Translations under genes and position numbers: made by a program
In this document: positions 1-64,000 of the stretch, piece by piece
How the letters are laid out: every line of letters starts with the position of its first letter
Numbering within the stretch: the first letter of the stretch is position 1
Assembly: GCF_030273315.1 (NCBI RefSeq)
Contig: NZ_CP127174.1
Span: forward strand, 2,108,001-2,172,000
Source: Natrialbaceae archaeon AArc-T1-2
GTDB lineage: Archaea; Halobacteriota; Halobacteria; Halobacteriales; Natrialbaceae
Direction: 5' to 3'
DNA: 64,000 nt
Notes under the pieces: model-generated
Seen by the model: only the letters and a program-made list of their open reading frames with translations
Told to the model about the DNA's origin: nothing
The model's database searches: none

Positions 1-1
1 T

Positions 2-253
2 CCGGCACTGTTCGAGCCGTACCTCGATCGCAACGTCGGCACCCAGCGCGACTGGCACACCCTGTACGCGTCGATCACGGTCGGCGGAGTGTTCGTGTTC
101 ACGCTGGCGGCGCTTTCGGTTGGCCCGCTGTCGGCGGCCACCGCGCCGCTGGTCGCGGTTGCGATCAGCATCGCCATCCTCGTCGTCGCGGCCGTCCACC
201 ACACGGCCCGTCGGCCCGACGCCGCCCTTCCGCTTCCCGTTCCGTTCCGATAG
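2..253 (+). CDS. C-terminal part of an unknown membrane protein (5' truncated)
   Basis: The reading frame is open from the window edge to a TAG at 251-253 and gives 83 residues. Two hydrophobic stretches are visible, around residues 22-42 (LYASITVGGVFVFTLAALSVG) and 46-67 (ATAPLVAVAISIAILVVAAV), followed by a short basic/proline-rich tail. This looks like the last two helices of a polytopic inner-membrane protein. The family cannot be named from this piece. It converges on the SpoIIM-like gene, with a 44-bp gap. Confidence 0.55.
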   Translation, partial: PALFEPYLDRNVGTQRDWHTLYASITVGGVFVFTLAALSVGPLSAATAPLVAVAISIAILVVAAVHHTARRPDAALPLPVPFR

Positions 254-297
254 CGGGTCGAAGGCGCGTATACTGTCGGCTGTACGCCGTGTACGTG

Positions 298-1827
298 TTA
301 CACGAAGAGCCGGAAGTAATACGGGCTCACGAAGCCCTCGATGACCGCCGCGAGCGCGAGCAAGAGTCCGACTCCGACGAGCACCCAGAACGCCCGCTCG
401 AGTTCGTCGGCCAGCGTCGGTCGGTCGATCCGTCCTCGAACGGCTCGCCAGCCGACGACGCCGAGGTGGAACCCGAGTGCACCGGCGACGAGAATCGCCG
501 GGATCTCGACGATACCGTGGGGCACGACGAACGCGATCAACGCCTCGAGATCGACCTCCAGACGTGCGATAGCTCCGATGACGACCCCGTTGAACAGCAA
601 CGCCACGGCGGCCGGAATCGCGAGGGCGAATCCGCTGTAGGCTGTCGAGAGCGCGACCGTCCAGTTGTTCGCGAAGAACTCCGCCGTCGCAGCAGGCGGG
701 ATGTGACCCTCGAGCCGGGCCTCGATCGAGGTCGGGACGACGTCGACGAACGGCTCCGCGGCCGCCCAGCCGAGCCAGAACCCGCCGCCGATGAGCGCAA
801 GCGCGAGCGCGTGAAGACCAGGCGTTGCCCGGACGAACGCCCACAGCTCGTCCCACCCGCGTCGTAGGCCTCTCACGAACTGGGTTCGAAGCGACGATTC
901 GGGCATCGACGGCGGTGCCACCGTCCCCCGATAGTCTCCGTACAGGACCGTCTTCAGCAGATCGAGCGCGGGTAACACGAGCAGGAGGACGAGAAGCGAG
1001 GCGACGCTTTCGGCGCCGACGAACGCGAGCGTCGACAACGCCGTCGTGACCCCGACGAGGACGCCGATCGAGACGACGTAGTAAAACGCCGCCGGGACCG
1101 GGCGTCGTCTGACGAAGCCGGCGCTTCGTGTTACCGACGCGAAGACGCCGACGGTATCGACGACGACCGCGACCGGTGCGAACGCAAACAGCGCACGAAC
1201 GACTGCGACGACGACGAGCCACACGAGCCCGCCGAGGAGCACGACGGGCACGGCAAGCAGCTGTTCGCCGGTCGCTGCGGCGACGACACCGGCTGTCAGT
1301 GCGGTCGCCGCTCCGATCACGACCGCCGCGGTGAGCCAGAGGACGATCTCGAGAACGTACAACCCGAGAAACGTCAGCCAGTGCCGGCGAGCGCCGGCGA
1401 GGGCGGCCACGAGTCCGCGTTCGTCCCGCAGACGTCCATCACAGGCTGCAAGCTGGGCTGCGCCGACGACGGCGTACAGGACGAACGCGACGAGCGCTGC
1501 TATCGCCGTCGTTACGGCGGCAATAGCGACGACGGGCGTCGGAAACAACGCCTCGAGCACCGGCTCGAGCCCGTCGATCCAGTCGGCGAACGCATCCGGG
1601 TCGGTCTCGGGGTCCGGCGGCTCGAGATCCTGTGCGATCAGTTCCGTTCGGACGGTCTCGAGTCGGCCGGTCGTCTCGAGATAGAAGGCGGCGACGGCGA
1701 CTCCGAGAAACGGGACGACACGAGCGATCGCGGGAACGGCAGCTCCGAACACGTAGACGGGCAACAGCCCCGCTGGCCGCTGGCGAAGCGTCGCGACGAC
1801 GGCGCTGACGGCCCTCGAGAGTCTCAT
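298..1827 (-). CDS. SpoIIM (stage II sporulation protein M)/DUF95-type membrane protein
   Basis: This is a polytopic membrane protein of 509 residues. The N-terminal two thirds hold about six hydrophobic segments in a haloarchaeal-type membrane region. The C-terminal part, roughly residues 320-509, matches the SpoIIM/DUF95 pattern: a helix rich in Gly/Trp (GGGFWLGWAAAE), a region with FFANNW, then the NGVVIGAI and PHGIVEIPAILVAGALG signature. In archaea DUF95 proteins have no sporulation role and their function is unknown. The ATG at 1827 follows an AT-rich stretch (ttaacttacc about 30 nt upstream). The DUF1616 gene lies upstream on the same strand with a 108-bp gap, so co-transcription is possible. 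Confidence 0.8.
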   Translation of the reverse strand: MRLSRAVSAVVATLRQRPAGLLPVYVFGAAVPAIARVVPFLGVAVAAFYLETTGRLETVRTELIAQDLEPPDPETDPDAFADWIDGLEPVLEALFPTPVVAIAAVTTAIAALVAFVLYAVVGAAQLAACDGRLRDERGLVAALAGARRHWLTFLGLYVLEIVLWLTAAVVIGAATALTAGVVAAATGEQLLAVPVVLLGGLVWLVVVAVVRALFAFAPVAVVVDTVGVFASVTRSAGFVRRRPVPAAFYYVVSIGVLVGVTTALSTLAFVGAESVASLLVLLLVLPALDLLKTVLYGDYRGTVAPPSMPESSLRTQFVRGLRRGWDELWAFVRATPGLHALALALIGGGFWLGWAAAEPFVDVVPTSIEARLEGHIPPAATAEFFANNWTVALSTAYSGFALAIPAAVALLFNGVVIGAIARLEVDLEALIAFVVPHGIVEIPAILVAGALGFHLGVVGWRAVRGRIDRPTLADELERAFWVLVGVGLLLALAAVIEGFVSPYYFRLFV

Positions 1828-1935
1828 ATTCCGGTCGTTAAACGACTGGTAAGTTAAGTGACCTGCTCGGCCACGACGCGGTGGCGATCACACGACAGCG
1901 ATCGACGGCGATCCGACGTCGACGGTCGCGAACGA

Positions 1936-3249
1936 TCACTCGTCATCGGTGAGCAGACCGTCGACGGCGTCGAAGAGGCTGCTCGCCCCGTCTTCGACGT
2001 CGTCGATCCCGGCGTCGTCACCGTCTTCGCCCTCGTCGTCGGTGTCTTCTTCCTCGGCTTCGACGTCGTCGGCATCATCGTCTTCGGTTTCGGCGTCGTC
2101 AGTGTCTTCATCCTCGGCTTCGGCGTCGTCAGTGTCTTCACCCTCGGCTTCGGCGTCGTCAGTGTCCTCATCCTCGGATTCGGCGTCGTCAGTGTCCTCA
2201 TCCTCGGCTTCGGCGTCGGCGTCCTCACCTTCGGCTTCGCCCTCGTCTTCGTCGCCGTCGCCTCCATCGACCGTAACCCAGAAGAACGTATCCTCGAGGG
2301 CGTTTTCCCGGGTTGGTTCGGCCGGTGGATCGTCGTCGTAGAGGAGCACCACGATACGGACGGTATCGTCCGTCGCAGTCGGTGTGATCGCGCGGTCGAT
2401 CGTCATCGCTTCGCCGTCATCGACCTGGGCCGGAACCGCCTCCAGGGTGGTTCGATCGGTGACCGTCCCGTCTTCGACCGTCTGTTGTTGGACCACCACC
2501 GTGTACTCGCGAGGTTCGCCTTCGTGGTTCTCGATCCCGACGACGACCGGGATGGATTCACCCGGTTCGACGCTCGAGGGGAACTGTCCGGCTACCAGTT
2601 CTCCGTCGTCTTCGGTGTACAGACCGAGCTCCGTGAACTCGCTTGCCGACTGTGGTGAGACGAACGCCGCCGCCAGCGTCACGCCTGCAGCGACGATCGC
2701 GAGTACGAGCAGAATCGACGTCGCCGTCGCGACGGCACTCTCCCCGCGAGCGCGATAAAGCGGCCCGAGGACTGTCGTTAGTGGGACGGTAAATCGCTCG
2801 GCGACGGGGAGTCGGATGCGTCGAACGACGGCGAGCTGTGAGAAGACGATGGCGACGAACGCGAACGCGGCAGCGGCCGATTCTGCCTCCAGCCCCCACC
2901 CGGTCGCGGAGAGGACGATGCCGGCGACCGGAACGATCGCGATCGAAAGTGCGAGCGCGAGTCCGAGTCGCTCGACGACGTCGACACCGCGAGGACGCAC
3001 GTTCGTGATCGACGTCGACCGGCTCCGCCTGGACGCTCGAGGCGCTGCCGGGAACAGGACCGACACGAGTGCGTACCCGGGGAAAAACAGGATGAGCGGG
3101 ATGGCGGCGATGAACCGGAGTTCGCTGCCGGCGCCGTACGACGTCACGACGTAGTACGCGAGACCTGCCGCGAGCGATACTGCAGCGAGGTCGGTCGGGT
3201 ACCGGCGTACGGACGCCAGCCGGCTCACCGTCGTCTCTCGAAGGCTCAT
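1936..3249 (-). CDS. DUF1616-family membrane protein with acidic C-terminal repeats
   Basis: The protein has 437 residues. The first ~190 contain about four to five membrane helices with the DUF1616 look (LRFIAAIPLILFFPGYALVS near residue 45). They are followed by an extracytoplasmic beta-rich domain, about residues 200-330, with CARDB-like strands (IPVVVGIENHEGEPREYTVVV). The last ~110 residues are almost pure Asp/Glu/Ala/Thr, built of imperfect ten-residue units around DTDDAEAEDE. DUF1616 proteins occur in haloarchaeal cell-surface gene clusters, but their role is not established. The acidic tail is encoded by tandem DNA repeats (about 2030-2230) and is probably variable in length. Confidence 0.75.
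   Translation of the reverse strand: MSLRETTVSRLASVRRYPTDLAAVSLAAGLAYYVVTSYGAGSELRFIAAIPLILFFPGYALVSVLFPAAPRASRRSRSTSITNVRPRGVDVVERLGLALALSIAIVPVAGIVLSATGWGLEAESAAAAFAFVAIVFSQLAVVRRIRLPVAERFTVPLTTVLGPLYRARGESAVATATSILLVLAIVAAGVTLAAAFVSPQSASEFTELGLYTEDDGELVAGQFPSSVEPGESIPVVVGIENHEGEPREYTVVVQQQTVEDGTVTDRTTLEAVPAQVDDGEAMTIDRAITPTATDDTVRIVVLLYDDDPPAEPTRENALEDTFFWVTVDGGDGDEDEGEAEGEDADAEAEDEDTDDAESEDEDTDDAEAEGEDTDDAEAEDEDTDDAETEDDDADDVEAEEEDTDDEGEDGDDAGIDDVEDGASSLFDAVDGLLTDDE
2028..2232. repeat. Tandem ~30-bp repeats encoding the acidic tail of the DUF1616 protein
   Basis: Units containing gtcgtcagtgtcttcatcctcggcttcggc-like sequence recur about six times with small changes. They encode (D/E)DTDDAEAE on the minus strand. 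The array is inside the coding frame and keeps it open. It also opens long false reading frames on the plus strand. Confidence 0.7.
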
Positions 3250-3550
3250 CGTCGGATCACCGGCTGACGATAGTCGTCATACTGCCGGGAGCTGCTGTGG
3301 AAATCAGCTACCATTCTCGAGTCGTCAACCCGATCACGTTTCGTCGGCTTTGTTATGTCCGCGATACCGCCGTATCACGATCTTCCGTCCCGGCGTGATA
3401 CTCCCGCCTACTCGTCGTGTCCAGCGCAGACGGGTCGAGAGCAAAAGCACTGGTTCCGTCTCCACCGACTCCCATCCGGACCGTAACGTAGCGGTGGTTC
3501 CTCACGATTTCAGTGGTTTCGTCGGTACAGGTCTCTCACGCGCGAAAACG
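3250..3550. other. Intergenic region between DUF1616 and PadR genes
   Basis: About 300 bp upstream of the DUF1616 gene and downstream of the PadR-like gene. I see no convincing small gene, RNA or repeat. The likely content is the DUF1616 promoter near the 3250 end. Confidence 0.4.
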
Positions 3551-3826
3551 CTAAAACTCCATGTACTGTTCTTCCCACTCGCGTCGCTCGCGGATCCGTC
3601 GGCGCCCGTCATCGGTGATCGCGTAGTAGTTCGTTCGCCTGTCGAGTTGGCCCTTCTCTACCAGCTCTTTGTTGACGAGTGTATCGAGGTTCGGGTACAG
3701 TCGTCCGTGGTTGATTTCCGAACTGTAGTACTTTTCGACTTCTTCTTTAACAGACTGGCCGGACGGTCGATCCGAACCGGCGATCACGTACAGGAGGTCA
3801 CGCTGAAACCCGGTCAGGTCGTGCAT
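3551..3826 (-). CDS. PadR-family winged-helix transcriptional regulator
   Basis: The 91 residues form a single PadR-type winged helix. LTGFQRDLLYVIAG is the first helix, GQSVKEEVEKYYSSEINHGRLYPNLDTLVNKELVEKG is the recognition region and RTNYYAITDDGRRRI is the wing. The motif INHGRLYPNLDTLV corresponds to the PadR signature GxLYPxLxxL. Such short members (subfamily without a long C-terminal dimerisation helix) are common in haloarchaea and act as dimeric repressors. An imperfect dyad lies 32-45 bp upstream of the ATG (see separate entry), which suggests autoregulation. The target genes are not evident from the neighbours. Confidence 0.85.
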   Translation of the reverse strand: MHDLTGFQRDLLYVIAGSDRPSGQSVKEEVEKYYSSEINHGRLYPNLDTLVNKELVEKGQLDRRTNYYAITDDGRRRIRERREWEEQYMEF

Positions 3827-3857
3827 TGCTCAATCACGTAGACCGTTCCGATGACTA

Positions 3858-3871
3858 GATAATTTGTTATC
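3858..3871. promoter_or_regulatory. Dyad upstream of the PadR gene, possible operator
   Basis: GATAATTTGTTATC has perfect 5-bp arms (GATAA/TTATC) around a 4-bp centre. It is placed 32-45 bp before the PadR start codon, just upstream of where a leaderless archaeal promoter would lie. Its use as a PadR operator is inference. Confidence 0.3.
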
Positions 3872-4186
3872 CGCTTCGTACAGTGATTTCCCCGATCGTT
3901 TCATGTTGTATTCAGGGAAGAAAAGTGTCTGGTCTCGTGACTGACTTCCGTTCGTATACGTAGCCGACATCGAATCGAACAGCACCATCAACTAACGCCC
4001 AAATTCGGTTGTGCTGGCAGCTATCGGTCGGGACACCGACGGTTTCAGGGCCGCGTACCCTCAGGAATCGGAACCGTCACCGAGCCGTAACTGACGAGAG
4101 AGTCGGCGCTGACGTCACGACCGACGGCGAACGATCTCCCCTCCCCTACTGCATCTGGGTCGATCGAACGGACGACGAGCTGTACG
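3872..4186. other. Intergenic region upstream of the PadR gene
   Basis: About 315 bp between the PadR dyad and the 3' end of the next regulator gene. A 68-codon frame opens at 4009, but it has no family signature, promoter or codon bias that I can support. I list no gene here. Confidence 0.35.
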
Positions 4187-4519
4187 CTACTGGCGTTCGT
4201 CGGACGAAAAGATAGTCACGTCGATCCCGTCGGCGTCGATGTCGACGCTCAAGTGATCGACGGTCGCCTCGTACGCCGTCGTGTGTGAGCCGTCCTCCTC
4301 GAACCTGATACACTCCGCGAGGAGATCGCTCTCGAGGAGATCGTTGATTCGTCGATAGACCGTCGCCGACGAACTGTCAGTTCGGTCGGTCAGCTCGGTT
4401 GCCGTCCGCGGTCGTTCGCTCGTCGCGACGAGGATGATACGTGCACAGTCGTCACCGAGCGCGTCGAGCGCGGCATTTCGAGTCGATTCCACCGTCGAGT
4501 TGTTTGCCTGTCCGGACAT
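4187..4519 (-). CDS. Small winged-helix (ArsR-like) transcriptional regulator
   Basis: The 110-residue protein carries a winged-helix domain in residues 15-75. ALDALGDDCARIILVAT is followed by PRTATELTDRTDSSSATVYRRINDLLESDLL, a typical haloarchaeal ArsR/GntR-like helix-turn-helix in which the SSSATVYRRINDL helix contacts DNA. A short beta wing (DGSHTTAYEATVDHLSVDI) and a C-terminal strand follow. No metal-binding cysteines are present, so it is unlikely to be a metal sensor. It has no close operon partner, and its regulon is unknown. Confidence 0.8.
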   Translation of the reverse strand: MSGQANNSTVESTRNAALDALGDDCARIILVATSERPRTATELTDRTDSSSATVYRRINDLLESDLLAECIRFEEDGSHTTAYEATVDHLSVDIDADGIDVTIFSSDERQ

Positions 4520-4960
4520 TATCGTCAGACCTACGTGTCGTAGGCGCGGGGGGTTCGCTCCCAGCGGGGAGGGGACTATTCACGGTCGAACGTCGGCCCG
4601 TCCGATCATCTCGGCAGCACTTCCAGCGATATAATCTGTAACTCGACATGGTATTTTATAACGACGTACTTTATTCCGAGAAGTGCGAACATATACCGAC
4701 GAAATATCACATTTCGGGGCCGAAATGAGGAGTTTCGAACTGTTTTGCGAGGTCGTAACAGTGCGTTTGAATACAGAATGCTGGACAATCCGACTGAATC
4801 CGGATTGACGCCACGAGCAGCGGAACTGGCGAAAACCACCTTCTCGAGGTGATGTTCCGCCGAAAACGCGTCGGAAATTGGGTATTTACCAGCTGGCCGA
4901 AACCACTCCCCAGGTGAACAGTCTACGTCCTTTATTCACGTCTGAGAGCCCCGTAGTAGT
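4520..4960. other. AT-rich intergenic region
   Basis: About 440 bp, clearly poorer in GC than its surroundings between 4620 and 4930 (for example gtattttataacgacg and gcgaacatataccg). Short frames occur on both strands but none has a recognisable product. The 3' end contains the promoter of the small gene at 4961. The lower GC may mark decayed foreign DNA. Confidence 0.4.
4931..4938 (+). promoter_or_regulatory. BoxA (TATA) for the small ORF at 4961
   Basis: TTTATTCA lies 23-30 bp before the ATG at 4961. This is the spacing expected for a leaderless haloarchaeal transcript. It supports the otherwise weak small gene. Confidence 0.45.
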
Positions 4961-5128
4961 ATGTCCGAACGACGTTTCCGTAGCGCCACGCGCACGTCTC
5001 GCGTCGCGCGCCAGTCGGTTGCGAGCGTACCGTTCGGGCACCACGATGGCGAATCGAGCGACAGGTACTCACTCGGCCGCGACGGCCGAGTGACACTGTA
5101 CCCTTTCCACATCCCACGACAACGATGA
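4961..5128 (+). CDS. Small basic hypothetical protein, translationally coupled to the DUF7563 gene
   Basis: A 55-residue frame starts at ATG 4961 (MSERRFRSATRTSRVARQSV...) and ends in a TGA that shares bases with the next ATG (ATGA, 5125-5128). The N-terminal third is Arg-rich and the rest is polar. There is no signal or membrane segment. The TATA-like box 23-30 bp upstream and the coupling overlap argue that it is a real leader cistron. I do not recognise a family. It could instead be a long 5' region of the zinc-finger gene. Confidence 0.45.
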   Translation: MSERRFRSATRTSRVARQSVASVPFGHHDGESSDRYSLGRDGRVTLYPFHIPRQR

Positions 5129-5316
5129 ACTCAACTCGCACGAACTGGCGACCGATGGAATCGTCGACAGCCGGCGCTCGCTGTCGAAACTGCGGCACGC
5201 ACGTTACCCAGCAGTTCGCCCGCGTTTTCGGAGACAACGGCGACGTCGTCCACGGCTGTCCTGCCTGTACGACGTACCGGGAGATGCAATCCGGAGGACA
5301 CCTCCCGGGTGAGTGA
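5125..5316 (+). CDS. Small haloarchaeal zinc-finger protein (DUF7563-like)
   Basis: The 63 residues have two zinc-ligand pairs, CRNCG near residue 20 and CPACTTY near residue 46, separated by HVTQQFARVFGDNGDVVHG. This matches a short haloarchaeal family (DUF7563, name from memory) predicted to fold as one treble-clef-like zinc finger. The start used is the ATG at 5125, overlapping the preceding stop. A second in-frame ATG at 5155 would still include both Cys pairs. The function is unknown. Such proteins probably bind nucleic acid or protein partners. Confidence 0.75.
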   Translation: MNSTRTNWRPMESSTAGARCRNCGTHVTQQFARVFGDNGDVVHGCPACTTYREMQSGGHLPGE

Positions 5317-5589
5317 CGGTCCCGATCGGAGCCAGCTCGCTCGAGACGATCGAACGCGACGAAGTTTTGCTTTTGTGACGGATAGACAGTTCACGACGTC
5401 GCGAACGCTCACCGAACCGTAACCGCGCGTAGCGCCGGCCGGTTCAGTCGGTGACACTACGTTCTTATACTTAAATTAGCATTATCAGTCATGCAGTACC
5501 TTCATGCACACAGTTCCAGAACCAATGAACATATGATGGTAGGTGGTGGAGACCGATTCACAACGCGAGTCGAACGACTCCTGTGATGT

Positions 5590-5639
5590 ATGTCGGTACA
5601 GACTAGCCGTTCTGACTCGCTTGCAGAAAGTCAGATCTT
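5590..5639 (+). pseudogene. 5' fragment of a DUF7344-like gene cut by the IS element
   Basis: ATG 5590 opens a frame reading MSVQTSRSDSLAESQI, then stops being colinear where the IS begins. Removing the IS and one copy of the 8-bp duplication joins it in frame to FHVLGNDRRRAIVQ at 7087, which rebuilds the normal N-terminus of the DUF7344 winged-helix protein. An AT-rich promoter-like stretch (cttatacttaaatt) lies at about 5465-5480. The original product would be 169 residues. Confidence 0.75.
5632..5639. repeat. Left copy of 8-bp target site duplication (CAGATCTT)
   Basis: CAGATCTT immediately precedes the left inverted repeat of the IS. It is repeated exactly after the right end at 7082-7089. 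Confidence 0.9.
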
Positions 5640-5665
5640 GGTCGTGTCCCAAACTCGTCTAGAGT
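5640..5665 (+). repeat. Left terminal inverted repeat of the ISH6 element
   Basis: Begins GGTCGTGTCCCAAACTCG and pairs with 7056-7081 with four mismatches, all in the outer half. Confidence 0.9.
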
Positions 5666-5721
5666 CGTAACTGACTCCTGTGGAAACAGGGTCACCTCTG
5701 GTACCTACCCCGAAGTGACCC

Positions 5722-7062
5722 ATGCACGCCACAATCGACGCGCAAGTCACGGTTAGCATCGACTTAGACAAAACGCTACCGCTTGCCACTCTCGCTGAAT
5801 CTCTCACAGAGCTTCACCTCGAGGCGACGATCCTCGAGGAGCTTGTCAAAAGCCTCGACGAGCGCCTCGTCGAGGCGTACTGTGGGGAGAAACACGCGCG
5901 CGGAAACGGCGATCGCCGTTTCCAGCGCGCCGGAACCACAACACGAACAGCTGTGACAACCGCAGGAGAGCACGAATTTTCCCTTCATCACGTCAAAGAC
6001 ACCGCTGCCACCGGTGACGATCCTACCTACTTCCGCCCTCTCGAAGATCTCATCAAATTCGACGGGCAGCGCATCTATCAAGAGGATATTTCGCTCCAGA
6101 GTACCGAACTCGCTACGTCGCTCAGCTTTCGTGATGCCGTTGCCCACGGCGACGGCTTCACTCCGATGCCTTCGAGAACCACGATCAACCGCCGAGTCCG
6201 TGAGTACGGCAGCAAACTCGGTGACTTCGTTCGTGATCGGCTTCCTGGGACGAATGCAGACACTGTCGTTCCTGACGGAACGAAGTGTCATAGCCAGGAC
6301 GATCACTGCACGTACCACGACGTCAACGTCACTCTCGGACAGATCACCGAAGACAACGCGGAAACCACGCTCTTAGACGTCAATGTCAACGAACCGTGGG
6401 ACGATACAGCAGAAGATCTCGAAGAGAACGAGGCGATCACTGACGACGCGACGGTCGTCAGTGACGCCGAGGAATCCCTCGTCGACGCCTTCGAGACCAG
6501 CTATCGATCTCATCAGCTCGATCTCGTTCATGTCGGTCGAACGCTTGGATACAAGCTGTGGAAGGACGGTACCTTTTCGCTCAAAACGCGGAAAGCGATC
6601 GCCTCAGACGTCACAAACGACTTGTTCCATCTGAAAAACTCGGTTGCGCTCCATGCACCGAGGAATGAGCGTTTGGCGATCCGCGAGCGGATCGACCAAA
6701 CGCTCGAGAACCTCACGAAGGAGGCGTGGCGCTTAGAGCAACAGGACTCTCCAAAAGCAGCGGCGTACCTCCGAAAATGGGCACAAGCAACCGTCACATT
6801 CGCCGAACTCGCACTCGAGGGACAAGAGGTTCTGTGGACATCGAACGTGGTTGAACGAGCCATGGGCGAAATCTCGAAGCGGTGTAAAAACCAGTGGATG
6901 AGATGGACAGAGTCCGGCTTAGAATCGCTCCTCTGGCTCAATCTCGTGAGATATGCCGATTCCGAGCAGTTCGCGGCGTTCGCCGACGAACTGCTCGAGC
7001 GTTCAGCCAAAACAGCCATGACATTGGAGGTGTCAGTTGACGCTACCAGAGGCGAACTCTAG
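5722..7062 (+). CDS. ISH6-family transposase
   Basis: A 446-residue DDE-type transposase that fills the IS. It opens MHATIDAQVTVSIDLDKTLPL, followed by a helical N-terminal region with a zinc-like CGEKHARGNGDRRFQRAG segment. A central RNase-H-like fold follows: VVPDGTKCHSQDD carries a likely first catalytic Asp, VHVGRTLGYKLW lies in the middle, and WTSNVVERAMGEISKRCKNQWMRW is near the C-terminus with a likely catalytic Glu. Length and wording fit ISH6 transposases of haloarchaea. The stop codon lies within the right inverted repeat. No frameshift is seen, so it is probably active. Confidence 0.93.
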   Translation: MHATIDAQVTVSIDLDKTLPLATLAESLTELHLEATILEELVKSLDERLVEAYCGEKHARGNGDRRFQRAGTTTRTAVTTAGEHEFSLHHVKDTAATGDDPTYFRPLEDLIKFDGQRIYQEDISLQSTELATSLSFRDAVAHGDGFTPMPSRTTINRRVREYGSKLGDFVRDRLPGTNADTVVPDGTKCHSQDDHCTYHDVNVTLGQITEDNAETTLLDVNVNEPWDDTAEDLEENEAITDDATVVSDAEESLVDAFETSYRSHQLDLVHVGRTLGYKLWKDGTFSLKTRKAIASDVTNDLFHLKNSVALHAPRNERLAIRERIDQTLENLTKEAWRLEQQDSPKAAAYLRKWAQATVTFAELALEGQEVLWTSNVVERAMGEISKRCKNQWMRWTESGLESLLWLNLVRYADSEQFAAFADELLERSAKTAMTLEVSVDATRGEL

Positions 7063-7543
7063 ACGAGTTTGTGACGGGACCCAGATCTTTCACGTCCTCG
7101 GGAACGACAGGCGACGAGCGATCGTGCAACTGCTCGCAGAGCACCCCGATCACGTCGATGTCTCCGACGTCGCATCGGAGATCGCCGAACGGGAAACCGA
7201 CACGACGCCGGTTCCGAACAACCTCTATAAGAGCGTCTACGTCTCACTCCAGCAGACACATCTCCCCCAGCTCGAAGAAGACGCCATCATCGAGTACGAT
7301 CCCGAAGCGAAGACGATCCAGCCCGGCCCACACTTCGAGGACGTCCTCGAGTACGTCGACGGCGACCACGGCACCCAGGAGACCGTCCTCCAGTCGCACC
7401 TCGCACTCTGTGTGCTCGGCCTCGTGTTGATCGTCGTCTCCGGACTGGGGGTGCCGATCATCTCGAGCGTCGACCCCGTTCTGTGGGGCGTTATCGCGAT
7501 GCTCGGCGTCGCCGCGAGCAGCCTGTACAATCTGCTCGGGTGA
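7037..7543 (+). CDS. DUF7344-like winged-helix membrane protein with IS-derived N-terminus
   Basis: From QIFHVLGNDRRRAIVQLLAEH onward this is a haloarchaeal DUF7344-type protein. It has a winged helix (residues 18-100, including DVSDVASEIAERE and LYKSVYVSLQQTHLPQLEEDAIIEYD), then two C-terminal membrane helices (LALCVLGLVLIVVSGLG and PVLWGVIAMLGVAASSLYNLLG). The native first 16 codons were separated by the ISH6 insertion. The IS right end by chance supplies an in-frame TTG at 7037 and 15 codons (TLPEANSRRVCDGT), giving 168 residues, close to the native 169. Whether it is expressed depends on outward transcription from the IS. Otherwise it is a pseudogene. Such proteins are thought to be membrane-tethered regulators. 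Confidence 0.7.
   Translation: MTLPEANSRRVCDGTQIFHVLGNDRRRAIVQLLAEHPDHVDVSDVASEIAERETDTTPVPNNLYKSVYVSLQQTHLPQLEEDAIIEYDPEAKTIQPGPHFEDVLEYVDGDHGTQETVLQSHLALCVLGLVLIVVSGLGVPIISSVDPVLWGVIAMLGVAASSLYNLLG
7056..7081 (-). repeat. Right terminal inverted repeat of the ISH6 element
   Basis: The reverse complement begins GGTCCCGTCACAAACTCG and matches the left end. It contains the transposase stop codon and also the first in-frame codons of the downstream fused ORF. Confidence 0.9.
7082..7089. repeat. Right copy of 8-bp target site duplication
   Basis: CAGATCTT is identical to 5632-5639 and abuts the right inverted repeat of the IS. Confidence 0.9.
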
Positions 7544-7587
7544 CGACGAGTCGTCGACACCGGTAGGCCGCTCGAAAAAACGCTTTC

Positions 7588-7669
7588 ATAACGACGGCTG
7601 TCAATCGGTACCGGTGCAACCGAGACCCGTCTTGCGGTTGCACCGGAACATAGTCACAGCCATCATTAT
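7588..7669. repeat. Nested dyad/stem-loop element, copy 1
   Basis: The order of arms is ATAACGA (7588-7594), 2 nt, GCTGT (7597-7601), 9 nt, CCGGTGCAACCG (7611-7622), 12-nt loop, CGGTTGCACCGG (7635-7646), 9 nt, ACAGC (7656-7660), 2 nt, TCATTAT (7663-7669). The 12-bp and 5-bp stems are perfect and the outer 7-bp stem has one mismatch. It sits between convergent genes. A second copy with the same layout follows gyrA (42432-42512). It could be a bidirectional terminator, a structured RNA or a palindromic repeat element. Confidence 0.75.
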
Positions 7670-7698
7670 CAACCGATCAGCAACGGCTCGGCTTGCCC

Positions 7699-9105
7699 TT
7701 AGGTTAGGGCTGCTGCCTTGTCGCCGTCGTCGCCACAGTTGGTGGTCTGCTTCTCATCGCCAGCTGGTTTGTCGTTGTCAGCCGGCTTGTCGTTGTCAGC
7801 CGGCTTGTCGTTGTCTATTGGCGCGTCGTTATCGTCCTCGTCGACTGGTGCTTCGTCGTCATCGACAGGTGGCATCTCGTCATCGTCGACAGGTGGCATC
7901 TCGTCATCGTCGACAGGTGGCATCTCGTCATCGTCGACAGGTGGCATCTCGTCATCGTCGACAGGTGGCATCTCGTCATCAACTGGCGCGTCGGGTGCAT
8001 CCTTGACGAGCACGTAGATGGTCGCCTGTTCGATCGTCACCTGGAGTCGGTCGTCGTCGACGGGTGCTTCGTCATCGACTGGTGCTTCGTCGTCGTCAGC
8101 GGGTTCCTCGTCATCATCGATTGGTGCCTCGTCATCATCGACTGGTGCTTCGTCATCGTCGACAGGTGGCATCTCGTCATCGACTGGCGCGTCGGGTGCA
8201 TCCTCGACGAGCACGTAGATGGTCGCCTGTTCGATCGTCACCTGGAGTCGGTCGTCGTCAACGGGTTCCTCGTCGTCATCGACGGGTGCCTCGTCATCGT
8301 TGACGGGTTCCTCGTCGTCATCGACGGGTGCCTCGTCATCGTTGACGGGTTCCTCGTCGTCATCGACGGGTGCCTCGTCATCGTTGACGGGTTCCTCGTC
8401 GTCATCGACGCTCACGTAGATGGTCGCCTGTTCGATCGTCACCTGGAGTCGGTCGTCGTCAACGGGTTCCTCATCGTCGTCGACAGGAGCCTCGTCGTCG
8501 TTGACGGGTTCTTCATCGTCGTCGACAGGAGCCTCGTCGTCGTTGACGGGTTCTTCATCGTCGTCGACAGGAGCCTCGTCGTCAATGGGCTCCTCTACCT
8601 CATCGAGGCCCTCGGCGATCACGAAGATGGTCGCGTAATCGAACGTTGCGTCGTGTTCGTCGTTATCGACGGCTGCCTCATCGTCGTCGTCGACAGGTGC
8701 TTCGTCATCATCGACCTCGTCGTCAGTGACTGCTTCGTCCTCTGCAGGCATCTCATCGAGATGCACGAGGATGGTCGCGTGATCGATCGTCACCTCGTGT
8801 CGATCGTCATCAACGGGTTCTTCCTCGTCGTCGACAGGGGCTTCGTCATCGTCGACTGGTGTTTCATCGTCGTCGACAGAAGCCTCGTCATCGTCGATTG
8901 GGACGATAGTCGCCTGCTCAATAGTTACGTCGACCGATACGTCTTCGTGTGTGTCAAGTACTCCTTCGGCCAGTTCTCCTGGTACGTCGTTCTCCGCGTG
9001 ATCGCTCGTACTCGAAGCCGATGGCGCTGCCGCCATCGCTGCCCCGCTCGAGAACACGAGCATCAGCGCAGTGACCACGACGAGTAGCTGATTGCGTGCG
9101 TTCAT
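7699..9105 (-). CDS. Secreted Asp/Glu-rich repeat protein with short TIEQATI beta segments
   Basis: The 468-residue protein starts with a Sec-type signal peptide (MNARNQLLVVVTALMLVFSSGAAMAAA). The mature chain alternates acidic runs, such as EAPVDDDEEPVNDD and MPPVDDDE, with six short hydrophobic segments: VTIEQATIVPI, VTIDHATILVHL, ATFDYATIFVIA, VTIEQATIYVSV and two VTIEQATIYVLV. The last three lie in 201-bp repeats. The segments show five-residue periodicity, like fragments of a pentapeptide beta-helix. There is no C-terminal anchor or sorting motif; the end is Asn/Asp/Lys-rich (DNDKPADNDKPA). A role at the cell surface, perhaps cation binding, is inference. A related protein lies at 58308-59801. 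Confidence 0.75.
   Translation of the reverse strand: MNARNQLLVVVTALMLVFSSGAAMAAAPSASSTSDHAENDVPGELAEGVLDTHEDVSVDVTIEQATIVPIDDDEASVDDDETPVDDDEAPVDDEEEPVDDDRHEVTIDHATILVHLDEMPAEDEAVTDDEVDDDEAPVDDDDEAAVDNDEHDATFDYATIFVIAEGLDEVEEPIDDEAPVDDDEEPVNDDEAPVDDDEEPVNDDEAPVDDDEEPVDDDRLQVTIEQATIYVSVDDDEEPVNDDEAPVDDDEEPVNDDEAPVDDDEEPVNDDEAPVDDDEEPVDDDRLQVTIEQATIYVLVEDAPDAPVDDEMPPVDDDEAPVDDDEAPIDDDEEPADDDEAPVDDEAPVDDDRLQVTIEQATIYVLVKDAPDAPVDDEMPPVDDDEMPPVDDDEMPPVDDDEMPPVDDDEMPPVDDDEAPVDEDDNDAPIDNDKPADNDKPADNDKPAGDEKQTTNCGDDGDKAAALT
7863..7982. repeat. 24-bp tandem repeat, five copies, inside the acidic protein gene
   Basis: The unit CGACAGGTGGCATCTCGTCA plus TCGT is repeated five times almost exactly and encodes MPPVDDDE on the minus strand. 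The near-identity at the DNA level indicates recent expansion by slippage or unequal exchange. Confidence 0.85.
8009..8580. repeat. 201-bp higher-order repeats containing 42-bp units
   Basis: The block ending atggtcgcctgttcgatcgt recurs at intervals of 201 bp (about 8018, 8219 and 8420). Between blocks lie two to three copies of a 42-bp unit encoding EPVNDDEAPVDDDE. These are repeats within repeats, all in frame on the minus strand. Confidence 0.8.
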
Positions 9106-9297
9106 GTATAGGCCGTGAAGCCATCGGTGGGTCGACGTTTCGGCGCATAAAGCGACGCAACCATTTCGAGAGAAAGCAGATAATACCCGAAAGCAACGGC
9201 CCAGTCAGTCGTCCGTTCGCCGACCGAAAACAACGATTAGATGATGGACAGTTCTGTGGGAGTGTCTACAGTCGTGACTGGATCCCGGTCGAACCTG

Positions 9298-9765
9298 TCA
9301 ATCAGTCCCGGACTCGTCGGACTTCGATGCGGCGGGTTCCTGTCCTGGAAGACAGATCAGGTTCTCACGACCCAGTCGAAGCTTCGTTATCTCGTCGTCT
9401 TCCTCGAGGTCTGCGAGCAACCGGCTCACCTTGGCTTTCGACCAGTCGACCGCGTCGACGATTTCCGACTGGCGCATTCGCCCCCCGTTTCGGCCGACGA
9501 GTTGCCGGATCCGTTCGCGATCGCTCACGAACTCCTCTTCCGGTGGCGGGCTCACGTGTGTTGTCTGCTCGTGGTCCGTCAGCCTGTTTCGAAGCACCAG
9601 GACGCTTCCGAGGAGAACGAGAATCACGATCCCGAACAGCGCAGCTACGTGCGGACCCGGATCGAGCAACCGGATCACCAACTCGTCGACGGGAGCCGCC
9701 GAAGGTGGCGTCTCGAACGCTCGAGTCGGATGCGTTCTGTGGACCGTGGATAAGAAGTTTGACAT
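9298..9765 (-). CDS. Membrane-anchored helix-turn-helix protein
   Basis: The protein has 155 residues. An N-terminal segment is followed by one membrane helix around residues 38-58 (VAALFGIVILVLLGSVLVL). A cytoplasmic winged helix covers residues 78-145: DRERIRQLVGRNGGRMRQSEIVDAVDWSKAKVSRLLADLEEDDEITKLRLGRENLICLPG. The DWSKAKVSRLLADLEE helix and following wing match the haloarchaeal DUF7343-type HTH usually found behind membrane or secreted sensor domains. A TATA-like TTTATAAA at 9831-9838 may serve this gene. It is upstream of the acidic secreted protein on the same strand, 192 bp away, so regulation of that gene is a reasonable guess. Confidence 0.8.
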   Translation of the reverse strand: MSNFLSTVHRTHPTRAFETPPSAAPVDELVIRLLDPGPHVAALFGIVILVLLGSVLVLRNRLTDHEQTTHVSPPPEEEFVSDRERIRQLVGRNGGRMRQSEIVDAVDWSKAKVSRLLADLEEDDEITKLRLGRENLICLPGQEPAASKSDESGTD

Positions 9766-10225
9766 AATTGGCTTTCACGAGCGCACTGTGTTATCGTCGG
9801 GTATGGACGTTATCGCGCAACAAAGCGCTTTTTATAAATAGTCGGTTGTTATTCTTCATCATCTATTTTATATGTGGTGACGTGTCGGCCGACGGTCGTT
9901 ACCGGCGGGCGATACTCGAGTCCGGATCCCGTCGACGGAACCGGAAACCGTGACGAAAGACGCCTCGATCATGGGTCGACTCCCGATATACCGACCCGGT
10001 GAATAAGCACGCCCGGACGTTTGCAACGATTGGGGCCGATCCACTCCGGATTCTAGCCATTAACGAGCTATTTCAGCGACTGTGTTCTGGAACCGACATT
10101 CCGGCCTGGCATATCTATGCCGAATCCTTATCCTCACGGAGCGTCGAGATAGCACGACAGGGAGCGGTCGAGTGACCGACACCCGTCGACGGCTACGACA
10201 GCGACACGTAGTACGTGACAGACAG
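9766..10225. other. Divergent intergenic region with AT-rich promoter core
   Basis: About 460 bp between the HTH gene and the MaoC gene. The stretch 9828-9880 is AT-rich (cgctttttataaatag, ctattttatatg) and looks like divergent promoter DNA. No gene or RNA is recognisable. The frame upstream of the MaoC start lacks family similarity. Confidence 0.4.
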
Positions 10226-10894
10226 ATGACCCCGCTAACACACACGCTCCGAGTCTGGTCCCAGGCGTCCGATCACGTCGTATCGAGTATCGTCGAGGCG
10301 AATCGGGCAACGGCTGCCGCCTTCGGCGTCGACGGAACGCAGACACGATCACGAGAGGAATGTTCGGACGCGATCGACGACGAAACCGATCCCGCGATCG
10401 AACCGATCGAACACGAACGTCGCCCGTGGCGATACGACCGAACCGTCGACGAGCCGTCCGCGATCGACGTCGGCGACGTCGTCACCTTTGCGAAACCCAT
10501 CTCCGACGATGACGTCCTCGAGTTCGCCACCGCAAGCGGTGACACCAACCGACTCCACTTGGACGAGACCTTCGCCGCCGAGTCCCGGTTCGGCGAGCGG
10601 ATCGTTCACGGGACGCTCGTCTCCGGACTCATCAGCGCCGCGCTCGCACGGATCCCTGGCGTCACCATCTATCTCTCACAGGACCTCGAGTTCGTCGGTC
10701 CAGTGTCGATCGGCGACCGGCTCACCGCGACCGTCGAGATCGTCGAGGACCTCGGCGGCGATCGGTACCGCCTCGAGACGACGGTCGAGACCGACGACGA
10801 CGTCGTCGTCAACGGCGAAGCGGTCGTCATGATCGACCGCGTACCCGACCTCGAAAACGAGGCCGTGGACACGGTGGATACGGACACGACCTAG
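10226..10894 (+). CDS. MaoC-like (R)-specific enoyl-CoA hydratase
   Basis: The 222-residue protein has a charged N-terminal part and a hot-dog fold from about residue 90. The hydratase motif reads FATASGDTNRLHLDETFAAESRFGERIVHGTL, giving the catalytic Asp (SGD) and His (RLHL) with the FGERIVHG closure. It then runs into the usual SQDLEFVGPVSIGDRLTATVEI strand pair. MaoC hydratases act on trans-2-enoyl-CoA; in haloarchaea they are linked to polyhydroxyalkanoate supply (PhaJ-like) or to mesaconyl/acyl-CoA steps. The ATG at 10226 is chosen because upstream codons show no homology. The stop shares CTAG with the convergent neighbour. Confidence 0.85.
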   Translation: MTPLTHTLRVWSQASDHVVSSIVEANRATAAAFGVDGTQTRSREECSDAIDDETDPAIEPIEHERRPWRYDRTVDEPSAIDVGDVVTFAKPISDDDVLEFATASGDTNRLHLDETFAAESRFGERIVHGTLVSGLISAALARIPGVTIYLSQDLEFVGPVSIGDRLTATVEIVEDLGGDRYRLETTVETDDDVVVNGEAVVMIDRVPDLENEAVDTVDTDTT

Positions 10895-11250
10895 GCGCCC
10901 GGCACGCCGACGGCGTCGAACGTCGTCACGTCGACGAACGCGAGGATGTACAGGACGATCAGGATCGAGATCCACGCGACCAGCGTGATCGCAATCGCCT
11001 GCACCCAGCCGCCCGGATACCGCGCGTTGATCACTGCGAGGTACGCAAGGAGGACGAGCAACGGGCCGAGAAGGGGAACCCAGCCGAAAAAGAAGCCGAC
11101 GACGCCCCAGACGACTGCACCGAGCAGCGCCGTTATGATCGCGTACGTATAATCCTGTACGTCGACGATGACGCTCGCTCCGACGTAGATTCCGAACGCG
11201 CCGATCAACAGACTCACCACGAAGACCACGATGCTGTCTATGACCGCCAT
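10891..11250 (-). CDS. Small multi-pass membrane protein of unknown function
   Basis: The 119 residues contain about four hydrophobic segments (IVVFVVSLLIGAFGIYVGASVIV, YAIITALLGAVVWGVVGFFFG, LLGPLLVLLAYLAVI and WVQAIAITLVAWISILIVLYILAF). This type of conserved haloarchaeal membrane protein has no assigned role. Its TAG stop overlaps the MaoC stop (CTAG, 10891-10894). The start is ATG 11250 with no unusual features. Confidence 0.75.
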   Translation of the reverse strand: MAVIDSIVVFVVSLLIGAFGIYVGASVIVDVQDYTYAIITALLGAVVWGVVGFFFGWVPLLGPLLVLLAYLAVINARYPGGWVQAIAITLVAWISILIVLYILAFVDVTTFDAVGVPGA

Positions 11251-11418
11251 ACGCCCCCTACGACCGACCTATCATTAGTTACCTGTCTCTTACACCACCG
11301 AAGGGGCGCGATTCCACGCCGATCCCTCGTCGCAACGTTCACGTGCCCGTAGAAGTGATGCGACTCGCGTCGCCGTAACGGGCGATTCTAGACTGGTGGC
11401 ATCACGGGACTAGTCGTG

Positions 11419-12396
11419 TCACTCTCGTTCTCGGTCCGGGAGGATCGTTCGGGCGTGTTCGTAGACGTCGCCGAACTGTTCCTCGCCGGCGAGATCTCGC
11501 AGACCAGCCTCGAGGTCGATCGTCGCTTCGAAGCCCAGTTCCCGACGCGCCTTCGAGATGCTGGCTCCGCTGTGTCTGACGTCGCCCGCTCTCGCGGCCC
11601 GGTGGACGATCGGAACGTCGGCTCCGACGACGTCGCGGATCGTCGCCGCCAGCTCGAGGATCGACGCTCGAGTGCCGGTGCCGACGTTGTAGGCGTCGCC
11701 GACGTCGTCGGTCGTCGCCGCGAGCAGATTCGCCCGGACGACGTCCGCGACGTGGACGAAGTCGCGGGTCTGCTCGCCGTCGCCCTCGACGGTGATCGCC
11801 TCGCCGGCGCGGGCCTGCTCGAGAAACGTCGAGATGACGCCGCTGTAGGGGCCCTGCTGGCGCGGTCCGTAGACGTTGAAATACCGAAGCGAGACGGTCG
11901 GAACGTCGTACAGCTCCGTGTACAGCCGGGCGTACTCCTCGAGTGCGAGTTTCTGGACGCCGTACGGCGACGACGGCTCGGGCGATGCCGTCTCCGGCAC
12001 CGGGAGCTCGGCCGGATGGCCGTAGACTGCGGCACTCGAGGCCAGGACGACCCGGGCGTCTTCGTCGCGTGCCTGCTCTAAGAGCGCGAGTCCCGCCTCG
12101 AAGTTTACCTCGTTAGTTTCGGCCGGCCGATCGACCGTCGCCGGGACGTCCACGATCGCCGCCTCGTGAAAGATCAGATCGACGTCGCGAGTCGCCCGTT
12201 CGACGACGTCACGATCACAGACGTCGCCCTCGAGAACCGTCGCGTCGTCGTGGACGCGTTCGCGATCGCCCGTCGAGAAGTTATCGAGGACGCGAACGTC
12301 GTTGTGATCGATCAGCGCGTCGACGAGGTGACTGCCGATGAAGCCGCCACCCCCGGTGACGAGCACCGTCCGGTCGCGGATCGGTGGAATATCCAT
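11419..12396 (-). CDS. NAD-dependent epimerase/dehydratase (UDP-glucose 4-epimerase-like)
   Basis: A 325-residue extended short-chain dehydrogenase. The N-terminal Rossmann fold has VLVTGGGGFIGSHLVDAL (GxxGxxG), VRVLDNFSTGDRE follows, the adenine-binding GDVCDRD is near residue 55, and IFHEAAI follows. The catalytic triad is seen as SSAAVYGHP (Ser) and SSPYGVQKLALEEY (YxxxK). The later RYFNVYGPRQ is typical of nucleotide-sugar epimerases. It probably interconverts UDP- or dTDP-hexoses for surface glycans. Its substrate cannot be assigned. It is not adjacent to glycosyltransferases. Confidence 0.9.
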   Translation of the reverse strand: MDIPPIRDRTVLVTGGGGFIGSHLVDALIDHNDVRVLDNFSTGDRERVHDDATVLEGDVCDRDVVERATRDVDLIFHEAAIVDVPATVDRPAETNEVNFEAGLALLEQARDEDARVVLASSAAVYGHPAELPVPETASPEPSSPYGVQKLALEEYARLYTELYDVPTVSLRYFNVYGPRQQGPYSGVISTFLEQARAGEAITVEGDGEQTRDFVHVADVVRANLLAATTDDVGDAYNVGTGTRASILELAATIRDVVGADVPIVHRAARAGDVRHSGASISKARRELGFEATIDLEAGLRDLAGEEQFGDVYEHARTILPDRERE

Positions 12397-12477
12397 CGCA
12401 GCCGGCGCTACCAGTTCCGGTGCGTTTAGTATGGCACTCGTACCGTCTGCTATCCGTCCCTTACGAGTGTGACCGGG

Positions 12478-12777
12478 CTACAGTCGCTCGCTGCACTCCC
12501 GACAGAATCGATACGCGAGATCGTTCCGACAGCCGCAGTTCCAGCACACGACCCGGAGTCGCTCTCGCTCGTGTCCCGTTTTCTCCTCGAGTGCCGCCGG
12601 TGGTCCCGAATCGAACTCCTCGTCCGGTGTGTAGGGCTCGAGTTCGCCCGTCTTTCGGGCCCGGTGGCGCTCGCGAGCGTCGGTCACGAACCCCCGAAAG
12701 AGCGGAACCGAGACGACGAGGACGACGATCGAACCGGTGACGAACAGGACGAGGAACACGTAGGCCCCGTCGATCAT
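12478..12777 (-). CDS. Membrane protein with C-terminal zinc ribbon
   Basis: The 99 residues begin MIDGAYVFLVLFVTGSIVVLVVSV, a single N-terminal membrane helix. A charged linker follows, then a C-terminal CWNCGCRNDLAYRFCREC four-cysteine zinc ribbon. This matches a haloarchaeal DUF7577-like architecture (name from memory). The start ATG at 12777 is chosen because it begins right before the membrane helix; longer in-frame extensions only mirror pyrC on the opposite strand. Its function is unknown, possibly membrane-tethered zinc-dependent binding. Confidence 0.75.
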   Translation of the reverse strand: MIDGAYVFLVLFVTGSIVVLVVSVPLFRGFVTDARERHRARKTGELEPYTPDEEFDSGPPAALEEKTGHERERLRVVCWNCGCRNDLAYRFCRECSERL

Positions 12778-12840
12778 ACGCCACGTACGTTCCGCGAGAA
12801 CAAAGACCTCACCGTTCGGATTCCAACGGCCAACACAACC

Positions 12841-12845
12841 TATAT
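12841..12845 (+). promoter_or_regulatory. TATA box for pyrC
   Basis: TATAT lies 26-30 bp before the ATG at 12871. This is the exact spacing expected for a leaderless archaeal transcript, and it favours 12871 over the in-frame ATG at 12844. Confidence 0.55.
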
Positions 12846-12870
12846 GCGCGACGGTCGGGAACCCCTGGCA

Positions 12871-14247
12871 ATGACTCGTGCTGTCGATCTCGTCGTCTCG
12901 AACTGCACCGTCGTGACCCCGGCAGGACGCGTTCCGGATGCGGGCGTCGCCGTCGAGGACGGAACGATCGTCGCCGTTGGCCAGGCCGACCGACTCCCCG
13001 AGGCCGACCGCACCGTCGACGCCGGCGGAAACGTACTCGTTCCCGGGATCGTCGACGCCCACATCCACAACCGCGAACCCGGTCTCGAGTACAAGGAAGA
13101 CTGGGAGTCCGCGACGCGGGCGGCTGCGGCCGGCGGCGTGACGACCGTCGTCGGCATGCCGAACACCGACCCCGTGATCGACCGGCCCGACCACCTCGAG
13201 CTCAAGTTCGATCGCGGCGAGGCGTCGGCCCACGTCGACTTCGGTACGTTCGCCGTGATCACCTCGGAGAACCTCGAGCGCATCCCGGCACTCGAGGAGG
13301 CGGGTGCGACCGGCTTCAAGATCTTTCTCGGCTCGACGGTCGGCGACGTCCCGCCGCCGGGAGACGGCGAGATCTTAGAGGCGATGGAACGAGTCCGGGA
13401 GACCGGCAAACGGCTCGGCTTCCACGAGGAAAACGACGAGATCATCGACCACTACGAGCGGACGTTCAAGGAGCAGGGGAAAAACGAGCCGATCGACCAC
13501 GCTCACTCCCGTCCCGTGATCGCCGAACGCGAGGCGATCGAACGGATGATCACCTTTGCCGAGGAGACCGGCGCGAAGATCCACATGTACCACGTCTCCT
13601 CGGGGTCGGGAGCCGAGGCAGTTGCCCGCGGCAAAGAACGCGGTGTCGACGTCACCGCCGAGACCTGTCCGCACTACCTGTGGTTCACCGAGGACGTCAT
13701 GCGAGAGAAGGGCAACGTTGCGCGCATCCAGCCGCCGATCCGCGACGCCGACGAGCAGGCCCGCCTCTGGGCCGCCCTCGAGTCCGGTTCGATCGATTGC
13801 ATCGCGACCGACCACGCCCCCCACACCGACGAGGAGAAGAAAGTCGACGACCCGTTCGGGAACACCTGGGACGCCATCTCGGGGTTCGTCGGCCTCGAGA
13901 CCGAGATCCCCGTCATGCTCACGTTCGTCGACGAAGGGCGACTGACCCTCGAGGAGTGGGTCTACCGTCACTCCACGCGTCCGGCCCAGGTCTGGGGGAT
14001 GTATCCACAGAAGGGCTCGCTTCAGGTCGGCACCGACGCCGACTTCACCATCGTCGATCCCGACCGCGAGTGGACCCTCGAGGACCGAACGGACCTGCAC
14101 TCGAAAAACTGCGTGACGCCGTTCGAGGGCGAATCCTTCGTCGGCAAGGCGACGACGACGGTGGTTCGTGGCGAAGTCGTCTACGACGAGGGCGACGTCG
14201 TCGGCGAGTCGGGCTACGGCACTCGCGTGGACGTCGAGACGGCGTAA
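12871..14247 (+). CDS. pyrC: Dihydroorotase
   Basis: A 458-residue cyclic amidohydrolase. The metal motif DAHIHNREPG is near residue 63 and the carbamylated lysine region is ATGFKIFLGS (~153). Further metal ligands are in GFHEEND and IHMYHVSSGSG, and the late Asp is in IATDHAPHTDEEK. The HxHxREPG form and the length fit dihydroorotase of the allantoinase-like class. Closure of carbamoyl-aspartate to dihydroorotate is step three of pyrimidine synthesis. The convergent neighbour is pyrD, the next enzyme, which supports PyrC over allantoinase. The TATA box at 12841 gives a leaderless start at 12871. Confidence 0.88.
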   Translation: MTRAVDLVVSNCTVVTPAGRVPDAGVAVEDGTIVAVGQADRLPEADRTVDAGGNVLVPGIVDAHIHNREPGLEYKEDWESATRAAAAGGVTTVVGMPNTDPVIDRPDHLELKFDRGEASAHVDFGTFAVITSENLERIPALEEAGATGFKIFLGSTVGDVPPPGDGEILEAMERVRETGKRLGFHEENDEIIDHYERTFKEQGKNEPIDHAHSRPVIAEREAIERMITFAEETGAKIHMYHVSSGSGAEAVARGKERGVDVTAETCPHYLWFTEDVMREKGNVARIQPPIRDADEQARLWAALESGSIDCIATDHAPHTDEEKKVDDPFGNTWDAISGFVGLETEIPVMLTFVDEGRLTLEEWVYRHSTRPAQVWGMYPQKGSLQVGTDADFTIVDPDREWTLEDRTDLHSKNCVTPFEGESFVGKATTTVVRGEVVYDEGDVVGESGYGTRVDVETA

Positions 14248-14264
14248 CCGACTCCGTTACCCGC

Positions 14265-15329
14265 TCACTCGAGGTCGGCTCCGATCGCCTCCTCCACCGA
14301 GTCGAATCCGTCGCGTTCGAGCATGGCGACGAGTCCGCGGTTGATCTCGCGGGCGGTCGACGGGCCGTTGTAGACGAAGCCGGTGTACAGCTGGACGAGC
14401 GAGGCACCGGCACGGATCTTCTCGTAGGCACTCGCGGCCGAGTCGACGCCGCCGACGCCGACGATCGGCACGTCGGTGTACCCAGCGAGCGTCCGGACGA
14501 TCTCGGTCGAGCGATTCGCGAGCGGTTTCCCGCTCAAACCGCCCCACTCATCGCGGTTTTCCGAGCCGAGTCCGTCCCGTCGCGTCGTCGTGTTCGTCGC
14601 GACGATGCCGTCGAGGTCGAACGCTTCGACGATGTCGACGAGTTCGTACAGCGACTCCGCGGGAGAGTCTGGGCCGACTTTCACGAGCAGGGGGACGTTC
14701 GCGTCGTTTTCGGCCTCGAGCGTCTCGAAGATCGCCTCGAGGTGTTCGGGTGAATCCTCCTCGAACTCGTCGGGCGTGTTCGGACAGGAGACGTTGACGA
14801 CGACGTAGTCGGCGTACGGCGAGAGCCGGTCGAACACCCGCCGGTAGTCCTCGATCGCTTCGTCCTCGCTCGAGGTGTTCATCTTACCGACGTTGACGCC
14901 GATCGGGACGTCGGGGAGTCCGTCGCGTTCGATCCGGTCTCTGACCCGATCCATGCCCTGGCCGTTGAAGCCCATCCGGTTTATCATCGCCTCGTCCTCG
15001 CGCAGACGAAACAGCCGCGGACGCTCGTTGCCCGCCTGGGGGTACGGCGTCACGGTGCCGACCTCGACGAAGCCGAAGCCGAGCGCGGCGAGCGCGTGGG
15101 TGACCTCGGCGTTCTTGTCGAATCCGGCGGCGACGCCGACGGGGTTCGGGAACGTGGTGTCGAAACGGTCGATCTCGAGCGCCGGGTGCTCGTAGCGATA
15201 GGCACGCCGAAGCACGGCCCGGGTCGGACGCGTCGATCCCGCCGCTCGGAGCGTGCGCTTGCCGAGATCGTGTGCCGTCTCGGCGGGGAGCGCGAACGCG
15301 AGCGGCCGAAGCCTCGAGTAGAGTGTCAT
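14265..15329 (-). CDS. pyrD: Dihydroorotate dehydrogenase (quinone), class 2
   Basis: The 354 residues have the class-2 N-terminal helical extension that contacts membrane and quinone (MTLYSRLRPLAFALPAETAHDLGKR) before the FMN barrel. Visible motifs are NPVGVAAGFDKNAE, INRMGFNGQG, VVVNVSCPNTPDEFE, GIVATNTT and the phosphate-binding IVGVGGVDSAASAYEKIRAGASLVQLYTGF. It oxidises dihydroorotate to orotate with quinone as acceptor. The residue at the catalytic-base position (NVSCPNT) is Cys, as in class 1, instead of the class-2 Ser. The ATG at 15329 is chosen because homology begins there. Confidence 0.92.
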   Translation of the reverse strand: MTLYSRLRPLAFALPAETAHDLGKRTLRAAGSTRPTRAVLRRAYRYEHPALEIDRFDTTFPNPVGVAAGFDKNAEVTHALAALGFGFVEVGTVTPYPQAGNERPRLFRLREDEAMINRMGFNGQGMDRVRDRIERDGLPDVPIGVNVGKMNTSSEDEAIEDYRRVFDRLSPYADYVVVNVSCPNTPDEFEEDSPEHLEAIFETLEAENDANVPLLVKVGPDSPAESLYELVDIVEAFDLDGIVATNTTTRRDGLGSENRDEWGGLSGKPLANRSTEIVRTLAGYTDVPIVGVGGVDSAASAYEKIRAGASLVQLYTGFVYNGPSTAREINRGLVAMLERDGFDSVEEAIGADLE

Positions 15330-15599
15330 TGCCGATGAATCGGGGGTAGCGACACGTAAAGTCCTCGGGAGAGACGCGGCGATCGTCGGGCCGTTGCGGG
15401 CATCGCCGTCGTCTTCGTACACGGCATACTCTCGCACTCGCTGGCCGACACCGGACGAACGAGCGAAAATTTCGACTATAGGCATAGGAATGTGAATTAC
15501 CAATCCGGACTCGATGTAACCTGACTAACTGCGAGACGACTGGCGGATAACGAAATAGTTTTCCTATGGGTGACGCTTGGGTCGACTACCAAGGGAGAC

Positions 15600-15806
15600 A
15601 TGAGTACTCAACGACGGTCACCAAAGGGATTCGCCGTGGCGGTTGAACGAACGCTTGCACCGCTGTCGGACACGGTGACCGTCCGACAGAGTGACCGACG
15701 CGTCGGGAACGGGGAGCCGACGCGTGCGGACCCACTCGAGGCGGTGGAGGCGGTGGACTCGTTCGGCCCACCACGGGAGCGCGTCGTACGGGGGTGGCCG
15801 ACGTGA
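15600..15806 (+). CDS. Small hypothetical protein at the head of the Mrp operon
   Basis: The 68-residue frame starts at ATG 15600 and ends in a TGA sharing GTGA with the likely mrpE start at 15803. The sequence is polar (MSTQRRSPKGFAVAVERTLAPL...EAVEAVDSFGPPRERVVRGW) with no membrane segment and no family I recognise. The stop-start overlap is the same as at the other junctions of this operon. That is the main reason to accept it as a real, co-translated cistron. The alternative is a 5' leader. Confidence 0.5.
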   Translation: MSTQRRSPKGFAVAVERTLAPLSDTVTVRQSDRRVGNGEPTRADPLEAVEAVDSFGPPRERVVRGWPT

Positions 15807-16843
15807 GCCGATCCGGTGGCGTACTTGTTCCGGTCGGCCCGTCGGCGACGCTCGAGGAGACGGTGTCCTACGCCGTCGGGGTGGTGAGAGACGTCGGGGG
15901 AGGAACCGTTCACATCGTCCGGACGGTCCCGGGACACCACGTTAGCGACGATGCGCTGGAACGGGATCAGCAGATACTAGAACGAGCCGAACGTCTCGCC
16001 AGAGAAGCAGCCGACGGCGAGATATCCGTCCGGACGGATCTGCTCGGGATCGGTCGGTATATTGCCGATCCGGCAGAACACGTCGACTTGCTCGTCGACC
16101 ACGTCCGCGAGCACGACCTCGATCGGATAATTCTCGATCCGGACTACTCCGTCGACGCCACTGCCCCCTCGTTGCAGCCGATCGATTCGGTGATTTCGAC
16201 CGCGGACGTCGAATACGAGCGCGTATCCGTCTCGAAACGAGACTTGCGCCCGACGCGAGAGGGAGTGATCCGTGGGGGGGTACTGTTCGGACTGACGGTC
16301 GCGTTCTATCTCGCGCTCGGCGGGCTCGGATCGACGTTTACGTACGCTTCCGCCGTCGGTACGGGCATTCTCGTAGCCGTCCTCTTTCGAAACGTCGCCT
16401 TCGAGACGACTCCGCATCTGTTTCCAGCGATGGGAGTGGTCGCACGAAGCGCGCTGTTCGTGCCGTATCTCCTGTGGGAGATCGCGAAGGCGAACGTCCT
16501 GTTCGCGTACGTGGTGTTACACCCGTCGATGCCGATCGATCCCGGGATGGACCGCGTCGACGCCGCCGTCAGCGACGGGCTATCGGTGACTACGTTCGCG
16601 AACAGCATCACCCTCACGCCGGGGACGCTCACGGTCGATGCGATCGGCAACCACCTGCTCGTCCACTCGCTCACGCCGGGTGCGCGAGATGATCTGGTCG
16701 ACGGCGTCCACGAGCGGGCCGTTCGATACCTCTTTTACGGCCGTGACGGGCTCAAACTCCCCGGTCCGGGCGCACGCGGTGACGCTGACGCTCTCTCCGG
16801 ACCGGCGGCGTCCGGCTCGGATAGAGGTGACGTCGATGACTGA
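15803..16843 (+). CDS. mrpE: Mrp Na+/H+ antiporter subunit E with N-terminal UspA-like domain
   Basis: Residues 1-145 resemble a universal-stress-protein fold (GGVLVPVGPSATLEETVSYAVGVVRDVGGGTVHIVRTVP, and later DRIILDPDYS). The C-terminal ~200 residues are MrpE/MnhE: two or three helices (GVLFGLTVAFYLALGG, ASAVGTGILVAVLFR) with LLWEIAKANVLFAYVVLHPS and the NSITLTPGTLTVDAIGNHLLVHSL signature. MrpE is a small structural subunit of the multisubunit Na+/H+ antiporter. The USP-like fusion may sense nucleotide or energy state. GTG 15803 overlaps the previous stop; an alternative GTG lies at 15794. Confidence 0.88.
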   Translation: MSRSGGVLVPVGPSATLEETVSYAVGVVRDVGGGTVHIVRTVPGHHVSDDALERDQQILERAERLAREAADGEISVRTDLLGIGRYIADPAEHVDLLVDHVREHDLDRIILDPDYSVDATAPSLQPIDSVISTADVEYERVSVSKRDLRPTREGVIRGGVLFGLTVAFYLALGGLGSTFTYASAVGTGILVAVLFRNVAFETTPHLFPAMGVVARSALFVPYLLWEIAKANVLFAYVVLHPSMPIDPGMDRVDAAVSDGLSVTTFANSITLTPGTLTVDAIGNHLLVHSLTPGARDDLVDGVHERAVRYLFYGRDGLKLPGPGARGDADALSGPAASGSDRGDVDD

Positions 16844-17120
16844 TCTACTCAACGCCATTATGCTCGGCTCGGCGGCGATCGTCGTCGTGCTCGCGGCCGT
16901 GGTCCTCTATCGGGCCGTGGTCGGACCGACGACCTACGATCGCGTTCTCGCGGTGAACGTGGTCGGGACCAGTACCGTCATCGTGATCGCACTGATCGCA
17001 GCGGGGCTCGACCGGCCCGAGTACCTCGACATCGCGATCGTCTACGCCCTGCTCAACTTCGTGTTGAGCCTGGCCGTCGGTCGATTCACCTACAGTAACG
17101 GGGAGGTGAAGTGGCGATGA
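16836..17120 (+). CDS. mrpF: Mrp Na+/H+ antiporter subunit F
   Basis: The 94 residues contain three membrane helices. The MrpF motif VLYRAVVGPTTYDRVLAVNVVGTSTVIVIALIAAGLDRPEYLDIAIVYALLNFV includes the characteristic GPTxxDRVLAxN and the DIAIVYALLNF helix. It is part of the Mrp membrane complex, which exchanges cytoplasmic Na+ for external H+. The ATG at 16836 overlaps mrpE by 8 bp, and its end overlaps mrpG. Length is normal for the family. Confidence 0.92.
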   Translation: MTDLLNAIMLGSAAIVVVLAAVVLYRAVVGPTTYDRVLAVNVVGTSTVIVIALIAAGLDRPEYLDIAIVYALLNFVLSLAVGRFTYSNGEVKWR

Positions 17121-17440
17121 CCTTGGTGACCGCTCTGATCGTGCTTTTCGTCGCTATCGGCGTCTTTTTCACGTTCGTCAGTGCCGTCGGCGTGTTGCGT
17201 TTGCCCGATGTCTACACCCGATCGCACGCCGCCACGAAAGCTGACACGCTCGGCGCCGGCTTCGCCATTCTCGGCGTCGCCGTCTACTTCGGTACTTCCG
17301 GCGAGGTACTTCGAGCCGTGTTTCTGTTCGTGTTCATCTACTACACGAACCCGACGGCGGCACACGCGATCACCCGCGCTGCGTACAGTCAAGACGTCGA
17401 GCCGTGGACGAGCGAGAACACCGAGGAGGGATCGCGATGA
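17117..17440 (+). CDS. mrpG: Mrp Na+/H+ antiporter subunit G
   Basis: The 107 residues have three helices and the MrpG signature FFTFVSAVGVLRLPDVYTRSHAATKADTLGAGFAILGVAVYF, followed by VFLFVFIYYTNPTAAHAITRAAY. MrpG packs beside MrpE/F in the antiporter. The ATG at 17117 shares ATGA with the mrpF stop; a GTG at 17111 is also in frame. The C-terminal tail is hydrophilic (SQDVEPWTSENTEEGSR). Confidence 0.92.
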   Translation: MTLVTALIVLFVAIGVFFTFVSAVGVLRLPDVYTRSHAATKADTLGAGFAILGVAVYFGTSGEVLRAVFLFVFIYYTNPTAAHAITRAAYSQDVEPWTSENTEEGSR

Positions 17441-18012
17441 TCTGGCTCGAGCTCGGACTGATCGCGTTCGTCATCATCGCGGCGGTCTTCGTCGCACTCG
17501 CTCGCGACGTCGTCGGCGCGATCGTTACGTTCGCCGCGTTCGGGCTGGGTATCTCGGTGATCTGGACGTTGCTGGCTGCACCGGACGTGGCGCTCGTCGA
17601 GGCCGCAGTGGGTGCCGGAGTCATCTCGGTGTTACTCCTGATCACCCTCGTCAAGACGACCGGCAGATCGACGTCGGCAGACGACGCGGGTCTCAGGGAG
17701 AAACTCCAACCGCTGAACGGTCCGGCGTTGCTCATCCTCGGTGGGCTGGCGATTCCGCTCGGCTATACGATCCTGTCGCTCCCGGCGATCGGTGACCCCA
17801 CTGCGCCGGCCGTAAGCGCGGAGTTCGCCGACGGTACGCAGACGCCGTACGGCTACTACATCGCGGAGACCCTCGACGAGGCCGGCTTTCCGAACGCCGT
17901 CGTCTCGGTGCTCGTGGTCTACCGTGGACTCGACACGCTGGGAGAGCTGATCGTCGCCTTCTCGGCCGCCGTGAGCGTGCTCGTCGTACTCAAACGTGAT
18001 GAACTCCTATGA
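17437..18012 (+). CDS. MrpA C-terminal module (DUF4040/MbhD-MbhE-like) as a separate subunit
   Basis: The 191 residues hold two parts that are fused to the end of MrpA in many bacteria. First comes a DUF4040/MbhD three-helix part (IWLELGLIAFVIIAAVFVALARDVVGAIVTFAAFGLGISVIWTLLAAPDVALVEAAVGAG). An MbhE-like part follows (YYIAETLDEAGFPNAVVSVLVVYRGLDTLGELIVAFSAAVSVLVVL) with the RGLDTLGE motif. This corresponds to the NuoJ/K-like part of complex I. ATGA overlaps join it to mrpG and mrpB. Its separate coding shows that MrpA is split in this operon. Confidence 0.88.
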   Translation: MIWLELGLIAFVIIAAVFVALARDVVGAIVTFAAFGLGISVIWTLLAAPDVALVEAAVGAGVISVLLLITLVKTTGRSTSADDAGLREKLQPLNGPALLILGGLAIPLGYTILSLPAIGDPTAPAVSAEFADGTQTPYGYYIAETLDEAGFPNAVVSVLVVYRGLDTLGELIVAFSAAVSVLVVLKRDELL

Positions 18013-18590
18013 CGATGACACGAGACAGCGATACGGATACGGACGATCGGCGGTACAACGGTGCCAAAGCGGACACTTCGGACAATGCGGACAGCGTGGC
18101 CGAGCCGGCTACACCGGTCGACGACGAATTCGACGTGCCGGATACGGAAGTCGCCCGGGGGGCAACGCCGGTCACCCAGAGCCCGGTCATCAAGACGGTC
18201 TCCAGAACGGTCACGCCGTTCGTCGTCGCGTTCGGGGTCTATATCACGTTGTTCGGGACGAGTCTCCCGGGCGGCGCGTTCCAGGGGGGGATCGTGATGG
18301 GGTCTGCGGTCGTACTCATCGGTCTCGCCTTCGGATTCGACCCGACCCAGGAGTGGCTCGACGCGCGAGCGCTCGGTGGGCTGTTCCTGCTCGGTGCCGG
18401 GCTTTTCGGTGCCGTCGCCGTCGGTGGCGTCGTTTTCGGAGGAGCAGTCCTCGAGCTGTTCGTCTTCCCGCTGTCGGTCGAGGACATGGTCAAGCTCGTC
18501 GAAGTGGCGATCGCTGCGCTGGTGACCGGCGTCGTTATCGGCCTCGTCATCTGGCTCTCTTCGGGCGTTATCGGAGGTGAAAAGACGTGA
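18009..18590 (+). CDS. mrpB: Mrp Na+/H+ antiporter subunit B
   Basis: The 193 residues include a long charged, disordered N-terminus (residues 1-60, DSDTDTDD...) not found in bacterial MrpB. The four-helix MrpB core follows, with TVTPFVVAFGVYITLFGTSLPGGAFQGGIVMGSAVVLIGLAFG; the PGGAFQGG loop is diagnostic. MrpB is needed for Na+/H+ exchange and resembles NuoJ-related subunits. The start overlaps the previous gene (ATGA) and the end overlaps mrpC (GTGA). Confidence 0.92.
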   Translation: MTMTRDSDTDTDDRRYNGAKADTSDNADSVAEPATPVDDEFDVPDTEVARGATPVTQSPVIKTVSRTVTPFVVAFGVYITLFGTSLPGGAFQGGIVMGSAVVLIGLAFGFDPTQEWLDARALGGLFLLGAGLFGAVAVGGVVFGGAVLELFVFPLSVEDMVKLVEVAIAALVTGVVIGLVIWLSSGVIGGEKT

Positions 18591-18964
18591 TCGAGACACA
18601 CCACTACTACCTGACGTCGTTCGCACTCTTCCTGATCGGACTGTACATGATGATCGACAACCGGAACCTCATCAAGAAGGTGATCGGCCTGAACTTCTCG
18701 CAGGTCGCAGTATACCTGATGCTCGTGACGATCGGCTACGTCGACGGTGCGAACCCGCCGATCGTGGGACTCGAGGGTCCGCACGCGAATCCGCTCGCGC
18801 ACGTGCTCGTGCTGACGGCGATCGTCGTCGGGGTTTCGCTGACTGGGCTCGCACTCGCACTCGTCATCAGACTGTACGACGAGTTCGGCACGTTAGACTC
18901 GCGTGAGATCGAACGAAAGCTGGCTGCCGACGACGCCGAACGAGGGGTGGACACCGATGACTGA
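18587..18964 (+). CDS. mrpC: Mrp Na+/H+ antiporter subunit C (NuoK-like)
   Basis: The 125 residues contain three membrane helices homologous to NuoK: FALFLIGLYMMIDNRNLIKKVIGLNFSQVAVYLMLV, then PLAHVLVLTAIVVGVSLTGLALALVIRLYDEFGTLD. The conserved buried acid lies after the HVLVLTAIVV segment region, as is usual for this family. GTG 18587 overlaps the mrpB stop (GTGA). The soluble C-terminal tail ends DAERGVDTDD and overlaps the start of the following mrpD-type gene by 8 bp. Confidence 0.92.
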   Translation: MIETHHYYLTSFALFLIGLYMMIDNRNLIKKVIGLNFSQVAVYLMLVTIGYVDGANPPIVGLEGPHANPLAHVLVLTAIVVGVSLTGLALALVIRLYDEFGTLDSREIERKLAADDAERGVDTDD

Positions 18965-20642
18965 GCCGATCCTCGCGACGGCAGGGACGGGCGAGGTCGT
19001 CTCGATCCGGCCGGTCGCGGCGCTTCTCGTCTCGCTCGTCGCGGTCGCGTTGATCGTCGCCTCGCACAGCCGGCCGAACGTCCGGGAGGGATGGTCGATC
19101 GCGGCCGCACTCGCGATGTTTGCCATCGTCGCCAGCATGGCTCCGGGCGTACTCGAGGGGCGGGTCTACGTGACCCCCTTCGGCGAGATCGTCCCCGGCG
19201 TCGAGCTGGCGTTGCGCGCGGACGCGCTCGGGATGTTGTTCGCGGTCGTCGCCAGCGGCCTGTACGTCCTCACGGCGATCTACAGCATCGGTTACATGCG
19301 TGGCCACGACGAGCGCTACCAGACACGATTCTTCGCCATGCTGTGTGCGAGCGTCGGTGCCGCACTCGGGATCGCGTTCGCCCCCAACCTGTTGCTGTTG
19401 CTCGTGTTCTACGAGGTGCTGACGATCGCGACCTACCCGCTCGTCGCCCACGACGAGTCCGAGGAGGCACGCGTCTCGGGATATAAGTATCTCGCGTACG
19501 CGTTCTCCGGTGGACTCGCCGTCTTCGGCGGGATGCTCGCCGTCTTCTGGCTGACCGGGACGGTCACGTTCAGCCGTGGCGGCATCGTCGAACTCGCCGC
19601 GGCCGACCCGTGGACCGCACGCGGTGCGTTCGCGTTGCTCGTCGCCGGCTTCAGCGTCAAAGCCGCCGTGATGCCGCTTCACTCCTGGCTGCCGAGTGCG
19701 ATGGTCGCGCCGACGCCCGTCTCGGGGCTGTTGCACGCGGTCGCGGTCGTCAAAGCCGGCGCCTTCGGCGTCGCCCGGACCGTGATCGACGTCTTCGGCC
19801 CAGGTCTGGTCGCAGACCTCGGGATGGGCGCGCCGCTTGCGGCTTTCGCCGGTGCGACGATCCTGATCGCGAGCCTGTTCGCACTCCGGCAGGACAACCT
19901 CAAGGCGAGGCTCGCGTACTCGACGATCGCACAGCTTTCCTACATCGTCTTCGGGCTCTCGCTGCTCGAGCCCGCGGCGCTGACCGGCGGGCTGTTGCAC
20001 ATCCCCGCCCACGCGTTCGCGAAACTGACGTTGTTCCTCTGTGCCGGCGCGCTCTACGTCCAGCTACACGTTAAATACATAAGCGAAATGGCTGGCGTCG
20101 GGAAACGGATGCCCGTGACGATGGGGGCGTTCGCGCTGGCGAGTTTCAGCATGGCCGGGATGCCGCTTCTCGCCGGCTTCGTGAGCAAGTGGCATCTCAT
20201 CTGGGGTGGCGCAGAGGCCGGGCAGCTGCTCGTTCCCGCGGTGTTGGTCACCTCCGGCGCGTTGAACATCGGCTACTTCTGGCCCATCGTCTACACGGCC
20301 TTCTTCGAGCGCCCGGACGACCGCGAACCGAAGCCGGTGCTCGACGGCCCGATCGGTGGCACACCGGTCGGGGAGGTCCGGGCCGACGGCGGCTCCGCGG
20401 ACGAGGGTGATCACGACCGTGACGACCACGATCACGGCCACGGCCACCACGACCTTCCGCCGACCGACGGCTGGGGTCGTCCGGACGGCCTGTTACGAGA
20501 GACGACGCTGCTGATGCTCGTTCCACTCATGTCCACGACGACGCTCATGGTCCTGTTCGGTATCGTCCCCGACTACATGTTCTTCTTCGACCTCGTCGAG
20601 TTCATCGTCGAGGGTGCGACCGAGGGGGTGAGCGGGCGATGA
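18957..20642 (+). CDS. mrpD: Mrp antiporter NuoL/M/N-like proton channel subunit (copy 1)
   Basis: The 561-residue protein has about fourteen helices of the proton-conducting complex I/antiporter type. It shows VLTAIYSIGYMRGHDERYQTRFFAMLCASVGAAL, the helix-7 lysine region PLHSWLPSAMVAPTPVSGLLHAVAVVKAGAFGVAR, DNLKARLAYSTIAQLSYIVFGLSL and HAFAKLTLFLCAGAL. A His/Asp-rich cytoplasmic loop (residues ~490-520, DHDRDDHDHGHGHHD) may bind divalent metals. ATG 18957 overlaps mrpC, and the end overlaps the next subunit. Three such channels occur in this operon. Confidence 0.9.
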   Translation: MTEPILATAGTGEVVSIRPVAALLVSLVAVALIVASHSRPNVREGWSIAAALAMFAIVASMAPGVLEGRVYVTPFGEIVPGVELALRADALGMLFAVVASGLYVLTAIYSIGYMRGHDERYQTRFFAMLCASVGAALGIAFAPNLLLLLVFYEVLTIATYPLVAHDESEEARVSGYKYLAYAFSGGLAVFGGMLAVFWLTGTVTFSRGGIVELAAADPWTARGAFALLVAGFSVKAAVMPLHSWLPSAMVAPTPVSGLLHAVAVVKAGAFGVARTVIDVFGPGLVADLGMGAPLAAFAGATILIASLFALRQDNLKARLAYSTIAQLSYIVFGLSLLEPAALTGGLLHIPAHAFAKLTLFLCAGALYVQLHVKYISEMAGVGKRMPVTMGAFALASFSMAGMPLLAGFVSKWHLIWGGAEAGQLLVPAVLVTSGALNIGYFWPIVYTAFFERPDDREPKPVLDGPIGGTPVGEVRADGGSADEGDHDRDDHDHGHGHHDLPPTDGWGRPDGLLRETTLLMLVPLMSTTTLMVLFGIVPDYMFFFDLVEFIVEGATEGVSGR

Positions 20643-22462
20643 GCGCACCACTTTTCGGCGTCGATGCGTTGCTTTCGGTTCCGCCGTTCCTGTTCGTCGT
20701 CGCCGCCGTAGTACTGGTGGCGCTTTTGCCCCGACGAGAGGCTCACCTGGTGACGGTCCTCGCGTTGCTCGGAACCGTCGCCTGGGCGCTGCTCGTCCCC
20801 GATGGCACCGGGCCGACGGTGACCTTCCTCGGCTTCGAGGTGATCGTCGTCGACGTCAGCGTGTTCTCGCGGCTGATGGTGATCATCTTCGGTGCCTTCG
20901 GCGCTGCGGCCGTCGGCTACGCTTACTTCGCCGGCGCCAGCAACCGCCACCTCATGTGGGGACTCGGCTACGTCGGCGCGTCGCTGTGGACCGTCGTCGT
21001 CGGCGACTGGCTCGGGCTGATCGTCGGCTGGGAGATCATGGCCATCGCCAGCACCGTCTTCGTCTGGCTCTCGGGTGGCAAGGCGATCCGGGCCGGCTTT
21101 CGCTACGCACTCGCACACGGGATCGGCGGCAGCCTGTTGCTCGCCGGGATCGTCCTCTACCTGTTCGCCGTCGGTCCCGAACCGACCGCGTTACACTTCG
21201 ACGGGAACGGGATCGGCGGCATGGAGGTCGCGGCCGCCGGCCTCGCAATCTCGATCCCGGCCGCGCTCGCCGGTGTCGGGATCGGCGTCAACGCGGCTGT
21301 CATCGGCCTGCACAACTGGATGCCCGACACCTATCCCGCGCCACACGCGGCGACGTCGGTGTTTTTAGCCTGTTACACCACGAAGACCGCCGTCTACGCC
21401 GCCTACCGTGCGTTCCCCGAGGGGAACCTGATCCTGGCCTACGCTGGCGGTGCGATGACCATCTACGGGGCCGCTTACGCGTTGGCCCAGAAGGACATGC
21501 GTCGGCTGCTCTCTTATCACATCCAGGGCCAGGTCGGGTTCATGCTCGCCGGGATCGGCGTCGGCTCCGCACTTGGGGTCGCCGGCGGCTTCGCCCACCT
21601 CTTCAACCACATCCTCTACAAGGGCCTGCTGTTCATGGCCGCCGGTATCATCATCCTGCAACTGGACAAGAACAAACTCGACGAGTTCGGTGCGATCGGG
21701 ACCTCCGCACCGATCGCGCTCGGACTGTTCCTGATCGGCGCGCTCTCGATTTCCGGCGTTCCCGGCTTCAACGGGTTCGTGAGCAAGGGGATGTTGACTG
21801 ACGCCGCCGAGTACGGCGGTCACGAACCGCTGTTCTGGCTGCTTCTGGTCGGTGGCGTCGGGACCTACGCCTCGTTCATCAAGTTCGGCTACTACGGGTT
21901 CCTCGACGGGGAACGCTTCCAGATGCCCGATGCGAACCTGGGCCAGACGGTCGTCGCGGGAGCGGTTGCGGCCGCCTGTGTCGTCTTCGGGCTCGCCTAC
22001 CAGCCGCTTTTCGCGTTGCTCCCCTTTACCGACCAGTGGTCGACCGACCCGTACTCGAGTGCACACCTGCTGAAAGCCACTGGGATGGGCGTCGGTGGGA
22101 TCGTCGTCTTCGTGATCGGGAAGCCGATCTTCGACCGACTCCACGGCGGGAAAGACGTCGACCGGCTACACGACCCGGCCGCGTTCTACGGGACGCGGGC
22201 GCTGTCGGGCGGGCTCGGTGGTTTCTACAACCGGGTCGGTGACGCCGTGATCGGGGCGGGCTGGGCGCTCGTCGATGCCGTCCACGATCCCGGCACAGCG
22301 ATTCGCACCGTCCTCCCCGCAGGCTGGCGTGATCGGTACGATCGCCGCCTCGCGAGCACACCCGGCAAGACCGGGGCCAAACTCGGTATCGGACGAACGA
22401 TCTACGTTGCAACGGGCCTGCTCACGATCGTACTCGCCGTTGCACTCTTCATCGACATCTGA
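20639..22462 (+). CDS. Mrp antiporter NuoL/MrpA-like proton channel subunit (copy 2)
   Basis: The 607 residues form the largest of the three channel subunits, with about sixteen helices. The motifs LGLIVGWEIMAIASTVFVWLSGG, GLHNWMPDTYPAPHAATSVFLACYTTKTAVYAAYR (proton-channel Lys and broken helix), AQKDMRRLLSYHIQGQVGFMLAG and HLFNHILYKGLLFMAAG are typical of NuoL/M. It probably takes the place of the MrpA N-terminal domain, although it lacks the C-terminal DUF4040 module, which is encoded separately at 17437. A C-terminal amphipathic stretch and a last helix (IGRTIYVATGLLTIVLAVALF) resemble the NuoL lateral-helix end. Confidence 0.88.
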   Translation: MSAPLFGVDALLSVPPFLFVVAAVVLVALLPRREAHLVTVLALLGTVAWALLVPDGTGPTVTFLGFEVIVVDVSVFSRLMVIIFGAFGAAAVGYAYFAGASNRHLMWGLGYVGASLWTVVVGDWLGLIVGWEIMAIASTVFVWLSGGKAIRAGFRYALAHGIGGSLLLAGIVLYLFAVGPEPTALHFDGNGIGGMEVAAAGLAISIPAALAGVGIGVNAAVIGLHNWMPDTYPAPHAATSVFLACYTTKTAVYAAYRAFPEGNLILAYAGGAMTIYGAAYALAQKDMRRLLSYHIQGQVGFMLAGIGVGSALGVAGGFAHLFNHILYKGLLFMAAGIIILQLDKNKLDEFGAIGTSAPIALGLFLIGALSISGVPGFNGFVSKGMLTDAAEYGGHEPLFWLLLVGGVGTYASFIKFGYYGFLDGERFQMPDANLGQTVVAGAVAAACVVFGLAYQPLFALLPFTDQWSTDPYSSAHLLKATGMGVGGIVVFVIGKPIFDRLHGGKDVDRLHDPAAFYGTRALSGGLGGFYNRVGDAVIGAGWALVDAVHDPGTAIRTVLPAGWRDRYDRRLASTPGKTGAKLGIGRTIYVATGLLTIVLAVALFIDI

Positions 22463-22466
22463 AACC

Positions 22467-22568
22467 ATGACGAGGATCTACACCACGGAGACGGTCGGAC
22501 GGACGGACATCGAGATCGAAACGCGTCTCGCCATCGGTGGGTTCGGTGGGAGCGAGGGGGTGAACTGA
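22467..22568 (+). CDS. Tiny ORF between Mrp channel genes
   Basis: A 33-residue frame (MTRIYTTETVGRTDIEIET...) begins 5 nt after one subunit stop and ends 4 nt before the next ATG, filling the only gap in the operon. It has no membrane helix or known motif. The ORF may be a translational spacer or a chance frame. The start ATG shares ATGA with an unused TGA. I cannot confirm that it is expressed. Confidence 0.3.
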   Translation: MTRIYTTETVGRTDIEIETRLAIGGFGGSEGVN

Positions 22569-22571
22569 CCG

Positions 22572-24035
22572 ATGGAGTGGCTCACCGGCATCGTCGTCCT
22601 CCTCCCGTTGATCGCCTCGGCGGTCCCGGTCGCCGCGAGCATCCGCTGGAAGAACATCGGCTGGCCGTTCGCTGCTGCGACCCTGCTCGCGACGTTCGGA
22701 CTCGCCGTGTGGCTCGCGTACCTGGTCGTGACGGACGGACCGATCAGCCACGATCTGGCCGGCATCGACATGCCCCACGGTATCGAGCTGTTCGCAGACG
22801 AACTCTCGGTGTTAGTCCTCCTGCTCACGCTTATCGTCTGTCTCGGCGTGCTCGTCTACACTCGAGTCGGCGGCCCCAGGGGGAATGCCTTCTACGGCGG
22901 CTTTCTCCTTCTGACTGGTGGGATGCTCGGGATCACGCTTACGGCCGACCTGTTCAACCTCTATGTCTTCCTCGAGATCATGGCGCTTTCGTCGTACGCG
23001 CTGGTCTCGGCGGCGAAGTACCGCTGGTCGACCTACGCCGCGTTCAAGTACCTCCTGGTCGGCACCGTCGGGGCGGGATTTTACCTCTTCGGGGTCGCAC
23101 TCGCCCTCGCCGCGACCGGGACGCTCAACATGCAGGACCTGTCGGTGCGCCTCGCCGAGGTCGGCTACACCGATCCGGTGGTGATCGCGGCCTTCGGGAT
23201 GATGGCCGCCGGTCTCGCGATCAAGATCGCGCTGTTCCCGGTTCACACCTGGCTCGCCGACGCACACGCCTCGGCGCCCGACGGCATCAGCGCCGTCATC
23301 TCCGCGCTCGTCCCCGCCGTCGCGGTGTACGCCTTCGCACGAATCATCTACACCGTCTTCACCGTCGACTTCATCCAGACCAATCCGGACGTCGGGACGA
23401 TGTTGCTTCTCGTCGGCCTGTTGAGCCTCTTTGCCGGGAGCACGTTCGCAATCTTGCAGGACCACATCAAGCTCGTGCTCGCGTACTCGACGGTCTCGCA
23501 GTTCGGCATCGTGTTGATCGGCCTCTCGATCGCCAACGAGACGGCGATCTTCGGTGCGATCTTCCAGATGTTCGGTCACGGTATCGTCAAGGCCTCGCTG
23601 TTCCTGCTGGCGGGGATGATCGCGTTGCGCTTTGGCGGGATTCGTCACATCGAGGAGTACGGCGGGCTCGCAAAGCAGGCACCCGTGATGGCCGGCGCGT
23701 TCGCCGTCCTCGCCGTCGCGATGATCGGTCTGCCGCCGACGTTCGGCTTCGTCGGCAAGTGGTACATCGCACTCGGGGCGTTCGAGGAGGGCATGTGGTA
23801 CGTCTCCCTGCTCGTGCTCGGGAGTACGCTCCTGTCTGCGGCGTACATCCTCCCGTTCGTCAACCGGATCTACTTCTACTCCTTCGACGGCACCGACGCC
23901 GATCCAGAGCGTATCACCCGGGGGATGATGCTCGCGATCGTCGCCGGGGCGATCCTCGGCATCGTCCTCGGATTCACCTCCGGCGAGATCCACACCCTCC
24001 TCGAGGGCGCGATCGACGCGCTTCTCGAGGCCTGA
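22572..24035 (+). CDS. mrpD: Mrp antiporter subunit D (NuoN/M-like proton channel, copy 3)
   Basis: This 487-residue protein has fourteen helices. It is the closest of the three to canonical MrpD: TADLFNLYVFLEIMALSSYALVSAAK, FPVHTWLADAHASAPDGISAVISALVPAVAVYAFARI, LQDHIKLVLAYSTVSQFGIVLIGLS and FGHGIVKASLFLLAGMIALRFG. The FNLYVFLEI and GHGIVKASLF signatures are typical of MrpD. Last gene of the operon; its end is followed by about 360 bp without a gene. It is expected to act with copies 1 and 2 as the ion-translocating core. Confidence 0.92.
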   Translation: MEWLTGIVVLLPLIASAVPVAASIRWKNIGWPFAAATLLATFGLAVWLAYLVVTDGPISHDLAGIDMPHGIELFADELSVLVLLLTLIVCLGVLVYTRVGGPRGNAFYGGFLLLTGGMLGITLTADLFNLYVFLEIMALSSYALVSAAKYRWSTYAAFKYLLVGTVGAGFYLFGVALALAATGTLNMQDLSVRLAEVGYTDPVVIAAFGMMAAGLAIKIALFPVHTWLADAHASAPDGISAVISALVPAVAVYAFARIIYTVFTVDFIQTNPDVGTMLLLVGLLSLFAGSTFAILQDHIKLVLAYSTVSQFGIVLIGLSIANETAIFGAIFQMFGHGIVKASLFLLAGMIALRFGGIRHIEEYGGLAKQAPVMAGAFAVLAVAMIGLPPTFGFVGKWYIALGAFEEGMWYVSLLVLGSTLLSAAYILPFVNRIYFYSFDGTDADPERITRGMMLAIVAGAILGIVLGFTSGEIHTLLEGAIDALLEA

Positions 24036-24395
24036 CACCGACCCACACCGGCGGTACGACTCCTTCGACGCGGTCTCGTTTCCGGACACCTACAGACCGT
24101 GTACGTCACAGCTACCCGTATCGTCCCGCTGACTGGTCACACGGGGCCCGACCGCTCGAGGCCGTGTCACGATAACGTGGTCACAACGGACCCTCGCCCG
24201 AACGAACGCAGATACCCCCCACTCGTCGGCCCAGTCCGTGTAGCACGATGTTACACGCCCAAAAGACAGGAATAACAATACAGACAGCGGGCGACGGGAC
24301 GACGGGATGACAGAGACAGCGATCCAGCCGTCGAGATCGTCCCGTCCTCGCCCGATCGCGTCGCGCGCAGATCGCACTCGAGGGATCCGGTGACC
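24036..24395. other. Intergenic region between the Mrp operon and the glycosyltransferase operon
   Basis: About 360 bp. An AT-rich core (aggaataacaataca, 24270-24284) may be the promoter of the next operon. I see no terminator hairpin with confidence, no gene and no RNA. Confidence 0.4.
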
Positions 24396-25424
24396 ATGTA
24401 CGAGAGCCACTCCGTCGCGGTCGTCGTCCCGGCGTACAACGAGGCGGGACTCGTTGGGGAGGTGATCGAGACGATCCCCGCCTACGTCGACCGGATCTAC
24501 GCCGTCGACGACCGCTCGACCGACGGGACGTGGGACGAGATCGTCCGCCACGCAGCCCGACGGAACGGCTCGGATCCCGACCCGGTCGACGGCCGCCCTA
24601 CGTCGCGCTCTCCTCGTGACACCGCCGCCGACGGCGGCGTCGAGTCGGGCGAGGTCGTCGTGCCGATCCGCCACGAGGAAAACAGAGGCGTCGGCGGCGC
24701 GATCACGACTGGCTACCAATACGCCCTCGCGGACGGCATCGACGTCACCGCCGTGATGGCCGGCGACGGCCAGATGAACCCCGATCACCTCGAGTGGCTG
24801 CTCGAGCCGATCGTCGACGGCACGGCCGACTACGCGAAGGGCAATCGCCTCTACGGGAACGACCGCTCGTCGATGTCGTCCTGGCGGCTGTTCGGTAACC
24901 TCACGCTGTCGTACCTGACGAAGATCGCCTCGGGCTACTGGCGAATGATGGACCCACAGAACGGCTACACGGCGATCTCTCACGACGCGCTCGAGGCGAT
25001 CGACCTCGAGGACCGCTACGAGGCCTACGGCTTTACGAACGACCTGCTGGTGACGCTCAACACCCACGGCTTCCGGATCGCCGACGTCTCGATGCCGGCA
25101 GTCTACGGTGAAGAGGAGAGCCACATCCAGTATCGGTCGTTCGTTCCGAACCTCTCGGCGCTACTGTTGCGTCGGTTCGTCCGCCGGCTGTACGTCCGGT
25201 ACCTGCTGACCGACTTCCATCCGCTCGCGCTCATGTACGCCGTCGGCGTGGCCGGTGGAATGATCGCACTGGCGGGGATCACGGCGGCGGTCCGTCGACG
25301 AGCGAACGGCTCGTCGGACGGGATGACGTCGCTGGTCCTCCTCTTTCTGTCCGTGATCGACCTCCTGCTCGCGATGGTGTTCGACCGACGGGAGAACGAG
25401 GAGATGGTGGTGACGGTCCCGTGA
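24396..25424 (+). CDS. GT2-family glycosyltransferase with C-terminal membrane helices
   Basis: The 342-residue protein starts with the GT-A fold: VAVVVPAYNEAGLVGEVIETIPAYVDRIYAVDDRSTDGTWDEI (nucleotide-sugar binding), then NRGVGGAITTGYQYAL and the DXD-like MAGDGQMNPDHLEWLLEPI. The C-terminus has one or two hydrophobic segments (LALMYAVGVAGGMIALAGITAAV, LVLLFLSVIDLLLAMVF). The type resembles dolichyl-phosphate sugar synthases, which load a lipid carrier. A Shine-Dalgarno-like GGTGA lies 3 nt before the ATG, which decides the start over the in-frame GTG at 24390. It overlaps the next gene by 4 bp (GTGA). Confidence 0.88.
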   Translation: MYESHSVAVVVPAYNEAGLVGEVIETIPAYVDRIYAVDDRSTDGTWDEIVRHAARRNGSDPDPVDGRPTSRSPRDTAADGGVESGEVVVPIRHEENRGVGGAITTGYQYALADGIDVTAVMAGDGQMNPDHLEWLLEPIVDGTADYAKGNRLYGNDRSSMSSWRLFGNLTLSYLTKIASGYWRMMDPQNGYTAISHDALEAIDLEDRYEAYGFTNDLLVTLNTHGFRIADVSMPAVYGEEESHIQYRSFVPNLSALLLRRFVRRLYVRYLLTDFHPLALMYAVGVAGGMIALAGITAAVRRRANGSSDGMTSLVLLFLSVIDLLLAMVFDRRENEEMVVTVP

Positions 25425-26500
25425 GGGCGATCGTCACGATCCAACATCCGGCTCACGTCCACTTCTATCGTCACGTCATCGACGAACTCGAGGCCAGGGG
25501 CCACGGGGTGTTCGTCTTCGCCCGCGAGAACGACCTGGCGGTGCCGTTGCTCGAGCATTACGACATCGACCACGAGGTGCTGGCCAGTTCACAGGAGTCG
25601 ATCGTCGGACTCGTGCGAACGCAGCTGACCTACGAGCTGCGGTTGTTGCGACGAGCACGAACGATCGACCCCGACGTGATGACTGCGATCGGCGGCGTCG
25701 CCGTCTCCCACGTCGCTCACCTGGTCGGCGCACGCAGCGTCGTCTTCCTCGACAACGAGGGTGTCACCTCCCACCGGATCACCACGCCGTTTGCCCACGT
25801 GGTCTGTACCCCACGGGCGTTCCGGGAGGAGTACGGCGACACCCACCGCCGATACGACGGCTACCAGGAGCTCGCGTACCTCCACCCCGCCCGGTTCGAT
25901 CCATCGCCTGACCGCCTGCGCGCACACGGCGTCGAGCCCGACGAACGGTATTCGGTGCTCCGATTCCGGACGTGGGACGCACTCCACGACGTCGGCGAAG
26001 CGGGACTCTCCCCGGCGGGAAAACGACGGCTCGTCGACATCCTCGCCGACCACGGCGAGGTCTACATCACGAGCTCCGATCCGCTCCCGTCTGACCTCGA
26101 GCCCTACCGGCTGCCGGTGCCGACCCACCTGATCCACGACCTGCTGTACTACGCTGACTGCTACGCCGGCGACTCCGCGACGATGGCGACGGAAGCCGGC
26201 GTCCTCGCCACGCCGGCGGTCCGGATCCAGTCGTTTGCCACCGGCGACCGGGAGTTCAGCAACTTCGTCGAACTCGAGGAACGGTACGGGCTCGTCCGAT
26301 CGACCGCCGACGAACGGGACGCGCTCGAACTCGTCGCGACCCTCGTCGCCGATCCGGAGACGACGGCGATCTGGCGAGCGCGCCGTGAGCGCCTGCTCGG
26401 CGAGAAGATCGATGTAACGTCGTTCGTCGTGGAGGTGCTCGAGGCACAGGCCGGCGAGAGGGTCGAGCGTCGCCGTCGGCCGGCCAACGTCTCGCGGTGA
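25421..26500 (+). CDS. DUF354-family glycosyltransferase-like protein
   Basis: The 359 residues have a GT-B-like layout. The N-terminal AIVTIQHPAHVHFYRHVIDELEARGHGVFVFARE strand-helix, with HPAHVHF, is the DUF354 hallmark. The C-terminal half contains the donor-binding region (HDLLYYADCYAGDSATMATEAGVLATPAVRIQS), resembling UDP-GlcNAc 2-epimerase/MurG-type folds. DUF354 proteins sit in surface polysaccharide loci. The 4-bp overlap with the GT2 gene shows translational coupling, so both probably act on the same lipid-linked glycan. The reaction is not known. Confidence 0.85.
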   Translation: MRAIVTIQHPAHVHFYRHVIDELEARGHGVFVFARENDLAVPLLEHYDIDHEVLASSQESIVGLVRTQLTYELRLLRRARTIDPDVMTAIGGVAVSHVAHLVGARSVVFLDNEGVTSHRITTPFAHVVCTPRAFREEYGDTHRRYDGYQELAYLHPARFDPSPDRLRAHGVEPDERYSVLRFRTWDALHDVGEAGLSPAGKRRLVDILADHGEVYITSSDPLPSDLEPYRLPVPTHLIHDLLYYADCYAGDSATMATEAGVLATPAVRIQSFATGDREFSNFVELEERYGLVRSTADERDALELVATLVADPETTAIWRARRERLLGEKIDVTSFVVEVLEAQAGERVERRRRPANVSR

Positions 26501-26515
26501 GCGGGATAGCTTGTC

Positions 26516-27757
26516 TCACCCGGTGTGGCCCTCGCCGCCGTCGCCGTCCGATTCCGGTCCCGGTCCGGCCGTCGTCTGCCCCGTGCTGGCGACGGCGAGC
26601 GACCGTTCGGGGACGTCCGTCCGTAACGCGGTCTCTGCCGTCGTTGCGGCTGTTCTGGTATCGCCGTCCAGGCCCCGGCGTGCACCGCGTGGCGTGAGGT
26701 AATTGCCGTCGACGTCGACGCCGGCCTCGGAACAGAGTCGTTTCAGGATCGATCTGGCACCCTCGGTCGTGATCGCGGGCGGTGCAATCGTTCGCGTCCG
26801 GGCGAGCGTCACTGCCGTCTCCTCCTCGAGCAGGGTTTCGATCTCCTCGTCGTCGTGGCCTCGCTCGCGAAGGGTCGACCGAACGCGACGCGCGATCGAG
26901 GGTGCGTGTCGGGTCGGAAACAGCGGCCACTCGGTCGATGGTGGATCGAGTACGATCCGGTACCGGCGCAACGGCGTGCGGGCGGCCGCCGGCAGCGGCA
27001 CGTCCTCGAGTCGACCCGACTTCCCGAGCACCCGGATCCGACCGCGATAGAAGTCGACGTCGCCCCACGTCGCGCCGTCGCGGCGATCGTCCTCGGGTAC
27101 GCGAAAGAGCTCTGCCCCGCGAACGCTGGCGTGGGCGAGCGTCGCCACCAGTGCGTACTCGCGCAGTCGGGACAGTCGCTCGCGTCGGTCGGCGTCTGTA
27201 GCCTCGAGCGCGCGTCGTTCGACGTAGGTCTCGAGCTCTCTGCGGTGCTCGCTCGACCAGGCCCGACTGCCGTTCTCGGTGTCCTCGCTCGGCAACGCGG
27301 CCCGTGCGGCCTCGGTCTCCGCTGGATTTTCCTCGAGGATGCCGCCCTGGACGCACCACGAGAGAAACGCACGGACGACGGCGTAGTAGGTTCCGGCCGT
27401 CGACGCCGCGTACTCGCCGCGGTCGGTTCGTGTCTCGAGTTCGCTGGCGTAGGCGCGCATGTGTTCGGCCTCGAGTTCGAACACAGAGACGACGTCGTGT
27501 TCGCGCTCGAGCCAGGTGATGAACCGGCGCAGGATCGACGCCGCGTTCGAGGCGTACGCGCCGGCACCCGGGCCGTCCGGATCGCCGACGGCTTTGCGCT
27601 CGAGGTAGGTGTCAACGGCGTCTGCGACCCTGACGCCGGTCACGGTGTGATCACCTCCTCGACGGGACGACGTCGTGACCGTTCCGTTCCGGCCGCCGAC
27701 CGAGAGCCGTTCGCGGCGGGCGGCCGACCGATTGTCCGTCCGTCGGCTGTCATTCAC
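26516..27757 (-). CDS. Tyrosine-recombinase-like integrase with altered C-terminal active site
   Basis: The 413-residue protein has a SAM-like core-binding domain (residues ~45-135: VADAVDTYLERKA..., FITWLEREHDV..., STAGTYYAVVRAFLSWCVQGG). A catalytic domain follows with ALVATLAHASVRGAELFRV (first Arg), IRVLGKSGRLEDVPLP (the Lys beta hairpin) and NYLTPRGARRGL (second Arg region). Where the HxxTxxxY helix should be, the chain reads PERSLAVASTGQTTAGPGPESD, with no tyrosine. The shifted frames do not restore it. This chromosomal family is widespread in haloarchaea; here it is probably inactive as a recombinase or has another role. Confidence 0.75.
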   Translation of the reverse strand: MNDSRRTDNRSAARRERLSVGGRNGTVTTSSRRGGDHTVTGVRVADAVDTYLERKAVGDPDGPGAGAYASNAASILRRFITWLEREHDVVSVFELEAEHMRAYASELETRTDRGEYAASTAGTYYAVVRAFLSWCVQGGILEENPAETEAARAALPSEDTENGSRAWSSEHRRELETYVERRALEATDADRRERLSRLREYALVATLAHASVRGAELFRVPEDDRRDGATWGDVDFYRGRIRVLGKSGRLEDVPLPAAARTPLRRYRIVLDPPSTEWPLFPTRHAPSIARRVRSTLRERGHDDEEIETLLEEETAVTLARTRTIAPPAITTEGARSILKRLCSEAGVDVDGNYLTPRGARRGLDGDTRTAATTAETALRTDVPERSLAVASTGQTTAGPGPESDGDGGEGHTG

Positions 27758-27906
27758 CGGGGTAGAGGGGCTCCACTCCTGTAAAGGTGCCTTTCGACCG
27801 GCACACGAACCGACGTGAACGATCCAAAACGGTCGTCAACCGAACGAAACGGACGCTTACGAGCGGTCGGTTATTTGAACCGGCGTCGACAGTCACGAGC
27901 ACAGTC

Positions 27907-28434
27907 ATGAAAACCGTCCGTACTGCAGTCGATCACGAAACGCTTCGGTCGGTCAGCAAGCTGGTGCTTTCGACCCTGTCGTTAATTTTGCTCCTCTCGG
28001 TCGTCGCTGTCCTGCCAGGGGTCGGCCACGTGATACCGGGAACGCCGATGACGTTCGTCGCGGCCGTCGGGGCGATCGCGACGGTTGCGATCGTCGGTCT
28101 GCTGTTGTACCTCGCGCCAGCGCTCGCCAAACTCGTCAGATCGACGCTCGAGGGGCCCCAGCCCGTCGTCGACGACGTCGCGTCGATCGTCCAGCTGTTC
28201 GTCGTCCTCGTCGCGGTGCTCGTCGCCCACCGGGGGCTGGCGCCGGCGCTCACCCCGCTTCTGGGCGGTGCGGTATGGGTCTATGACCTCGTGTTTCTCG
28301 CGCTCGCGTTGCCGCCACTTGCGATCCTCGCGGCCCGGCTGTACGTCTCGCTCGACCCGATGGCCGAGTTGCTGGCAGAGAGCGTAACGGACGATCCAGA
28401 GAAACGAGACGAAGCTTCGGGGGTGACGGAGTAA
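27907..28434 (+). CDS. Hypothetical membrane protein (175 aa)
   Basis: About four hydrophobic helices are visible: LVLSTLSLILLLSVVAVLPGVG, MTFVAAVGAIATVAIVGLLLYLAPAL, VASIVQLFVVLVAVLVAHRGLAP and VWVYDLVFLALALPPLAILAARLYV. An amphipathic region, LAKLVRSTLEGPQPVVDDV, lies between them. It resembles conserved haloarchaeal membrane proteins without a role. The ATG at 27907 was chosen because the preceding in-frame codons are highly charged and lack membrane character. The next gene starts 3 nt after its stop, so the two form an operon. Confidence 0.7.
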   Translation: MKTVRTAVDHETLRSVSKLVLSTLSLILLLSVVAVLPGVGHVIPGTPMTFVAAVGAIATVAIVGLLLYLAPALAKLVRSTLEGPQPVVDDVASIVQLFVVLVAVLVAHRGLAPALTPLLGGAVWVYDLVFLALALPPLAILAARLYVSLDPMAELLAESVTDDPEKRDEASGVTE

Positions 28435-28436
28435 CC

Positions 28437-29006
28437 ATGGCCGCTGGTGACAGGCGACGACTGCCGTTCGTCCAGGGCGTCATCGGCGGCGTCACAGCCT
28501 GGCTCGTCGGCTACGTCCTGACCTATCTGATTGTCGCCGGTGAGATCCGCGAGTCACCGCTGCAACGCGTGCTCGAGGCGCTCGAGGGCGAGCCGGCCAC
28601 CTACGAGATGGTCGGGTGGGTGTTCTACAACGTTCACTTCGTCGAAACGGTCTTTCGCGACGTGCCGTTGCTCGGCAGTTACGCCACCTCCTACGTCGGC
28701 GGCGAGGACGGGTTCACCGTCGCCCTCTATGCGGTGCCGCCGGCGACGCTTCTCGCAGCCGGCCTCGCGCTCGCGACCTATCGACGGGTGAGGACCGCGA
28801 CCGAGGGCGCACTCGTCGGTCTGACCGTGGTACCCGGCTATCTCCTGGCGTCGATCGTCGGCGTCTTCCTCTTTGAGGTCACCGTCGGTCCCGCAAGCGG
28901 CGCACCCGAGATGATTCCGGCAATCGCCATCGCGGGGATTGCGTATCCGGCCGTCTTCGCCGGCGGTGGCGGTGCCGTCGCCGCGATCCGTTCCGGCCGG
29001 TCGTAG
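28437..29006 (+). CDS. Hypothetical membrane protein (189 aa)
   Basis: It starts 3 nt after the previous stop. About four to five helices are seen (FVQGVIGGVTAWLVGYVLTYLIV, ATLLAAGLALATYRRV, ALVGLTVVPGYLLASIVGVFLFEVTVG, AIAIAGIAYPAVFAGGGGAVAAI) with an extracytoplasmic loop (GWVFYNVHFVETVF..., TSYVGGEDGFTVALYAVPP). This arrangement is common in haloarchaeal membrane proteins of unknown function. The pair with the upstream gene may form a small membrane complex. Confidence 0.7.
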   Translation: MAAGDRRRLPFVQGVIGGVTAWLVGYVLTYLIVAGEIRESPLQRVLEALEGEPATYEMVGWVFYNVHFVETVFRDVPLLGSYATSYVGGEDGFTVALYAVPPATLLAAGLALATYRRVRTATEGALVGLTVVPGYLLASIVGVFLFEVTVGPASGAPEMIPAIAIAGIAYPAVFAGGGGAVAAIRSGRS

Positions 29007-29159
29007 CGCGGTCGTCGGCCGGTTCGGTCTCTCCGAGACGTCCGAAGCCGGCGCTCACGGATCAACTGACCGACGGTCGACCGCCTCTCGGTTTGCCCTC
29101 GACAATTCTGTGACACGAACGGAAAGACTGATTCGGTGAACAGCCGTCTATCGGACAGA

Positions 29160-29354
29160 ATGGCGAACAGGGACGACGTCACGAGAGAGCTAGCCGAGTG
29201 TGTAGACTGTGGCTCGGTGTACGCAGCCCGCCAGTGGCCCTCGGGTGAGATTCAGCCGATCGGAAGTGACGGCTGCGACTGCGGATCTACCGACTTTCTT
29301 CTCATCGGGAGCTCAGACGGGGAGTCGTCCACCACCGAAACGCGTTCGGAGTGA
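29160..29354 (+). CDS. Small zinc-ribbon protein
   Basis: The 64 residues carry CVDCGSVYAA and CDCGSTDF, giving four cysteines spaced for a zinc ribbon (C17xxC20 and C40xC42). Polar and acidic ends follow (DGESSTTETRSE). Very short zinc ribbons of this kind are numerous in haloarchaea and unassigned. The ATG at 29160 gives a compact protein; the in-frame GTG at 29136 is less likely. Confidence 0.65.
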   Translation: MANRDDVTRELAECVDCGSVYAARQWPSGEIQPIGSDGCDCGSTDFLLIGSSDGESSTTETRSE

Positions 29355-29387
29355 AATATCTGGAGTTTGTACCGTAACGGTGTGTCC

Positions 29388-30584
29388 CTACGGTTCCTCG
29401 AGCGCGTAAACTGACCCGTCGCCGCTACCGACGTAGACGACGCCGTCGACGACCGCCGGACTCGACGCCACCCAGTCCTCGGTCTGGTACTGCCAGCGCT
29501 CCGTGCCGGTCTCGGGCGAGAGCGCACGGACGAATCCGTCCTCGTTGCCGACGTAGACCGTTCCGTCGGCGACGGCGGGACTGCTTCGAACCTCGAGAAA
29601 ACCGCCGACGCTCCAGAACTGGGTTTCTGGGGCGGGATCGTCCGGGTCCCCGTTCGATGCGGCCGAGAGCGCGTAGAGGCTGTTGTCGAAGCTGCCGACG
29701 TAGACGACGCCGTCGACGACCGCCGGACTCGAGGTCACCGAGCCGCCGGTCTCGAACGTCCAGTGGATCTCGCCGTCGTCTACGTTGACCGCGTAGACGT
29801 GATCGTCGTTGCTGCCGACGTAGACGACGCCGTCTGCCACCGTCGGCCGGCTCTGGATCCAGTCGTCGGTCTCGATTCGCCAGACCTCCTCGCCGTCGTC
29901 GGCGTCGACCGCGTAGAGCGAACCGGCGTCGCTGCCGACGTAGACGACGCCGTCGGCTACCGCGGGCGCTCGCTGGAGGGAGCCGTCCGCCTCGAACTCC
30001 CAGCGCATCTCGCCGTCGTCGGCCGCGAGCGCGTAGAGAGTGGCGTCGTTGCTGCCGACGTAAACCGTCTCCTCGAGGACCGTCGGGCTCGAGACAACCT
30101 GATCGTCGGTCTCGAGGTGCCAGCGCTCCTCGCCCTCGTCGACGGCGTACACCGACCCATCCTCGCTGCCGACGTACACCGTGTCGTCGGCCACCGCGGG
30201 ACTGCTCGAGACCGCGCCGTTCGTTCCGAACCGCCACCGTCGATCGCCGTTCTCGGCGTCGATTGCGTAGACGCCGCCGTCGTTGCTGCCGACGTAGACT
30301 GTCTCCTCGACGACCGCGGGGCTGCTGTAGACCGAATCATCCGTCTCGAACCGCCAGCGTCGCTCGACGGCCTCGGTCGGTCCCGGCCCCGGCGCGTGGC
30401 CAGTGTTTCCGGCGTCGTACTGAAACGAGGGCCACGCGCCGCCGTCGTCGGGGTGGCTCGTGTCCACGTCCGGCTCGATCACCGCCGGCTCGTCGTTGGA
30501 GTCGCCGAGACAGCCCGTCAGCCCGACGACACAACTCGCCGCGAGGGAACCCAGCAGCGCTCGGCGTCCACGTTCGTCGACCAT
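29388..30584 (-). CDS. PQQ-type beta-propeller lipoprotein
   Basis: The 398 residues begin with a Tat/lipobox signal (RRALLGSLAASCVVGLTGCLGDS), so Cys ~26 is the lipidated residue and the protein is exported folded. The rest is built of about eight ~40-residue blades repeating VADGVVYVGSxDGxVYAVxxxxG. These are PQQ/WD-like BamB-type blades with conserved Tyr-Val-Gly and Trp-x-Phe patterns (RRWRFET, MRWEFEA, IHWTFET). There is no sign of an enzyme active site. Such cell-surface propellers probably act as scaffolds. ATG 30584 is preferred to TTG 30599. Confidence 0.85.
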   Translation of the reverse strand: MVDERGRRALLGSLAASCVVGLTGCLGDSNDEPAVIEPDVDTSHPDDGGAWPSFQYDAGNTGHAPGPGPTEAVERRWRFETDDSVYSSPAVVEETVYVGSNDGGVYAIDAENGDRRWRFGTNGAVSSSPAVADDTVYVGSEDGSVYAVDEGEERWHLETDDQVVSSPTVLEETVYVGSNDATLYALAADDGEMRWEFEADGSLQRAPAVADGVVYVGSDAGSLYAVDADDGEEVWRIETDDWIQSRPTVADGVVYVGSNDDHVYAVNVDDGEIHWTFETGGSVTSSPAVVDGVVYVGSFDNSLYALSAASNGDPDDPAPETQFWSVGGFLEVRSSPAVADGTVYVGNEDGFVRALSPETGTERWQYQTEDWVASSPAVVDGVVYVGSGDGSVYALEEP

Positions 30585-30642
30585 CGTGTTAGGCGACAAT
30601 CAGCGAGGGAGATACAAAGCCTTCCCGCAATCGATCATCAGA

Positions 30643-31281
30643 TCATCGCGGACGCGCGACGATTCCGAGGTGATCGACGTGGTAGTCCTCGAGCCGGCGA
30701 CGCTCGAGAATTTCGTAGTCGGTCTCGAGTTCCGCCCGAACGTCCTCGAACACCGCCGCCGGATCCCGGGTGACGTCCTCGCTGCGGGCTTTCACCGCGA
30801 GCAACAGCCGGCCGTCGTCGGCGAGAAACCGCTGGTTCTCGCGGGCGACGCGAGCCTGACCACGGGTCGCGACGTCCTGGACGATCGCGTCGACGCCGCC
30901 CTCGACGACGTGGGCGTAGCTCTCGGGCTTCCGGGCGTCTTTCAGCAGCGGGAACAGTCGCGGGCGCGAGTCGGCGACTGCGAGCAGGTCTCGTGCGGGG
31001 CGGGGAGCGAACTCGACGGCGTAGGTCGGTCCCGAAAAATCCGCGACGTGACTAACCGTCGTTCCGCTCGCCGCACCGAGGTACAACACCGTCTCGCCGC
31101 CCTCGAGCCCGGTATCCATCCCGAGAGCGAACATCGCCCCGAGCTTCGAGCGGGTGGGGTCCCACGCACGCCACTCGCCGTCGGTCGCCTCGCCGTAGAC
31201 GGGCTCGCCGCAGGTCGCGAGCCGCTTCTCGCCGTCGATCTCGCGTCGCTGTACGCCCGTGGGAAGCGCTGTCTCACTCAT
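30643..31281 (-). CDS. flpA: Fibrillarin-like rRNA/tRNA 2'-O-methyltransferase
   Basis: The 212 residues contain the SAM-binding core TVLYLGAASGTTVSHVADF, the TYAVEFAPRPARDL strand, VDAIVQDVA, and a C-terminal YHVDHLGIVARP. This is archaeal fibrillarin, the catalytic subunit of C/D box RNPs that methylate ribose 2'-OH in rRNA and tRNA under guide RNAs. The ATG at 31281 overlaps the end of nop5 by 8 bp; both are expressed together and bind each other. Length is normal. Confidence 0.95.
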   Translation of the reverse strand: MSETALPTGVQRREIDGEKRLATCGEPVYGEATDGEWRAWDPTRSKLGAMFALGMDTGLEGGETVLYLGAASGTTVSHVADFSGPTYAVEFAPRPARDLLAVADSRPRLFPLLKDARKPESYAHVVEGGVDAIVQDVATRGQARVARENQRFLADDGRLLLAVKARSEDVTRDPAAVFEDVRAELETDYEILERRRLEDYHVDHLGIVARPR

Positions 31282-32122
31282 CGTCGTCCTCGTCGTCTGC
31301 ACGCGCCTGGATCGTCTCGATGCGCTCGGCGAGTTCGGCCTCGAGCTCGGGGCGATAGTCCCCCGAGTAGTGGTCGATCCGGGCGGCGATGGCGAGCTTG
31401 CCGGCCAGTGCCCGGGCCGCCGAGCCGCGGTCTTCGGGTCGGGTGCCCCGGACCGCCTCGTGGGTGTAGATGATCCCGTGTTTCGGCGACGGGGCGTGAC
31501 CCCGCAGGTGGGCAAAGAGGGCGTCCTCGGCCCCGAGCACCTGGATCGTGCCGCTTGGCTGTTTCGCCAGCTCCTCGAGCCCGCCGGCGAGCGAGATCAG
31601 CCGCGCAGCGAGGGGAGAGCCGGCGAGGGCGGCGAGGTTGGGCGCGATCGAGGGCGTCTTGCGCTCGACGAACTCCCGGAGCTCGTCGGCCTCGTCAGCG
31701 AGGGACGCGACGCGACTCGCAAGTGAGACCAGCCGCGTCTCGTCCGGCTCGGGCTCGCGGGCGGCGAGCTCGCGGGCGTACTCGAGGCCGGGTTCGGCCT
31801 CGTCGTCGACCGTGCCGGCCCACTCCGCGAGGCGTTCGGCGAGTTCGTTCGCCGTGCGTCGACAGTCGTCCATCGCCCGGACGGCGTGGACGAGCTGGCG
31901 GTCGTCCGCCCGCTCGCGTTCCCGGACCGCCTCCCGCGTCGCGGCCGTCGTTGCCTCGTGTACGGCGTCGTAGTAGTCGTCGGCGTCGTCCGCGAAGCCG
32001 GCCTCGACGGCGAGTCGGGGCCACTCCCGGGGCTCCTCGGCGCTGCCCTCGCGGACGGCCGCCGTCGCCGCGGTCTCGTCCCCGCGGGAGAGCTCCGCGA
32101 ACCATCCGTCGCTGTCAGTCAT
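31274..32122 (-). CDS. nop5: C/D box RNP scaffold protein Nop5 (Nop56/58-like)
   Basis: The 282-residue protein has a fibrillarin-binding N-terminal part, a coiled-coil-rich middle (ANELAERLAEWAG, LASRVASLADEADELREFVERK) and the RNA-binding Nop domain. The Nop signature includes IAPNLAALAGSPLAARLISLAGGLEELAKQPSGTIQVLGAEDALFAHL and PKHGIIYTHEAVRGT. It holds L7Ae, the guide RNA and fibrillarin together. It precedes flpA with an 8-bp overlap. The C-terminus is acidic (DDEDDDE) in place of the Lys-rich tail of non-halophiles, a salt adaptation. Confidence 0.95.
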   Translation of the reverse strand: MTDSDGWFAELSRGDETAATAAVREGSAEEPREWPRLAVEAGFADDADDYYDAVHEATTAATREAVRERERADDRQLVHAVRAMDDCRRTANELAERLAEWAGTVDDEAEPGLEYARELAAREPEPDETRLVSLASRVASLADEADELREFVERKTPSIAPNLAALAGSPLAARLISLAGGLEELAKQPSGTIQVLGAEDALFAHLRGHAPSPKHGIIYTHEAVRGTRPEDRGSAARALAGKLAIAARIDHYSGDYRPELEAELAERIETIQARADDEDDDE

Positions 32123-32209
32123 GTATCCCGGTTTCGTGCCGGAGCGATTAAACGCCCCGCTCCGTGGCGGGCACGCGTCGCCCTCGCCGACGAGCCGTGA
32201 CCGCCACAG

Positions 32210-32809
32210 TCACTCCTCCTCGAGTTGGTCGCCGCCGAACTCGTGGTCGCTCTGGATGCGGGAGGCCTGGGGGCCGTCCTGGTCCTGGTACTTCGAGCCG
32301 CGGTCGCTGCCGTAGGGCCGGTCCGCCTCGGTCGTGAGTTCGGTAAACGTCAACTGTGAGATGCGCATCCCCGGCGTCAGCGCGACGGGTGCGGTGCCGA
32401 GATTCGAGAGCTCGAGGGTGATCTGGCCTCTGTACCCGGGATCGCACAGCCCGGCTGTGGCATGGACTACCACGGCAAGCCGTCCCAGCGACGACCGTCC
32501 CTCCACGTGAGCGATCAGGTCCGGCGGGATCTCGACCCGTTCGTGGGTCGTTCCGAGTACGAAGTCGCCCGGATGCAGAATGAAGTCGTCGCCCTCCTCG
32601 ACGACGGTTTCGGTGACGTACTCGTCGACTTCCCGTTCGCTGTCGGGGTGGATACAGGGGATGTTCGTCCGCTGGAACTCGAGAAACTCCCGGCCGAGTC
32701 GCAGGTCGACACTCGCCGGCTGGATCTGGAGTGCGAGGTCGTCGATCGGCTCGATGACGAGGTCGCCCTCCTCGAGCCGTCGCAGGATGTCCGCGTCGGA
32801 GAGGATCAT
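32210..32809 (-). CDS. dcd: dCTP deaminase
   Basis: The 199-residue protein of the dUTPase/dCTP deaminase superfamily opens [21 protein letters not shown], the Dcd N-terminal motif. It has the substrate-binding [10 protein letters not shown] motif, [21 protein letters not shown] with the catalytic Glu, and GMRISQLTF. It converts dCTP to dUTP, which feeds dTTP synthesis. ATG 32809 is fixed by the conserved N-terminus. An AT-poor promoter lies in a 47-bp gap after the DsbA-like gene. Confidence 0.93.
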
Positions 32810-32856
32810 GGGGGAGACTCGAGTGTGGGGGAGGTAAATCTCTTCGAAATTGCGGC

Positions 32857-33504
32857 TTACTCGAGCGCGTCGTCGATCGCGCCAGAGATTTCCGTGACGA
32901 CGTCGTCGACCGTCGGCTGCTCCGGGATGTCGACGATTCCGCCGTCGACGACGATCGCCGGGGTTCCCCCGACGCCTGCCGTCTCGCCACGGCCTCTGTC
33001 GTCTTCGAGAACCGCGTCGTACGTGCCGGCCTCGGCGTCGGCGCTCGTCCGCTCGCCGTCGTAGCCGAACTCGTCGGCGATCGACGCGAGCACGTCGTAG
33101 GAGTAGTCGTCCTGGGACTGGAAGACGGTCGGAACGAACGACCAGAACGCGTCGTCGCCCTCGCGGTCCTGGACCGAGCGGGCGGCGTTGGCGACGGCCC
33201 ACGACCAGGTGTCGTCGACCGGAATCGGGAAGTCGCGGTGTTCGTACCGGACCAGCTCCGGGTCGACGTACTCGGCGGTGAGTTCGGGGGCGACTTCGAG
33301 TTCGAACCACCGACAGCCCGGACACGCGAAGTCGGCGTACACTTCGACGGTGACGTCGGCGTCGGGGTCGCCGGCGACGGGCGCGGGAAGCGAGTCGACC
33401 GGCTCGCCGGCCGCCTCCGGTCTGTCGTCGCCGAGACAGCCGGCGACGCCGACGACAGCGCCGGCACCCGCTGCTTGCAAGAGCGTACGTCGGGAGACGT
33501 TCAT
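32857..33504 (-). CDS. DsbA-family thioredoxin-fold lipoprotein
   Basis: The 215 residues begin with a twin-arginine signal and lipobox ([25 protein letters not shown]). The thioredoxin-like domain contains [25 protein letters not shown], where CPGC is the redox motif, and [16 protein letters not shown], where the cis-Pro loop is TP. It probably forms or isomerises disulfides in exported proteins at the outer face of the membrane. The 33-42 residue linker is Asp/Pro-rich. It stands alone between dcd and pth2. Confidence 0.9.
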
Positions 33505-33605
33505 GTCCGATTGCTATCGACCCCGGAAGTAAATACGTAGCGACCCAGCCTGCTCGCCCGAGCAACATCGCCGTCGCTTTAGCCCTCGCCCCCGACCGGC
33601 TCCGT

Positions 33606-33944
33606 ATGAAACAGGCCATCGTCGCACGCACCGACGTCGGAATGGGAGAGGGAAAGCTCGCCGCCCAGGTGGCACACGCCTCGCTGTCTGCCTACGAGAC
33701 GGCCGACGACCGCGCCCGGAGACGGTGGAAAGACGGCGGCCAGAAGAAGATCGTCCTGAAGGCGACGAGCGAGCGTGACCTCCACGAACTCTCGGAGCTG
33801 GCCGACCGCGAGGGGATTCCCAACGCCCTCGTCCGCGACGCCGGTCACACCCAGCTCGAGCCCGGCACCGTCACCGCGCTGGCGGTCGGGCCGGCCGACG
33901 AGCAGGCGGTCGATCGGGTGACCGGCGACCTCTCGTTGCTCTGA
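33606..33944 (+). CDS. pth2: Peptidyl-tRNA hydrolase Pth2
   Basis: The 112 residues match archaeal/eukaryotic Pth2: [30 protein letters not shown], with the [10 protein letters not shown] helix, [19 protein letters not shown], and [23 protein letters not shown] with the RDAGxTQ active-site segment. It recycles tRNA from prematurely released peptidyl-tRNA. Length is normal. Its stop abuts the stop of the convergent HAD/ECH gene. Confidence 0.95.
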
Positions 33945-35816
33945 TCACCCGTCGTGCCGGCGCGACCACGCCGGATTCCGACCCTCGAGAAACGCCGTCA
34001 TCCCCTCCTGACCCGCCTCCGACTGCAGCGTCGTCGCGACGGTCTCCAGACAGTCCGCGAAGATCGGCTCGAGCAGCTCGTCTTCCATCCGGTTCCAGAC
34101 GCCCTTGATCGCGGCGACCGACTCGGGCGAGGCGGCGGTCGTCGCCAGGGCGAGTTCGCGTGCCACGTCCTCGATCTGGCCCTCGTCGACGACGTAGTTC
34201 ACGAGTCCGCGTTCCTCGGCTTCGGTACCCGAGAGTCGGTCGCCGGTGAACGCAAGCTCCATGAAGTCTTTCTTTCCGATCGCCGGCAGGCCGTAGGCCG
34301 GCGCGATCGGCGGAATCGCCCCGATGAGCGCCTCCGGAAGGCCGAGTTCGCTGTCTGGCGTCGCGACCGCTACGTCACAGACGACGATCAGCTCACAGCC
34401 TCCGCCCGTGGCGATCCCGTCGACGACGCCGATGGTCGGCTTCGAGTGCGTGCGAAGCTCCTCGACCGTCGGCCCGAGCACCTCCTGGAAGAACGCGGTC
34501 GCCTCGTCGTCGTCCGCCCAGCCGGCCATCTCGGCGATGTCGTCGCCTGCGGAGAACGCTCGACCGCTGCCCCGCAGGATCGTCGCCCGGACCGCCTCGT
34601 CTGCGTCGGCTCGCTCGAGCGCGCGGCGAAGGCCGAGCCAGCTCTCGCGATCGAGGGCGTTGAGCACGTCCGGGCGATCGAGGGTGACGACGGCCAGACA
34701 CTCCCGACGTTCGTAGCGGACGGTCCCGAACGTCGTCGCCTCGTAGTCCCACTGATGAAAACCCTCACCGGCGTCGAGTCCGGTCGTCCCCTCGGCGACC
34801 ATCGACGCGAGCAGCGGCGCTGGCTCTCTGTCTCCCGCTGCGAGCACCTCGCATACGCGGTCGAGCCCGTACTCGTCGGCGATCTCGAGGAGCCCTCGCG
34901 GCCAGCCCGCGCTCCGCACGGCGTCGTCGACGGCGTCTTCGGTGACGACGTCGGCTTCGAGCAGCCGTGTCGCCGCGTCGATCGCCGGTGCGAGGACGGC
35001 GAGCGGATCGACCTCGTACCGACGTTCACGCGGGATAGCGACCCGGTCGTCGCCGTCGTAGGTGTGAAACCCCTCGCCCGCGGTCACGCCATGGCGTCCC
35101 TCCTCGAGCAGCTCCTGCAGGATCGACGGAATAGACAGTTCGAGGCCCCGATCCCGTAGCGTCTCGACTCGCTCGACGACGGCGTCGATGCCAGCCGCGT
35201 CCAGCCGTTCACACGGCCCCGCCGGAATCCCGAGTCGACGGATCGCGGCGTCGATCGCCGCCGGCTCCGTCCCGGTCTCGACCTGCCGGGCCGCCTCGAG
35301 CCATACCGGGAGGAGGAGTCGTTCGAGCACCGAGGCCCGGAGCGGTCGGTCGACGGTCACCGTCGGAATCGCGGCGTCTGCAAACAGCGCCTCCATCGTC
35401 GCGACCGTCTCGTCGGCCGTTCGCTCGCTCCGACCGATCTCGACGAGGTCGGCGTCGACGAGCGGCCGTGTGAGTCGGAGCTCGACGACTCGTTCCAGAC
35501 GGTGTGCCGCCGGCACGCCCTCGTCGATGGTCTCGTCCGGGGCCACGGCCAGGATCGTCTCCGGGGATGCGAGGGAATCGATGCGCGCGAGGACGTCCGG
35601 TTCGCGCTCGCGAGCCGCGGCCGTCTCGACGACGACGTCGCCAGCCCGAACCGCCGCCTCGAGGGCCGTCGCTGTCGCGTCCGGCTCGTCCGTGCCGGGT
35701 GTGGTAACGTAAATCTCGTAGCCTGCCGTGGCGAGGTCTTCCGCGAGATCGGCTCCGCCCGCGTCGACCCCGACGATGGCGACGGCGTCGACGTCAGAAC
35801 TATTCGTCGTATGCAT
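33945..35816 (-). CDS. Fused 3-hydroxyacyl-CoA dehydrogenase-like / enoyl-CoA hydratase protein
   Basis: The 623 residues form an N-terminal HAD half (Rossmann plus two 3HCDH-like helical domains, residues ~1-360) and a C-terminal crotonase (residues ~365-623). The crotonase looks active: oxyanion loop GRAFSAGDDIAEM, GIATGGGCELIVVCD and GLPEALIGAIPP keep both catalytic Glu. The HAD half is degenerate: the dinucleotide loop is VGVDAGGADLA in place of GxGxxG, the usual NTSS is absent, and the HFFNP segment is replaced by LRLTRP (Arg114 at the catalytic His). It probably works only as an enoyl-CoA hydratase. ATG 35816 is preferred to GTG 35831. Confidence 0.85.
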   Translation of the reverse strand: MHTTNSSDVDAVAIVGVDAGGADLAEDLATAGYEIYVTTPGTDEPDATATALEAAVRAGDVVVETAAAREREPDVLARIDSLASPETILAVAPDETIDEGVPAAHRLERVVELRLTRPLVDADLVEIGRSERTADETVATMEALFADAAIPTVTVDRPLRASVLERLLLPVWLEAARQVETGTEPAAIDAAIRRLGIPAGPCERLDAAGIDAVVERVETLRDRGLELSIPSILQELLEEGRHGVTAGEGFHTYDGDDRVAIPRERRYEVDPLAVLAPAIDAATRLLEADVVTEDAVDDAVRSAGWPRGLLEIADEYGLDRVCEVLAAGDREPAPLLASMVAEGTTGLDAGEGFHQWDYEATTFGTVRYERRECLAVVTLDRPDVLNALDRESWLGLRRALERADADEAVRATILRGSGRAFSAGDDIAEMAGWADDDEATAFFQEVLGPTVEELRTHSKPTIGVVDGIATGGGCELIVVCDVAVATPDSELGLPEALIGAIPPIAPAYGLPAIGKKDFMELAFTGDRLSGTEAEERGLVNYVVDEGQIEDVARELALATTAASPESVAAIKGVWNRMEDELLEPIFADCLETVATTLQSEAGQEGMTAFLEGRNPAWSRRHDG

Positions 35817-35923
35817 GTAACTCGTGTACACTCGACAGTCGGAATCTGGTAAACGTTTTCACAACGCATTCGAGGCGGTAAACAGACTCGTGGTTTTATA
35901 TCTCCCAGTGTGGTAGATAACAT

Positions 35924-36697
35924 ATGGAAACGATTTCTCACCTCGGGCGGACGACCGCCTACGCCGAGGCCGATCGCGGGGGCGACAGACCCTCACTGCT
36001 TTTCGTACACGGCAGCGGGGCCAGCAACGCCGTCTGGAAATCCCAGCACCGACTGGCCGATCGGTTTCCCGTCGCTGCCCTCGATCTGAGTGGCCACGGC
36101 GAATCCGACGACATCGACGCGAGCCCGGGATACACGACGCTCGATGCCTACGCCGACGACGTCCTCGCAGTCGCCGAGGAAACCGACGCCCAGGTACTTG
36201 TGGGCAACTCGCTTGGCGGGGCCGTCGTCATGCATCTGTTACTCGAGCGCGGATACGCTCCCGACGCCGTCGTTCTGACCGGCACCGGCGCACGACTCGG
36301 CGTCCTCGAGGATCTTCTCCAGTGGCTCGAGTCGGACTTCGAGCGTGCACTCGCGTTTCTCCACGAAGATGGTCGGCTCTTTCACGATCCGGACCCACAG
36401 ATTCGAGAGCTGTCGATCGAGCGGATGCGCGAGACCGGTCAGGACGTCACCCATCGGGACTTCCTAACCTGTCACCGGTTCGACATACGCGATCGTCTCG
36501 GAGCGATCGACGTCCCCGTCCTCGCGATTTACGGCGAGCACGACCGGCTCACCCCGCCGTGGTACCACGAGTTCATCGTCGAGAACGTCGCGGACGGCAC
36601 TCTCGTCGAGGTCGACGACGCCGCCCACCTCGCGATGCTCGAACGGCCCGACGCGTTCAACGACGCCGTCGCGACGTTTCTCGACTCACGCGTCTAA
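35924..36697 (+). CDS. Alpha/beta-hydrolase
   Basis: The 257-residue hydrolase has LLFVHGSGASNAVW (oxyanion HGxG), ALDLSGHGESDD, the nucleophile elbow VLVGNSLGGAVVMHL (Ser), the acid in AIYGEHDRLTPP and the His in VDDAAHLAMLERPD. The triad is complete and the cap domain is helical. The substrate cannot be told; likely esters or acyl thioesters. It is divergent from the HAD/ECH gene and its promoter lies in the 107-bp gap (tggttttatatctccc, 35891-35906). Its stop overlaps the panB stop. Confidence 0.88.
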   Translation: METISHLGRTTAYAEADRGGDRPSLLFVHGSGASNAVWKSQHRLADRFPVAALDLSGHGESDDIDASPGYTTLDAYADDVLAVAEETDAQVLVGNSLGGAVVMHLLLERGYAPDAVVLTGTGARLGVLEDLLQWLESDFERALAFLHEDGRLFHDPDPQIRELSIERMRETGQDVTHRDFLTCHRFDIRDRLGAIDVPVLAIYGEHDRLTPPWYHEFIVENVADGTLVEVDDAAHLAMLERPDAFNDAVATFLDSRV

Positions 36698-37506
36698 TAG
36701 AGATCCTCGAGGTTGCCTTCCTCGTGACTGTGTTCGTCTGCCGGGAACGTCTCGCTCTCGACGGCGTCGACGTAGTCGTCGACGGCTTGTTTCATCTCGC
36801 CGCGAACGTCGCCGAACTGCTTCGAGAACGACGGCGACCACTCGCTGAGTCCGACCGCGTCGTTGAAAACGAGCACCTGTCCGTCGCAGTCAGGACCCGC
36901 CCCGATGCCGATCGTCGGGATCTCGAGCGCATCGGTCACCTCCGCTGCGAGGTTCGCGGGGACGTGCTCTAAGACGAGCGAGAACGCGCCGGCGTCCTCG
37001 TGAGCCCGGGCGAGCTCGAGGATGCGCTCGGCGGCTTCCTGGTCGGTCCCCTGGCGGGGGTAGCCGCCGTACTGGTTGACGTGCTGGGGGGTCAGCCCGA
37101 GGTGAGCCATCACCGGAATGCCAAGCTGGACCATCCGTTCGGTGAGGGAAACAGTGTGGGGGCCGCTCTCGAGTTTGACGGCCGCTGCACCTGCCTCCGT
37201 GAGCATTCGGCCGGCGTTGTGGATGCTCTCTTTTTCGTCGGCACCGTAGGAGAGAAAGGGCATGTCCGCGACGACCATCGCCTCGTCGGTCGCCCGGACG
37301 ACGGCTGCGGTGTGTCGTTCCATGTCCGCGACCGTAACGGGCAGGGTCGTCTCGTGACCGAGCGTCGTGTTGCCGACGCTGTCGCCGACGAGAATGACGT
37401 CGACGCCCGCCTCGTCGACGATCTCGGCCGTCGGCGCGTCGTAGGCCGTCAGCATCGTGATCGGTTCGTCGCCCGTTTTCGCCTGCAGGTCCCGCACCGT
37501 TACCAT
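36694..37506 (-). CDS. panB: 3-methyl-2-oxobutanoate hydroxymethyltransferase
   Basis: The 270 residues match PanB: MVTVRDLQAKTGDEPITMLTAYDAPTAEIVDEAGVDVILVGDSVGNTTLGHETTLPVTV (Mg-binding DS), MPFLSYG, AAAVKLESG, GIPVMAHLGLTPQHVNQYGGY, and VLEHVPANLAAEVTDALEIPTIGIGAG with the catalytic Glu. It adds a hydroxymethyl group from methylene-tetrahydro(methano)pterin to 2-oxoisovalerate, the first step to pantoate and CoA. The ATG at 37506 is fixed by the family N-terminus. The C-terminal tail is acidic with His. Confidence 0.93.
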   Translation of the reverse strand: MVTVRDLQAKTGDEPITMLTAYDAPTAEIVDEAGVDVILVGDSVGNTTLGHETTLPVTVADMERHTAAVVRATDEAMVVADMPFLSYGADEKESIHNAGRMLTEAGAAAVKLESGPHTVSLTERMVQLGIPVMAHLGLTPQHVNQYGGYPRQGTDQEAAERILELARAHEDAGAFSLVLEHVPANLAAEVTDALEIPTIGIGAGPDCDGQVLVFNDAVGLSEWSPSFSKQFGDVRGEMKQAVDDYVDAVESETFPADEHSHEEGNLEDLY

Positions 37507-37620
37507 ACCACCACGTCCGGCCCGGTGGGTAATCCGTGCTACGGTCTCGCGTCGGGCTCGAGATCGTGATCGAGAGCGACATGCCGACGCGAACGCGAAG
37601 GGAGAAAACGGCGGGCTTAA

Positions 37621-39960
<2,340 letters not shown>

Positions 39961-39975
39961 CGAGGTGATGCTACT

Positions 39976-42432
39976 ATGAGCTCAGACGTACCCGATCCGA
40001 CCGACGTCGAGGCACGAGCAGTAGAGAACGTCCGCATCGAGGACGAGATGGAACAGAGCTACATCGACTACGCGATGAGCGTCATCGCAGGTCGTGCGCT
40101 CCCGCGGGTCGAAGACGGTCTGAAGCCGGTTCACCGGCGCATCCTCTATGCGATGGGCGAGATGGGCGTCACGAGCGGTTCCTCCCACCGGAAGTCCTCG
40201 TCGATCGTCGGCGAGACGATGGGTGATTACCACCCACACGGCGATCAGGCGATTTACGACACGCTCGTCCGGATGGCTCAGGACTTCTCGATGCGTCACC
40301 CGCTCGTCGACGGCCAGGGCAACTTCGGTTCGATGGACGGCGACCCGCCCGCGGCCCAGCGATACACCGAGGCCCGGATGGCACCGATCGCCGAAGAACT
40401 GCTCGAGGACATCGAGAAAGATACCGTCGACTTCTCTGCGAACTACGACGACCGGCTGCAAGAACCCGACGTGCTCCCTGCGGCCTTCCCGAACCTGCTC
40501 GTCAACGGCTCCTCGGGGATCGCCGTCGGGATGTCGACGAACATCCCGCCGCACAACCTCGGAGAGGTGATCGACGCGACGATCGAACTCATCGACGACC
40601 CCGACGCGACCGTCGAAGACCTGATGGACCACGTCACGGGTCCGGACTTCCCGACGGGCGCGAACATCGTCGGTCGGGACGCCATCTACAACGCCTACAA
40701 GACTGGCCGCGGCCGTATCCGGGTCAGAGCCGAGTACGAACTCGAGGAGTGGAAAAACGGTCGGGAACGCATCGTCGTCACCGAACTTCCGTTCCAGGCC
40801 AACAAGGCCCGGCTGGTCGAACGCATCGCCGAGGACGTTACCGAGGGCGACCTCGAGGGCATCTCCGACCTGCGCGACGAGTCCGACCGCGACGGCGTCC
40901 GTATCGTCATCGAACTCAAACGCGGCGCGAACGCCGATGTCGTCGAGAACAAGCTCTTAGAGAGTCGCCTCGAGCGGACGTTCGGGGTCATCACCCTCGC
41001 GCTGGTCGACGGCCAGCCTCAGGTCCTCTCGCTGAAGGAAACGCTCGAGGAGTACGTCGCTCACCGCCGAGAGGTCGTTCGCCGACGAAGCGAGTACGAA
41101 CTCGCCGAGGCCGAAGACCGCGCACACATCCTCGAGGGGCGGCTCAAAGCCGTCGAGAACGCCGAAGATGTCGTCGAGCTGATTCGCGATAGCGAGACCA
41201 GATCCGACGCGAAGACGGCCCTGCGGGACGTATACGGATTCTCGGCCGATCAGGCGGATCACATCGTCCGGATGCAACTCGGCAGTCTCACCTCGATGGA
41301 GGCCGCCGAGATCGAAGCCGAGTACGACGACGTCCAGGCGGAGATCGAACGCCTGACCGAGATCTTAGAGAGCGAACAGGAGCTACTCGAGGTGATCAAA
41401 GCCGAACTCCGCGAGGTCAAAGCCGAGTACGCCGACGAACGGCGAACCTCGATCCTCGAAGACGAGGGGACGGTGACTCACGAGGACCTCATTCCCGAGG
41501 AGGATGTCGTCGTCGTCATGACCGAAGACGACTACGTCAAACGGATGCCTGCTTCGCAGTTCGATCCGCAGGGTCGAGGCGGCAAGGGTATCATCGGCGC
41601 GGACGTCAAATCGGGCGATCGCGTGACGAGCGTCTTCCGGGCGAACACCCACGACTACCTGTTGTGTTTCACCAACCAGGGTACCGTCTACCAGCTCAAG
41701 ACCTACGAGATCCCCGAGATGAGCCGCACCGCTCGTGGGAAGTCCGCGGTCAACCTGCTCGACCTCGAGGATGACGAGGAGATCACGGCCATCGTCGACA
41801 CCGACGCCGTAGACGCCGAGGAGTACGTGACGATGGTCACACAGGATGGCTACGTCAAACGGACGGCCGGCGAGGAGTTCGAGAATATTCTCTCGACGGG
41901 GATCATCGCCGCCAGTCTCGGAGACGACGACGAACTCGTCGACGTCGAGGTCACCGACGGCTCACAGGATCTCGTGATCGCGACGGAAGGCGGGATGACG
42001 ATCCGCTTCGACGAGTCCGAGGTCCGGGCGATGGGTCGCAACGCACGCGGGGTCAACGGTATCAAACTCGAAGACGGCGACGCCGTCGCCGGACTGGTCG
42101 CGACCGAGGAAGGCGACGGCCGGGCCTTGCTTACGGTGACCCGAAACGGCTACGGCAAACGGACGCCACTGTCGGCCTACAGCAGTCAGTCCCGGTACGG
42201 CAAGGGGCTGATCGACATCAAAACAGACGGCCGAAACGGTCCGGTGACCGACGTCAAAGCCGTCACGGTCGGAGACCACCTCGTGATAATGTCCGAAGAG
42301 GGTCAGATCATGCGAACTCGAGCGGACGAGATCTCGAGCGTGGGCCGAAACACGATGGGCGTGACAGTGATGGACGTCGCAGACGGCGATGCGGTTGCAA
42401 GCGTCGACGTGTTGCCAGCCGGGGACGACTGA
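39976..42432 (+). CDS. gyrA: DNA gyrase subunit A
   Basis: The 818-residue protein has the breakage-reunion domain ([73 protein letters not shown]) with catalytic Tyr130 in [11 protein letters not shown] coiled-coil gate and the six-bladed C-terminal DNA-wrapping domain follow, with the GyrA box-like QGRGGKGI at ~residue 535. The residue matching E. coli Ser83 is Gln91 (HGDQAIYD). It forms an A2B2 gyrase with GyrB. A nested dyad element begins at its stop codon. Confidence 0.97.
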
Positions 42433-42512
42433 TACGGACCGTTGTCCGTCTGTCCCGGCGCAACCGCGACCGTTCTGCGGTTGCACCGGTGCATCGGTAC
42501 AGCAATCCGTAT
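42432..42512. repeat. Nested dyad/stem-loop element, copy 2
   Basis: The order of arms is ATACGGA (42432-42438), 2 nt, GTTGT (42441-42445), 9 nt, CCGGCGCAACCG (42455-42466), 11-nt loop, CGGTTGCACCGG (42478-42489), 9 nt, ACAGC (42499-42503), 2 nt, TCCGTAT (42506-42512). The outer 7-bp stem is perfect, the 5-bp stem has one G-U, and the 12-bp stem has one mismatch. The layout matches copy 1 (7588-7669). It lies between gyrA and a convergent regulator gene. Confidence 0.75.
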
Positions 42513-42571
42513 GACGTCAGTATGTTCCCGGCGATGGCGTCTCCTGTTTCGTCTTCGTTCGGCTCCGGATT

Positions 42572-43105
42572 CTAGTGAGTGGCTTCCTCTGCGGGAGCGA
42601 CCATGTCGTCGATCCGCAGGATCAACACGTTGTTCGTGTCGTCCTTTCCGTCGACGGTTCCCTCGATGACGAGTTTCGAAAGCGGCGTGGGACCGACGAC
42701 GACGTCGTCGCCCTCGCTGATGTCGCTCGTCGACCCCTGAATGTGAACCTCAGCACGACAGAGCTCGGGGTGGTGAACGCTCGAGAGGTCGATCTCTTCG
42801 ACGATAACGTCTTGTACCGGCTCGCCCTCGTGTTCAAGGGGTACCGAGGCGGGGTCGTCCATCCGCTGGATCTCGAGAGCCTCGTAGGCTGCTGCCGTGG
42901 GTTTGTAGCCGCCTTTCGGGCCAGGTACACCCTCGACGAGCTGGAGGGCCTTGAGACTCTGCATCTGGTTGCGGATCGTCCCCGGGTTACGATCGACCTG
43001 TTCGGCGATGTCTTCGCCTTTGATCGCGTCCTCGGACTCTTTGTGCAGGTTCGTGAGTGCGCGCAGGATTTTCTTCTGGCTCGGGGTGAGTTCGATCGAA
43101 GACAT
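42572..43105 (-). CDS. HTH transcriptional regulator (Rrf2/TrmB-like winged helix)
   Basis: The 177 residues have a winged helix at 1-75 (IELTPSQKKILRALTNLHKESEDAIKGEDIAEQVDRNPGTIRNQMQSLKALQLVEGVPGPKGGYKPT), resembling Rrf2/COG2524-type regulators. A C-terminal beta-rich domain (VQDVIVEEIDLSSVHHPELCRAEVHIQG...) contains no CBS motif and ends in an acidic tail. The C-domain may bind a small ligand or metal. A BoxA-like GGTTTAAGG sits about 26 bp before the ATG at 43105. The regulon is unknown. It converges on gyrA. Confidence 0.82.
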   Translation of the reverse strand: MSSIELTPSQKKILRALTNLHKESEDAIKGEDIAEQVDRNPGTIRNQMQSLKALQLVEGVPGPKGGYKPTAAAYEALEIQRMDDPASVPLEHEGEPVQDVIVEEIDLSSVHHPELCRAEVHIQGSTSDISEGDDVVVGPTPLSKLVIEGTVDGKDDTNNVLILRIDDMVAPAEEATH

Positions 43106-43277
43106 GGTGTGACATTCGTCGTTGCTTTCCTTAAACCCGGTGGGTTGGCCATCCGTTTCGCTCGCGTTTGACAGTCACACCGGGGGCGGTCGTAAACGAT
43201 CTTTCGGGTATGACGACGGGAACGGTCGGTTCGTTCACGAACAGTATGACACACTGGCGGTATCTTCTCGGGTGGTG

Positions 43278-44210
43278 TCAGCCGATCAGCAGTCCCTCGA
43301 GAACGACGTCCGTAAAGACGTCCTCGAGCAGGAACATGAGAACGAAACCGAGGGCGAACGTCGCGGTGGTCGTCCGGGTGAGGGCGGCCTCGGCGTCGAA
43401 CCGGATGAGTTCTGCGACCTCGATGAGCACCTGCAGGATGGCACCGATCGCGATCGCGAAGAACAACACCGCGAGCAGGTTCGACTGGGCGAAGCTGCCG
43501 ATCCAGCCGCCGAGGATGACGGGACCACCGGCGATGACCCCCATCGCGGCGAAGTGACGAAGCGGCGGCGTCGTCCGTTCGCGAGCGACTGCGGCGACGA
43601 CGGTCGGCCCTTCCATGACGTTGTGCATCACGAACGCCAGGACGAGCAACGTGAGCAACGTCGCGTCTCCCTGGATGTACGCGACGCCGATTCCGAGCCC
43701 CTCGCCGATGCTGTGTAGCCCGAGCGCGAGGGCGACGAGGTAGGCGATCTCGAGGCCGCTTTTTTCCGCCGACGCCATGGTTCGCTGTCGCCACCTGCTC
43801 ACGGCGTACATGACGGCGAACGTGCCGCCGATGCCGAGAGCCGCCGCCGCGACGGCCATCATCGTGTGTTCGACCTCGACGCCATAGTCGAAGATCATGT
43901 CCTCGGTCATCTCGACGGCGATAAACGCGAGCACACCCGCCGCTAACGCGAGAAACGCGTGCAGGTAGCGGGTGTCGAGTTCCCGGATGAACGGAAACCA
44001 GAGCATCCCGATCGCGACCGGAACGATACCTGCGATCGCACCGATGACCGTCAGCATCCAGACGATCTCGAGCATGCTCGCGTCTTCGACCGACGCCAGA
44101 TCGCCAAACGGCGAGGTCAGATAGAGCACGCCGAAGACCGCGAGCAAGATCACGACGGGACCGATCGCGAGCATCCAGCGGGGGAGTTCGTACAGGGACC
44201 GACTCGTCAT
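43278..44210 (-). CDS. ZIP-family divalent metal transporter
   Basis: The 310-residue protein has about eight helices. Metal ligands are visible in LALGLHSIGEGLGIGVAY (HxxxE) and FVMHNVMEGPTVVAA (HNxxEG), the helix 4/5 binuclear site of ZIP transporters. It imports Zn2+, Mn2+ or Fe2+ into the cytoplasm. An extra N-terminal pair of helices precedes the core. A palindrome of the DtxR-box type lies upstream (44267-44282), and a DtxR-type regulator gene follows on the upstream side. Together these indicate metal-dependent control. Confidence 0.9.
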   Translation of the reverse strand: MTSRSLYELPRWMLAIGPVVILLAVFGVLYLTSPFGDLASVEDASMLEIVWMLTVIGAIAGIVPVAIGMLWFPFIRELDTRYLHAFLALAAGVLAFIAVEMTEDMIFDYGVEVEHTMMAVAAAALGIGGTFAVMYAVSRWRQRTMASAEKSGLEIAYLVALALGLHSIGEGLGIGVAYIQGDATLLTLLVLAFVMHNVMEGPTVVAAVARERTTPPLRHFAAMGVIAGGPVILGGWIGSFAQSNLLAVLFFAIAIGAILQVLIEVAELIRFDAEAALTRTTTATFALGFVLMFLLEDVFTDVVLEGLLIG

Positions 44211-44266
44211 CGTCTCTCGGCACCTCCAGTCGTTTCAGGGACGAAATTCTCTCTCATCGAATACTA

Positions 44267-44282
44267 TTTAGAGGCATCTAAA
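44267..44282. promoter_or_regulatory. Putative DtxR-type operator of the ZIP gene
   Basis: TTTAGAGGCATCTAAA has perfect 6-bp arms. It is directly next to a TATA-like element (reverse strand TATAAG at 44284-44289), 57-72 bp before the ZIP ATG. It is therefore between TATA and the predicted start of transcription, a repressing position. Almost the same palindrome precedes the DtxR gene. Confidence 0.6.
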
Positions 44283-44367
44283 CTTATAGCTTTTCCCCCA
44301 AATATAGAGATAGAGTCCATCTAATCCGGTGGTCGGAACGAGTACGACCACCCGGCGACGGCTGCAT

Positions 44368-45048
44368 CTACGATTCGGCTTCAGCCGGTCGCGCGACGCG
44401 GACGTGATGGGCGACGCCTTCGGGGAGCGAGACCGTGTCGTCCGTGCTCGTTGGCCGTGCCGTCACCATGCCAAACGGTGCGACCTCGACGATCTCGAGT
44501 TCGACGTCGGGCTCGACGCCGTGGTCGGCGAGATACGAGAGCACGTCGGGATCGTGGTCGGCGACTTCCTCGACGAGGACGACGTCACCCTCCGAAAACT
44601 GCGTGATCGACTCGCCCGCCGACCGCTCCGGCGGCTCGAGGTCGGCCCCCGGGATCGGCGAGCCGTGTGGGTCGACGTCGGGATCGTCGAGTGCCGCGGC
44701 GACCCGTTCCTCGAAATCCTCGCTGATGTGGTGTTCGAGCCGGTCTGCCTCCTCGTGGACCTCCGACCAGTCGTAATCGAGGTGCTCGGTGAGGTAGGAC
44801 TCGAGCAGCCGGTGGTGACGCACTACCTCGAGTGCGACCGTCTCGCCCTCGTCGGTCAGCGTCACGCCACGGTACTTCTCGCGGTCGACGAGCCCCCGTT
44901 CCTCGAGCTTCTCGAGCATGCTGGTGACGGTCGGCGACGTGACCGCGAGCTCCTCGGCGATCTCGGACGTCTTGATCCGGTTGTCCGAGTCCTGCTGGAG
45001 CCGGTAGATGGTCTTGAGGTAGTCTTCCATCACGTCGCTCAGCATCAT
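44368..45048 (-). CDS. DtxR/MntR-family metal-dependent transcriptional regulator
   Basis: The 226 residues form a winged helix (MLSDVMEDYLKTIYRLQQDSDNRIKTSEIAEELAVTSPTVTSMLEKLEERGLVDREKYRGVTLTDEG). The dimerisation and metal-binding domain includes HRLLESYLTEHLDYDWSEVHEEADRLEHHISEDFEERV, whose His/Glu/Asp residues match DtxR metal sites. A C-terminal FeoA/SH3-like domain (ITQFSEGDVVLVEEVADHDPDVLSYLADHGVEPDVELEIVEVAPFG) follows. It represses uptake genes when loaded with Mn2+ or Fe2+. A matching palindrome overlaps its own promoter and another one serves the adjacent ZIP gene. Confidence 0.92.
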   Translation of the reverse strand: MMLSDVMEDYLKTIYRLQQDSDNRIKTSEIAEELAVTSPTVTSMLEKLEERGLVDREKYRGVTLTDEGETVALEVVRHHRLLESYLTEHLDYDWSEVHEEADRLEHHISEDFEERVAAALDDPDVDPHGSPIPGADLEPPERSAGESITQFSEGDVVLVEEVADHDPDVLSYLADHGVEPDVELEIVEVAPFGMVTARPTSTDDTVSLPEGVAHHVRVARPAEAES

Positions 45049-45059
45049 CGTATCTCGAG

Positions 45060-45075
45060 TTTAGTGGCGTCTAAC
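45060..45075. promoter_or_regulatory. Putative DtxR-type operator of the regulator gene
   Basis: TTTAGTGGCGTCTAAC matches the ZIP-gene palindrome at 13 of 16 positions. It is 12-27 bp before the DtxR ATG at 45048, over the expected core promoter, which suggests autoregulation. Confidence 0.55.
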
Positions 45076-45134
45076 CCTAAAGGTTCCGTCGTCGATCGTG
45101 GCGTCGAGCCGGAGGATCTTTCTCCCAACGGCTC

Positions 45135-45581
45135 GTGGCACAGCCCGTGTACGACGTCATCCTCGTTCCCACCGACGGTAGCGAGTACGCCGAGTCGGCA
45201 GCCGAGACCGCCCTCGGACTCGCCGAGGCTCACGACGCGGCCGTCCACGTCGTCTGCGTCGCCGACACCGGACCCGTCGGCGGGCTCCGACTCCCGGGCG
45301 ACGCCGAAAGCGCCGAAGACGCGATCCGCGAACGCGCCCGCGAGTACGTCTCGCGGGTCGCCGACCGCGGCGAGGCCCGCGGCCTCGAGGTGACGACGGC
45401 AGTGCCGTCGGGACCGCCGGGCGAGACGATCCTCGAGTACGCCGACGACGTGTCCGCGGACCTGATCGTCATGGGCACGCGCGGCCGAGGCGGCCTCCAG
45501 CGGATGGCACTCGGGAGCGTCACCGACCACGTGGTTCGCTTCGGCGACGTGCAGGTGCTCGTCGACAGCGGGACGGATTAA
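45135..45581 (+). CDS. Universal stress protein (UspA family)
   Basis: The 148 residues form the Usp alpha/beta fold. YDVILVPTDGSEYAESAAETALGLAEAHDAAVHVVCVAD is the N-terminal part, and LIVMGTRGRGGLQRMALGSVTDHVVRFGDVQVLV has the ATP-binding G-2x-G-9x-G(S/T) motif. The protein probably binds ATP and dimerises, with a stress-related but unspecified role. It starts at GTG 45135; GTG 45147 is an alternative. Its TAA overlaps the convergent membrane gene's stop. Confidence 0.92.
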   Translation: MAQPVYDVILVPTDGSEYAESAAETALGLAEAHDAAVHVVCVADTGPVGGLRLPGDAESAEDAIRERAREYVSRVADRGEARGLEVTTAVPSGPPGETILEYADDVSADLIVMGTRGRGGLQRMALGSVTDHVVRFGDVQVLVDSGTD

Positions 45582-45997
45582 CGGTCCCGGTCGGCTGCGA
45601 TCCGGTTGATCGCTGTCGTTCGTTTCCCGATCGACCAGCCGAGCAACGCGAGGCCGGCGTAGATGCCGAGCCCGGGGAGGACGTACGCTTCGGGGACTGC
45701 CTGTGCTGTGAACCCGAACGCGTCTAGCGCGCCCGCTGCCAGCAGGGAGACGAGAAACAACGCCGTGCCGATATCCGCGGCCCGCATGCTCGGCAACGTC
45801 CCCGGCGTCGCAAAGAGCCGTCCCGCCGCGTAGAAGACGACCGTGAACGCGATCCAGCCGATCACGAGAACCGGCGTCGCACGTAACGGGTCGTCGGGGA
45901 AGTAGTCGGGGACGAACTGGAGGTGGACGACCGCCGTCACGAGGACGGCGCTGACGAACACGAGATAGAGGATCGGCGATCGTCGGGTAGACGCCAT
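45578..45997 (-). CDS. Hypothetical four-helix membrane protein
   Basis: The 139 residues include four hydrophobic segments: ILYLVFVSAVLVTAVVHLQFV, TPVLVIGWIAFTVVFYAAGRLF, IGTALFLVSLLAAGALDAFGF and YVLPGLGIYAGLALLGWSIG. The tail is charged (KRTTAINRIAADRDR). It resembles conserved haloarchaeal proteins without assigned function. No operon partner is apparent. Confidence 0.7.
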   Translation of the reverse strand: MASTRRSPILYLVFVSAVLVTAVVHLQFVPDYFPDDPLRATPVLVIGWIAFTVVFYAAGRLFATPGTLPSMRAADIGTALFLVSLLAAGALDAFGFTAQAVPEAYVLPGLGIYAGLALLGWSIGKRTTAINRIAADRDR

Positions 45998-46060
45998 CGA
46001 CGTCCGAAACGGGAGTGACGAAGGGGTTAATAGGTTGGTGTTTTCAGTCCCGTCGCGACG

Positions 46061-46888
46061 TCACCGATCGGTCACGCGATCGAATAGCTCGCGCGGTTTC
46101 GTCTCGGGGACGACGTCGTCCGGCAGCACGTCCCAGTCGAGTTCGTCGTCTCCCGGCTGTGCGTCCGTCTCGAACCCGGCGCCGTCTTCCGGTGGCCCGT
46201 ACTCCTCTCGCGGCGGCTTCTCGTGGGCGTAGATCGCCTCGTCGCCCGGATACGTCCAGACGTGCATCATACAGGGCGTTCGACACGGGAACAGGAGTTC
46301 ACCCGACCTGTAGGCGTCCTCGTAGACCTGTCGGTAGTACCACCACGCGAACCGTCCGGGAAGCCCCACGTGATAGTGCCACGGCGAACACCGCTGCTCG
46401 TCGTCGTACACGGCGGGCGGTTCCTCGATCGGTTCGCCGTCTCGCGTGGCGACGAACATGACTCCGATCGGTCGCCACTGATTGACGTCGACCAGTATCG
46501 ACTCGGGCCGGTCGGGATCCAGTACGGCGTCGTCGCCGATGTACTCCGGGGACAGCCAGTGGGCGTACTCCTCGCCGACGACGGTATCGAAGTACGGCTT
46601 GAACCCGGCGTCGATCAACGCTCCCACGGTCGGGTACTCCTGTTCTATCGTCTCTGCAACCGATGTCTGGAGCTCTTCTGTGGCGGGATGATCGCCGGTG
46701 CAACCCTCCATCTCCGTGCCCTCACAACGTCTCGTTTCGGGGTGAACGGTAGCGTCGGGACAGCGGAATCGATCCGCGCGTCGGTCGTCCTCGTCCGCCG
46801 TCGCCGTTCCGACGAACGGTAACGCCGCGGTGGTGCCGACTGCTCGTACGACGGTTCGTCGGGAAACGGTCCCGATATCCTCGCTCAT
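46061..46888 (-). CDS. Tat-exported protein of unknown function
   Basis: The 275 residues begin with a twin-arginine signal (VSRRTVVRAVGTTAALPFVGTATA) and no lipobox. The mature domain has conserved-looking aromatic and His/Cys motifs: CSPWHYHVGLPGRFAWWYYRQVYEDAYRSGELLFPCRTPCMMHVWTYPG, with three Cys and several His that could bind a metal or cofactor. The C-terminus is Asp/Pro-rich. I do not recognise an enzyme family. It is divergent from the P450 gene, and the shared promoter region holds striking palindromes. ATG 46888 is chosen over 46903 because it directly precedes the RR signal. Confidence 0.7.
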   Translation of the reverse strand: MSEDIGTVSRRTVVRAVGTTAALPFVGTATADEDDRRADRFRCPDATVHPETRRCEGTEMEGCTGDHPATEELQTSVAETIEQEYPTVGALIDAGFKPYFDTVVGEEYAHWLSPEYIGDDAVLDPDRPESILVDVNQWRPIGVMFVATRDGEPIEEPPAVYDDEQRCSPWHYHVGLPGRFAWWYYRQVYEDAYRSGELLFPCRTPCMMHVWTYPGDEAIYAHEKPPREEYGPPEDGAGFETDAQPGDDELDWDVLPDDVVPETKPRELFDRVTDR

Positions 46889-46980
46889 GTCATGACCTGC
46901 CACACCGACAGGGGTTGTAAACCATGTTGGCGATCGCGATTGGTATCGTTCCCGACGTGTTCGACTCGTGCCAGCCGGGG

Positions 46981-46998
46981 CGTCGGTCGCGACCGACG
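46981..46998. repeat. 18-bp perfect palindrome in the divergent promoter region
   Basis: CGTCGGTCGCGACCGACG is a perfect dyad. It is placed about 95 bp upstream of the Tat protein start and 170 bp upstream of the P450 start. A regulator-binding site is plausible. Confidence 0.5.
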
Positions 46999-47003
46999 AT
47001 CAC

Positions 47004-47112
47004 TACACCCGGTCATGATTCGTTCAACAGTCGGCTGCCGTGAGTGGCCTCGACACGGCTTCAGTCGGCCGTTCAGTCCACGCAACCGTTGACTGGACCA
47101 TGACCGGGTGTA
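47004..47112. repeat. Inverted repeat (14-bp perfect arms, 81-bp spacer) upstream of the P450 gene
   Basis: TACACCCGGTCATG at 47004-47017 returns inverted as CATGACCGGGTGTA at 47099-47112. Similarity extends inward to about 24 bp with mismatches (TCAAC is shared). The arms could be paired operators for a looping regulator, or the ends of a degraded mobile element. Confidence 0.6.
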
Positions 47113-47165
47113 ACGCTCTCGCCCGAGACGGCCGCGCTCGCGGCTCGCCGTTTCTCGAGTGGCGT

Positions 47166-48557
47166 ATGCGACCGGTAGACATAGCAGGGGCGAGCTCGTC
47201 TAGTTCGTCGATGCGACGCGACGTCGACCCCGACGGAATGCCACCGGGGCCCGACGGCCTGCCGGTGCTCGGCACACACCCTTCGTTTCTCCGTGATCCG
47301 TACGGGTTCATGACCCGGATGGCTCGCGAGTACGGCGACGTCGTGGCCTGGGAGGACCCGGGCGGACCCGTCTACCAACTCAACCACCCGGAGTATATCG
47401 AACAGGTGCTCGTCGGGAACAACGAGAACTACCTCAAAGGCGAGAACTTCCAGACGATCCTGCGCCCGATGACGGGAAACGGCATTCTGAACAGCGAGGG
47501 GGCGATCTGGCGACGAAACCGTCACCTGATCCAGCCCGCGTTCGGCCCCGACCGGATCGAGGAGTACGCCTCGATGATGACCGACGTCACCACGGAGACG
47601 CTCGAGGACTGGACCGACGGCGAGACGCGGCCGTTTCACGAGGACATGATGACGGTGACGCTACGAATCGTCGCACGCGCCCTCTTCGGCGTCGAGATCG
47701 ACGACCACGTCGACACGATCGGCTCGGCGCTCGAGGAATTCATGCGTGCGACCGAACGCCTCTCACACCTCGTCTTGCCGCCCGGAGTGCCGACTCTCTC
47801 ACGAGTGCGAATTCGACGCGCTCGAACGCGGATCGACGACGTCGTCGACGGGCTGATCGCGTCCCGCTCGGATGGATCCGACGACGACGTCATCTCGACG
47901 CTGCTCGAGGCGACGACCGACGACGGTCGCGGGCTCACGCGCGAGGAGGTTCGCGACGAGGTGGTGACGCTGTTGCTCGCCGGACACGAGACGACCGCGC
48001 TGGCGCTTTCGTTTGCCGCCTACCTGCTGGCCCAGCATCCACACGTCGAGACCCGACTCGTCGCGGAGCTCGAGGACGTCCTCGACGGCGATCCCCCGAC
48101 GATGGCCGACGTCCCAGAGCTGTCCTACACCGAGCGGGTCCTCAAAGAGACGATGCGGCTGTATCCGCCGGTTCCGGGCGTCGTCCGCGAGCCCGCAAAG
48201 CCCGACGTCGTCGGCGGCTACGAAATTCCGGCGGGTGCGACGATTCGGATGCACCAGTGGGTCGTCCACCGGGATTCGCGCTGGTACGACGACCCGCTTG
48301 CCTTCCAGCCGGAACGCTGGACCGACGAGCTGGAACGGGAGCTGCCGAAACTGGCGTACTTTCCGTTTTCGGCCGGGCCACGCCGGTGTATCGGCGACCG
48401 CTTTGCGATGCTCGAGGCGACGCTCGTGCTCGCGACGATCTACGACCAGTATCACCTCGAGCTCGTTCCCGGGACGGACCTCGACCTGCGGGCAGTAATA
48501 ACGGCACGTCCGAAAGACGAGATCCGGATGACCGTCCACCGGCGAGACGGCTGGTAA
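47166..48557 (+). CDS. Cytochrome P450
   Basis: The 463-residue P450 has the proline-rich entry MPPGPDGLPVLG, the C-helix WRRNRHLIQPAF, the I-helix LLLAGHETTALALSF (oxygen-activating AGHETT), the K-helix LKETMRLYPP (ExxR), the PERW segment and the heme-binding FSAGPRRCIG with the Cys ligand. There is no N-terminal membrane anchor, so it is soluble and depends on ferredoxin-like partners not seen nearby. Substrate unknown, perhaps a carotenoid or fatty acid. The ATG at 47211 is an equally plausible start, 15 codons further in. Confidence 0.9.
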   Translation: MRPVDIAGASSSSSSMRRDVDPDGMPPGPDGLPVLGTHPSFLRDPYGFMTRMAREYGDVVAWEDPGGPVYQLNHPEYIEQVLVGNNENYLKGENFQTILRPMTGNGILNSEGAIWRRNRHLIQPAFGPDRIEEYASMMTDVTTETLEDWTDGETRPFHEDMMTVTLRIVARALFGVEIDDHVDTIGSALEEFMRATERLSHLVLPPGVPTLSRVRIRRARTRIDDVVDGLIASRSDGSDDDVISTLLEATTDDGRGLTREEVRDEVVTLLLAGHETTALALSFAAYLLAQHPHVETRLVAELEDVLDGDPPTMADVPELSYTERVLKETMRLYPPVPGVVREPAKPDVVGGYEIPAGATIRMHQWVVHRDSRWYDDPLAFQPERWTDELERELPKLAYFPFSAGPRRCIGDRFAMLEATLVLATIYDQYHLELVPGTDLDLRAVITARPKDEIRMTVHRRDGW

Positions 48558-48573
48558 CGCAGCGTAGGCGACC

Positions 48574-50397
48574 TTACTCGAGGACGACTAAGGTGTCGCC
48601 CATGTCGACGCTGTCGCCTTCGGCGACGGCGATCTGTGAGACTTCGCCGCCACGGGAGGCGACGATGTCGTTTTCCATCTTCATCGCCTCGAGGACGACG
48701 AGCACGTCGCCGGCGGCGACCTCCTCGCCTTCGTCGACGTCGACCGAGAGGATGGTGCCTTGCATTTCGGCGTCGACGACTTCGCCGTCGCCGTCGATCT
48801 CGACGTCGTCGCCGTCGCTGGTACCGATGTGGTCGGGTCGGGAGGCGGTGGCGTCGCCGCCGTCGACGGCGGGCATCGGGGGTGCGTCGCGTTCTTCGAG
48901 TTCGACTTCGAAGCGTTTGCCGTTGACTTCGACGGTGAACTCGCGTTCGACGACCTCGTCGTCGGCTTCCTCGCTCGTGGTGTCCTCGCCCCACTGTTGT
49001 TGGGCCTCCTCGATGCGGCTGTGGTCCATCTCCTCGTCGAGATACTTCGTGGTGTGGGTACTGGCGACGAACTCTTCGTCGGTGAGCATCAGCCGGTGGA
49101 AGGGGATGATGGTTGGGATACCCTCGATGTCGTACTCACGGAGGGCTCGCAGCGAGCGGGAAATGCACTCGTCGCGATCCTCGCCCCAGACGACGAGTTT
49201 GGCGATCATCGAGTCGTAGTCGGTGACGAGGTCGTCGCCCTGGCGCAGGGCGTCGTCCATGCGGACGCCGACGCCACCCGGCGGATCGTACGTTTCGAGG
49301 GTGCCGCCGGTGGCGGGGGCGAAGTCGTTGGCGGCGTTTTCGGCGTTGATGCGGAACTCGATGGCGTGGCCGTCGAACTCGACGTCGTCCTGCTCGAAGT
49401 CGATCTCCTCGCCGGCGGCGATCTGGAGCTGGCGTTTGACGATGTCGATGCCAGTGATCTCCTCGGTGACGGTGTGTTCGACCTGGATACGGGTGTTGAC
49501 CTCGAGGAAGTAGAAGTTAGCGTCGGGTCCGAGTGGGCCGTCACGGCCGGGTTCCTCCTCGACGAGGAACTCGACGGTGCCGGCGTTGGTGTAGTCGGCG
49601 GCGGCGACGCCGCGGCGAGCGGCCTCGCCGATCTTCTCGCGGAGTTCGTCGGTCAGCGCCGCCGAGGGACCCTCTTCGATGACCTTCTGGTGGCGGCGCT
49701 GGAGCGAACAGTCACGCTCGCCGAGGTGACGGACGTTGCCGTGTTCGTCGGCGACGATCTGAACCTCGATGTGGCGGGGCTGTTCGAGGTAGCGCTCTAA
49801 GTAGACCGAGTCGTTGTCGAAGTAGGCCTCGCCCTCGCGTTTGGCGCTCTCGAGTTGGTCTTCGACCTCACTTTCGTCCCAGACGACCTTCATGCCGCGA
49901 CCGCCACCGCCACCTTCGGCCTTGATGGCGATCGGGTAGCCGTGTTTCTCGCCGAACTCACGGACTTGCTCGGGGTCGGTGACGGGGTCGGTGGTGCCGG
50001 GAACGATGGGGACGTCAGCCTCGTCCATGATCGTGCGAGCTTTCGTTTTCTCGCCGAGGGCTTCCATCGCGTCGCCGGCGGGACCGACCCAGGTGATCCC
50101 CTCTGTGTCTTCGACTTTGCGGGCGAACTCGGCATTTTCGGCGAGGAAGCCGTAGCCAGGGTGGATGGCGTCGGCGTCGGCCTTTTTGGCGGCCCCGATG
50201 ACGGCCTCGTGATCGAGATACGAGTCGGCTGCCCGGGCGGGACCGACGTTGTAGGCTTCGTCGGCGTAGCGGACGTGGCCAGCGTCTTTGTCGGCCTCCG
50301 AGTAGACCGCGACGGTGCCGATATTCAGTTCTTCACACGCACGCATCACTCTGACAGCGATCTCCCCGCGATTCGCGACGAGAACCTTCCGGAACAT
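48574..50397 (-). CDS. Acyl-CoA (acetyl/propionyl-CoA) carboxylase, biotin carboxylase-BCCP fusion subunit
   Basis: The 607 residues have biotin carboxylase ([68 protein letters not shown] as the ATP-grasp glycine loop; [41 protein letters not shown]). A linker and a C-terminal biotinyl domain follow, whose [18 protein letters not shown] carries the biotinylated Lys. It carboxylates acetyl- or propionyl-CoA together with a carboxyltransferase not in this window, for methylmalonyl-CoA or 3-hydroxypropionate-type metabolism. Confidence 0.93.
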
Positions 50398-50552
50398 TCC
50401 TGAGTGAAACGAGGTGGGGGCCCTACCTTACTTTTTCGCAACCAGCCGGGGTAAACCCCGCCGGTGGTGAACGTTTACGGACTGTCGGTCCGTCACCGTG
50501 ACACGACGACACGAACGCCAGCTTTTTCGCGCTGGTCGTCGCCTGACCGTGT

Positions 50553-50942
50553 ATGACAGCGACGTTCACCGTCGACACCGACGCCCGGCTGACGACCGTC
50601 GACGTGACCGACACGGTCGCCGACGCGGTTCCCGACGACCACGCCGACGGCGTCTGCACCGCGTTCGTCGAGCACACGACGGCCGGGCTCGTCGTCCAGG
50701 AAAACGAGTCCAGACTGCGTGCGGACCTCGAGTCATTTCTCTCGGGGCTGGTTCCGGACGAGGGCCACGCCCACGATCGGATCGACGACAACGCTGACTC
50801 GCACCTGCGAGCGACGTTACTCGGTCCCTCGGTTACGGTGCCGGTCGTCGACGGCGGCCTCGCGCTCGGAACGTGGCAATCGATCCTGCTCGTCGAGTGT
50901 GACGGGCCACGCACTCGTCGTGTACGCGTGACGGCCGTTTGA
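50553..50942 (+). CDS. YjbQ/UPF0047 family protein
   Basis: The 129 residues match YjbQ: AFVEHTTAGLVVQENESRLRADLESFLSGLVP, the HDRIDDNADSHLRATLLGPSVTVPVVDGGLALGTWQSILLVECDGPRTRRV segment, and HTTA/NxDSH/GTWQ motifs. The family forms trimers with a metal-binding His cluster. Some members can replace thiamine-phosphate synthase weakly, and the real function is uncertain. It lies 155 bp upstream of, and divergent from, the biotin carboxylase gene. Confidence 0.9.
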   Translation: MTATFTVDTDARLTTVDVTDTVADAVPDDHADGVCTAFVEHTTAGLVVQENESRLRADLESFLSGLVPDEGHAHDRIDDNADSHLRATLLGPSVTVPVVDGGLALGTWQSILLVECDGPRTRRVRVTAV

Positions 50943-51002
50943 TACGGAGATGTTTGGGCGATTGATTTTTAGGAAGGCCGCGAATAGTAAAACCGATGGG
51001 AG

Positions 51003-53081
51003 ATGGCGATCCAGTTTGCGGAGACAGCTGACCCGCCGGGGTTTCAGGTCCACGACGCGATCGAACAGCGTCGCGTACACGTTCGAACGTCGGCCCGGGT
51101 TTCACTGTCACCCGCTGATACTGACGACTTTTGTTTCCCGGTTGATACAGCCTGCTCGATTACGACGGAGTCGCTCACCTTCGACCAGGGATACCACGTC
51201 AGTATCCACGACGAGAACGGGCGCTGGGAGCGAACCGTTGAATCCGGTGATAGCGCGTCGTTTGAGCGGGACGAACTCTTCGTGGATTTGGACGGTCCAA
51301 TCAAGTTCTACTGTCGCGTTCCCGGGCCGTGTCAGATCGAGGCCGGCATTACCGCGAACCGACTGCAGTTCGAGCGACCGACGACGGTTACGATCGGTGC
51401 GCGTTCCCACCACGAACGACCCGCCTCGACGATCCGAACCCCGGACGATCCCGAGTCGATACTGGACGCAGTGTCGGCGCTGTCCTCGGCGTTGAAGGCA
51501 ACTTCTCCGGAACGATCCTGGCCCTCGCTTAGAGGTCACCCGCCGCTGATCGAACGCGGTGAGACGCTCGAGATTCCGTCCGATACGTCGTCACCGGCAA
51601 CGGACGTGACACTCGGCGTGCCGGCGGACTATCGCCACGTCTACACGGTTGCACCGCTGTCGTTTTATCTCGGAACGACGCTACGACCCGCGGCTGAGCC
51701 AGTACTCGAGACGCCCCGGTTCGAACGCCCGATCGGCGATGAGCGCCGGTTCGAAGACGACGTCGCACGGCTCCTGAAGCGATTTTTTGTGCTCGACTGC
51801 CTGGTTCGTGGGACAGGTATCTACCGGATCGACTTCTACGAACGGACGGGACTGGCAGACGCCGTCGAATTCGATATCGAATCGACCTACGACTGCCCGC
51901 ACCCGGTCCGACTCGAGCGGTATCTCGACGTTCCCTGGGAGTCGATCGAGCCGTACGTCCCCCAGTGGCCACTAACTGCTCACCTTCCGATGGAACCGGA
52001 GAGCGTCGAACTGTTGCCGTTCATCGTCAACGAGCTGGGTATCGTCCGCGAACCTCGGGGACGAACGGTCGAGCGATCTGTTCGGGCGAACGAAGCTTCC
52101 CTGACCAGATCGACGCGTCTCGACCGCGACGTTCCTCGCCCGACGGATGAGGCCGACGACGTGTCGTTCGTCATCCCGGACGTCAACGACGAGGCACTCG
52201 AGCACGCGTGGTTCGGCGACGGCGTGCCACAGACGGCATCGAAGGCGACGAATGCGTCCTTCCGAAACCAACTCGAACGCGGCGAACGAAGCGAAACGAT
52301 CGAAATTTTGCTCGTCTGTAACGATGTCCGCATGCTCGAGGAGCACGATCTGCTCGACGAGACATACGGCAGCCGGGACGCGCTCCCGTTCGATGTCGAC
52401 TCCGAATTCGGTGCGAGTACCGACCGGCTGGGAACGTTGCTCGAGACCGACAGCTACGACTTCCTTCACTACGTCGGCCACGCCACGCCGGACGGACTCG
52501 AGTGTCCCGACGGAACGCTCGACGTTTGCACGCTCGAGTCGATCGACGTCGGCGTATTCTTTCTCAACGCCTGCCAGTCCTATGAGCAGGGACTCGAACT
52601 CGTTCGACAGGGCGCATTCGGCGGCGTTGCGACCGTCGCCGACGTCGACAACGAGTCCGCCGTCGAGAGCGGCGAAACGATCGCCCGGTTGTTGAACCTC
52701 GGGTTCCCATTGCGGGCTGCTCTCGAGATTGCACGGAACCACTCGACGCTGGGCGAGGAGTACCTCGTCGTCGGTGACGGGTCGGCCGACATCGCACAGT
52801 CTGCAGGCGGTGCCCCCCTCGTTATCAACCTCGAGCGGGCCAGCGAGGACACGTTCGACGTTTCGGTTCGGTCGTACCCGACGAAAGAGTACAGGCTCGG
52901 AACGGCCACCGCGTCGAACCTCGAATCGGTGAACGATCGTCATCTCACGCCGAATCGGACGCCAGCTTATCGGGTTTCAGAACAGGTACTCCGGGAGTAC
53001 TTCACCTGGGCCGAGACACCGGTATTACGAGACGGCGAGTTACAGTGGACGACCGGTCTCAATCCAGAACTGCTCCAGTGA
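51003..53081 (+). CDS. CHAT-type (caspase-like) protease with large N-terminal haloarchaeal domain
   Basis: The 692-residue protein has no signal peptide. Residues 1-390 form an unrecognised N-terminal region with beta-rich segments (FCFPVDTACSITTESLTFDQGYHVSI). From ~430 a CHAT-like fold appears: IEILLVCNDVRMLEEHDLLDE, then YDFLHYVGHATPDGLECPDG with catalytic His493 (GHA), and VGVFFLNACQSYEQGLELVRQGAFGGVATVADV with catalytic Cys524 (NACQS). The His-Cys dyad and spacing are those of caspase-like CHAT peptidases. A 44-residue membrane peptide gene converges on it 58 bp away. CHAT proteases often serve in programmed death or immunity, hence a candidate defence role; the target is unknown. Confidence 0.75.
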   Translation: MAIQFAETADPPGFQVHDAIEQRRVHVRTSARVSLSPADTDDFCFPVDTACSITTESLTFDQGYHVSIHDENGRWERTVESGDSASFERDELFVDLDGPIKFYCRVPGPCQIEAGITANRLQFERPTTVTIGARSHHERPASTIRTPDDPESILDAVSALSSALKATSPERSWPSLRGHPPLIERGETLEIPSDTSSPATDVTLGVPADYRHVYTVAPLSFYLGTTLRPAAEPVLETPRFERPIGDERRFEDDVARLLKRFFVLDCLVRGTGIYRIDFYERTGLADAVEFDIESTYDCPHPVRLERYLDVPWESIEPYVPQWPLTAHLPMEPESVELLPFIVNELGIVREPRGRTVERSVRANEASLTRSTRLDRDVPRPTDEADDVSFVIPDVNDEALEHAWFGDGVPQTASKATNASFRNQLERGERSETIEILLVCNDVRMLEEHDLLDETYGSRDALPFDVDSEFGASTDRLGTLLETDSYDFLHYVGHATPDGLECPDGTLDVCTLESIDVGVFFLNACQSYEQGLELVRQGAFGGVATVADVDNESAVESGETIARLLNLGFPLRAALEIARNHSTLGEEYLVVGDGSADIAQSAGGAPLVINLERASEDTFDVSVRSYPTKEYRLGTATASNLESVNDRHLTPNRTPAYRVSEQVLREYFTWAETPVLRDGELQWTTGLNPELLQ

Positions 53082-53139
53082 ATCCTCGTTTTTCCGCTGG
53101 AATCGGCGAAAAGAGCCGTTCGAACCAATCAGTCGCTTT

Positions 53140-53274
53140 TTACGGACCAGTGAGACTGCTCGAGCTCGCTGCGGCCGAGCCTGCCTGACTCAGCAACAAA
53201 AGCAGCGTAAACAGCGCGCCGATCATTCGTGGGTGCTCTGCGAGGTAGTCGTGCATGCGGTCGTTGTCCGACAT
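53140..53274 (-). CDS. 44-residue single-helix membrane peptide (DUF7503-like)
   Basis: MSDNDRMHDYLAEHPRMIGA begins a short acidic N-terminus, followed by a hydrophobic segment (IGALFTLLLLLSQAGSAAAS) and a short tail (SSSLTGP). The HPRMIGALFTLLLLLSQAGS pattern recalls a family of very small haloarchaeal membrane peptides (DUF7503, from memory). A TATA-like TTTTATT on the minus strand (53302-53308) lies 28-34 bp before the ATG, so it is probably leaderless. It converges on the CHAT protease gene. It could be a membrane-active effector, a signal peptide-like product or a small regulator. Confidence 0.7.
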   Translation of the reverse strand: MSDNDRMHDYLAEHPRMIGALFTLLLLLSQAGSAAASSSSLTGP

Positions 53275-53301
53275 TGCATTCCAATAGTAATTTCCAACAG
53301 C

Positions 53302-53308
53302 AATAAAA
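53302..53308 (-). promoter_or_regulatory. TATA box of the 44-residue peptide gene
   Basis: In an unusually AT-rich stretch (53275-53345), the minus strand reads TTTTATT 28-34 bp upstream of the start codon. Confidence 0.4.
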
Positions 53309-53434
53309 TTATCTAAATATTACATATGTGAATAAACATAATTGCAATACTGGCGCTACGATTCGATGGATCGGGAACCGGTCGGTCTATGAACGCGAAA
53401 AAATCACCGTTCCATAAAGGGATCGAGGCCGGGT

Positions 53435-53458
53435 ACCCCGCCCCACCGTGGGCGGGGT
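53435..53458 (-). terminator. GC-rich hairpin downstream of the DUF368 gene
   Basis: ACCCCGCCC (53435-53443) and GGGCGGGGT (53450-53458) make a perfect 9-bp stem with a 6-nt loop. On the minus strand it follows the DUF368 stop by about 28 bp, and a T6 run comes about 30 nt later, so a terminator is possible. The form also resembles hairpins at the right end of IS200/IS605-type elements, but no such element is nearby. Confidence 0.35.
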
Positions 53459-53485
53459 GAACATTCACTGCGTGACGTGTGGATC

Positions 53486-54418
53486 TCAATCGACGTACTC
53501 GAGGTCGTCGGTGTACCGATCGAGAACGACTACGGCACCGGCGCCGGCGACGGCCGCGGCGAGTGCAACACTGGGATCGGCGGTCGTGGCGTCACCGAGG
53601 TTCGCGTACACCCGCTCGATCGGCAGACGCAACGCACCGACCATCAGACTCACGAGAAACGCAAGCGTCGCGACGCGGTACCGATCGAGTGCACGCCGGA
53701 CGACGTGAGCCATCGTGAACAGCCCGATAACCGCTCCGACGCCAAAGACGGCGACGACGGTTCCGGTCTCGATCACGGGCGCGAACGACTCGCCGTTAGC
53801 GAGTGCGATTACGCCGTCTACGAACTCGCTCAACACGCCAGCGAGGTACTCGTACTGTCCGAGCACGAGCAGGAAAAACGCTCCCGACACGCCGGGAAGG
53901 ACCATCGCACAGATCGCGATCGCACCCGCGAGAAAGATCACGATCGGACCGTGTGACGCCCCAGTCGCCGTCGCGCCGGTCACGAGCGCCGCGAGTGTGA
54001 CCCCAAGCACCGAGACCACGAGTCGCCGGGGCGTCCAGGCGTCGATCTGCCCGTAGAGGACGACTGCCGAGGCGGCGATCAGACCGAAGAAAAAGCCGTA
54101 CGTCGGAACCGGATACGTCTCCACCGCGACGGTGACGACGCGCGAGAGCACGACGATCGCTGACGCGACCCCGAGTCCGAGCGCGACCAGGAAGACGGCG
54201 TCCGTCCGCTCGAGAGCGTCGAGCAACGCCGAACGACCCTCCGCGTCGTACACCCGTGCGACCGCCCGGAACGTCCGTGGATCGATCGCCGTGAGCGCCC
54301 GGATCAGTCGGTCGTAGATACCAACGATGAGCGCGATCGTCCCGCCGGAGACGCCGGGGACGGCGTCGGCCGCCCCCATCGCGAACCCCTTACAGTAGAC
54401 GACGAGAAGCTCTCGCAT
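53486..54418 (-). CDS. DUF368 membrane protein, polyprenyl-phosphate translocase (PopT) homologue
   Basis: The 310 residues have about nine helices and the DUF368 signature twice, at the start (KGFAMGAADAVPGVSGGTIALIVGIYDRLI) and in the middle (IAICAMVLPGVSGAFFLLVLGQYEYL). The repeated PGVSG re-entrant motifs indicate an inverted-repeat fold. Bacterial DUF368 proteins flip undecaprenyl phosphate; the archaeal homologue would recycle dolichyl phosphate for N-glycosylation of S-layer proteins. This is inferred from the family. It is a single gene with no glycosylation neighbours. Confidence 0.9.
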   Translation of the reverse strand: MRELLVVYCKGFAMGAADAVPGVSGGTIALIVGIYDRLIRALTAIDPRTFRAVARVYDAEGRSALLDALERTDAVFLVALGLGVASAIVVLSRVVTVAVETYPVPTYGFFFGLIAASAVVLYGQIDAWTPRRLVVSVLGVTLAALVTGATATGASHGPIVIFLAGAIAICAMVLPGVSGAFFLLVLGQYEYLAGVLSEFVDGVIALANGESFAPVIETGTVVAVFGVGAVIGLFTMAHVVRRALDRYRVATLAFLVSLMVGALRLPIERVYANLGDATTADPSVALAAAVAGAGAVVVLDRYTDDLEYVD

Positions 54419-54552
54419 CGCGCGTGGGTATTCTGGACGACCGTAAAAGCGTTCGCACTGTCGCTAGGTAGTTCGGATTATGTATTCGACCGCAGCCGAT
54501 CGGCCCGGACCGGCCCTGATCGATCGTCCGCTTCGGGATCGCATATAAGCAG

Positions 54553-56307
54553 ATGGGCGACGTTTCCACGTGGCAGATGGTATTTCTAGGAACCGCGGCG
54601 GCGAGTAGCGTCGTACTGGCGGCGTTGCCGTTGCTCGTCGTCGCGATCTTGCTCGTCGGGCTGCTTTGGCCCGCCTCTCGTGCGATGCCGGTCGCGTGGC
54701 TGACCGCCGTCGTCGTCGCATACGTGGCCTGGGACGTTCCGCCAGCGTGGCTCACCGCCGCGTCACTCGTGGGCGTGATGACTGCCCTCGAGATCCTCTG
54801 GATCGTCTTCGGGGCGCTCGTCTTGCTCTACACGCTCGTCCACTCGGGGGCGGTCGCCCGGATCAACGCCGGCTTCGCCGCGATCAGTGAGGACCGACGC
54901 GTCCAGACCGTCCTGCTCGCGTTCTTTCTCGCGACGTTTCTCGAGGGCGTCGCCGGCTTCGGAACCCCCGCTGCGGTCGTCGCACCACTCCTGCTTGCTC
55001 TCGGCTTTCCCGCACTCGCGGCGGTTGTCGCTGCGCTCGTCGGTCACGCGGTCGCGACCACGTTCGGTGCCGTCGGCACGCCGATCATCGTCGGCCTCGA
55101 GCAGCCGCTTGCAAGCGTCGAGGGCTCGATCGGCGAGAGCGGCATGACCGTCGCGGAGTTTTCCGCATCGGTCGGCGGCTGGGCGGCGCTCGTCCACGCG
55201 CTCGTCGGCGTCGTCATGCCGCTGCTGACCGTCGCGATCGTCGTCGCGTTTTTCGGTGCGGACGACGACTGTCCGCTCGAGGCGATCCGCGAGGTCGCCG
55301 CACTCTGTCTGGTCGCCGGCGTCGCCTTCGTCGGTCCATCGCTCGTGACGGCGTGGCTGTTCGGCCCCGAACTCCCCTCGGTTGTCGGCGCGATCGTCGG
55401 CGGCGCGGTCGTCGTCGGCTCGCTTCGGGCGGGCTACCTCGAGCCCGATTCTACCTGGACGTTTCCGCCCCAGGAGAACTGGCCCGACCACTGGGTCGGC
55501 GACGTCGACCCGGGAAGCGACGACGCAGAGGCCGATGCTGCACTCGCCGACGAACCGTCGATGTCGCTGGTTCGTGCCTGGGCACCGTACCTGGTTCTCG
55601 TTGCACTCCTGTTGCTCACGCGGCTCGTCGTCCCCCTCGAGACTCTCTTGAGCGAGACGCCGGGGCTGGTGCTCGCGTGGGAGGGCGTGTTCGGGACGAC
55701 TCTCGAGGGGGAGATCGCGTGGGCGTACGCCCCCGGCACCTGGTTGCTTTGTAGCGCGCTCGTGGCCATCCCGCTTCATCGCGCGTCCGGCGAGGCGGTC
55801 CGCGCGGCCTGGCGTGACGCCGCCGACCGGATCGCCGGGCCGGCAGTCGCGCTCGTGTTCGTGATTCCGATGGTCCAGATTATGCTCGAGTCCGGCGAAC
55901 ACCCCGGCGCACCGGCGGCGGGAAGTATGATCGTCGTCCTCGCGGAGGGGACGGCCGCGACGGTCGGTCCCGCCTATCCCGCGGTCGCGCCGGCCGTCGG
56001 CGCGCTCGGCTCGTTCGTCGCCGGCTCGATCACGGTCAGCAACATCACGTTCGGCGTCTTCCAGTTCGAGGTCGCCGAACGCCTCGGGCTGTCGACGCAA
56101 CTCGTCGTCGGCGCACAGGCCGCCGGCGCGGCCATCGGAAACACGGTCGCGATCCACAACGTGATCGCGGCGCTTGCGACGGTCGGACTGGTCGGCAAGA
56201 CCGGTCACGTGATCCGACTCACACTCCTCCCGCTCGTCTACTACCTGCTCGCCGCGGGCGCAGTGACGACGATTTTCGTGTACGTCCTCTTTCCGGGCGT
56301 CTTCTAG
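54553..56307 (+). CDS. lctP: L-lactate permease (LctP family)
   Basis: The 584-residue protein has about fourteen helices with the LctP features. [62 protein letters not shown] is the signature GFGTPAA. The late repeat is [27 protein letters not shown], with [28 protein letters not shown] following. It imports lactate (or glycolate) with H+ or Na+. An acidic loop (residues ~310-335) is a haloarchaeal addition. No lactate dehydrogenase genes are nearby. Confidence 0.93.
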
Positions 56308-56353
56308 CCGGAGACGACGTCGTCGAACGGCGGTGGTGAGACGACGCCCGACG

Positions 56354-57193
56354 TTACGTCGTCGGTTTCTGACCGTCGATCGTCGCTGCCACGACGAACT
56401 CGCTCGGATCGTACGCGTCGGCCCACTCGCGGATGAACGCCTGGCTCTTCGCGTTCGGATCGATCGAAACGTCGACGAAGCCGACGTCTCGAAGCATCGT
56501 CTCGAGTTCCGGAATCGGCGACGCGCCGGCGATACAGCCGGTTATCGACTCCGGGTCCGTTCGCACGTCGGGCGGCAACGCGGCGGTCGACACCACGTCG
56601 GAGATCGTGAGTCTCCCACCCGGACGGAGGACGCGATAGGCCTCACGGAACACCTGCGGTTTGTCCGGAGAGAGGTTGACGACACAGTTCGACGTGATCA
56701 CGTCGACCGACTCGTCGGCGACGGGGAGGTGTTCGATCTCGCCGAGTCGGAACTCGACGTTCGACGCGTCGTTCGTCTCGGCATTCTCGCGGGCCCGTTC
56801 GACCATCTCCGGCGTCATATCGACGCCGATAACCCGGCCGTCGTCACCGACTTCTCGTGCCGCAAGGAAGCAATCGAACCCGCCACCGGAACCGAGATCG
56901 AGAACGGTGTCGCCGTTTTCGATGGCCGCGATCGCGGTCGGGTTCCCACAGCCGAGGCCGAGATCCGCTCCCGGCTCGACCGCAGCGCGGTCGCCGTCGG
57001 AGTAGCCGACCAGCCGCGAACGGTCCGCACGCTCGAGTTCGGTATCACCACAGCAGGACGTCGGCTCCGTGTCGTCACAACAGGCCGCCGAACCTGTCGC
57101 GATCTCCGCATATCGAGTTCGTACTTCCCGACGTCGCTTCGTCGCGTCGTGTACGGTTCTGTCGTCGTCCGGTGATGTCGTGTTATCGCTCAT
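56354..57193 (-). CDS. arsM: Arsenite methyltransferase
   Basis: The 279 residues contain the SAM motif DTVLDLGSGGGFDCFLAARE (residues 96-115), VIGVDMTPEMVERARENAE, ITSNCVVNLSPDKPQVFREAYRVLRPGGRLTISD and ITGCIAGASP. Cysteines Cys170 (SNC) and Cys220 (TGC) match arsenite ligands, and Cys82 and the N-terminal Cys-rich CC pairs (38-39, 47-48) may complete or load the site. It methylates As(III) to volatile forms. The Cys pairs CCDDTEPTSCC may serve as an extra arsenic-binding arm. It stands without the usual arsR/arsA neighbours. Confidence 0.9.
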   Translation of the reverse strand: MSDNTTSPDDDRTVHDATKRRREVRTRYAEIATGSAACCDDTEPTSCCGDTELERADRSRLVGYSDGDRAAVEPGADLGLGCGNPTAIAAIENGDTVLDLGSGGGFDCFLAAREVGDDGRVIGVDMTPEMVERARENAETNDASNVEFRLGEIEHLPVADESVDVITSNCVVNLSPDKPQVFREAYRVLRPGGRLTISDVVSTAALPPDVRTDPESITGCIAGASPIPELETMLRDVGFVDVSIDPNAKSQAFIREWADAYDPSEFVVAATIDGQKPTT

Positions 57194-57514
57194 ACTGATG
57201 GGGGGTGGGTCACCGACTCCGCCGTCGACGCCTTCCGACAGACAACAATATCACAATACACTAATATAGATGTTGGGGTCGGTAGCGTGTCATAGAAACA
57301 TTCACAGCCGATTTATTTCGGTTCAACCCGGGTGGAAAATGTTGAGATGGGAATGGTTACGGAAGGCAGTGCAAGATACAGAGCGCGTGTCGGTCACGCA
57401 ACGTTCCCGATGTCAGTGTTTCTGGATTGAGCAGATAGCTTTAGCTGCAACGTGTGATCGTCTGAAAAACCGAGGGTATTGTTTGTCGCTGTAAGCGACG
57501 AGTGTGTCTCGGTA
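57194..57514. other. Lower-GC intergenic region
   Basis: About 320 bp, visibly poorer in GC than its neighbours. A 74-codon plus-strand frame (57270-57494) has no family match or promoter that I can see. The stretch may be decayed foreign DNA, and its 5' end carries the arsM promoter (acaatatcacaatacactaatatag, 57243-57268). Confidence 0.4.
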
Positions 57515-57721
57515 TTACAGTCGGACGACGTTCGCGGCGCGAGGCCCCTTCGGTGAGGACTCGATGTCGAACTCGACCTCGGTCCCTTCCGTCAGGTCCT
57601 CCCCGCCGACATCCTCCATGTGGAAGAACACGTCTTCGTCGTCGTCGAGATCGCCGTCGTCAGTCGAAATGAAACCGTAGCCGCCAGTGTCGTTGAAGAA
57701 ATCAACCTTTCCGTTTGCCAT
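57515..57721 (-). CDS. Cold-shock protein (CspA family)
   Basis: The 68 residues form a cold-shock domain: MANGKVDFFNDTGGYGFISTDDGDLDDDEDVFFHMEDVGGEDLTEGTEVEFDIESSPKGPRAANVVRL. The RNA-binding motifs are GGYGFI (RNP1) and DVFFH (RNP2). An acidic insert (DDGDLDDDED) is a halophile trait. It acts as a single-stranded nucleic acid chaperone. ATG 57721 is the family start; the ATG at 57730 adds three residues. A TATA-like GTGTTATCC lies about 30 bp upstream. Confidence 0.95.
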   Translation of the reverse strand: MANGKVDFFNDTGGYGFISTDDGDLDDDEDVFFHMEDVGGEDLTEGTEVEFDIESSPKGPRAANVVRL

Positions 57722-57898
57722 TGCAAACAAGCGTACGCACAGAACACGGATAACACTTCCGCGACTCGCGGTACCGCGGCTCCTGATTTGAAACGGACGG
57801 ATGGGGGGCGCGTACAGCTCGGTCGGATTTCGACAGTGCGTTCGGTTCCGGAGACGCAGGTATTTACCGGACGGTCACGAGGTAAGACATGCATCGCT

Positions 57899-58168
57899 AT
57901 GAAACCGTGCCAGAGCTGCCAGACGGACATTGACGAGTATCTCCTCGATAAACAACTCGAACCTCTGCGCGAACTCACGGCTGACGACTTCAACATCTGT
58001 GCGGACTGCACGACCATCGTCGCGGATGCATGCGTGAAGTGTGGCGGCGCAGTGTACGTCCCTCGAAGCGAATCCGTCACCCCTGACTACTGTCCGGCGT
58101 GTCGCTCCGATCTCATAGACTGCACTGGCCACGATCCTGGCTGGACGCGTGGCCACATGTCCACCTAA
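57899..58168 (+). CDS. Zinc-ribbon protein with multiple CxxC motifs
   Basis: The 89 residues carry four Cys pairs: CQSC (4-7), CADC (35-38), CVKC (45-48) and CPAC (65-68). Two treble-clef or ribbon zinc sites are likely (MKPCQSCQTDIDEYL..., FNICADCTTIVADACVKCGGAVYVPRS, YCPACRSDLIDCTGHDPGW). It resembles a conserved short haloarchaeal family of unknown function. It probably binds nucleic acid or protein. The ATG at 57899 gives the first zinc knuckle at once. Confidence 0.75.
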   Translation: MKPCQSCQTDIDEYLLDKQLEPLRELTADDFNICADCTTIVADACVKCGGAVYVPRSESVTPDYCPACRSDLIDCTGHDPGWTRGHMST

Positions 58169-58307
58169 ACGCGAGTCGCTCTCGAACAATATTTTCATCA
58201 AGATGGCTACGTGGAACGGGTCACGAAACCACATTGTGATCACCATCAATTACTAGCCCACAAAAAAGCGTCCGGGTGACGGATCGCTCGAAACCGACGG
58301 CGCTCGA

Positions 58308-59801
58308 TCAGGCGAAGATTCCGATCGAGGTGAGGGTGTCGTCGTCGTTCGTCTCGTCGTCATCGACGTCGTCTTCGTCGTCATCGACGTCGTCTTCGTC
58401 GTCATCGTCGACATCGATCTCGTCCTCGAGTTCGTCAGTGTCGATCGTCATCGTCCCCACGGTCGAATCGTCGACGGTTATCGCTTCGGCGGAGACGTGT
58501 TCGGCCCGTTCTTCCTCATCGACGTCGTTCTCTTCGTCATCGACGATATCGTTCTCCTCATCGTCAGCGACGTCGTTCTCTTCGTCATCGACGACGTCGT
58601 TGTCCTCGTCGTCAGCGACGTCGTTGTCCTCGTCGTCAGCGACGTCGTTGTCCTCGTCGTCAGCGACGTCGTTGTCTTCGTCGTCAGCGACGTCGTTGTC
58701 TTCGTCATCCTCTTCGAGTGACTCGATCGTCATCGACTCGAACGTGAAGTCACCGACCTCGAACTCCTCGATCGTGAGGTGGTCGATCTCCTGCGTTTCG
58801 ACCTCGTCGTCCTCTTCGTCGACGGCGTTCTCGTCATCGACCTCGTCGTCCTCCTCGCCGATAGCGTTCTCGTCATCGACCTCGTCGTCCTCGTCATCGA
58901 CGGCGTTCTCGTCACCGTTCTCGTCTATCTCGGCATCGTCGGCCTCGTCGTTGTCGTCAATCTCGTCGTCATCGGCTTCGTCGTCGTCATCGTCGTTGAA
59001 GAGACCCTCGAAGAAGTCACCGACCGCATCGATGATGCCGTCGTTCTCCTCGATCTCGAGTTCGTCGATGGTCATCCGATCGACGTTCATCGTCTCGATC
59101 GTCAACTCCTCGATCTCGAGTTCGTCAGCGTCCTCGTCGATCAGGTCGATCTCGTCGTTATCGTTGACGTCGTTCTCCTCATCATCGACGTCGTTATCGT
59201 TGACATCGTTCTCCTCGTCATCGACGATGTCGTTCTCCTCGTCGTCAGCGACATCGTTCTCTTCGTCATCGACGACGTCGTTCTCCTCGTCGTCAACGTC
59301 GTTCTCGTCGATTTCGTCGACCTCATCCTCGTCGATCTCGAGGTCCGTCATCGAGACGTTCTCCATCTCGAGCGACTCGATCTGGACGTCAGTCAACGTC
59401 AAGTCTTCCTCGTCGTTGACGTCGTTGTCGTCGACTGCGTCGTTCTCGTCATCGACGTCGTTATCGTTGACGTCGTTGTCGTCGACGCCGTCGTCATCGA
59501 CAACGTCGTTCTCCTCGTCGTCAACGTCGTTTTCTTCGTCATCGACGTCGTTATCGTCGATCACCTCTTCTAGCTCGTCTTCGTCAACGTCCAGCTGATC
59601 GACGTTCAGCTCCTCGATCGTCGCGTTTTCGACTGTGACGTCGTCGAGATCGAGTGTTCCCACCTGTACGTTCTCTAACGTTGCGCTCGTGTCTCCGGCG
59701 TCGTCTTCGTCGGCTACTGCCGCACCGGCCAGTGCTGGCGCTGACAGTATCATGATGGCTGCAACGAAGACGGCACCGATTTGTCGTGGTCGTGAAACCA
59801 T
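58308..59801 (-). CDS. Secreted Asp/Glu-rich repeat protein with pentapeptide-like beta segments
   Basis: The 497 residues start with a signal peptide (VAAIMILSAPALAGAAVA). Five or six short segments have five-residue periodicity: VQVGTLDLDDVTVENATIEELNV, VQIESLEMENVSMTDLEI, LTIETMNVDRMTIDELEI, LTIEEFEVGDFTFESMTIES and ITVDDSTVGTMTIDT. They alternate with acidic tracts such as VDDEENDV and DVADDEDN (tandem). The hydrophobic residue in every fifth position resembles right-handed quadrilateral pentapeptide helices. No C-terminal membrane anchor. It is related in plan, not in exact sequence, to the protein at 7699-9105. A cell-surface or cation-binding role is a guess. Confidence 0.75.
   Translation of the reverse strand: MVSRPRQIGAVFVAAIMILSAPALAGAAVADEDDAGDTSATLENVQVGTLDLDDVTVENATIEELNVDQLDVDEDELEEVIDDNDVDDEENDVDDEENDVVDDDGVDDNDVNDNDVDDENDAVDDNDVNDEEDLTLTDVQIESLEMENVSMTDLEIDEDEVDEIDENDVDDEENDVVDDEENDVADDEENDIVDDEENDVNDNDVDDEENDVNDNDEIDLIDEDADELEIEELTIETMNVDRMTIDELEIEENDGIIDAVGDFFEGLFNDDDDDEADDDEIDDNDEADDAEIDENGDENAVDDEDDEVDDENAIGEEDDEVDDENAVDEEDDEVETQEIDHLTIEEFEVGDFTFESMTIESLEEDDEDNDVADDEDNDVADDEDNDVADDEDNDVADDEDNDVVDDEENDVADDEENDIVDDEENDVDEEERAEHVSAEAITVDDSTVGTMTIDTDELEDEIDVDDDDEDDVDDDEDDVDDDETNDDDTLTSIGIFA
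58556..58710. repeat. 24-bp tandem repeats in the second acidic protein gene
   Basis: The unit GACGTCGTTGTCCTCGTCGT plus CAGC recurs about five to six times with few changes and encodes DVADDEDN on the minus strand. It keeps the frame. Such arrays favour slippage and length polymorphism. Confidence 0.75.
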
Positions 59802-60054
59802 GCGGGAACGGCTACATCGATCACCAGGCTAAAACGACCCGACTGTTACACAATTGTGTCGAGAAAAACCACTGTTTAGAACGGCGACAACCCGCTAATG
59901 TGTGTTTCACGTATTGGTTCTCGAGACAGTTCTACAGCGGCCGGATAGACACCCCCGTTCCCACCCTCACGGGTTTTTCGCCTTCGCCTGCCACCTATCG
60001 GCCAGTGACATGACGAACGGAACGTTTACCGCCACGCTCACCAACACACAGCCG

Positions 60055-61533
60055 ATGCGCGATTGCTTCGAGCTCCGAGAGACCGACGCTGGCGGGCGAA
60101 TCGGCGAGTTACGGATACCGCGTGCCGACGTCACCGTCGAGACGCCCGCGCTCTTGCCGGTGATTAATCCCAACTTGGAGACGGTCTCCCCGCGACGGCT
60201 GGCCGACGAGTTCGGTGCCGAGATGCTCATCACCAACGCGTACATCATTCACAACACCGACAGTCTCCGCGAGCGAGCACTCGAGGTCGGCCTCCACGAG
60301 TTACTCGATTTCCCGGGTGCGATCATGACCGACTCGGGCTCGTTTCAGCTCTCGGAGTACGGCGAGATCACGGTCACGACCGAGGACATTCTCGCATTCC
60401 AACGCGAGATCGGCTCCGACGTCGGGACGCCGGTCGACCTGCCGACGCCGCCCGACGTCTCCCGCGAGCGAGCCGAATCCGACCTCGAGACGACACAGGA
60501 ACGACTCGAGGTCGCCGAGGCGGTCGACACCGGTGACATGCTGGTTAACGCGCCCGTCCAGGGATCGACCTACCCCGATGTACGCGAGAACGCCGCCCGA
60601 CACGCCGACGCGACCGATCTCGACGTCTTCCCGGTCGGTGCGGTCGTCCCGTTGATGAACGACTATCGATACGCCGACGTCGTCGACGTCGTCGCCGCCG
60701 CGAAACGCGGCCTCGGAGCCGACGCGCCCGTCCACCTCTTCGGAGCCGGCCACCCGATGATGTTCGCGCTCGCGGTCGCGATGGGCTGTGACCTGTTCGA
60801 TTCAGCGGCCTACGCGCTGTACGCCCGCGACGACCGGTATCTCACCGTCCGTGGCACCCGCCACCTCGACGACCTCGCGTATCTCCCCTGTTCCTGTCCG
60901 GTCTGTACCGAATGCACTCCCGAAGAACTCCGTGAACTCCCCGATGGTCGGCGCGAGGAGGAACTGGGTGCACACAACCTCCACGTCTCCTTCGAGGAGA
61001 TCCGGCGGATCAAACAGGCCATCCGCGCAGGGGACTTACTCGAGCTCGTCGAACAGCGTGCTCGCGCCCATCCGGCAATGCTCGACGGCTATCGCGCCCT
61101 GCTCGACCACGCCGAGCAACTCGAGACCTCGGACCCGGTCTCGAAAGGGTCGTTCTTCTACACCTCACACGAGAGCGCGCGTCGACCCGAGGTCGTCCGC
61201 CACCACGACCGGCTCGCCCGACTGTCGGTTCCCGACTCGGTGTTTCTCACCGAGGGAGGCTCCTCGAGCACCGACGCCTACGACGACTCCTGGCGGGTCG
61301 TCCCGCCGTTTGGCCCGGTCCCGCCCGCGCTCTCGAAAAGCTACCCGCTCACCGCCGAACTGCCCGACCGGACCGACCGGAGCGCACGCGAGGCCGCCTC
61401 TCGCGGCGTAACCCGCCTCGTCGAGGCGAACCCGGAAACGGCGTTCAGGCTCGGCCACTACGGCTGGCCCGACGGCGTGCTCGCGGGGCTTCCCGACGAC
61501 CTCGAGACGATAGATCTGACTAGCGATCGGTAG
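60055..61533 (+). CDS. tgtA: Archaeosine tRNA-guanine transglycosylase
   Basis: The 492-residue protein (from ATG 60055) starts [39 protein letters not shown]. It contains the catalytic barrel: [18 protein letters not shown] with catalytic Asp, [20 protein letters not shown] and [22 protein letters not shown]. The zinc motif [14 protein letters not shown] and the C-terminal archaeal domains follow. It exchanges guanine-15 of tRNA for preQ0 to make archaeosine. An upstream ATG at 60010 would add 15 residues with no family match. A TTTACC box 26-32 bp upstream supports 60055. Confidence 0.95.
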
Positions 61534-61591
61534 CCGAACTTCGACTCCCGGAACCGGAACGACGAAGGCACGAGCGTCCCCTTCCGTTCGT

Positions 61592-61966
61592 ATGCTCGGG
61601 ATGGGCTCGCTCGTGATCGGTCTCGTCATGCTGGTCGTCGTCGCCTCGTGGGTCGTCCGTCGGTTCCGTGGAGGGAACTCGAACGACGCCCCACGGAGTG
61701 GCGACGAGCTCGCCTCCTGGGAGCGCCACCGCGATGCCCAGGCCCGCGAGCCGCCCGTCGAGATCGGCGACGTGTGCGAGGCGGGCGTCGTCGACTTCTC
61801 GACGCACCACACCGGCGAGCGCCACGCCGTCTGCAAGGTCGAGGGCTTCGTCGTCTTCGTCGAGGACGTCCCCGACGACCTCGCGGTCGGCGACGTGTGC
61901 CGGTTCAAGATTCTCTCCTACAACCGCGGCCACACCTCCGCGACGGCGACGGCCCTCGAGACCTGA
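61592..61966 (+). CDS. Membrane-anchored TRAM-domain protein
   Basis: The 124 residues have an N-terminal membrane helix (MGSLVIGLVMLVVVASWVVRRF) and a charged linker. From ~residue 55 there is a TRAM-like OB domain: VEIGDVCEAGVVDFSTHHTGERHAVCKVEGFVVFVEDVPDDLAVGDVCRFKILSYNRGHTSATATAL, with the GFVVFV and VGDVCRFKI strands. TRAM domains bind RNA, often as part of tRNA-modifying enzymes. Its place 58 bp after tgtA suggests co-transcription, but a membrane tether is unusual for an RNA-binding TRAM protein. It could anchor RNA or translation factors at the membrane. Confidence 0.8.
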   Translation: MLGMGSLVIGLVMLVVVASWVVRRFRGGNSNDAPRSGDELASWERHRDAQAREPPVEIGDVCEAGVVDFSTHHTGERHAVCKVEGFVVFVEDVPDDLAVGDVCRFKILSYNRGHTSATATALET

Positions 61967-61980
61967 CTGCCGGCTGCATC

Positions 61981-63372
61981 TCACCCCGCGTCCGTGGACC
62001 GCTTCTCACCCGGGTCGTCCGTTCCGCTGCCGTCCCGCGAGCGATCGCGGACGCCGAAAGCGATCGTCAGCGTGTCCGCGACCCAGACCGCCGCCATGAG
62101 CGCGAAGACGGTCGCGATGTCGACCCAGCCGGCGAGAAAGCCGCCCAGCAGCGGGCCGATCGCCTGGCCGGTCGAGTCCAGCCCGGAGTAGATTCCCGCC
62201 AGGGTCCCCTCGCGGCCCTCGGGTGCCAGTTCGTACTGGAGCGCCCCGAACGCCGGCCCGCCGAGGCCGGAGACGACGCCGCCGAGAAAGAGCAACGCCG
62301 GCGGGGCTGGACGCGTCTCGAAGACGAGCAGGCCAGCGATCACGACCGCCCAGCCGACCTTGCTCGCGATCAGCGGCGGCTTCCGGCCCACGCGGTCGGC
62401 GACCGTCCCCCCGATTGGGGTAAACAGCACCATCCCGAGCCCGAAACAACTCCAGGCCAGGCTCACGTAGCCCGGCCCGGCGTCGACGGTCCCCTCGAGC
62501 AGCGGTGCCAAAAGCGGGGCGAACGCCCCCGTTCCGAGCTGTGAGACGAGGACGCTGACCCCAGGCGCGACGATCGAGAGCGAGGCGAACGGACGCACGC
62601 GAGACGCGTCGGGGATCGCGCGCTCGAGGGCAGCCTCGAGGCGACCTCGGGCGGAACGCTCACCCGTTCGGGCCCGGTTCGTCGGCTCTCCTTCGCTGCA
62701 CTCCCGGGTGCTCGTCCGGTCCCGTCGCTCGATCGGCCGGAGGAAGGCAACGAGCGCGAGCGCGCTACAGAGCGTCGCCGCCCCGAGGACGGCAAACGGC
62801 GCGGCGTGGCCGCCGACGAACGCGATCGCGCCGCCAACGGCGGGGCCGACCGCGAGCCCGAGCATCCCCGCAGTGCGGTAGGCGCCCATCGCCTGTCCGC
62901 GTTCCTCGCCGGGGACGGTGTCGCCGATGTACGCCGTCGTCGCGGGTCCCTTCGCGGCCATTCCTAGGCCGTCGAGTGCCCGGAGCAGGAGGATCGACAG
63001 CGGCGACCACGCGAGCGCCAGCGCGATCACGGCAGCGCCGTTGAGCACCGCGCCGCCGACGATCAGCCGCCGCCGACCGATCCGGTCCGCCAGGTAGCCC
63101 GCGGGAAGCGACCCCAGCGCCCGCACCGCCGCGGGTGCCGCGAAGATCGCCCCGACCACCACCGGCCCGGCACCGAGGTCGTCGGCGTAGGTCGGCAACA
63201 GCGGCAGGACGATCGAGATCGACATCGTCCCGAAGAGGTTCGCGCTCGCGAGCAATGCGAGGTCGCGATCCTCGAGCTGGCCGATCGAGGCGTACTGGTC
63301 ACAGACCGCGCGGGCGAACGTCGCCGCGGCGGTCCGAGCCGCTCCTGTCAAACTTCTTTCATCTGTTTGCAT
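61981..63372 (-). CDS. Major facilitator superfamily transporter
   Basis: The 463 residues have twelve helices in two halves. The A-motif GYLADRIGRRRLIVGG lies in loop 2-3, and its counterpart GGTVADRVGRKPPLIAS is in the second half. TVPGEERGQAMGAYRTAGMLGLAVGPAVGGAI is the C-motif-like region of drug/H+ antiporters. A long central cytoplasmic loop (residues ~210-250) is charged. It is probably a proton-coupled efflux pump; the substrate is unknown. ATG 63372 begins the helical region's N-terminal arm. It converges on the TRAM gene with 14 bp between. Confidence 0.88.
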   Translation of the reverse strand: MQTDERSLTGAARTAAATFARAVCDQYASIGQLEDRDLALLASANLFGTMSISIVLPLLPTYADDLGAGPVVVGAIFAAPAAVRALGSLPAGYLADRIGRRRLIVGGAVLNGAAVIALALAWSPLSILLLRALDGLGMAAKGPATTAYIGDTVPGEERGQAMGAYRTAGMLGLAVGPAVGGAIAFVGGHAAPFAVLGAATLCSALALVAFLRPIERRDRTSTRECSEGEPTNRARTGERSARGRLEAALERAIPDASRVRPFASLSIVAPGVSVLVSQLGTGAFAPLLAPLLEGTVDAGPGYVSLAWSCFGLGMVLFTPIGGTVADRVGRKPPLIASKVGWAVVIAGLLVFETRPAPPALLFLGGVVSGLGGPAFGALQYELAPEGREGTLAGIYSGLDSTGQAIGPLLGGFLAGWVDIATVFALMAAVWVADTLTIAFGVRDRSRDGSGTDDPGEKRSTDAG

Positions 63373-63847
63373 CGTATAGCTGTCGCTGTTCGCGTCGGTT
63401 CGCCCCGCCGAGGTCGTGTACGACGGTCGACGCCGGCACGAACCCGGCACGGAGGCGTCGCTACGGCTTGTGACCGAACGACCTCGAGAACGCGAACACG
63501 TGTGGGATCGACCGCCGGCAGGTGCGACGACGGTCGCCGACGAGTGCGAAGGTCGACAACCAGCGGGCGCGACGGTCGACTGCGTGCAGTCGGCTCGAGG
63601 CGTCCGGACGGATCGTCTTCGAGCCCGACGCCGGCCGACCGCGAACGTACCCTCCCCCGTGTGTGGCGTTCGGCAGTTCACGGACGGGGGAGCGCTACCC
63701 GGGCTGTTCGACAGCAGGAGACGGAACAGTGCCGAGTAGCCAACTGCAGACAGTCCCCGGAGCGACGGCGGACCCGTCAGAAGCGAGTGTTGGTGGTCAT
63801 TCTGACCGTGCGATCGATGTCAACAGGAGAATACGTGAACGTTTCGA
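63373..63847. other. Intergenic region with no recognisable gene
   Basis: About 475 bp. Frames of up to about 200 codons are open on the plus strand, but their products are Arg/Thr-rich without signatures and look like by-products of GC bias. No RNA or repeat is apparent. Confidence 0.4.
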
Positions 63848-64000
63848 TCAGTCCGATCGCTCACGGACGACCAGTTCGATCGGCTCCGACGGCGACAGCG
63901 TCGTCGATAGCCCAAGGTCGACCGTCCTGGACTGGTCGGGTGCCAGCTCGAAGCGGTACCGGCGGGCGATCGTCGCGACGGCCAGCCGGAGGGTGAGCGT
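63848..64000 (-). CDS. C-terminal part of a cytochrome P450 (truncated at window edge)
   Basis: The last 50 codons of a minus-strand gene read TLTLRLAVATIARRYRFELAPDQ...LGLSTTLSPSEPIELVVRERSD and stop. The segment after the heme loop of P450s has this pattern (L-helix end, then beta strands with LxxxLTLSPxxPIxLVVxxR). The Cys ligand lies beyond the edge. A second P450 is at 47166. Assignment rests on the C-terminal fold only. Confidence 0.6.
   Translation of the reverse strand, partial: TLTLRLAVATIARRYRFELAPDQSRTVDLGLSTTLSPSEPIELVVRERSD

Follow-up and report, generated by a model that had tools for sequence, protein, structure and literature searches.

The locus

The window examined here is a stretch of 64,000 nucleotides from the genome of Natrialbaceae archaeon AArc-T1-2. 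Close to one end it carries a minus-strand gene, with an ATG start and a single stop, between genes for two winged-helix proteins, DUF7343 upstream and DUF7344 downstream and convergent (Table 1). The product begins with what its sequence marks as a Sec-type signal peptide, past which a sequence scan found no further hydrophobic stretch. The mature protein of 443 residues contains 129 D, 62 E, 6 K and 4 R, so that D and E make up 43% and the net negative charge is 0.41 per residue. An earlier note on this DNA had called the protein exported and poly-acidic, and both descriptions stand. The whole protein has no curated match in Pfam, NCBIfam or PDB sequences; a weak match in PHROGs (E 3e-4, residues 233-299, function unknown) was taken as compositional.

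Table 1. Positions of the acidic gene, its parts and its neighbours in the window
Feature	Description	Position	Strand	Basis or remark
Acidic gene	exported acidic segment protein, 468 aa	7699..9105	-	orthologs at same locus
Signal peptide	residues 1-25, MNARNQLLVVVTALMLVFSSGAAMA	9031..9105	-	sequence
Segment 1	residues 58-74, VDVTIEQATIVPIDDDE	8884..8934	-	best score as family slot 2
Segment 2	residues 103-119, HEVTIDHATILVHLDEM	8749..8799	-	segment profile
Segment 3	residues 151-167, HDATFDYATIFVIAEGL	8605..8655	-	segment profile
Segment 4	residues 220-236, LQVTIEQATIYVSVDDD	8398..8448	-	segment profile, nucleotide self-comparison
Segment 5	residues 287-303, LQVTIEQATIYVLVEDA	8197..8247	-	segment profile, genome search, nucleotide self-comparison
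Segment 6	residues 354-370, LQVTIEQATIYVLVKDA	7996..8046	-	50/51 nucleotides same as segment 5
Repeat array	201-bp (67-residue) repeat with nested 42- and 24-bp repeats, in frame	7834..8580	-	TRF and self-match
DUF7343 protein	winged helix, one N-terminal TM-like stretch	9298..9765	-	upstream neighbour, conserved block
DUF7344 protein	winged helix, two C-terminal TM-like stretches	7043..7543	+	convergent downstream neighbour
TATA-like box	TTTATG	9146..9151	-	40 nt before ATG; similar position in most of 73 orthologs
Leader inverted repeat	variant, GGC-TTCACG-GCC	9111..9122	-	directly before start codon; ortholog comparison

Repeats and segments

That the gene is built of repeats within repeats was borne out. 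TRF reports periods of 24 bp (7832-7980), 42 bp (8050-8580) and 201 bp (7834-8580), as well as 18 and 21 bp; the 14 best self-match offsets are all multiples of 3, with 201, 42 and 21 at the top. The best 60-nt self-match is perfect (60/60); none of 30 codon-shuffled copies got beyond 42/60. In an ungapped comparison the identity between 201-bp units is just 50-66%. Does the array make this a phase-variable surface protein, as had been suggested? Because every repeat unit (18, 21, 24, 42 and 201 bp) is a multiple of 3, a change in copy number alters the length of the protein and not its reading frame, and phase variation finds no support here.

Six copies of a VTIEQATI-type segment are present, as the earlier note had it. 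They score 23-42 bits with a segment profile (consensus [IL]-[QH]-[VI]-[TS]-I-E-Q-A-T-[IV]-[FY]-V), whereas at least 10 bits was reached in only 0.5% of shuffled family proteins; in a six-frame profile search of the 3.36-Mb genome they are the top six matches. The uniformity claimed for the DNA repeats holds for part of the gene: segments 4-6 are near-copies (5 and 6 share 50/51 nucleotides, 4 and 5 share 45/51), and segments 1-3 have diverged (30-37/51). Segments 4-6 are recent copies of one another, and segments 1-3 are old. Composition sets the segments apart from the linkers between them: V/I/L/F/Y/M account for 46% of segment residues and 15% of linker residues, D+E for 17% and 51%. The segment is undescribed in the libraries searched (Pfam, NCBIfam and PDB sequences), in line with the earlier note, which could name no described family of this plan.

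A conserved locus in the Natrialbaceae

A scan of genome contigs for relatives yielded only seven, and the locus was therefore traced by synteny, with the small DUF7343 protein as the probe for further genomes; strong DUF7343 matches (E < 1e-30) are confined to the family of the window. The conserved block reads DUF1616 / PadR-like / HTH / DUF7344 / acidic gene / DUF7343 / small membrane protein / epimerase / dihydroorotase, the last a putative identity read from sequence, and by Pfam names it is kept wholly or partly in 17 loci besides the window. In the window the block is interrupted, between the HTH gene (4187-4519) and the DUF7344 gene, by a Mutator-type transposase gene at 5722-7062 (+) with a weak PF00872 match below cut-off. 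The DUF1616 membrane protein (1936-3249, minus strand) has its own 30/90-bp in-frame acidic repeat tail at the end (2034-2247).

An acidic ORF occupies 79 of 95 sampled loci, and none was detected at the other 16. In the resulting set of 80 proteins, the window's included, 74 carry DUF7282 and 52 a CARDB-like domain, as called with home-made profiles built from Pfam-positive members (five members were checked with Pfam itself). The group can be defined by a position between DUF7343 and DUF7344 genes, the shared signal peptide, acidic linkers and at least one segment, and the window protein has all four; its signal peptide opens with the MNARNQLLVV..LM start that is also present in syntenic orthologs. 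The secreted DUF7282 proteins of Natrialbaceae are thus like it in locus, signal-peptide start, linkers and segments. Unlike them, it has no Pfam match to DUF7282 (PF23951) and no CARDB-like domain, and its segments 4-6 are homogenised. Besides the window protein, the members without DUF7282 are its genus mate L022, L035 and L045 (from one genus), L030 and a short ORF, L125; loss of the domain is the simplest reading of this distribution. Synteny identifies the window protein as a positional ortholog of the DUF7282 proteins, minus the domain. In five relatives (L002, L003, L013, L016 and L017) DUF7282 contains a D-T-N-D-N-x-E-F-D-like stretch that, as a sequence impression, resembles a calcium-binding loop. 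A literature search found no paper naming DUF7282, and nothing combining haloarchaea, pentapeptide repeats and secretion.

The whole window protein matches 32 of 125 genomes of its family, where the ORFs share its plan; named relatives include Natronococcus, Natronolimnohabitans, Natrarchaeobius and two Natrialbaceae MAGs. The 17-aa segment profile matches 61 of 392 genomes of the class, every one in Natrialbaceae. Homologues outside the strain, whose absence would have counted against the original reading of the sequence, are thus many, and the view that the protein stands alone gives way to another: the gene is the local variant of one that the Natrialbaceae conserve, as a rule with DUF7282, and its product is a domain-reduced form of a conserved secreted protein. 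Three homologues that were not found at the DUF7343 locus (L008, L009 and L011) end in a Cys-rich tail (SCSCTG, HCTC, SCSC).

The acidic gene has a conserved promoter of its own. Across 73 orthologs a TATA-like box is conserved about 40-50 nt before the ATG (CGGTTTAT in 38 of them), with a CGAAATGGTTG-like element upstream of it. In 67 of the 73 an inverted repeat, TGCC-N4-7-GGCA, immediately precedes the start codon; in ten genomes its exact 13-mer has seven occurrences, of which six are at the acidic-gene locus. Since the arms are nearly invariant there is no covariation to read; the repeat may act as DNA or as RNA.

Order of the segments and selection on them

In 16 six-segment proteins, segments in the same slot agree at 6.91 of 14 positions, against 6.10 (sd 0.05) when the order is shuffled. 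With strict leave-out, 50 of 96 segments were assigned to the right slot where 16 are expected; this supersedes an earlier leave-one-out figure (66/78) that near-identical pairs had inflated. The window protein fits the family slots poorly (two of its six segments).

Summed over six pairs of sister species, the segments have a pN of ~0.14 and a pS of ~0.35; one mis-slotted pair (L095/L099) was kept in these totals, which makes constraint look weaker, not stronger. Between the same sister species the spacings shift by up to ~30 residues, with segment number constant in four of the six pairs. The low pN together with the shifting spacings points to selection on the segments and freedom in the linkers, and argues for a linker length that varies between species.

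Neutrality would predict a pN close to pS. This bears on the idea that the gene is a fast-evolving repeat gene under weak constraint, with repeats made by slippage and segments that have no specific role. The homogenised segments 4-6 would suit such an origin, as would the 16 loci without a detected acidic ORF, but pN lies well below pS, the locus, signal peptide and promoter are conserved, and the segments are recognisable across many genera. We disfavour this explanation and regard it as highly improbable.

Five-residue phase

The earlier note had likened the rhythm of the segment to pentapeptide beta-helices. In the window the segment can be read as two pentapeptides, VTIEQ ATIYV. Syntenic orthologs have it as two, three or four in-phase pentapeptides, for example ITVEN PTIEN LNVEN VTVYV, and contain 17 runs of at least four in-phase pentads, against a mean of 0.5 (largest 2) after shuffling. 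For control periods the runs of at least four number 1 (period 4), 0 (period 6) and 2 (period 7). At a threshold of three repeats period 7 is raised too (25 against 5.7), and so only the longer runs are decisive for a five-residue phase. The rhythm is thus upheld by the runs in syntenic orthologs; the short two-pentad segments of the window taken alone give a weak signal at lag 5 (autocorrelation ~0, the null lying at -0.05 with sd 0.01).

Is this then a pentapeptide-repeat protein? That family is defined by at least eight contiguous repeats with L or F at the centre (PMC8145042). Membership of PF00805 was rejected on repeat count, there being two pentads per segment in the window and at most four counted in orthologs, and on residue set, the centre being I or V and the second position mostly T; nor does the PF00805 profile match the window protein at E up to 1. 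The likeness to PF00805 proteins, which are right-handed quadrilateral beta-helices, is one of single segments: a five-residue phase, in runs of two to four pentads whose first and third positions are hydrophobic. Unlike in those proteins, the pentad runs of the window family sit apart, between long acidic linkers. Pentapeptide-type units serve here one or two at a time, in numbers under those that define the pentapeptide-repeat family.

Predicted structure and possible mechanism

An AlphaFold model of the window protein, made from a seven-sequence alignment, places strands at 57-70, 104-115, 221-233, 286-300 and 353-367, which are five of the six segments. With a mean pLDDT of 43 and a pTM of 0.28 it gives neither the confident disorder that the earlier note would have held against its reading nor a confident fold.

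The best mechanism we can offer for the window protein, and a tentative one, is that of an unanchored extracellular "sticker-and-spacer" protein. The acidic linkers would stay soluble and extended in salt-rich brine and serve as spacers. Each beta segment, amounting to between half a coil and one coil of a pentapeptide beta-helix, would be too small to fold alone and would act as a sticker, pairing with segments of other chains or of its own. The protein could in this way be a multivalent crosslinker in a cell-surface layer or biofilm matrix, with changes in linker length tuning the spacing and selection holding the segment sequence; in the window protein the segments would do this work alone, DUF7282 and CARDB having been lost or never gained. 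Several results favour stickers: the hydrophobic make-up of the segments against the acidic linkers, the predicted strands on five of the six, and the conservation of segment codons between sister species while the spacings change. Contacts between chains are favoured by orthologs with a single four-pentad run, as one coil would hardly be a stable solenoid alone, and the copying of segments 4-6 over one another makes the slots look interchangeable. That syntenic proteins carry the surface-type domains DUF7282 and CARDB, the latter Ig-like, was counted for a surface role, and the window protein is probably a cell-surface or matrix protein. As a parallel, amyloid-like protein forms the sheaths of some archaea (PMC10593813). 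Amyloid dyes also stain the biofilm matrix of H. volcanii, where the protein behind the stain is putative (PMC4180959); as H. volcanii lies outside the family, this staining is no evidence for the window protein. Against stickers stands the conserved segment order, since stickers that were all equivalent would need no fixed order, although common descent alone can produce it; the low AlphaFold confidence was also counted against them.

Could the six segments instead fold together within one chain? They might build a monomeric core from their six half-coils, a small beta-helix of pentapeptide type (three coils) or a sheet, with the acidic linkers as long loops. Six (or five) is the usual number of segments among short-segment proteins, their order is conserved and the pentad phase is kept, and Rfr23 accommodates 24 extra residues between its coils (PMC8145042). 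However, at the threshold used 25 syntenic orthologs have one segment and 15 have three, and a single coil cannot form a core; the segment-to-segment spacings of 22-152 residues would make closure costly, and AlphaFold does not assemble the strands with confidence. We consider such a core unlikely. A soluble acidic coat or cation/water buffer, in which the segments are minor spacers, would account for the high negative charge and for linkers that vary freely yet stay acidic. The role would be comparable to that of halomucin of Haloquadratum walsbyi: this haloarchaeal protein is secreted, is proposed to hold water around the cells (PMC4378361), and has an extracellular protective role that is likewise proposed; at 927 kDa halomucin differs from the window protein, the two being compared by description. 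What is conserved, though, is the segments and not the linkers, in a gene with a conserved promoter and locus, and a mainly coat-like role also seems improbable. On another reading the segments would be short motifs for docking, each supplying a beta-strand to a partner such as a DUF7282 or CARDB domain of another surface protein; the window protein would bind, as a multivalent ligand, the DUF7282 proteins that other loci of the genome encode. Orthologs do carry DUF7282 in the same chain, and elsewhere in the genome that holds the window three reading frames yield six DUF7282 matches; on the other side, a sequence search found no solved relative of DUF7282. Docking of this kind strikes us as quite unlikely.

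Returning to stickers and spacers, a bolder form of the proposal, which we rate as rather unlikely, is that in brine, isolated half- or single coils on acidic disordered spacers join up across chains to make a hydrated beta-solenoid or cross-beta network. The product would be an archaeal extracellular matrix polymer of a new class, its solenoid fold shared among many molecules rather than held in one contiguous domain. If segments do pair between chains, the protein would be a candidate for the unidentified protein components of the surface or biofilm matrix of haloarchaea, and would offer a design from nature for a protein gel able to function in saturated salt. Whatever the mechanism, the analysis defines a conserved group of secreted proteins whose gene keeps a fixed place in the chromosomes of a large haloarchaeal family, and whose short beta segment has no counterpart in Pfam, NCBIfam or PDB sequences.

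Other repeat genes in the window

A second exported acidic protein is encoded at 58308-59801 (-). It has 497 residues and five longer pentapeptide-phase segments, one of which reads VQVGT LDLDD VTVEN ATIEE LNVDQ LDVDE, and it has no match in Pfam or NCBIfam. Relatives occur in 101 of 125 family genomes, often as adjoining gene copies. This family resembles the window protein in having a signal peptide, acidic linkers and pentapeptide-phase segments (lag-5 autocorrelation 0.38); it differs in the signal peptide itself and in segments of about five or six pentads, and the likeness does not establish a common origin. Its AlphaFold model has a mean pLDDT of 44; this model and that of the acidic gene product were kept out of fold searches because matches would mean nothing at such confidence. 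Elsewhere, at 29691-30141, a 120/240-bp tandem repeat array marks a gene that is possibly of the beta-propeller type.
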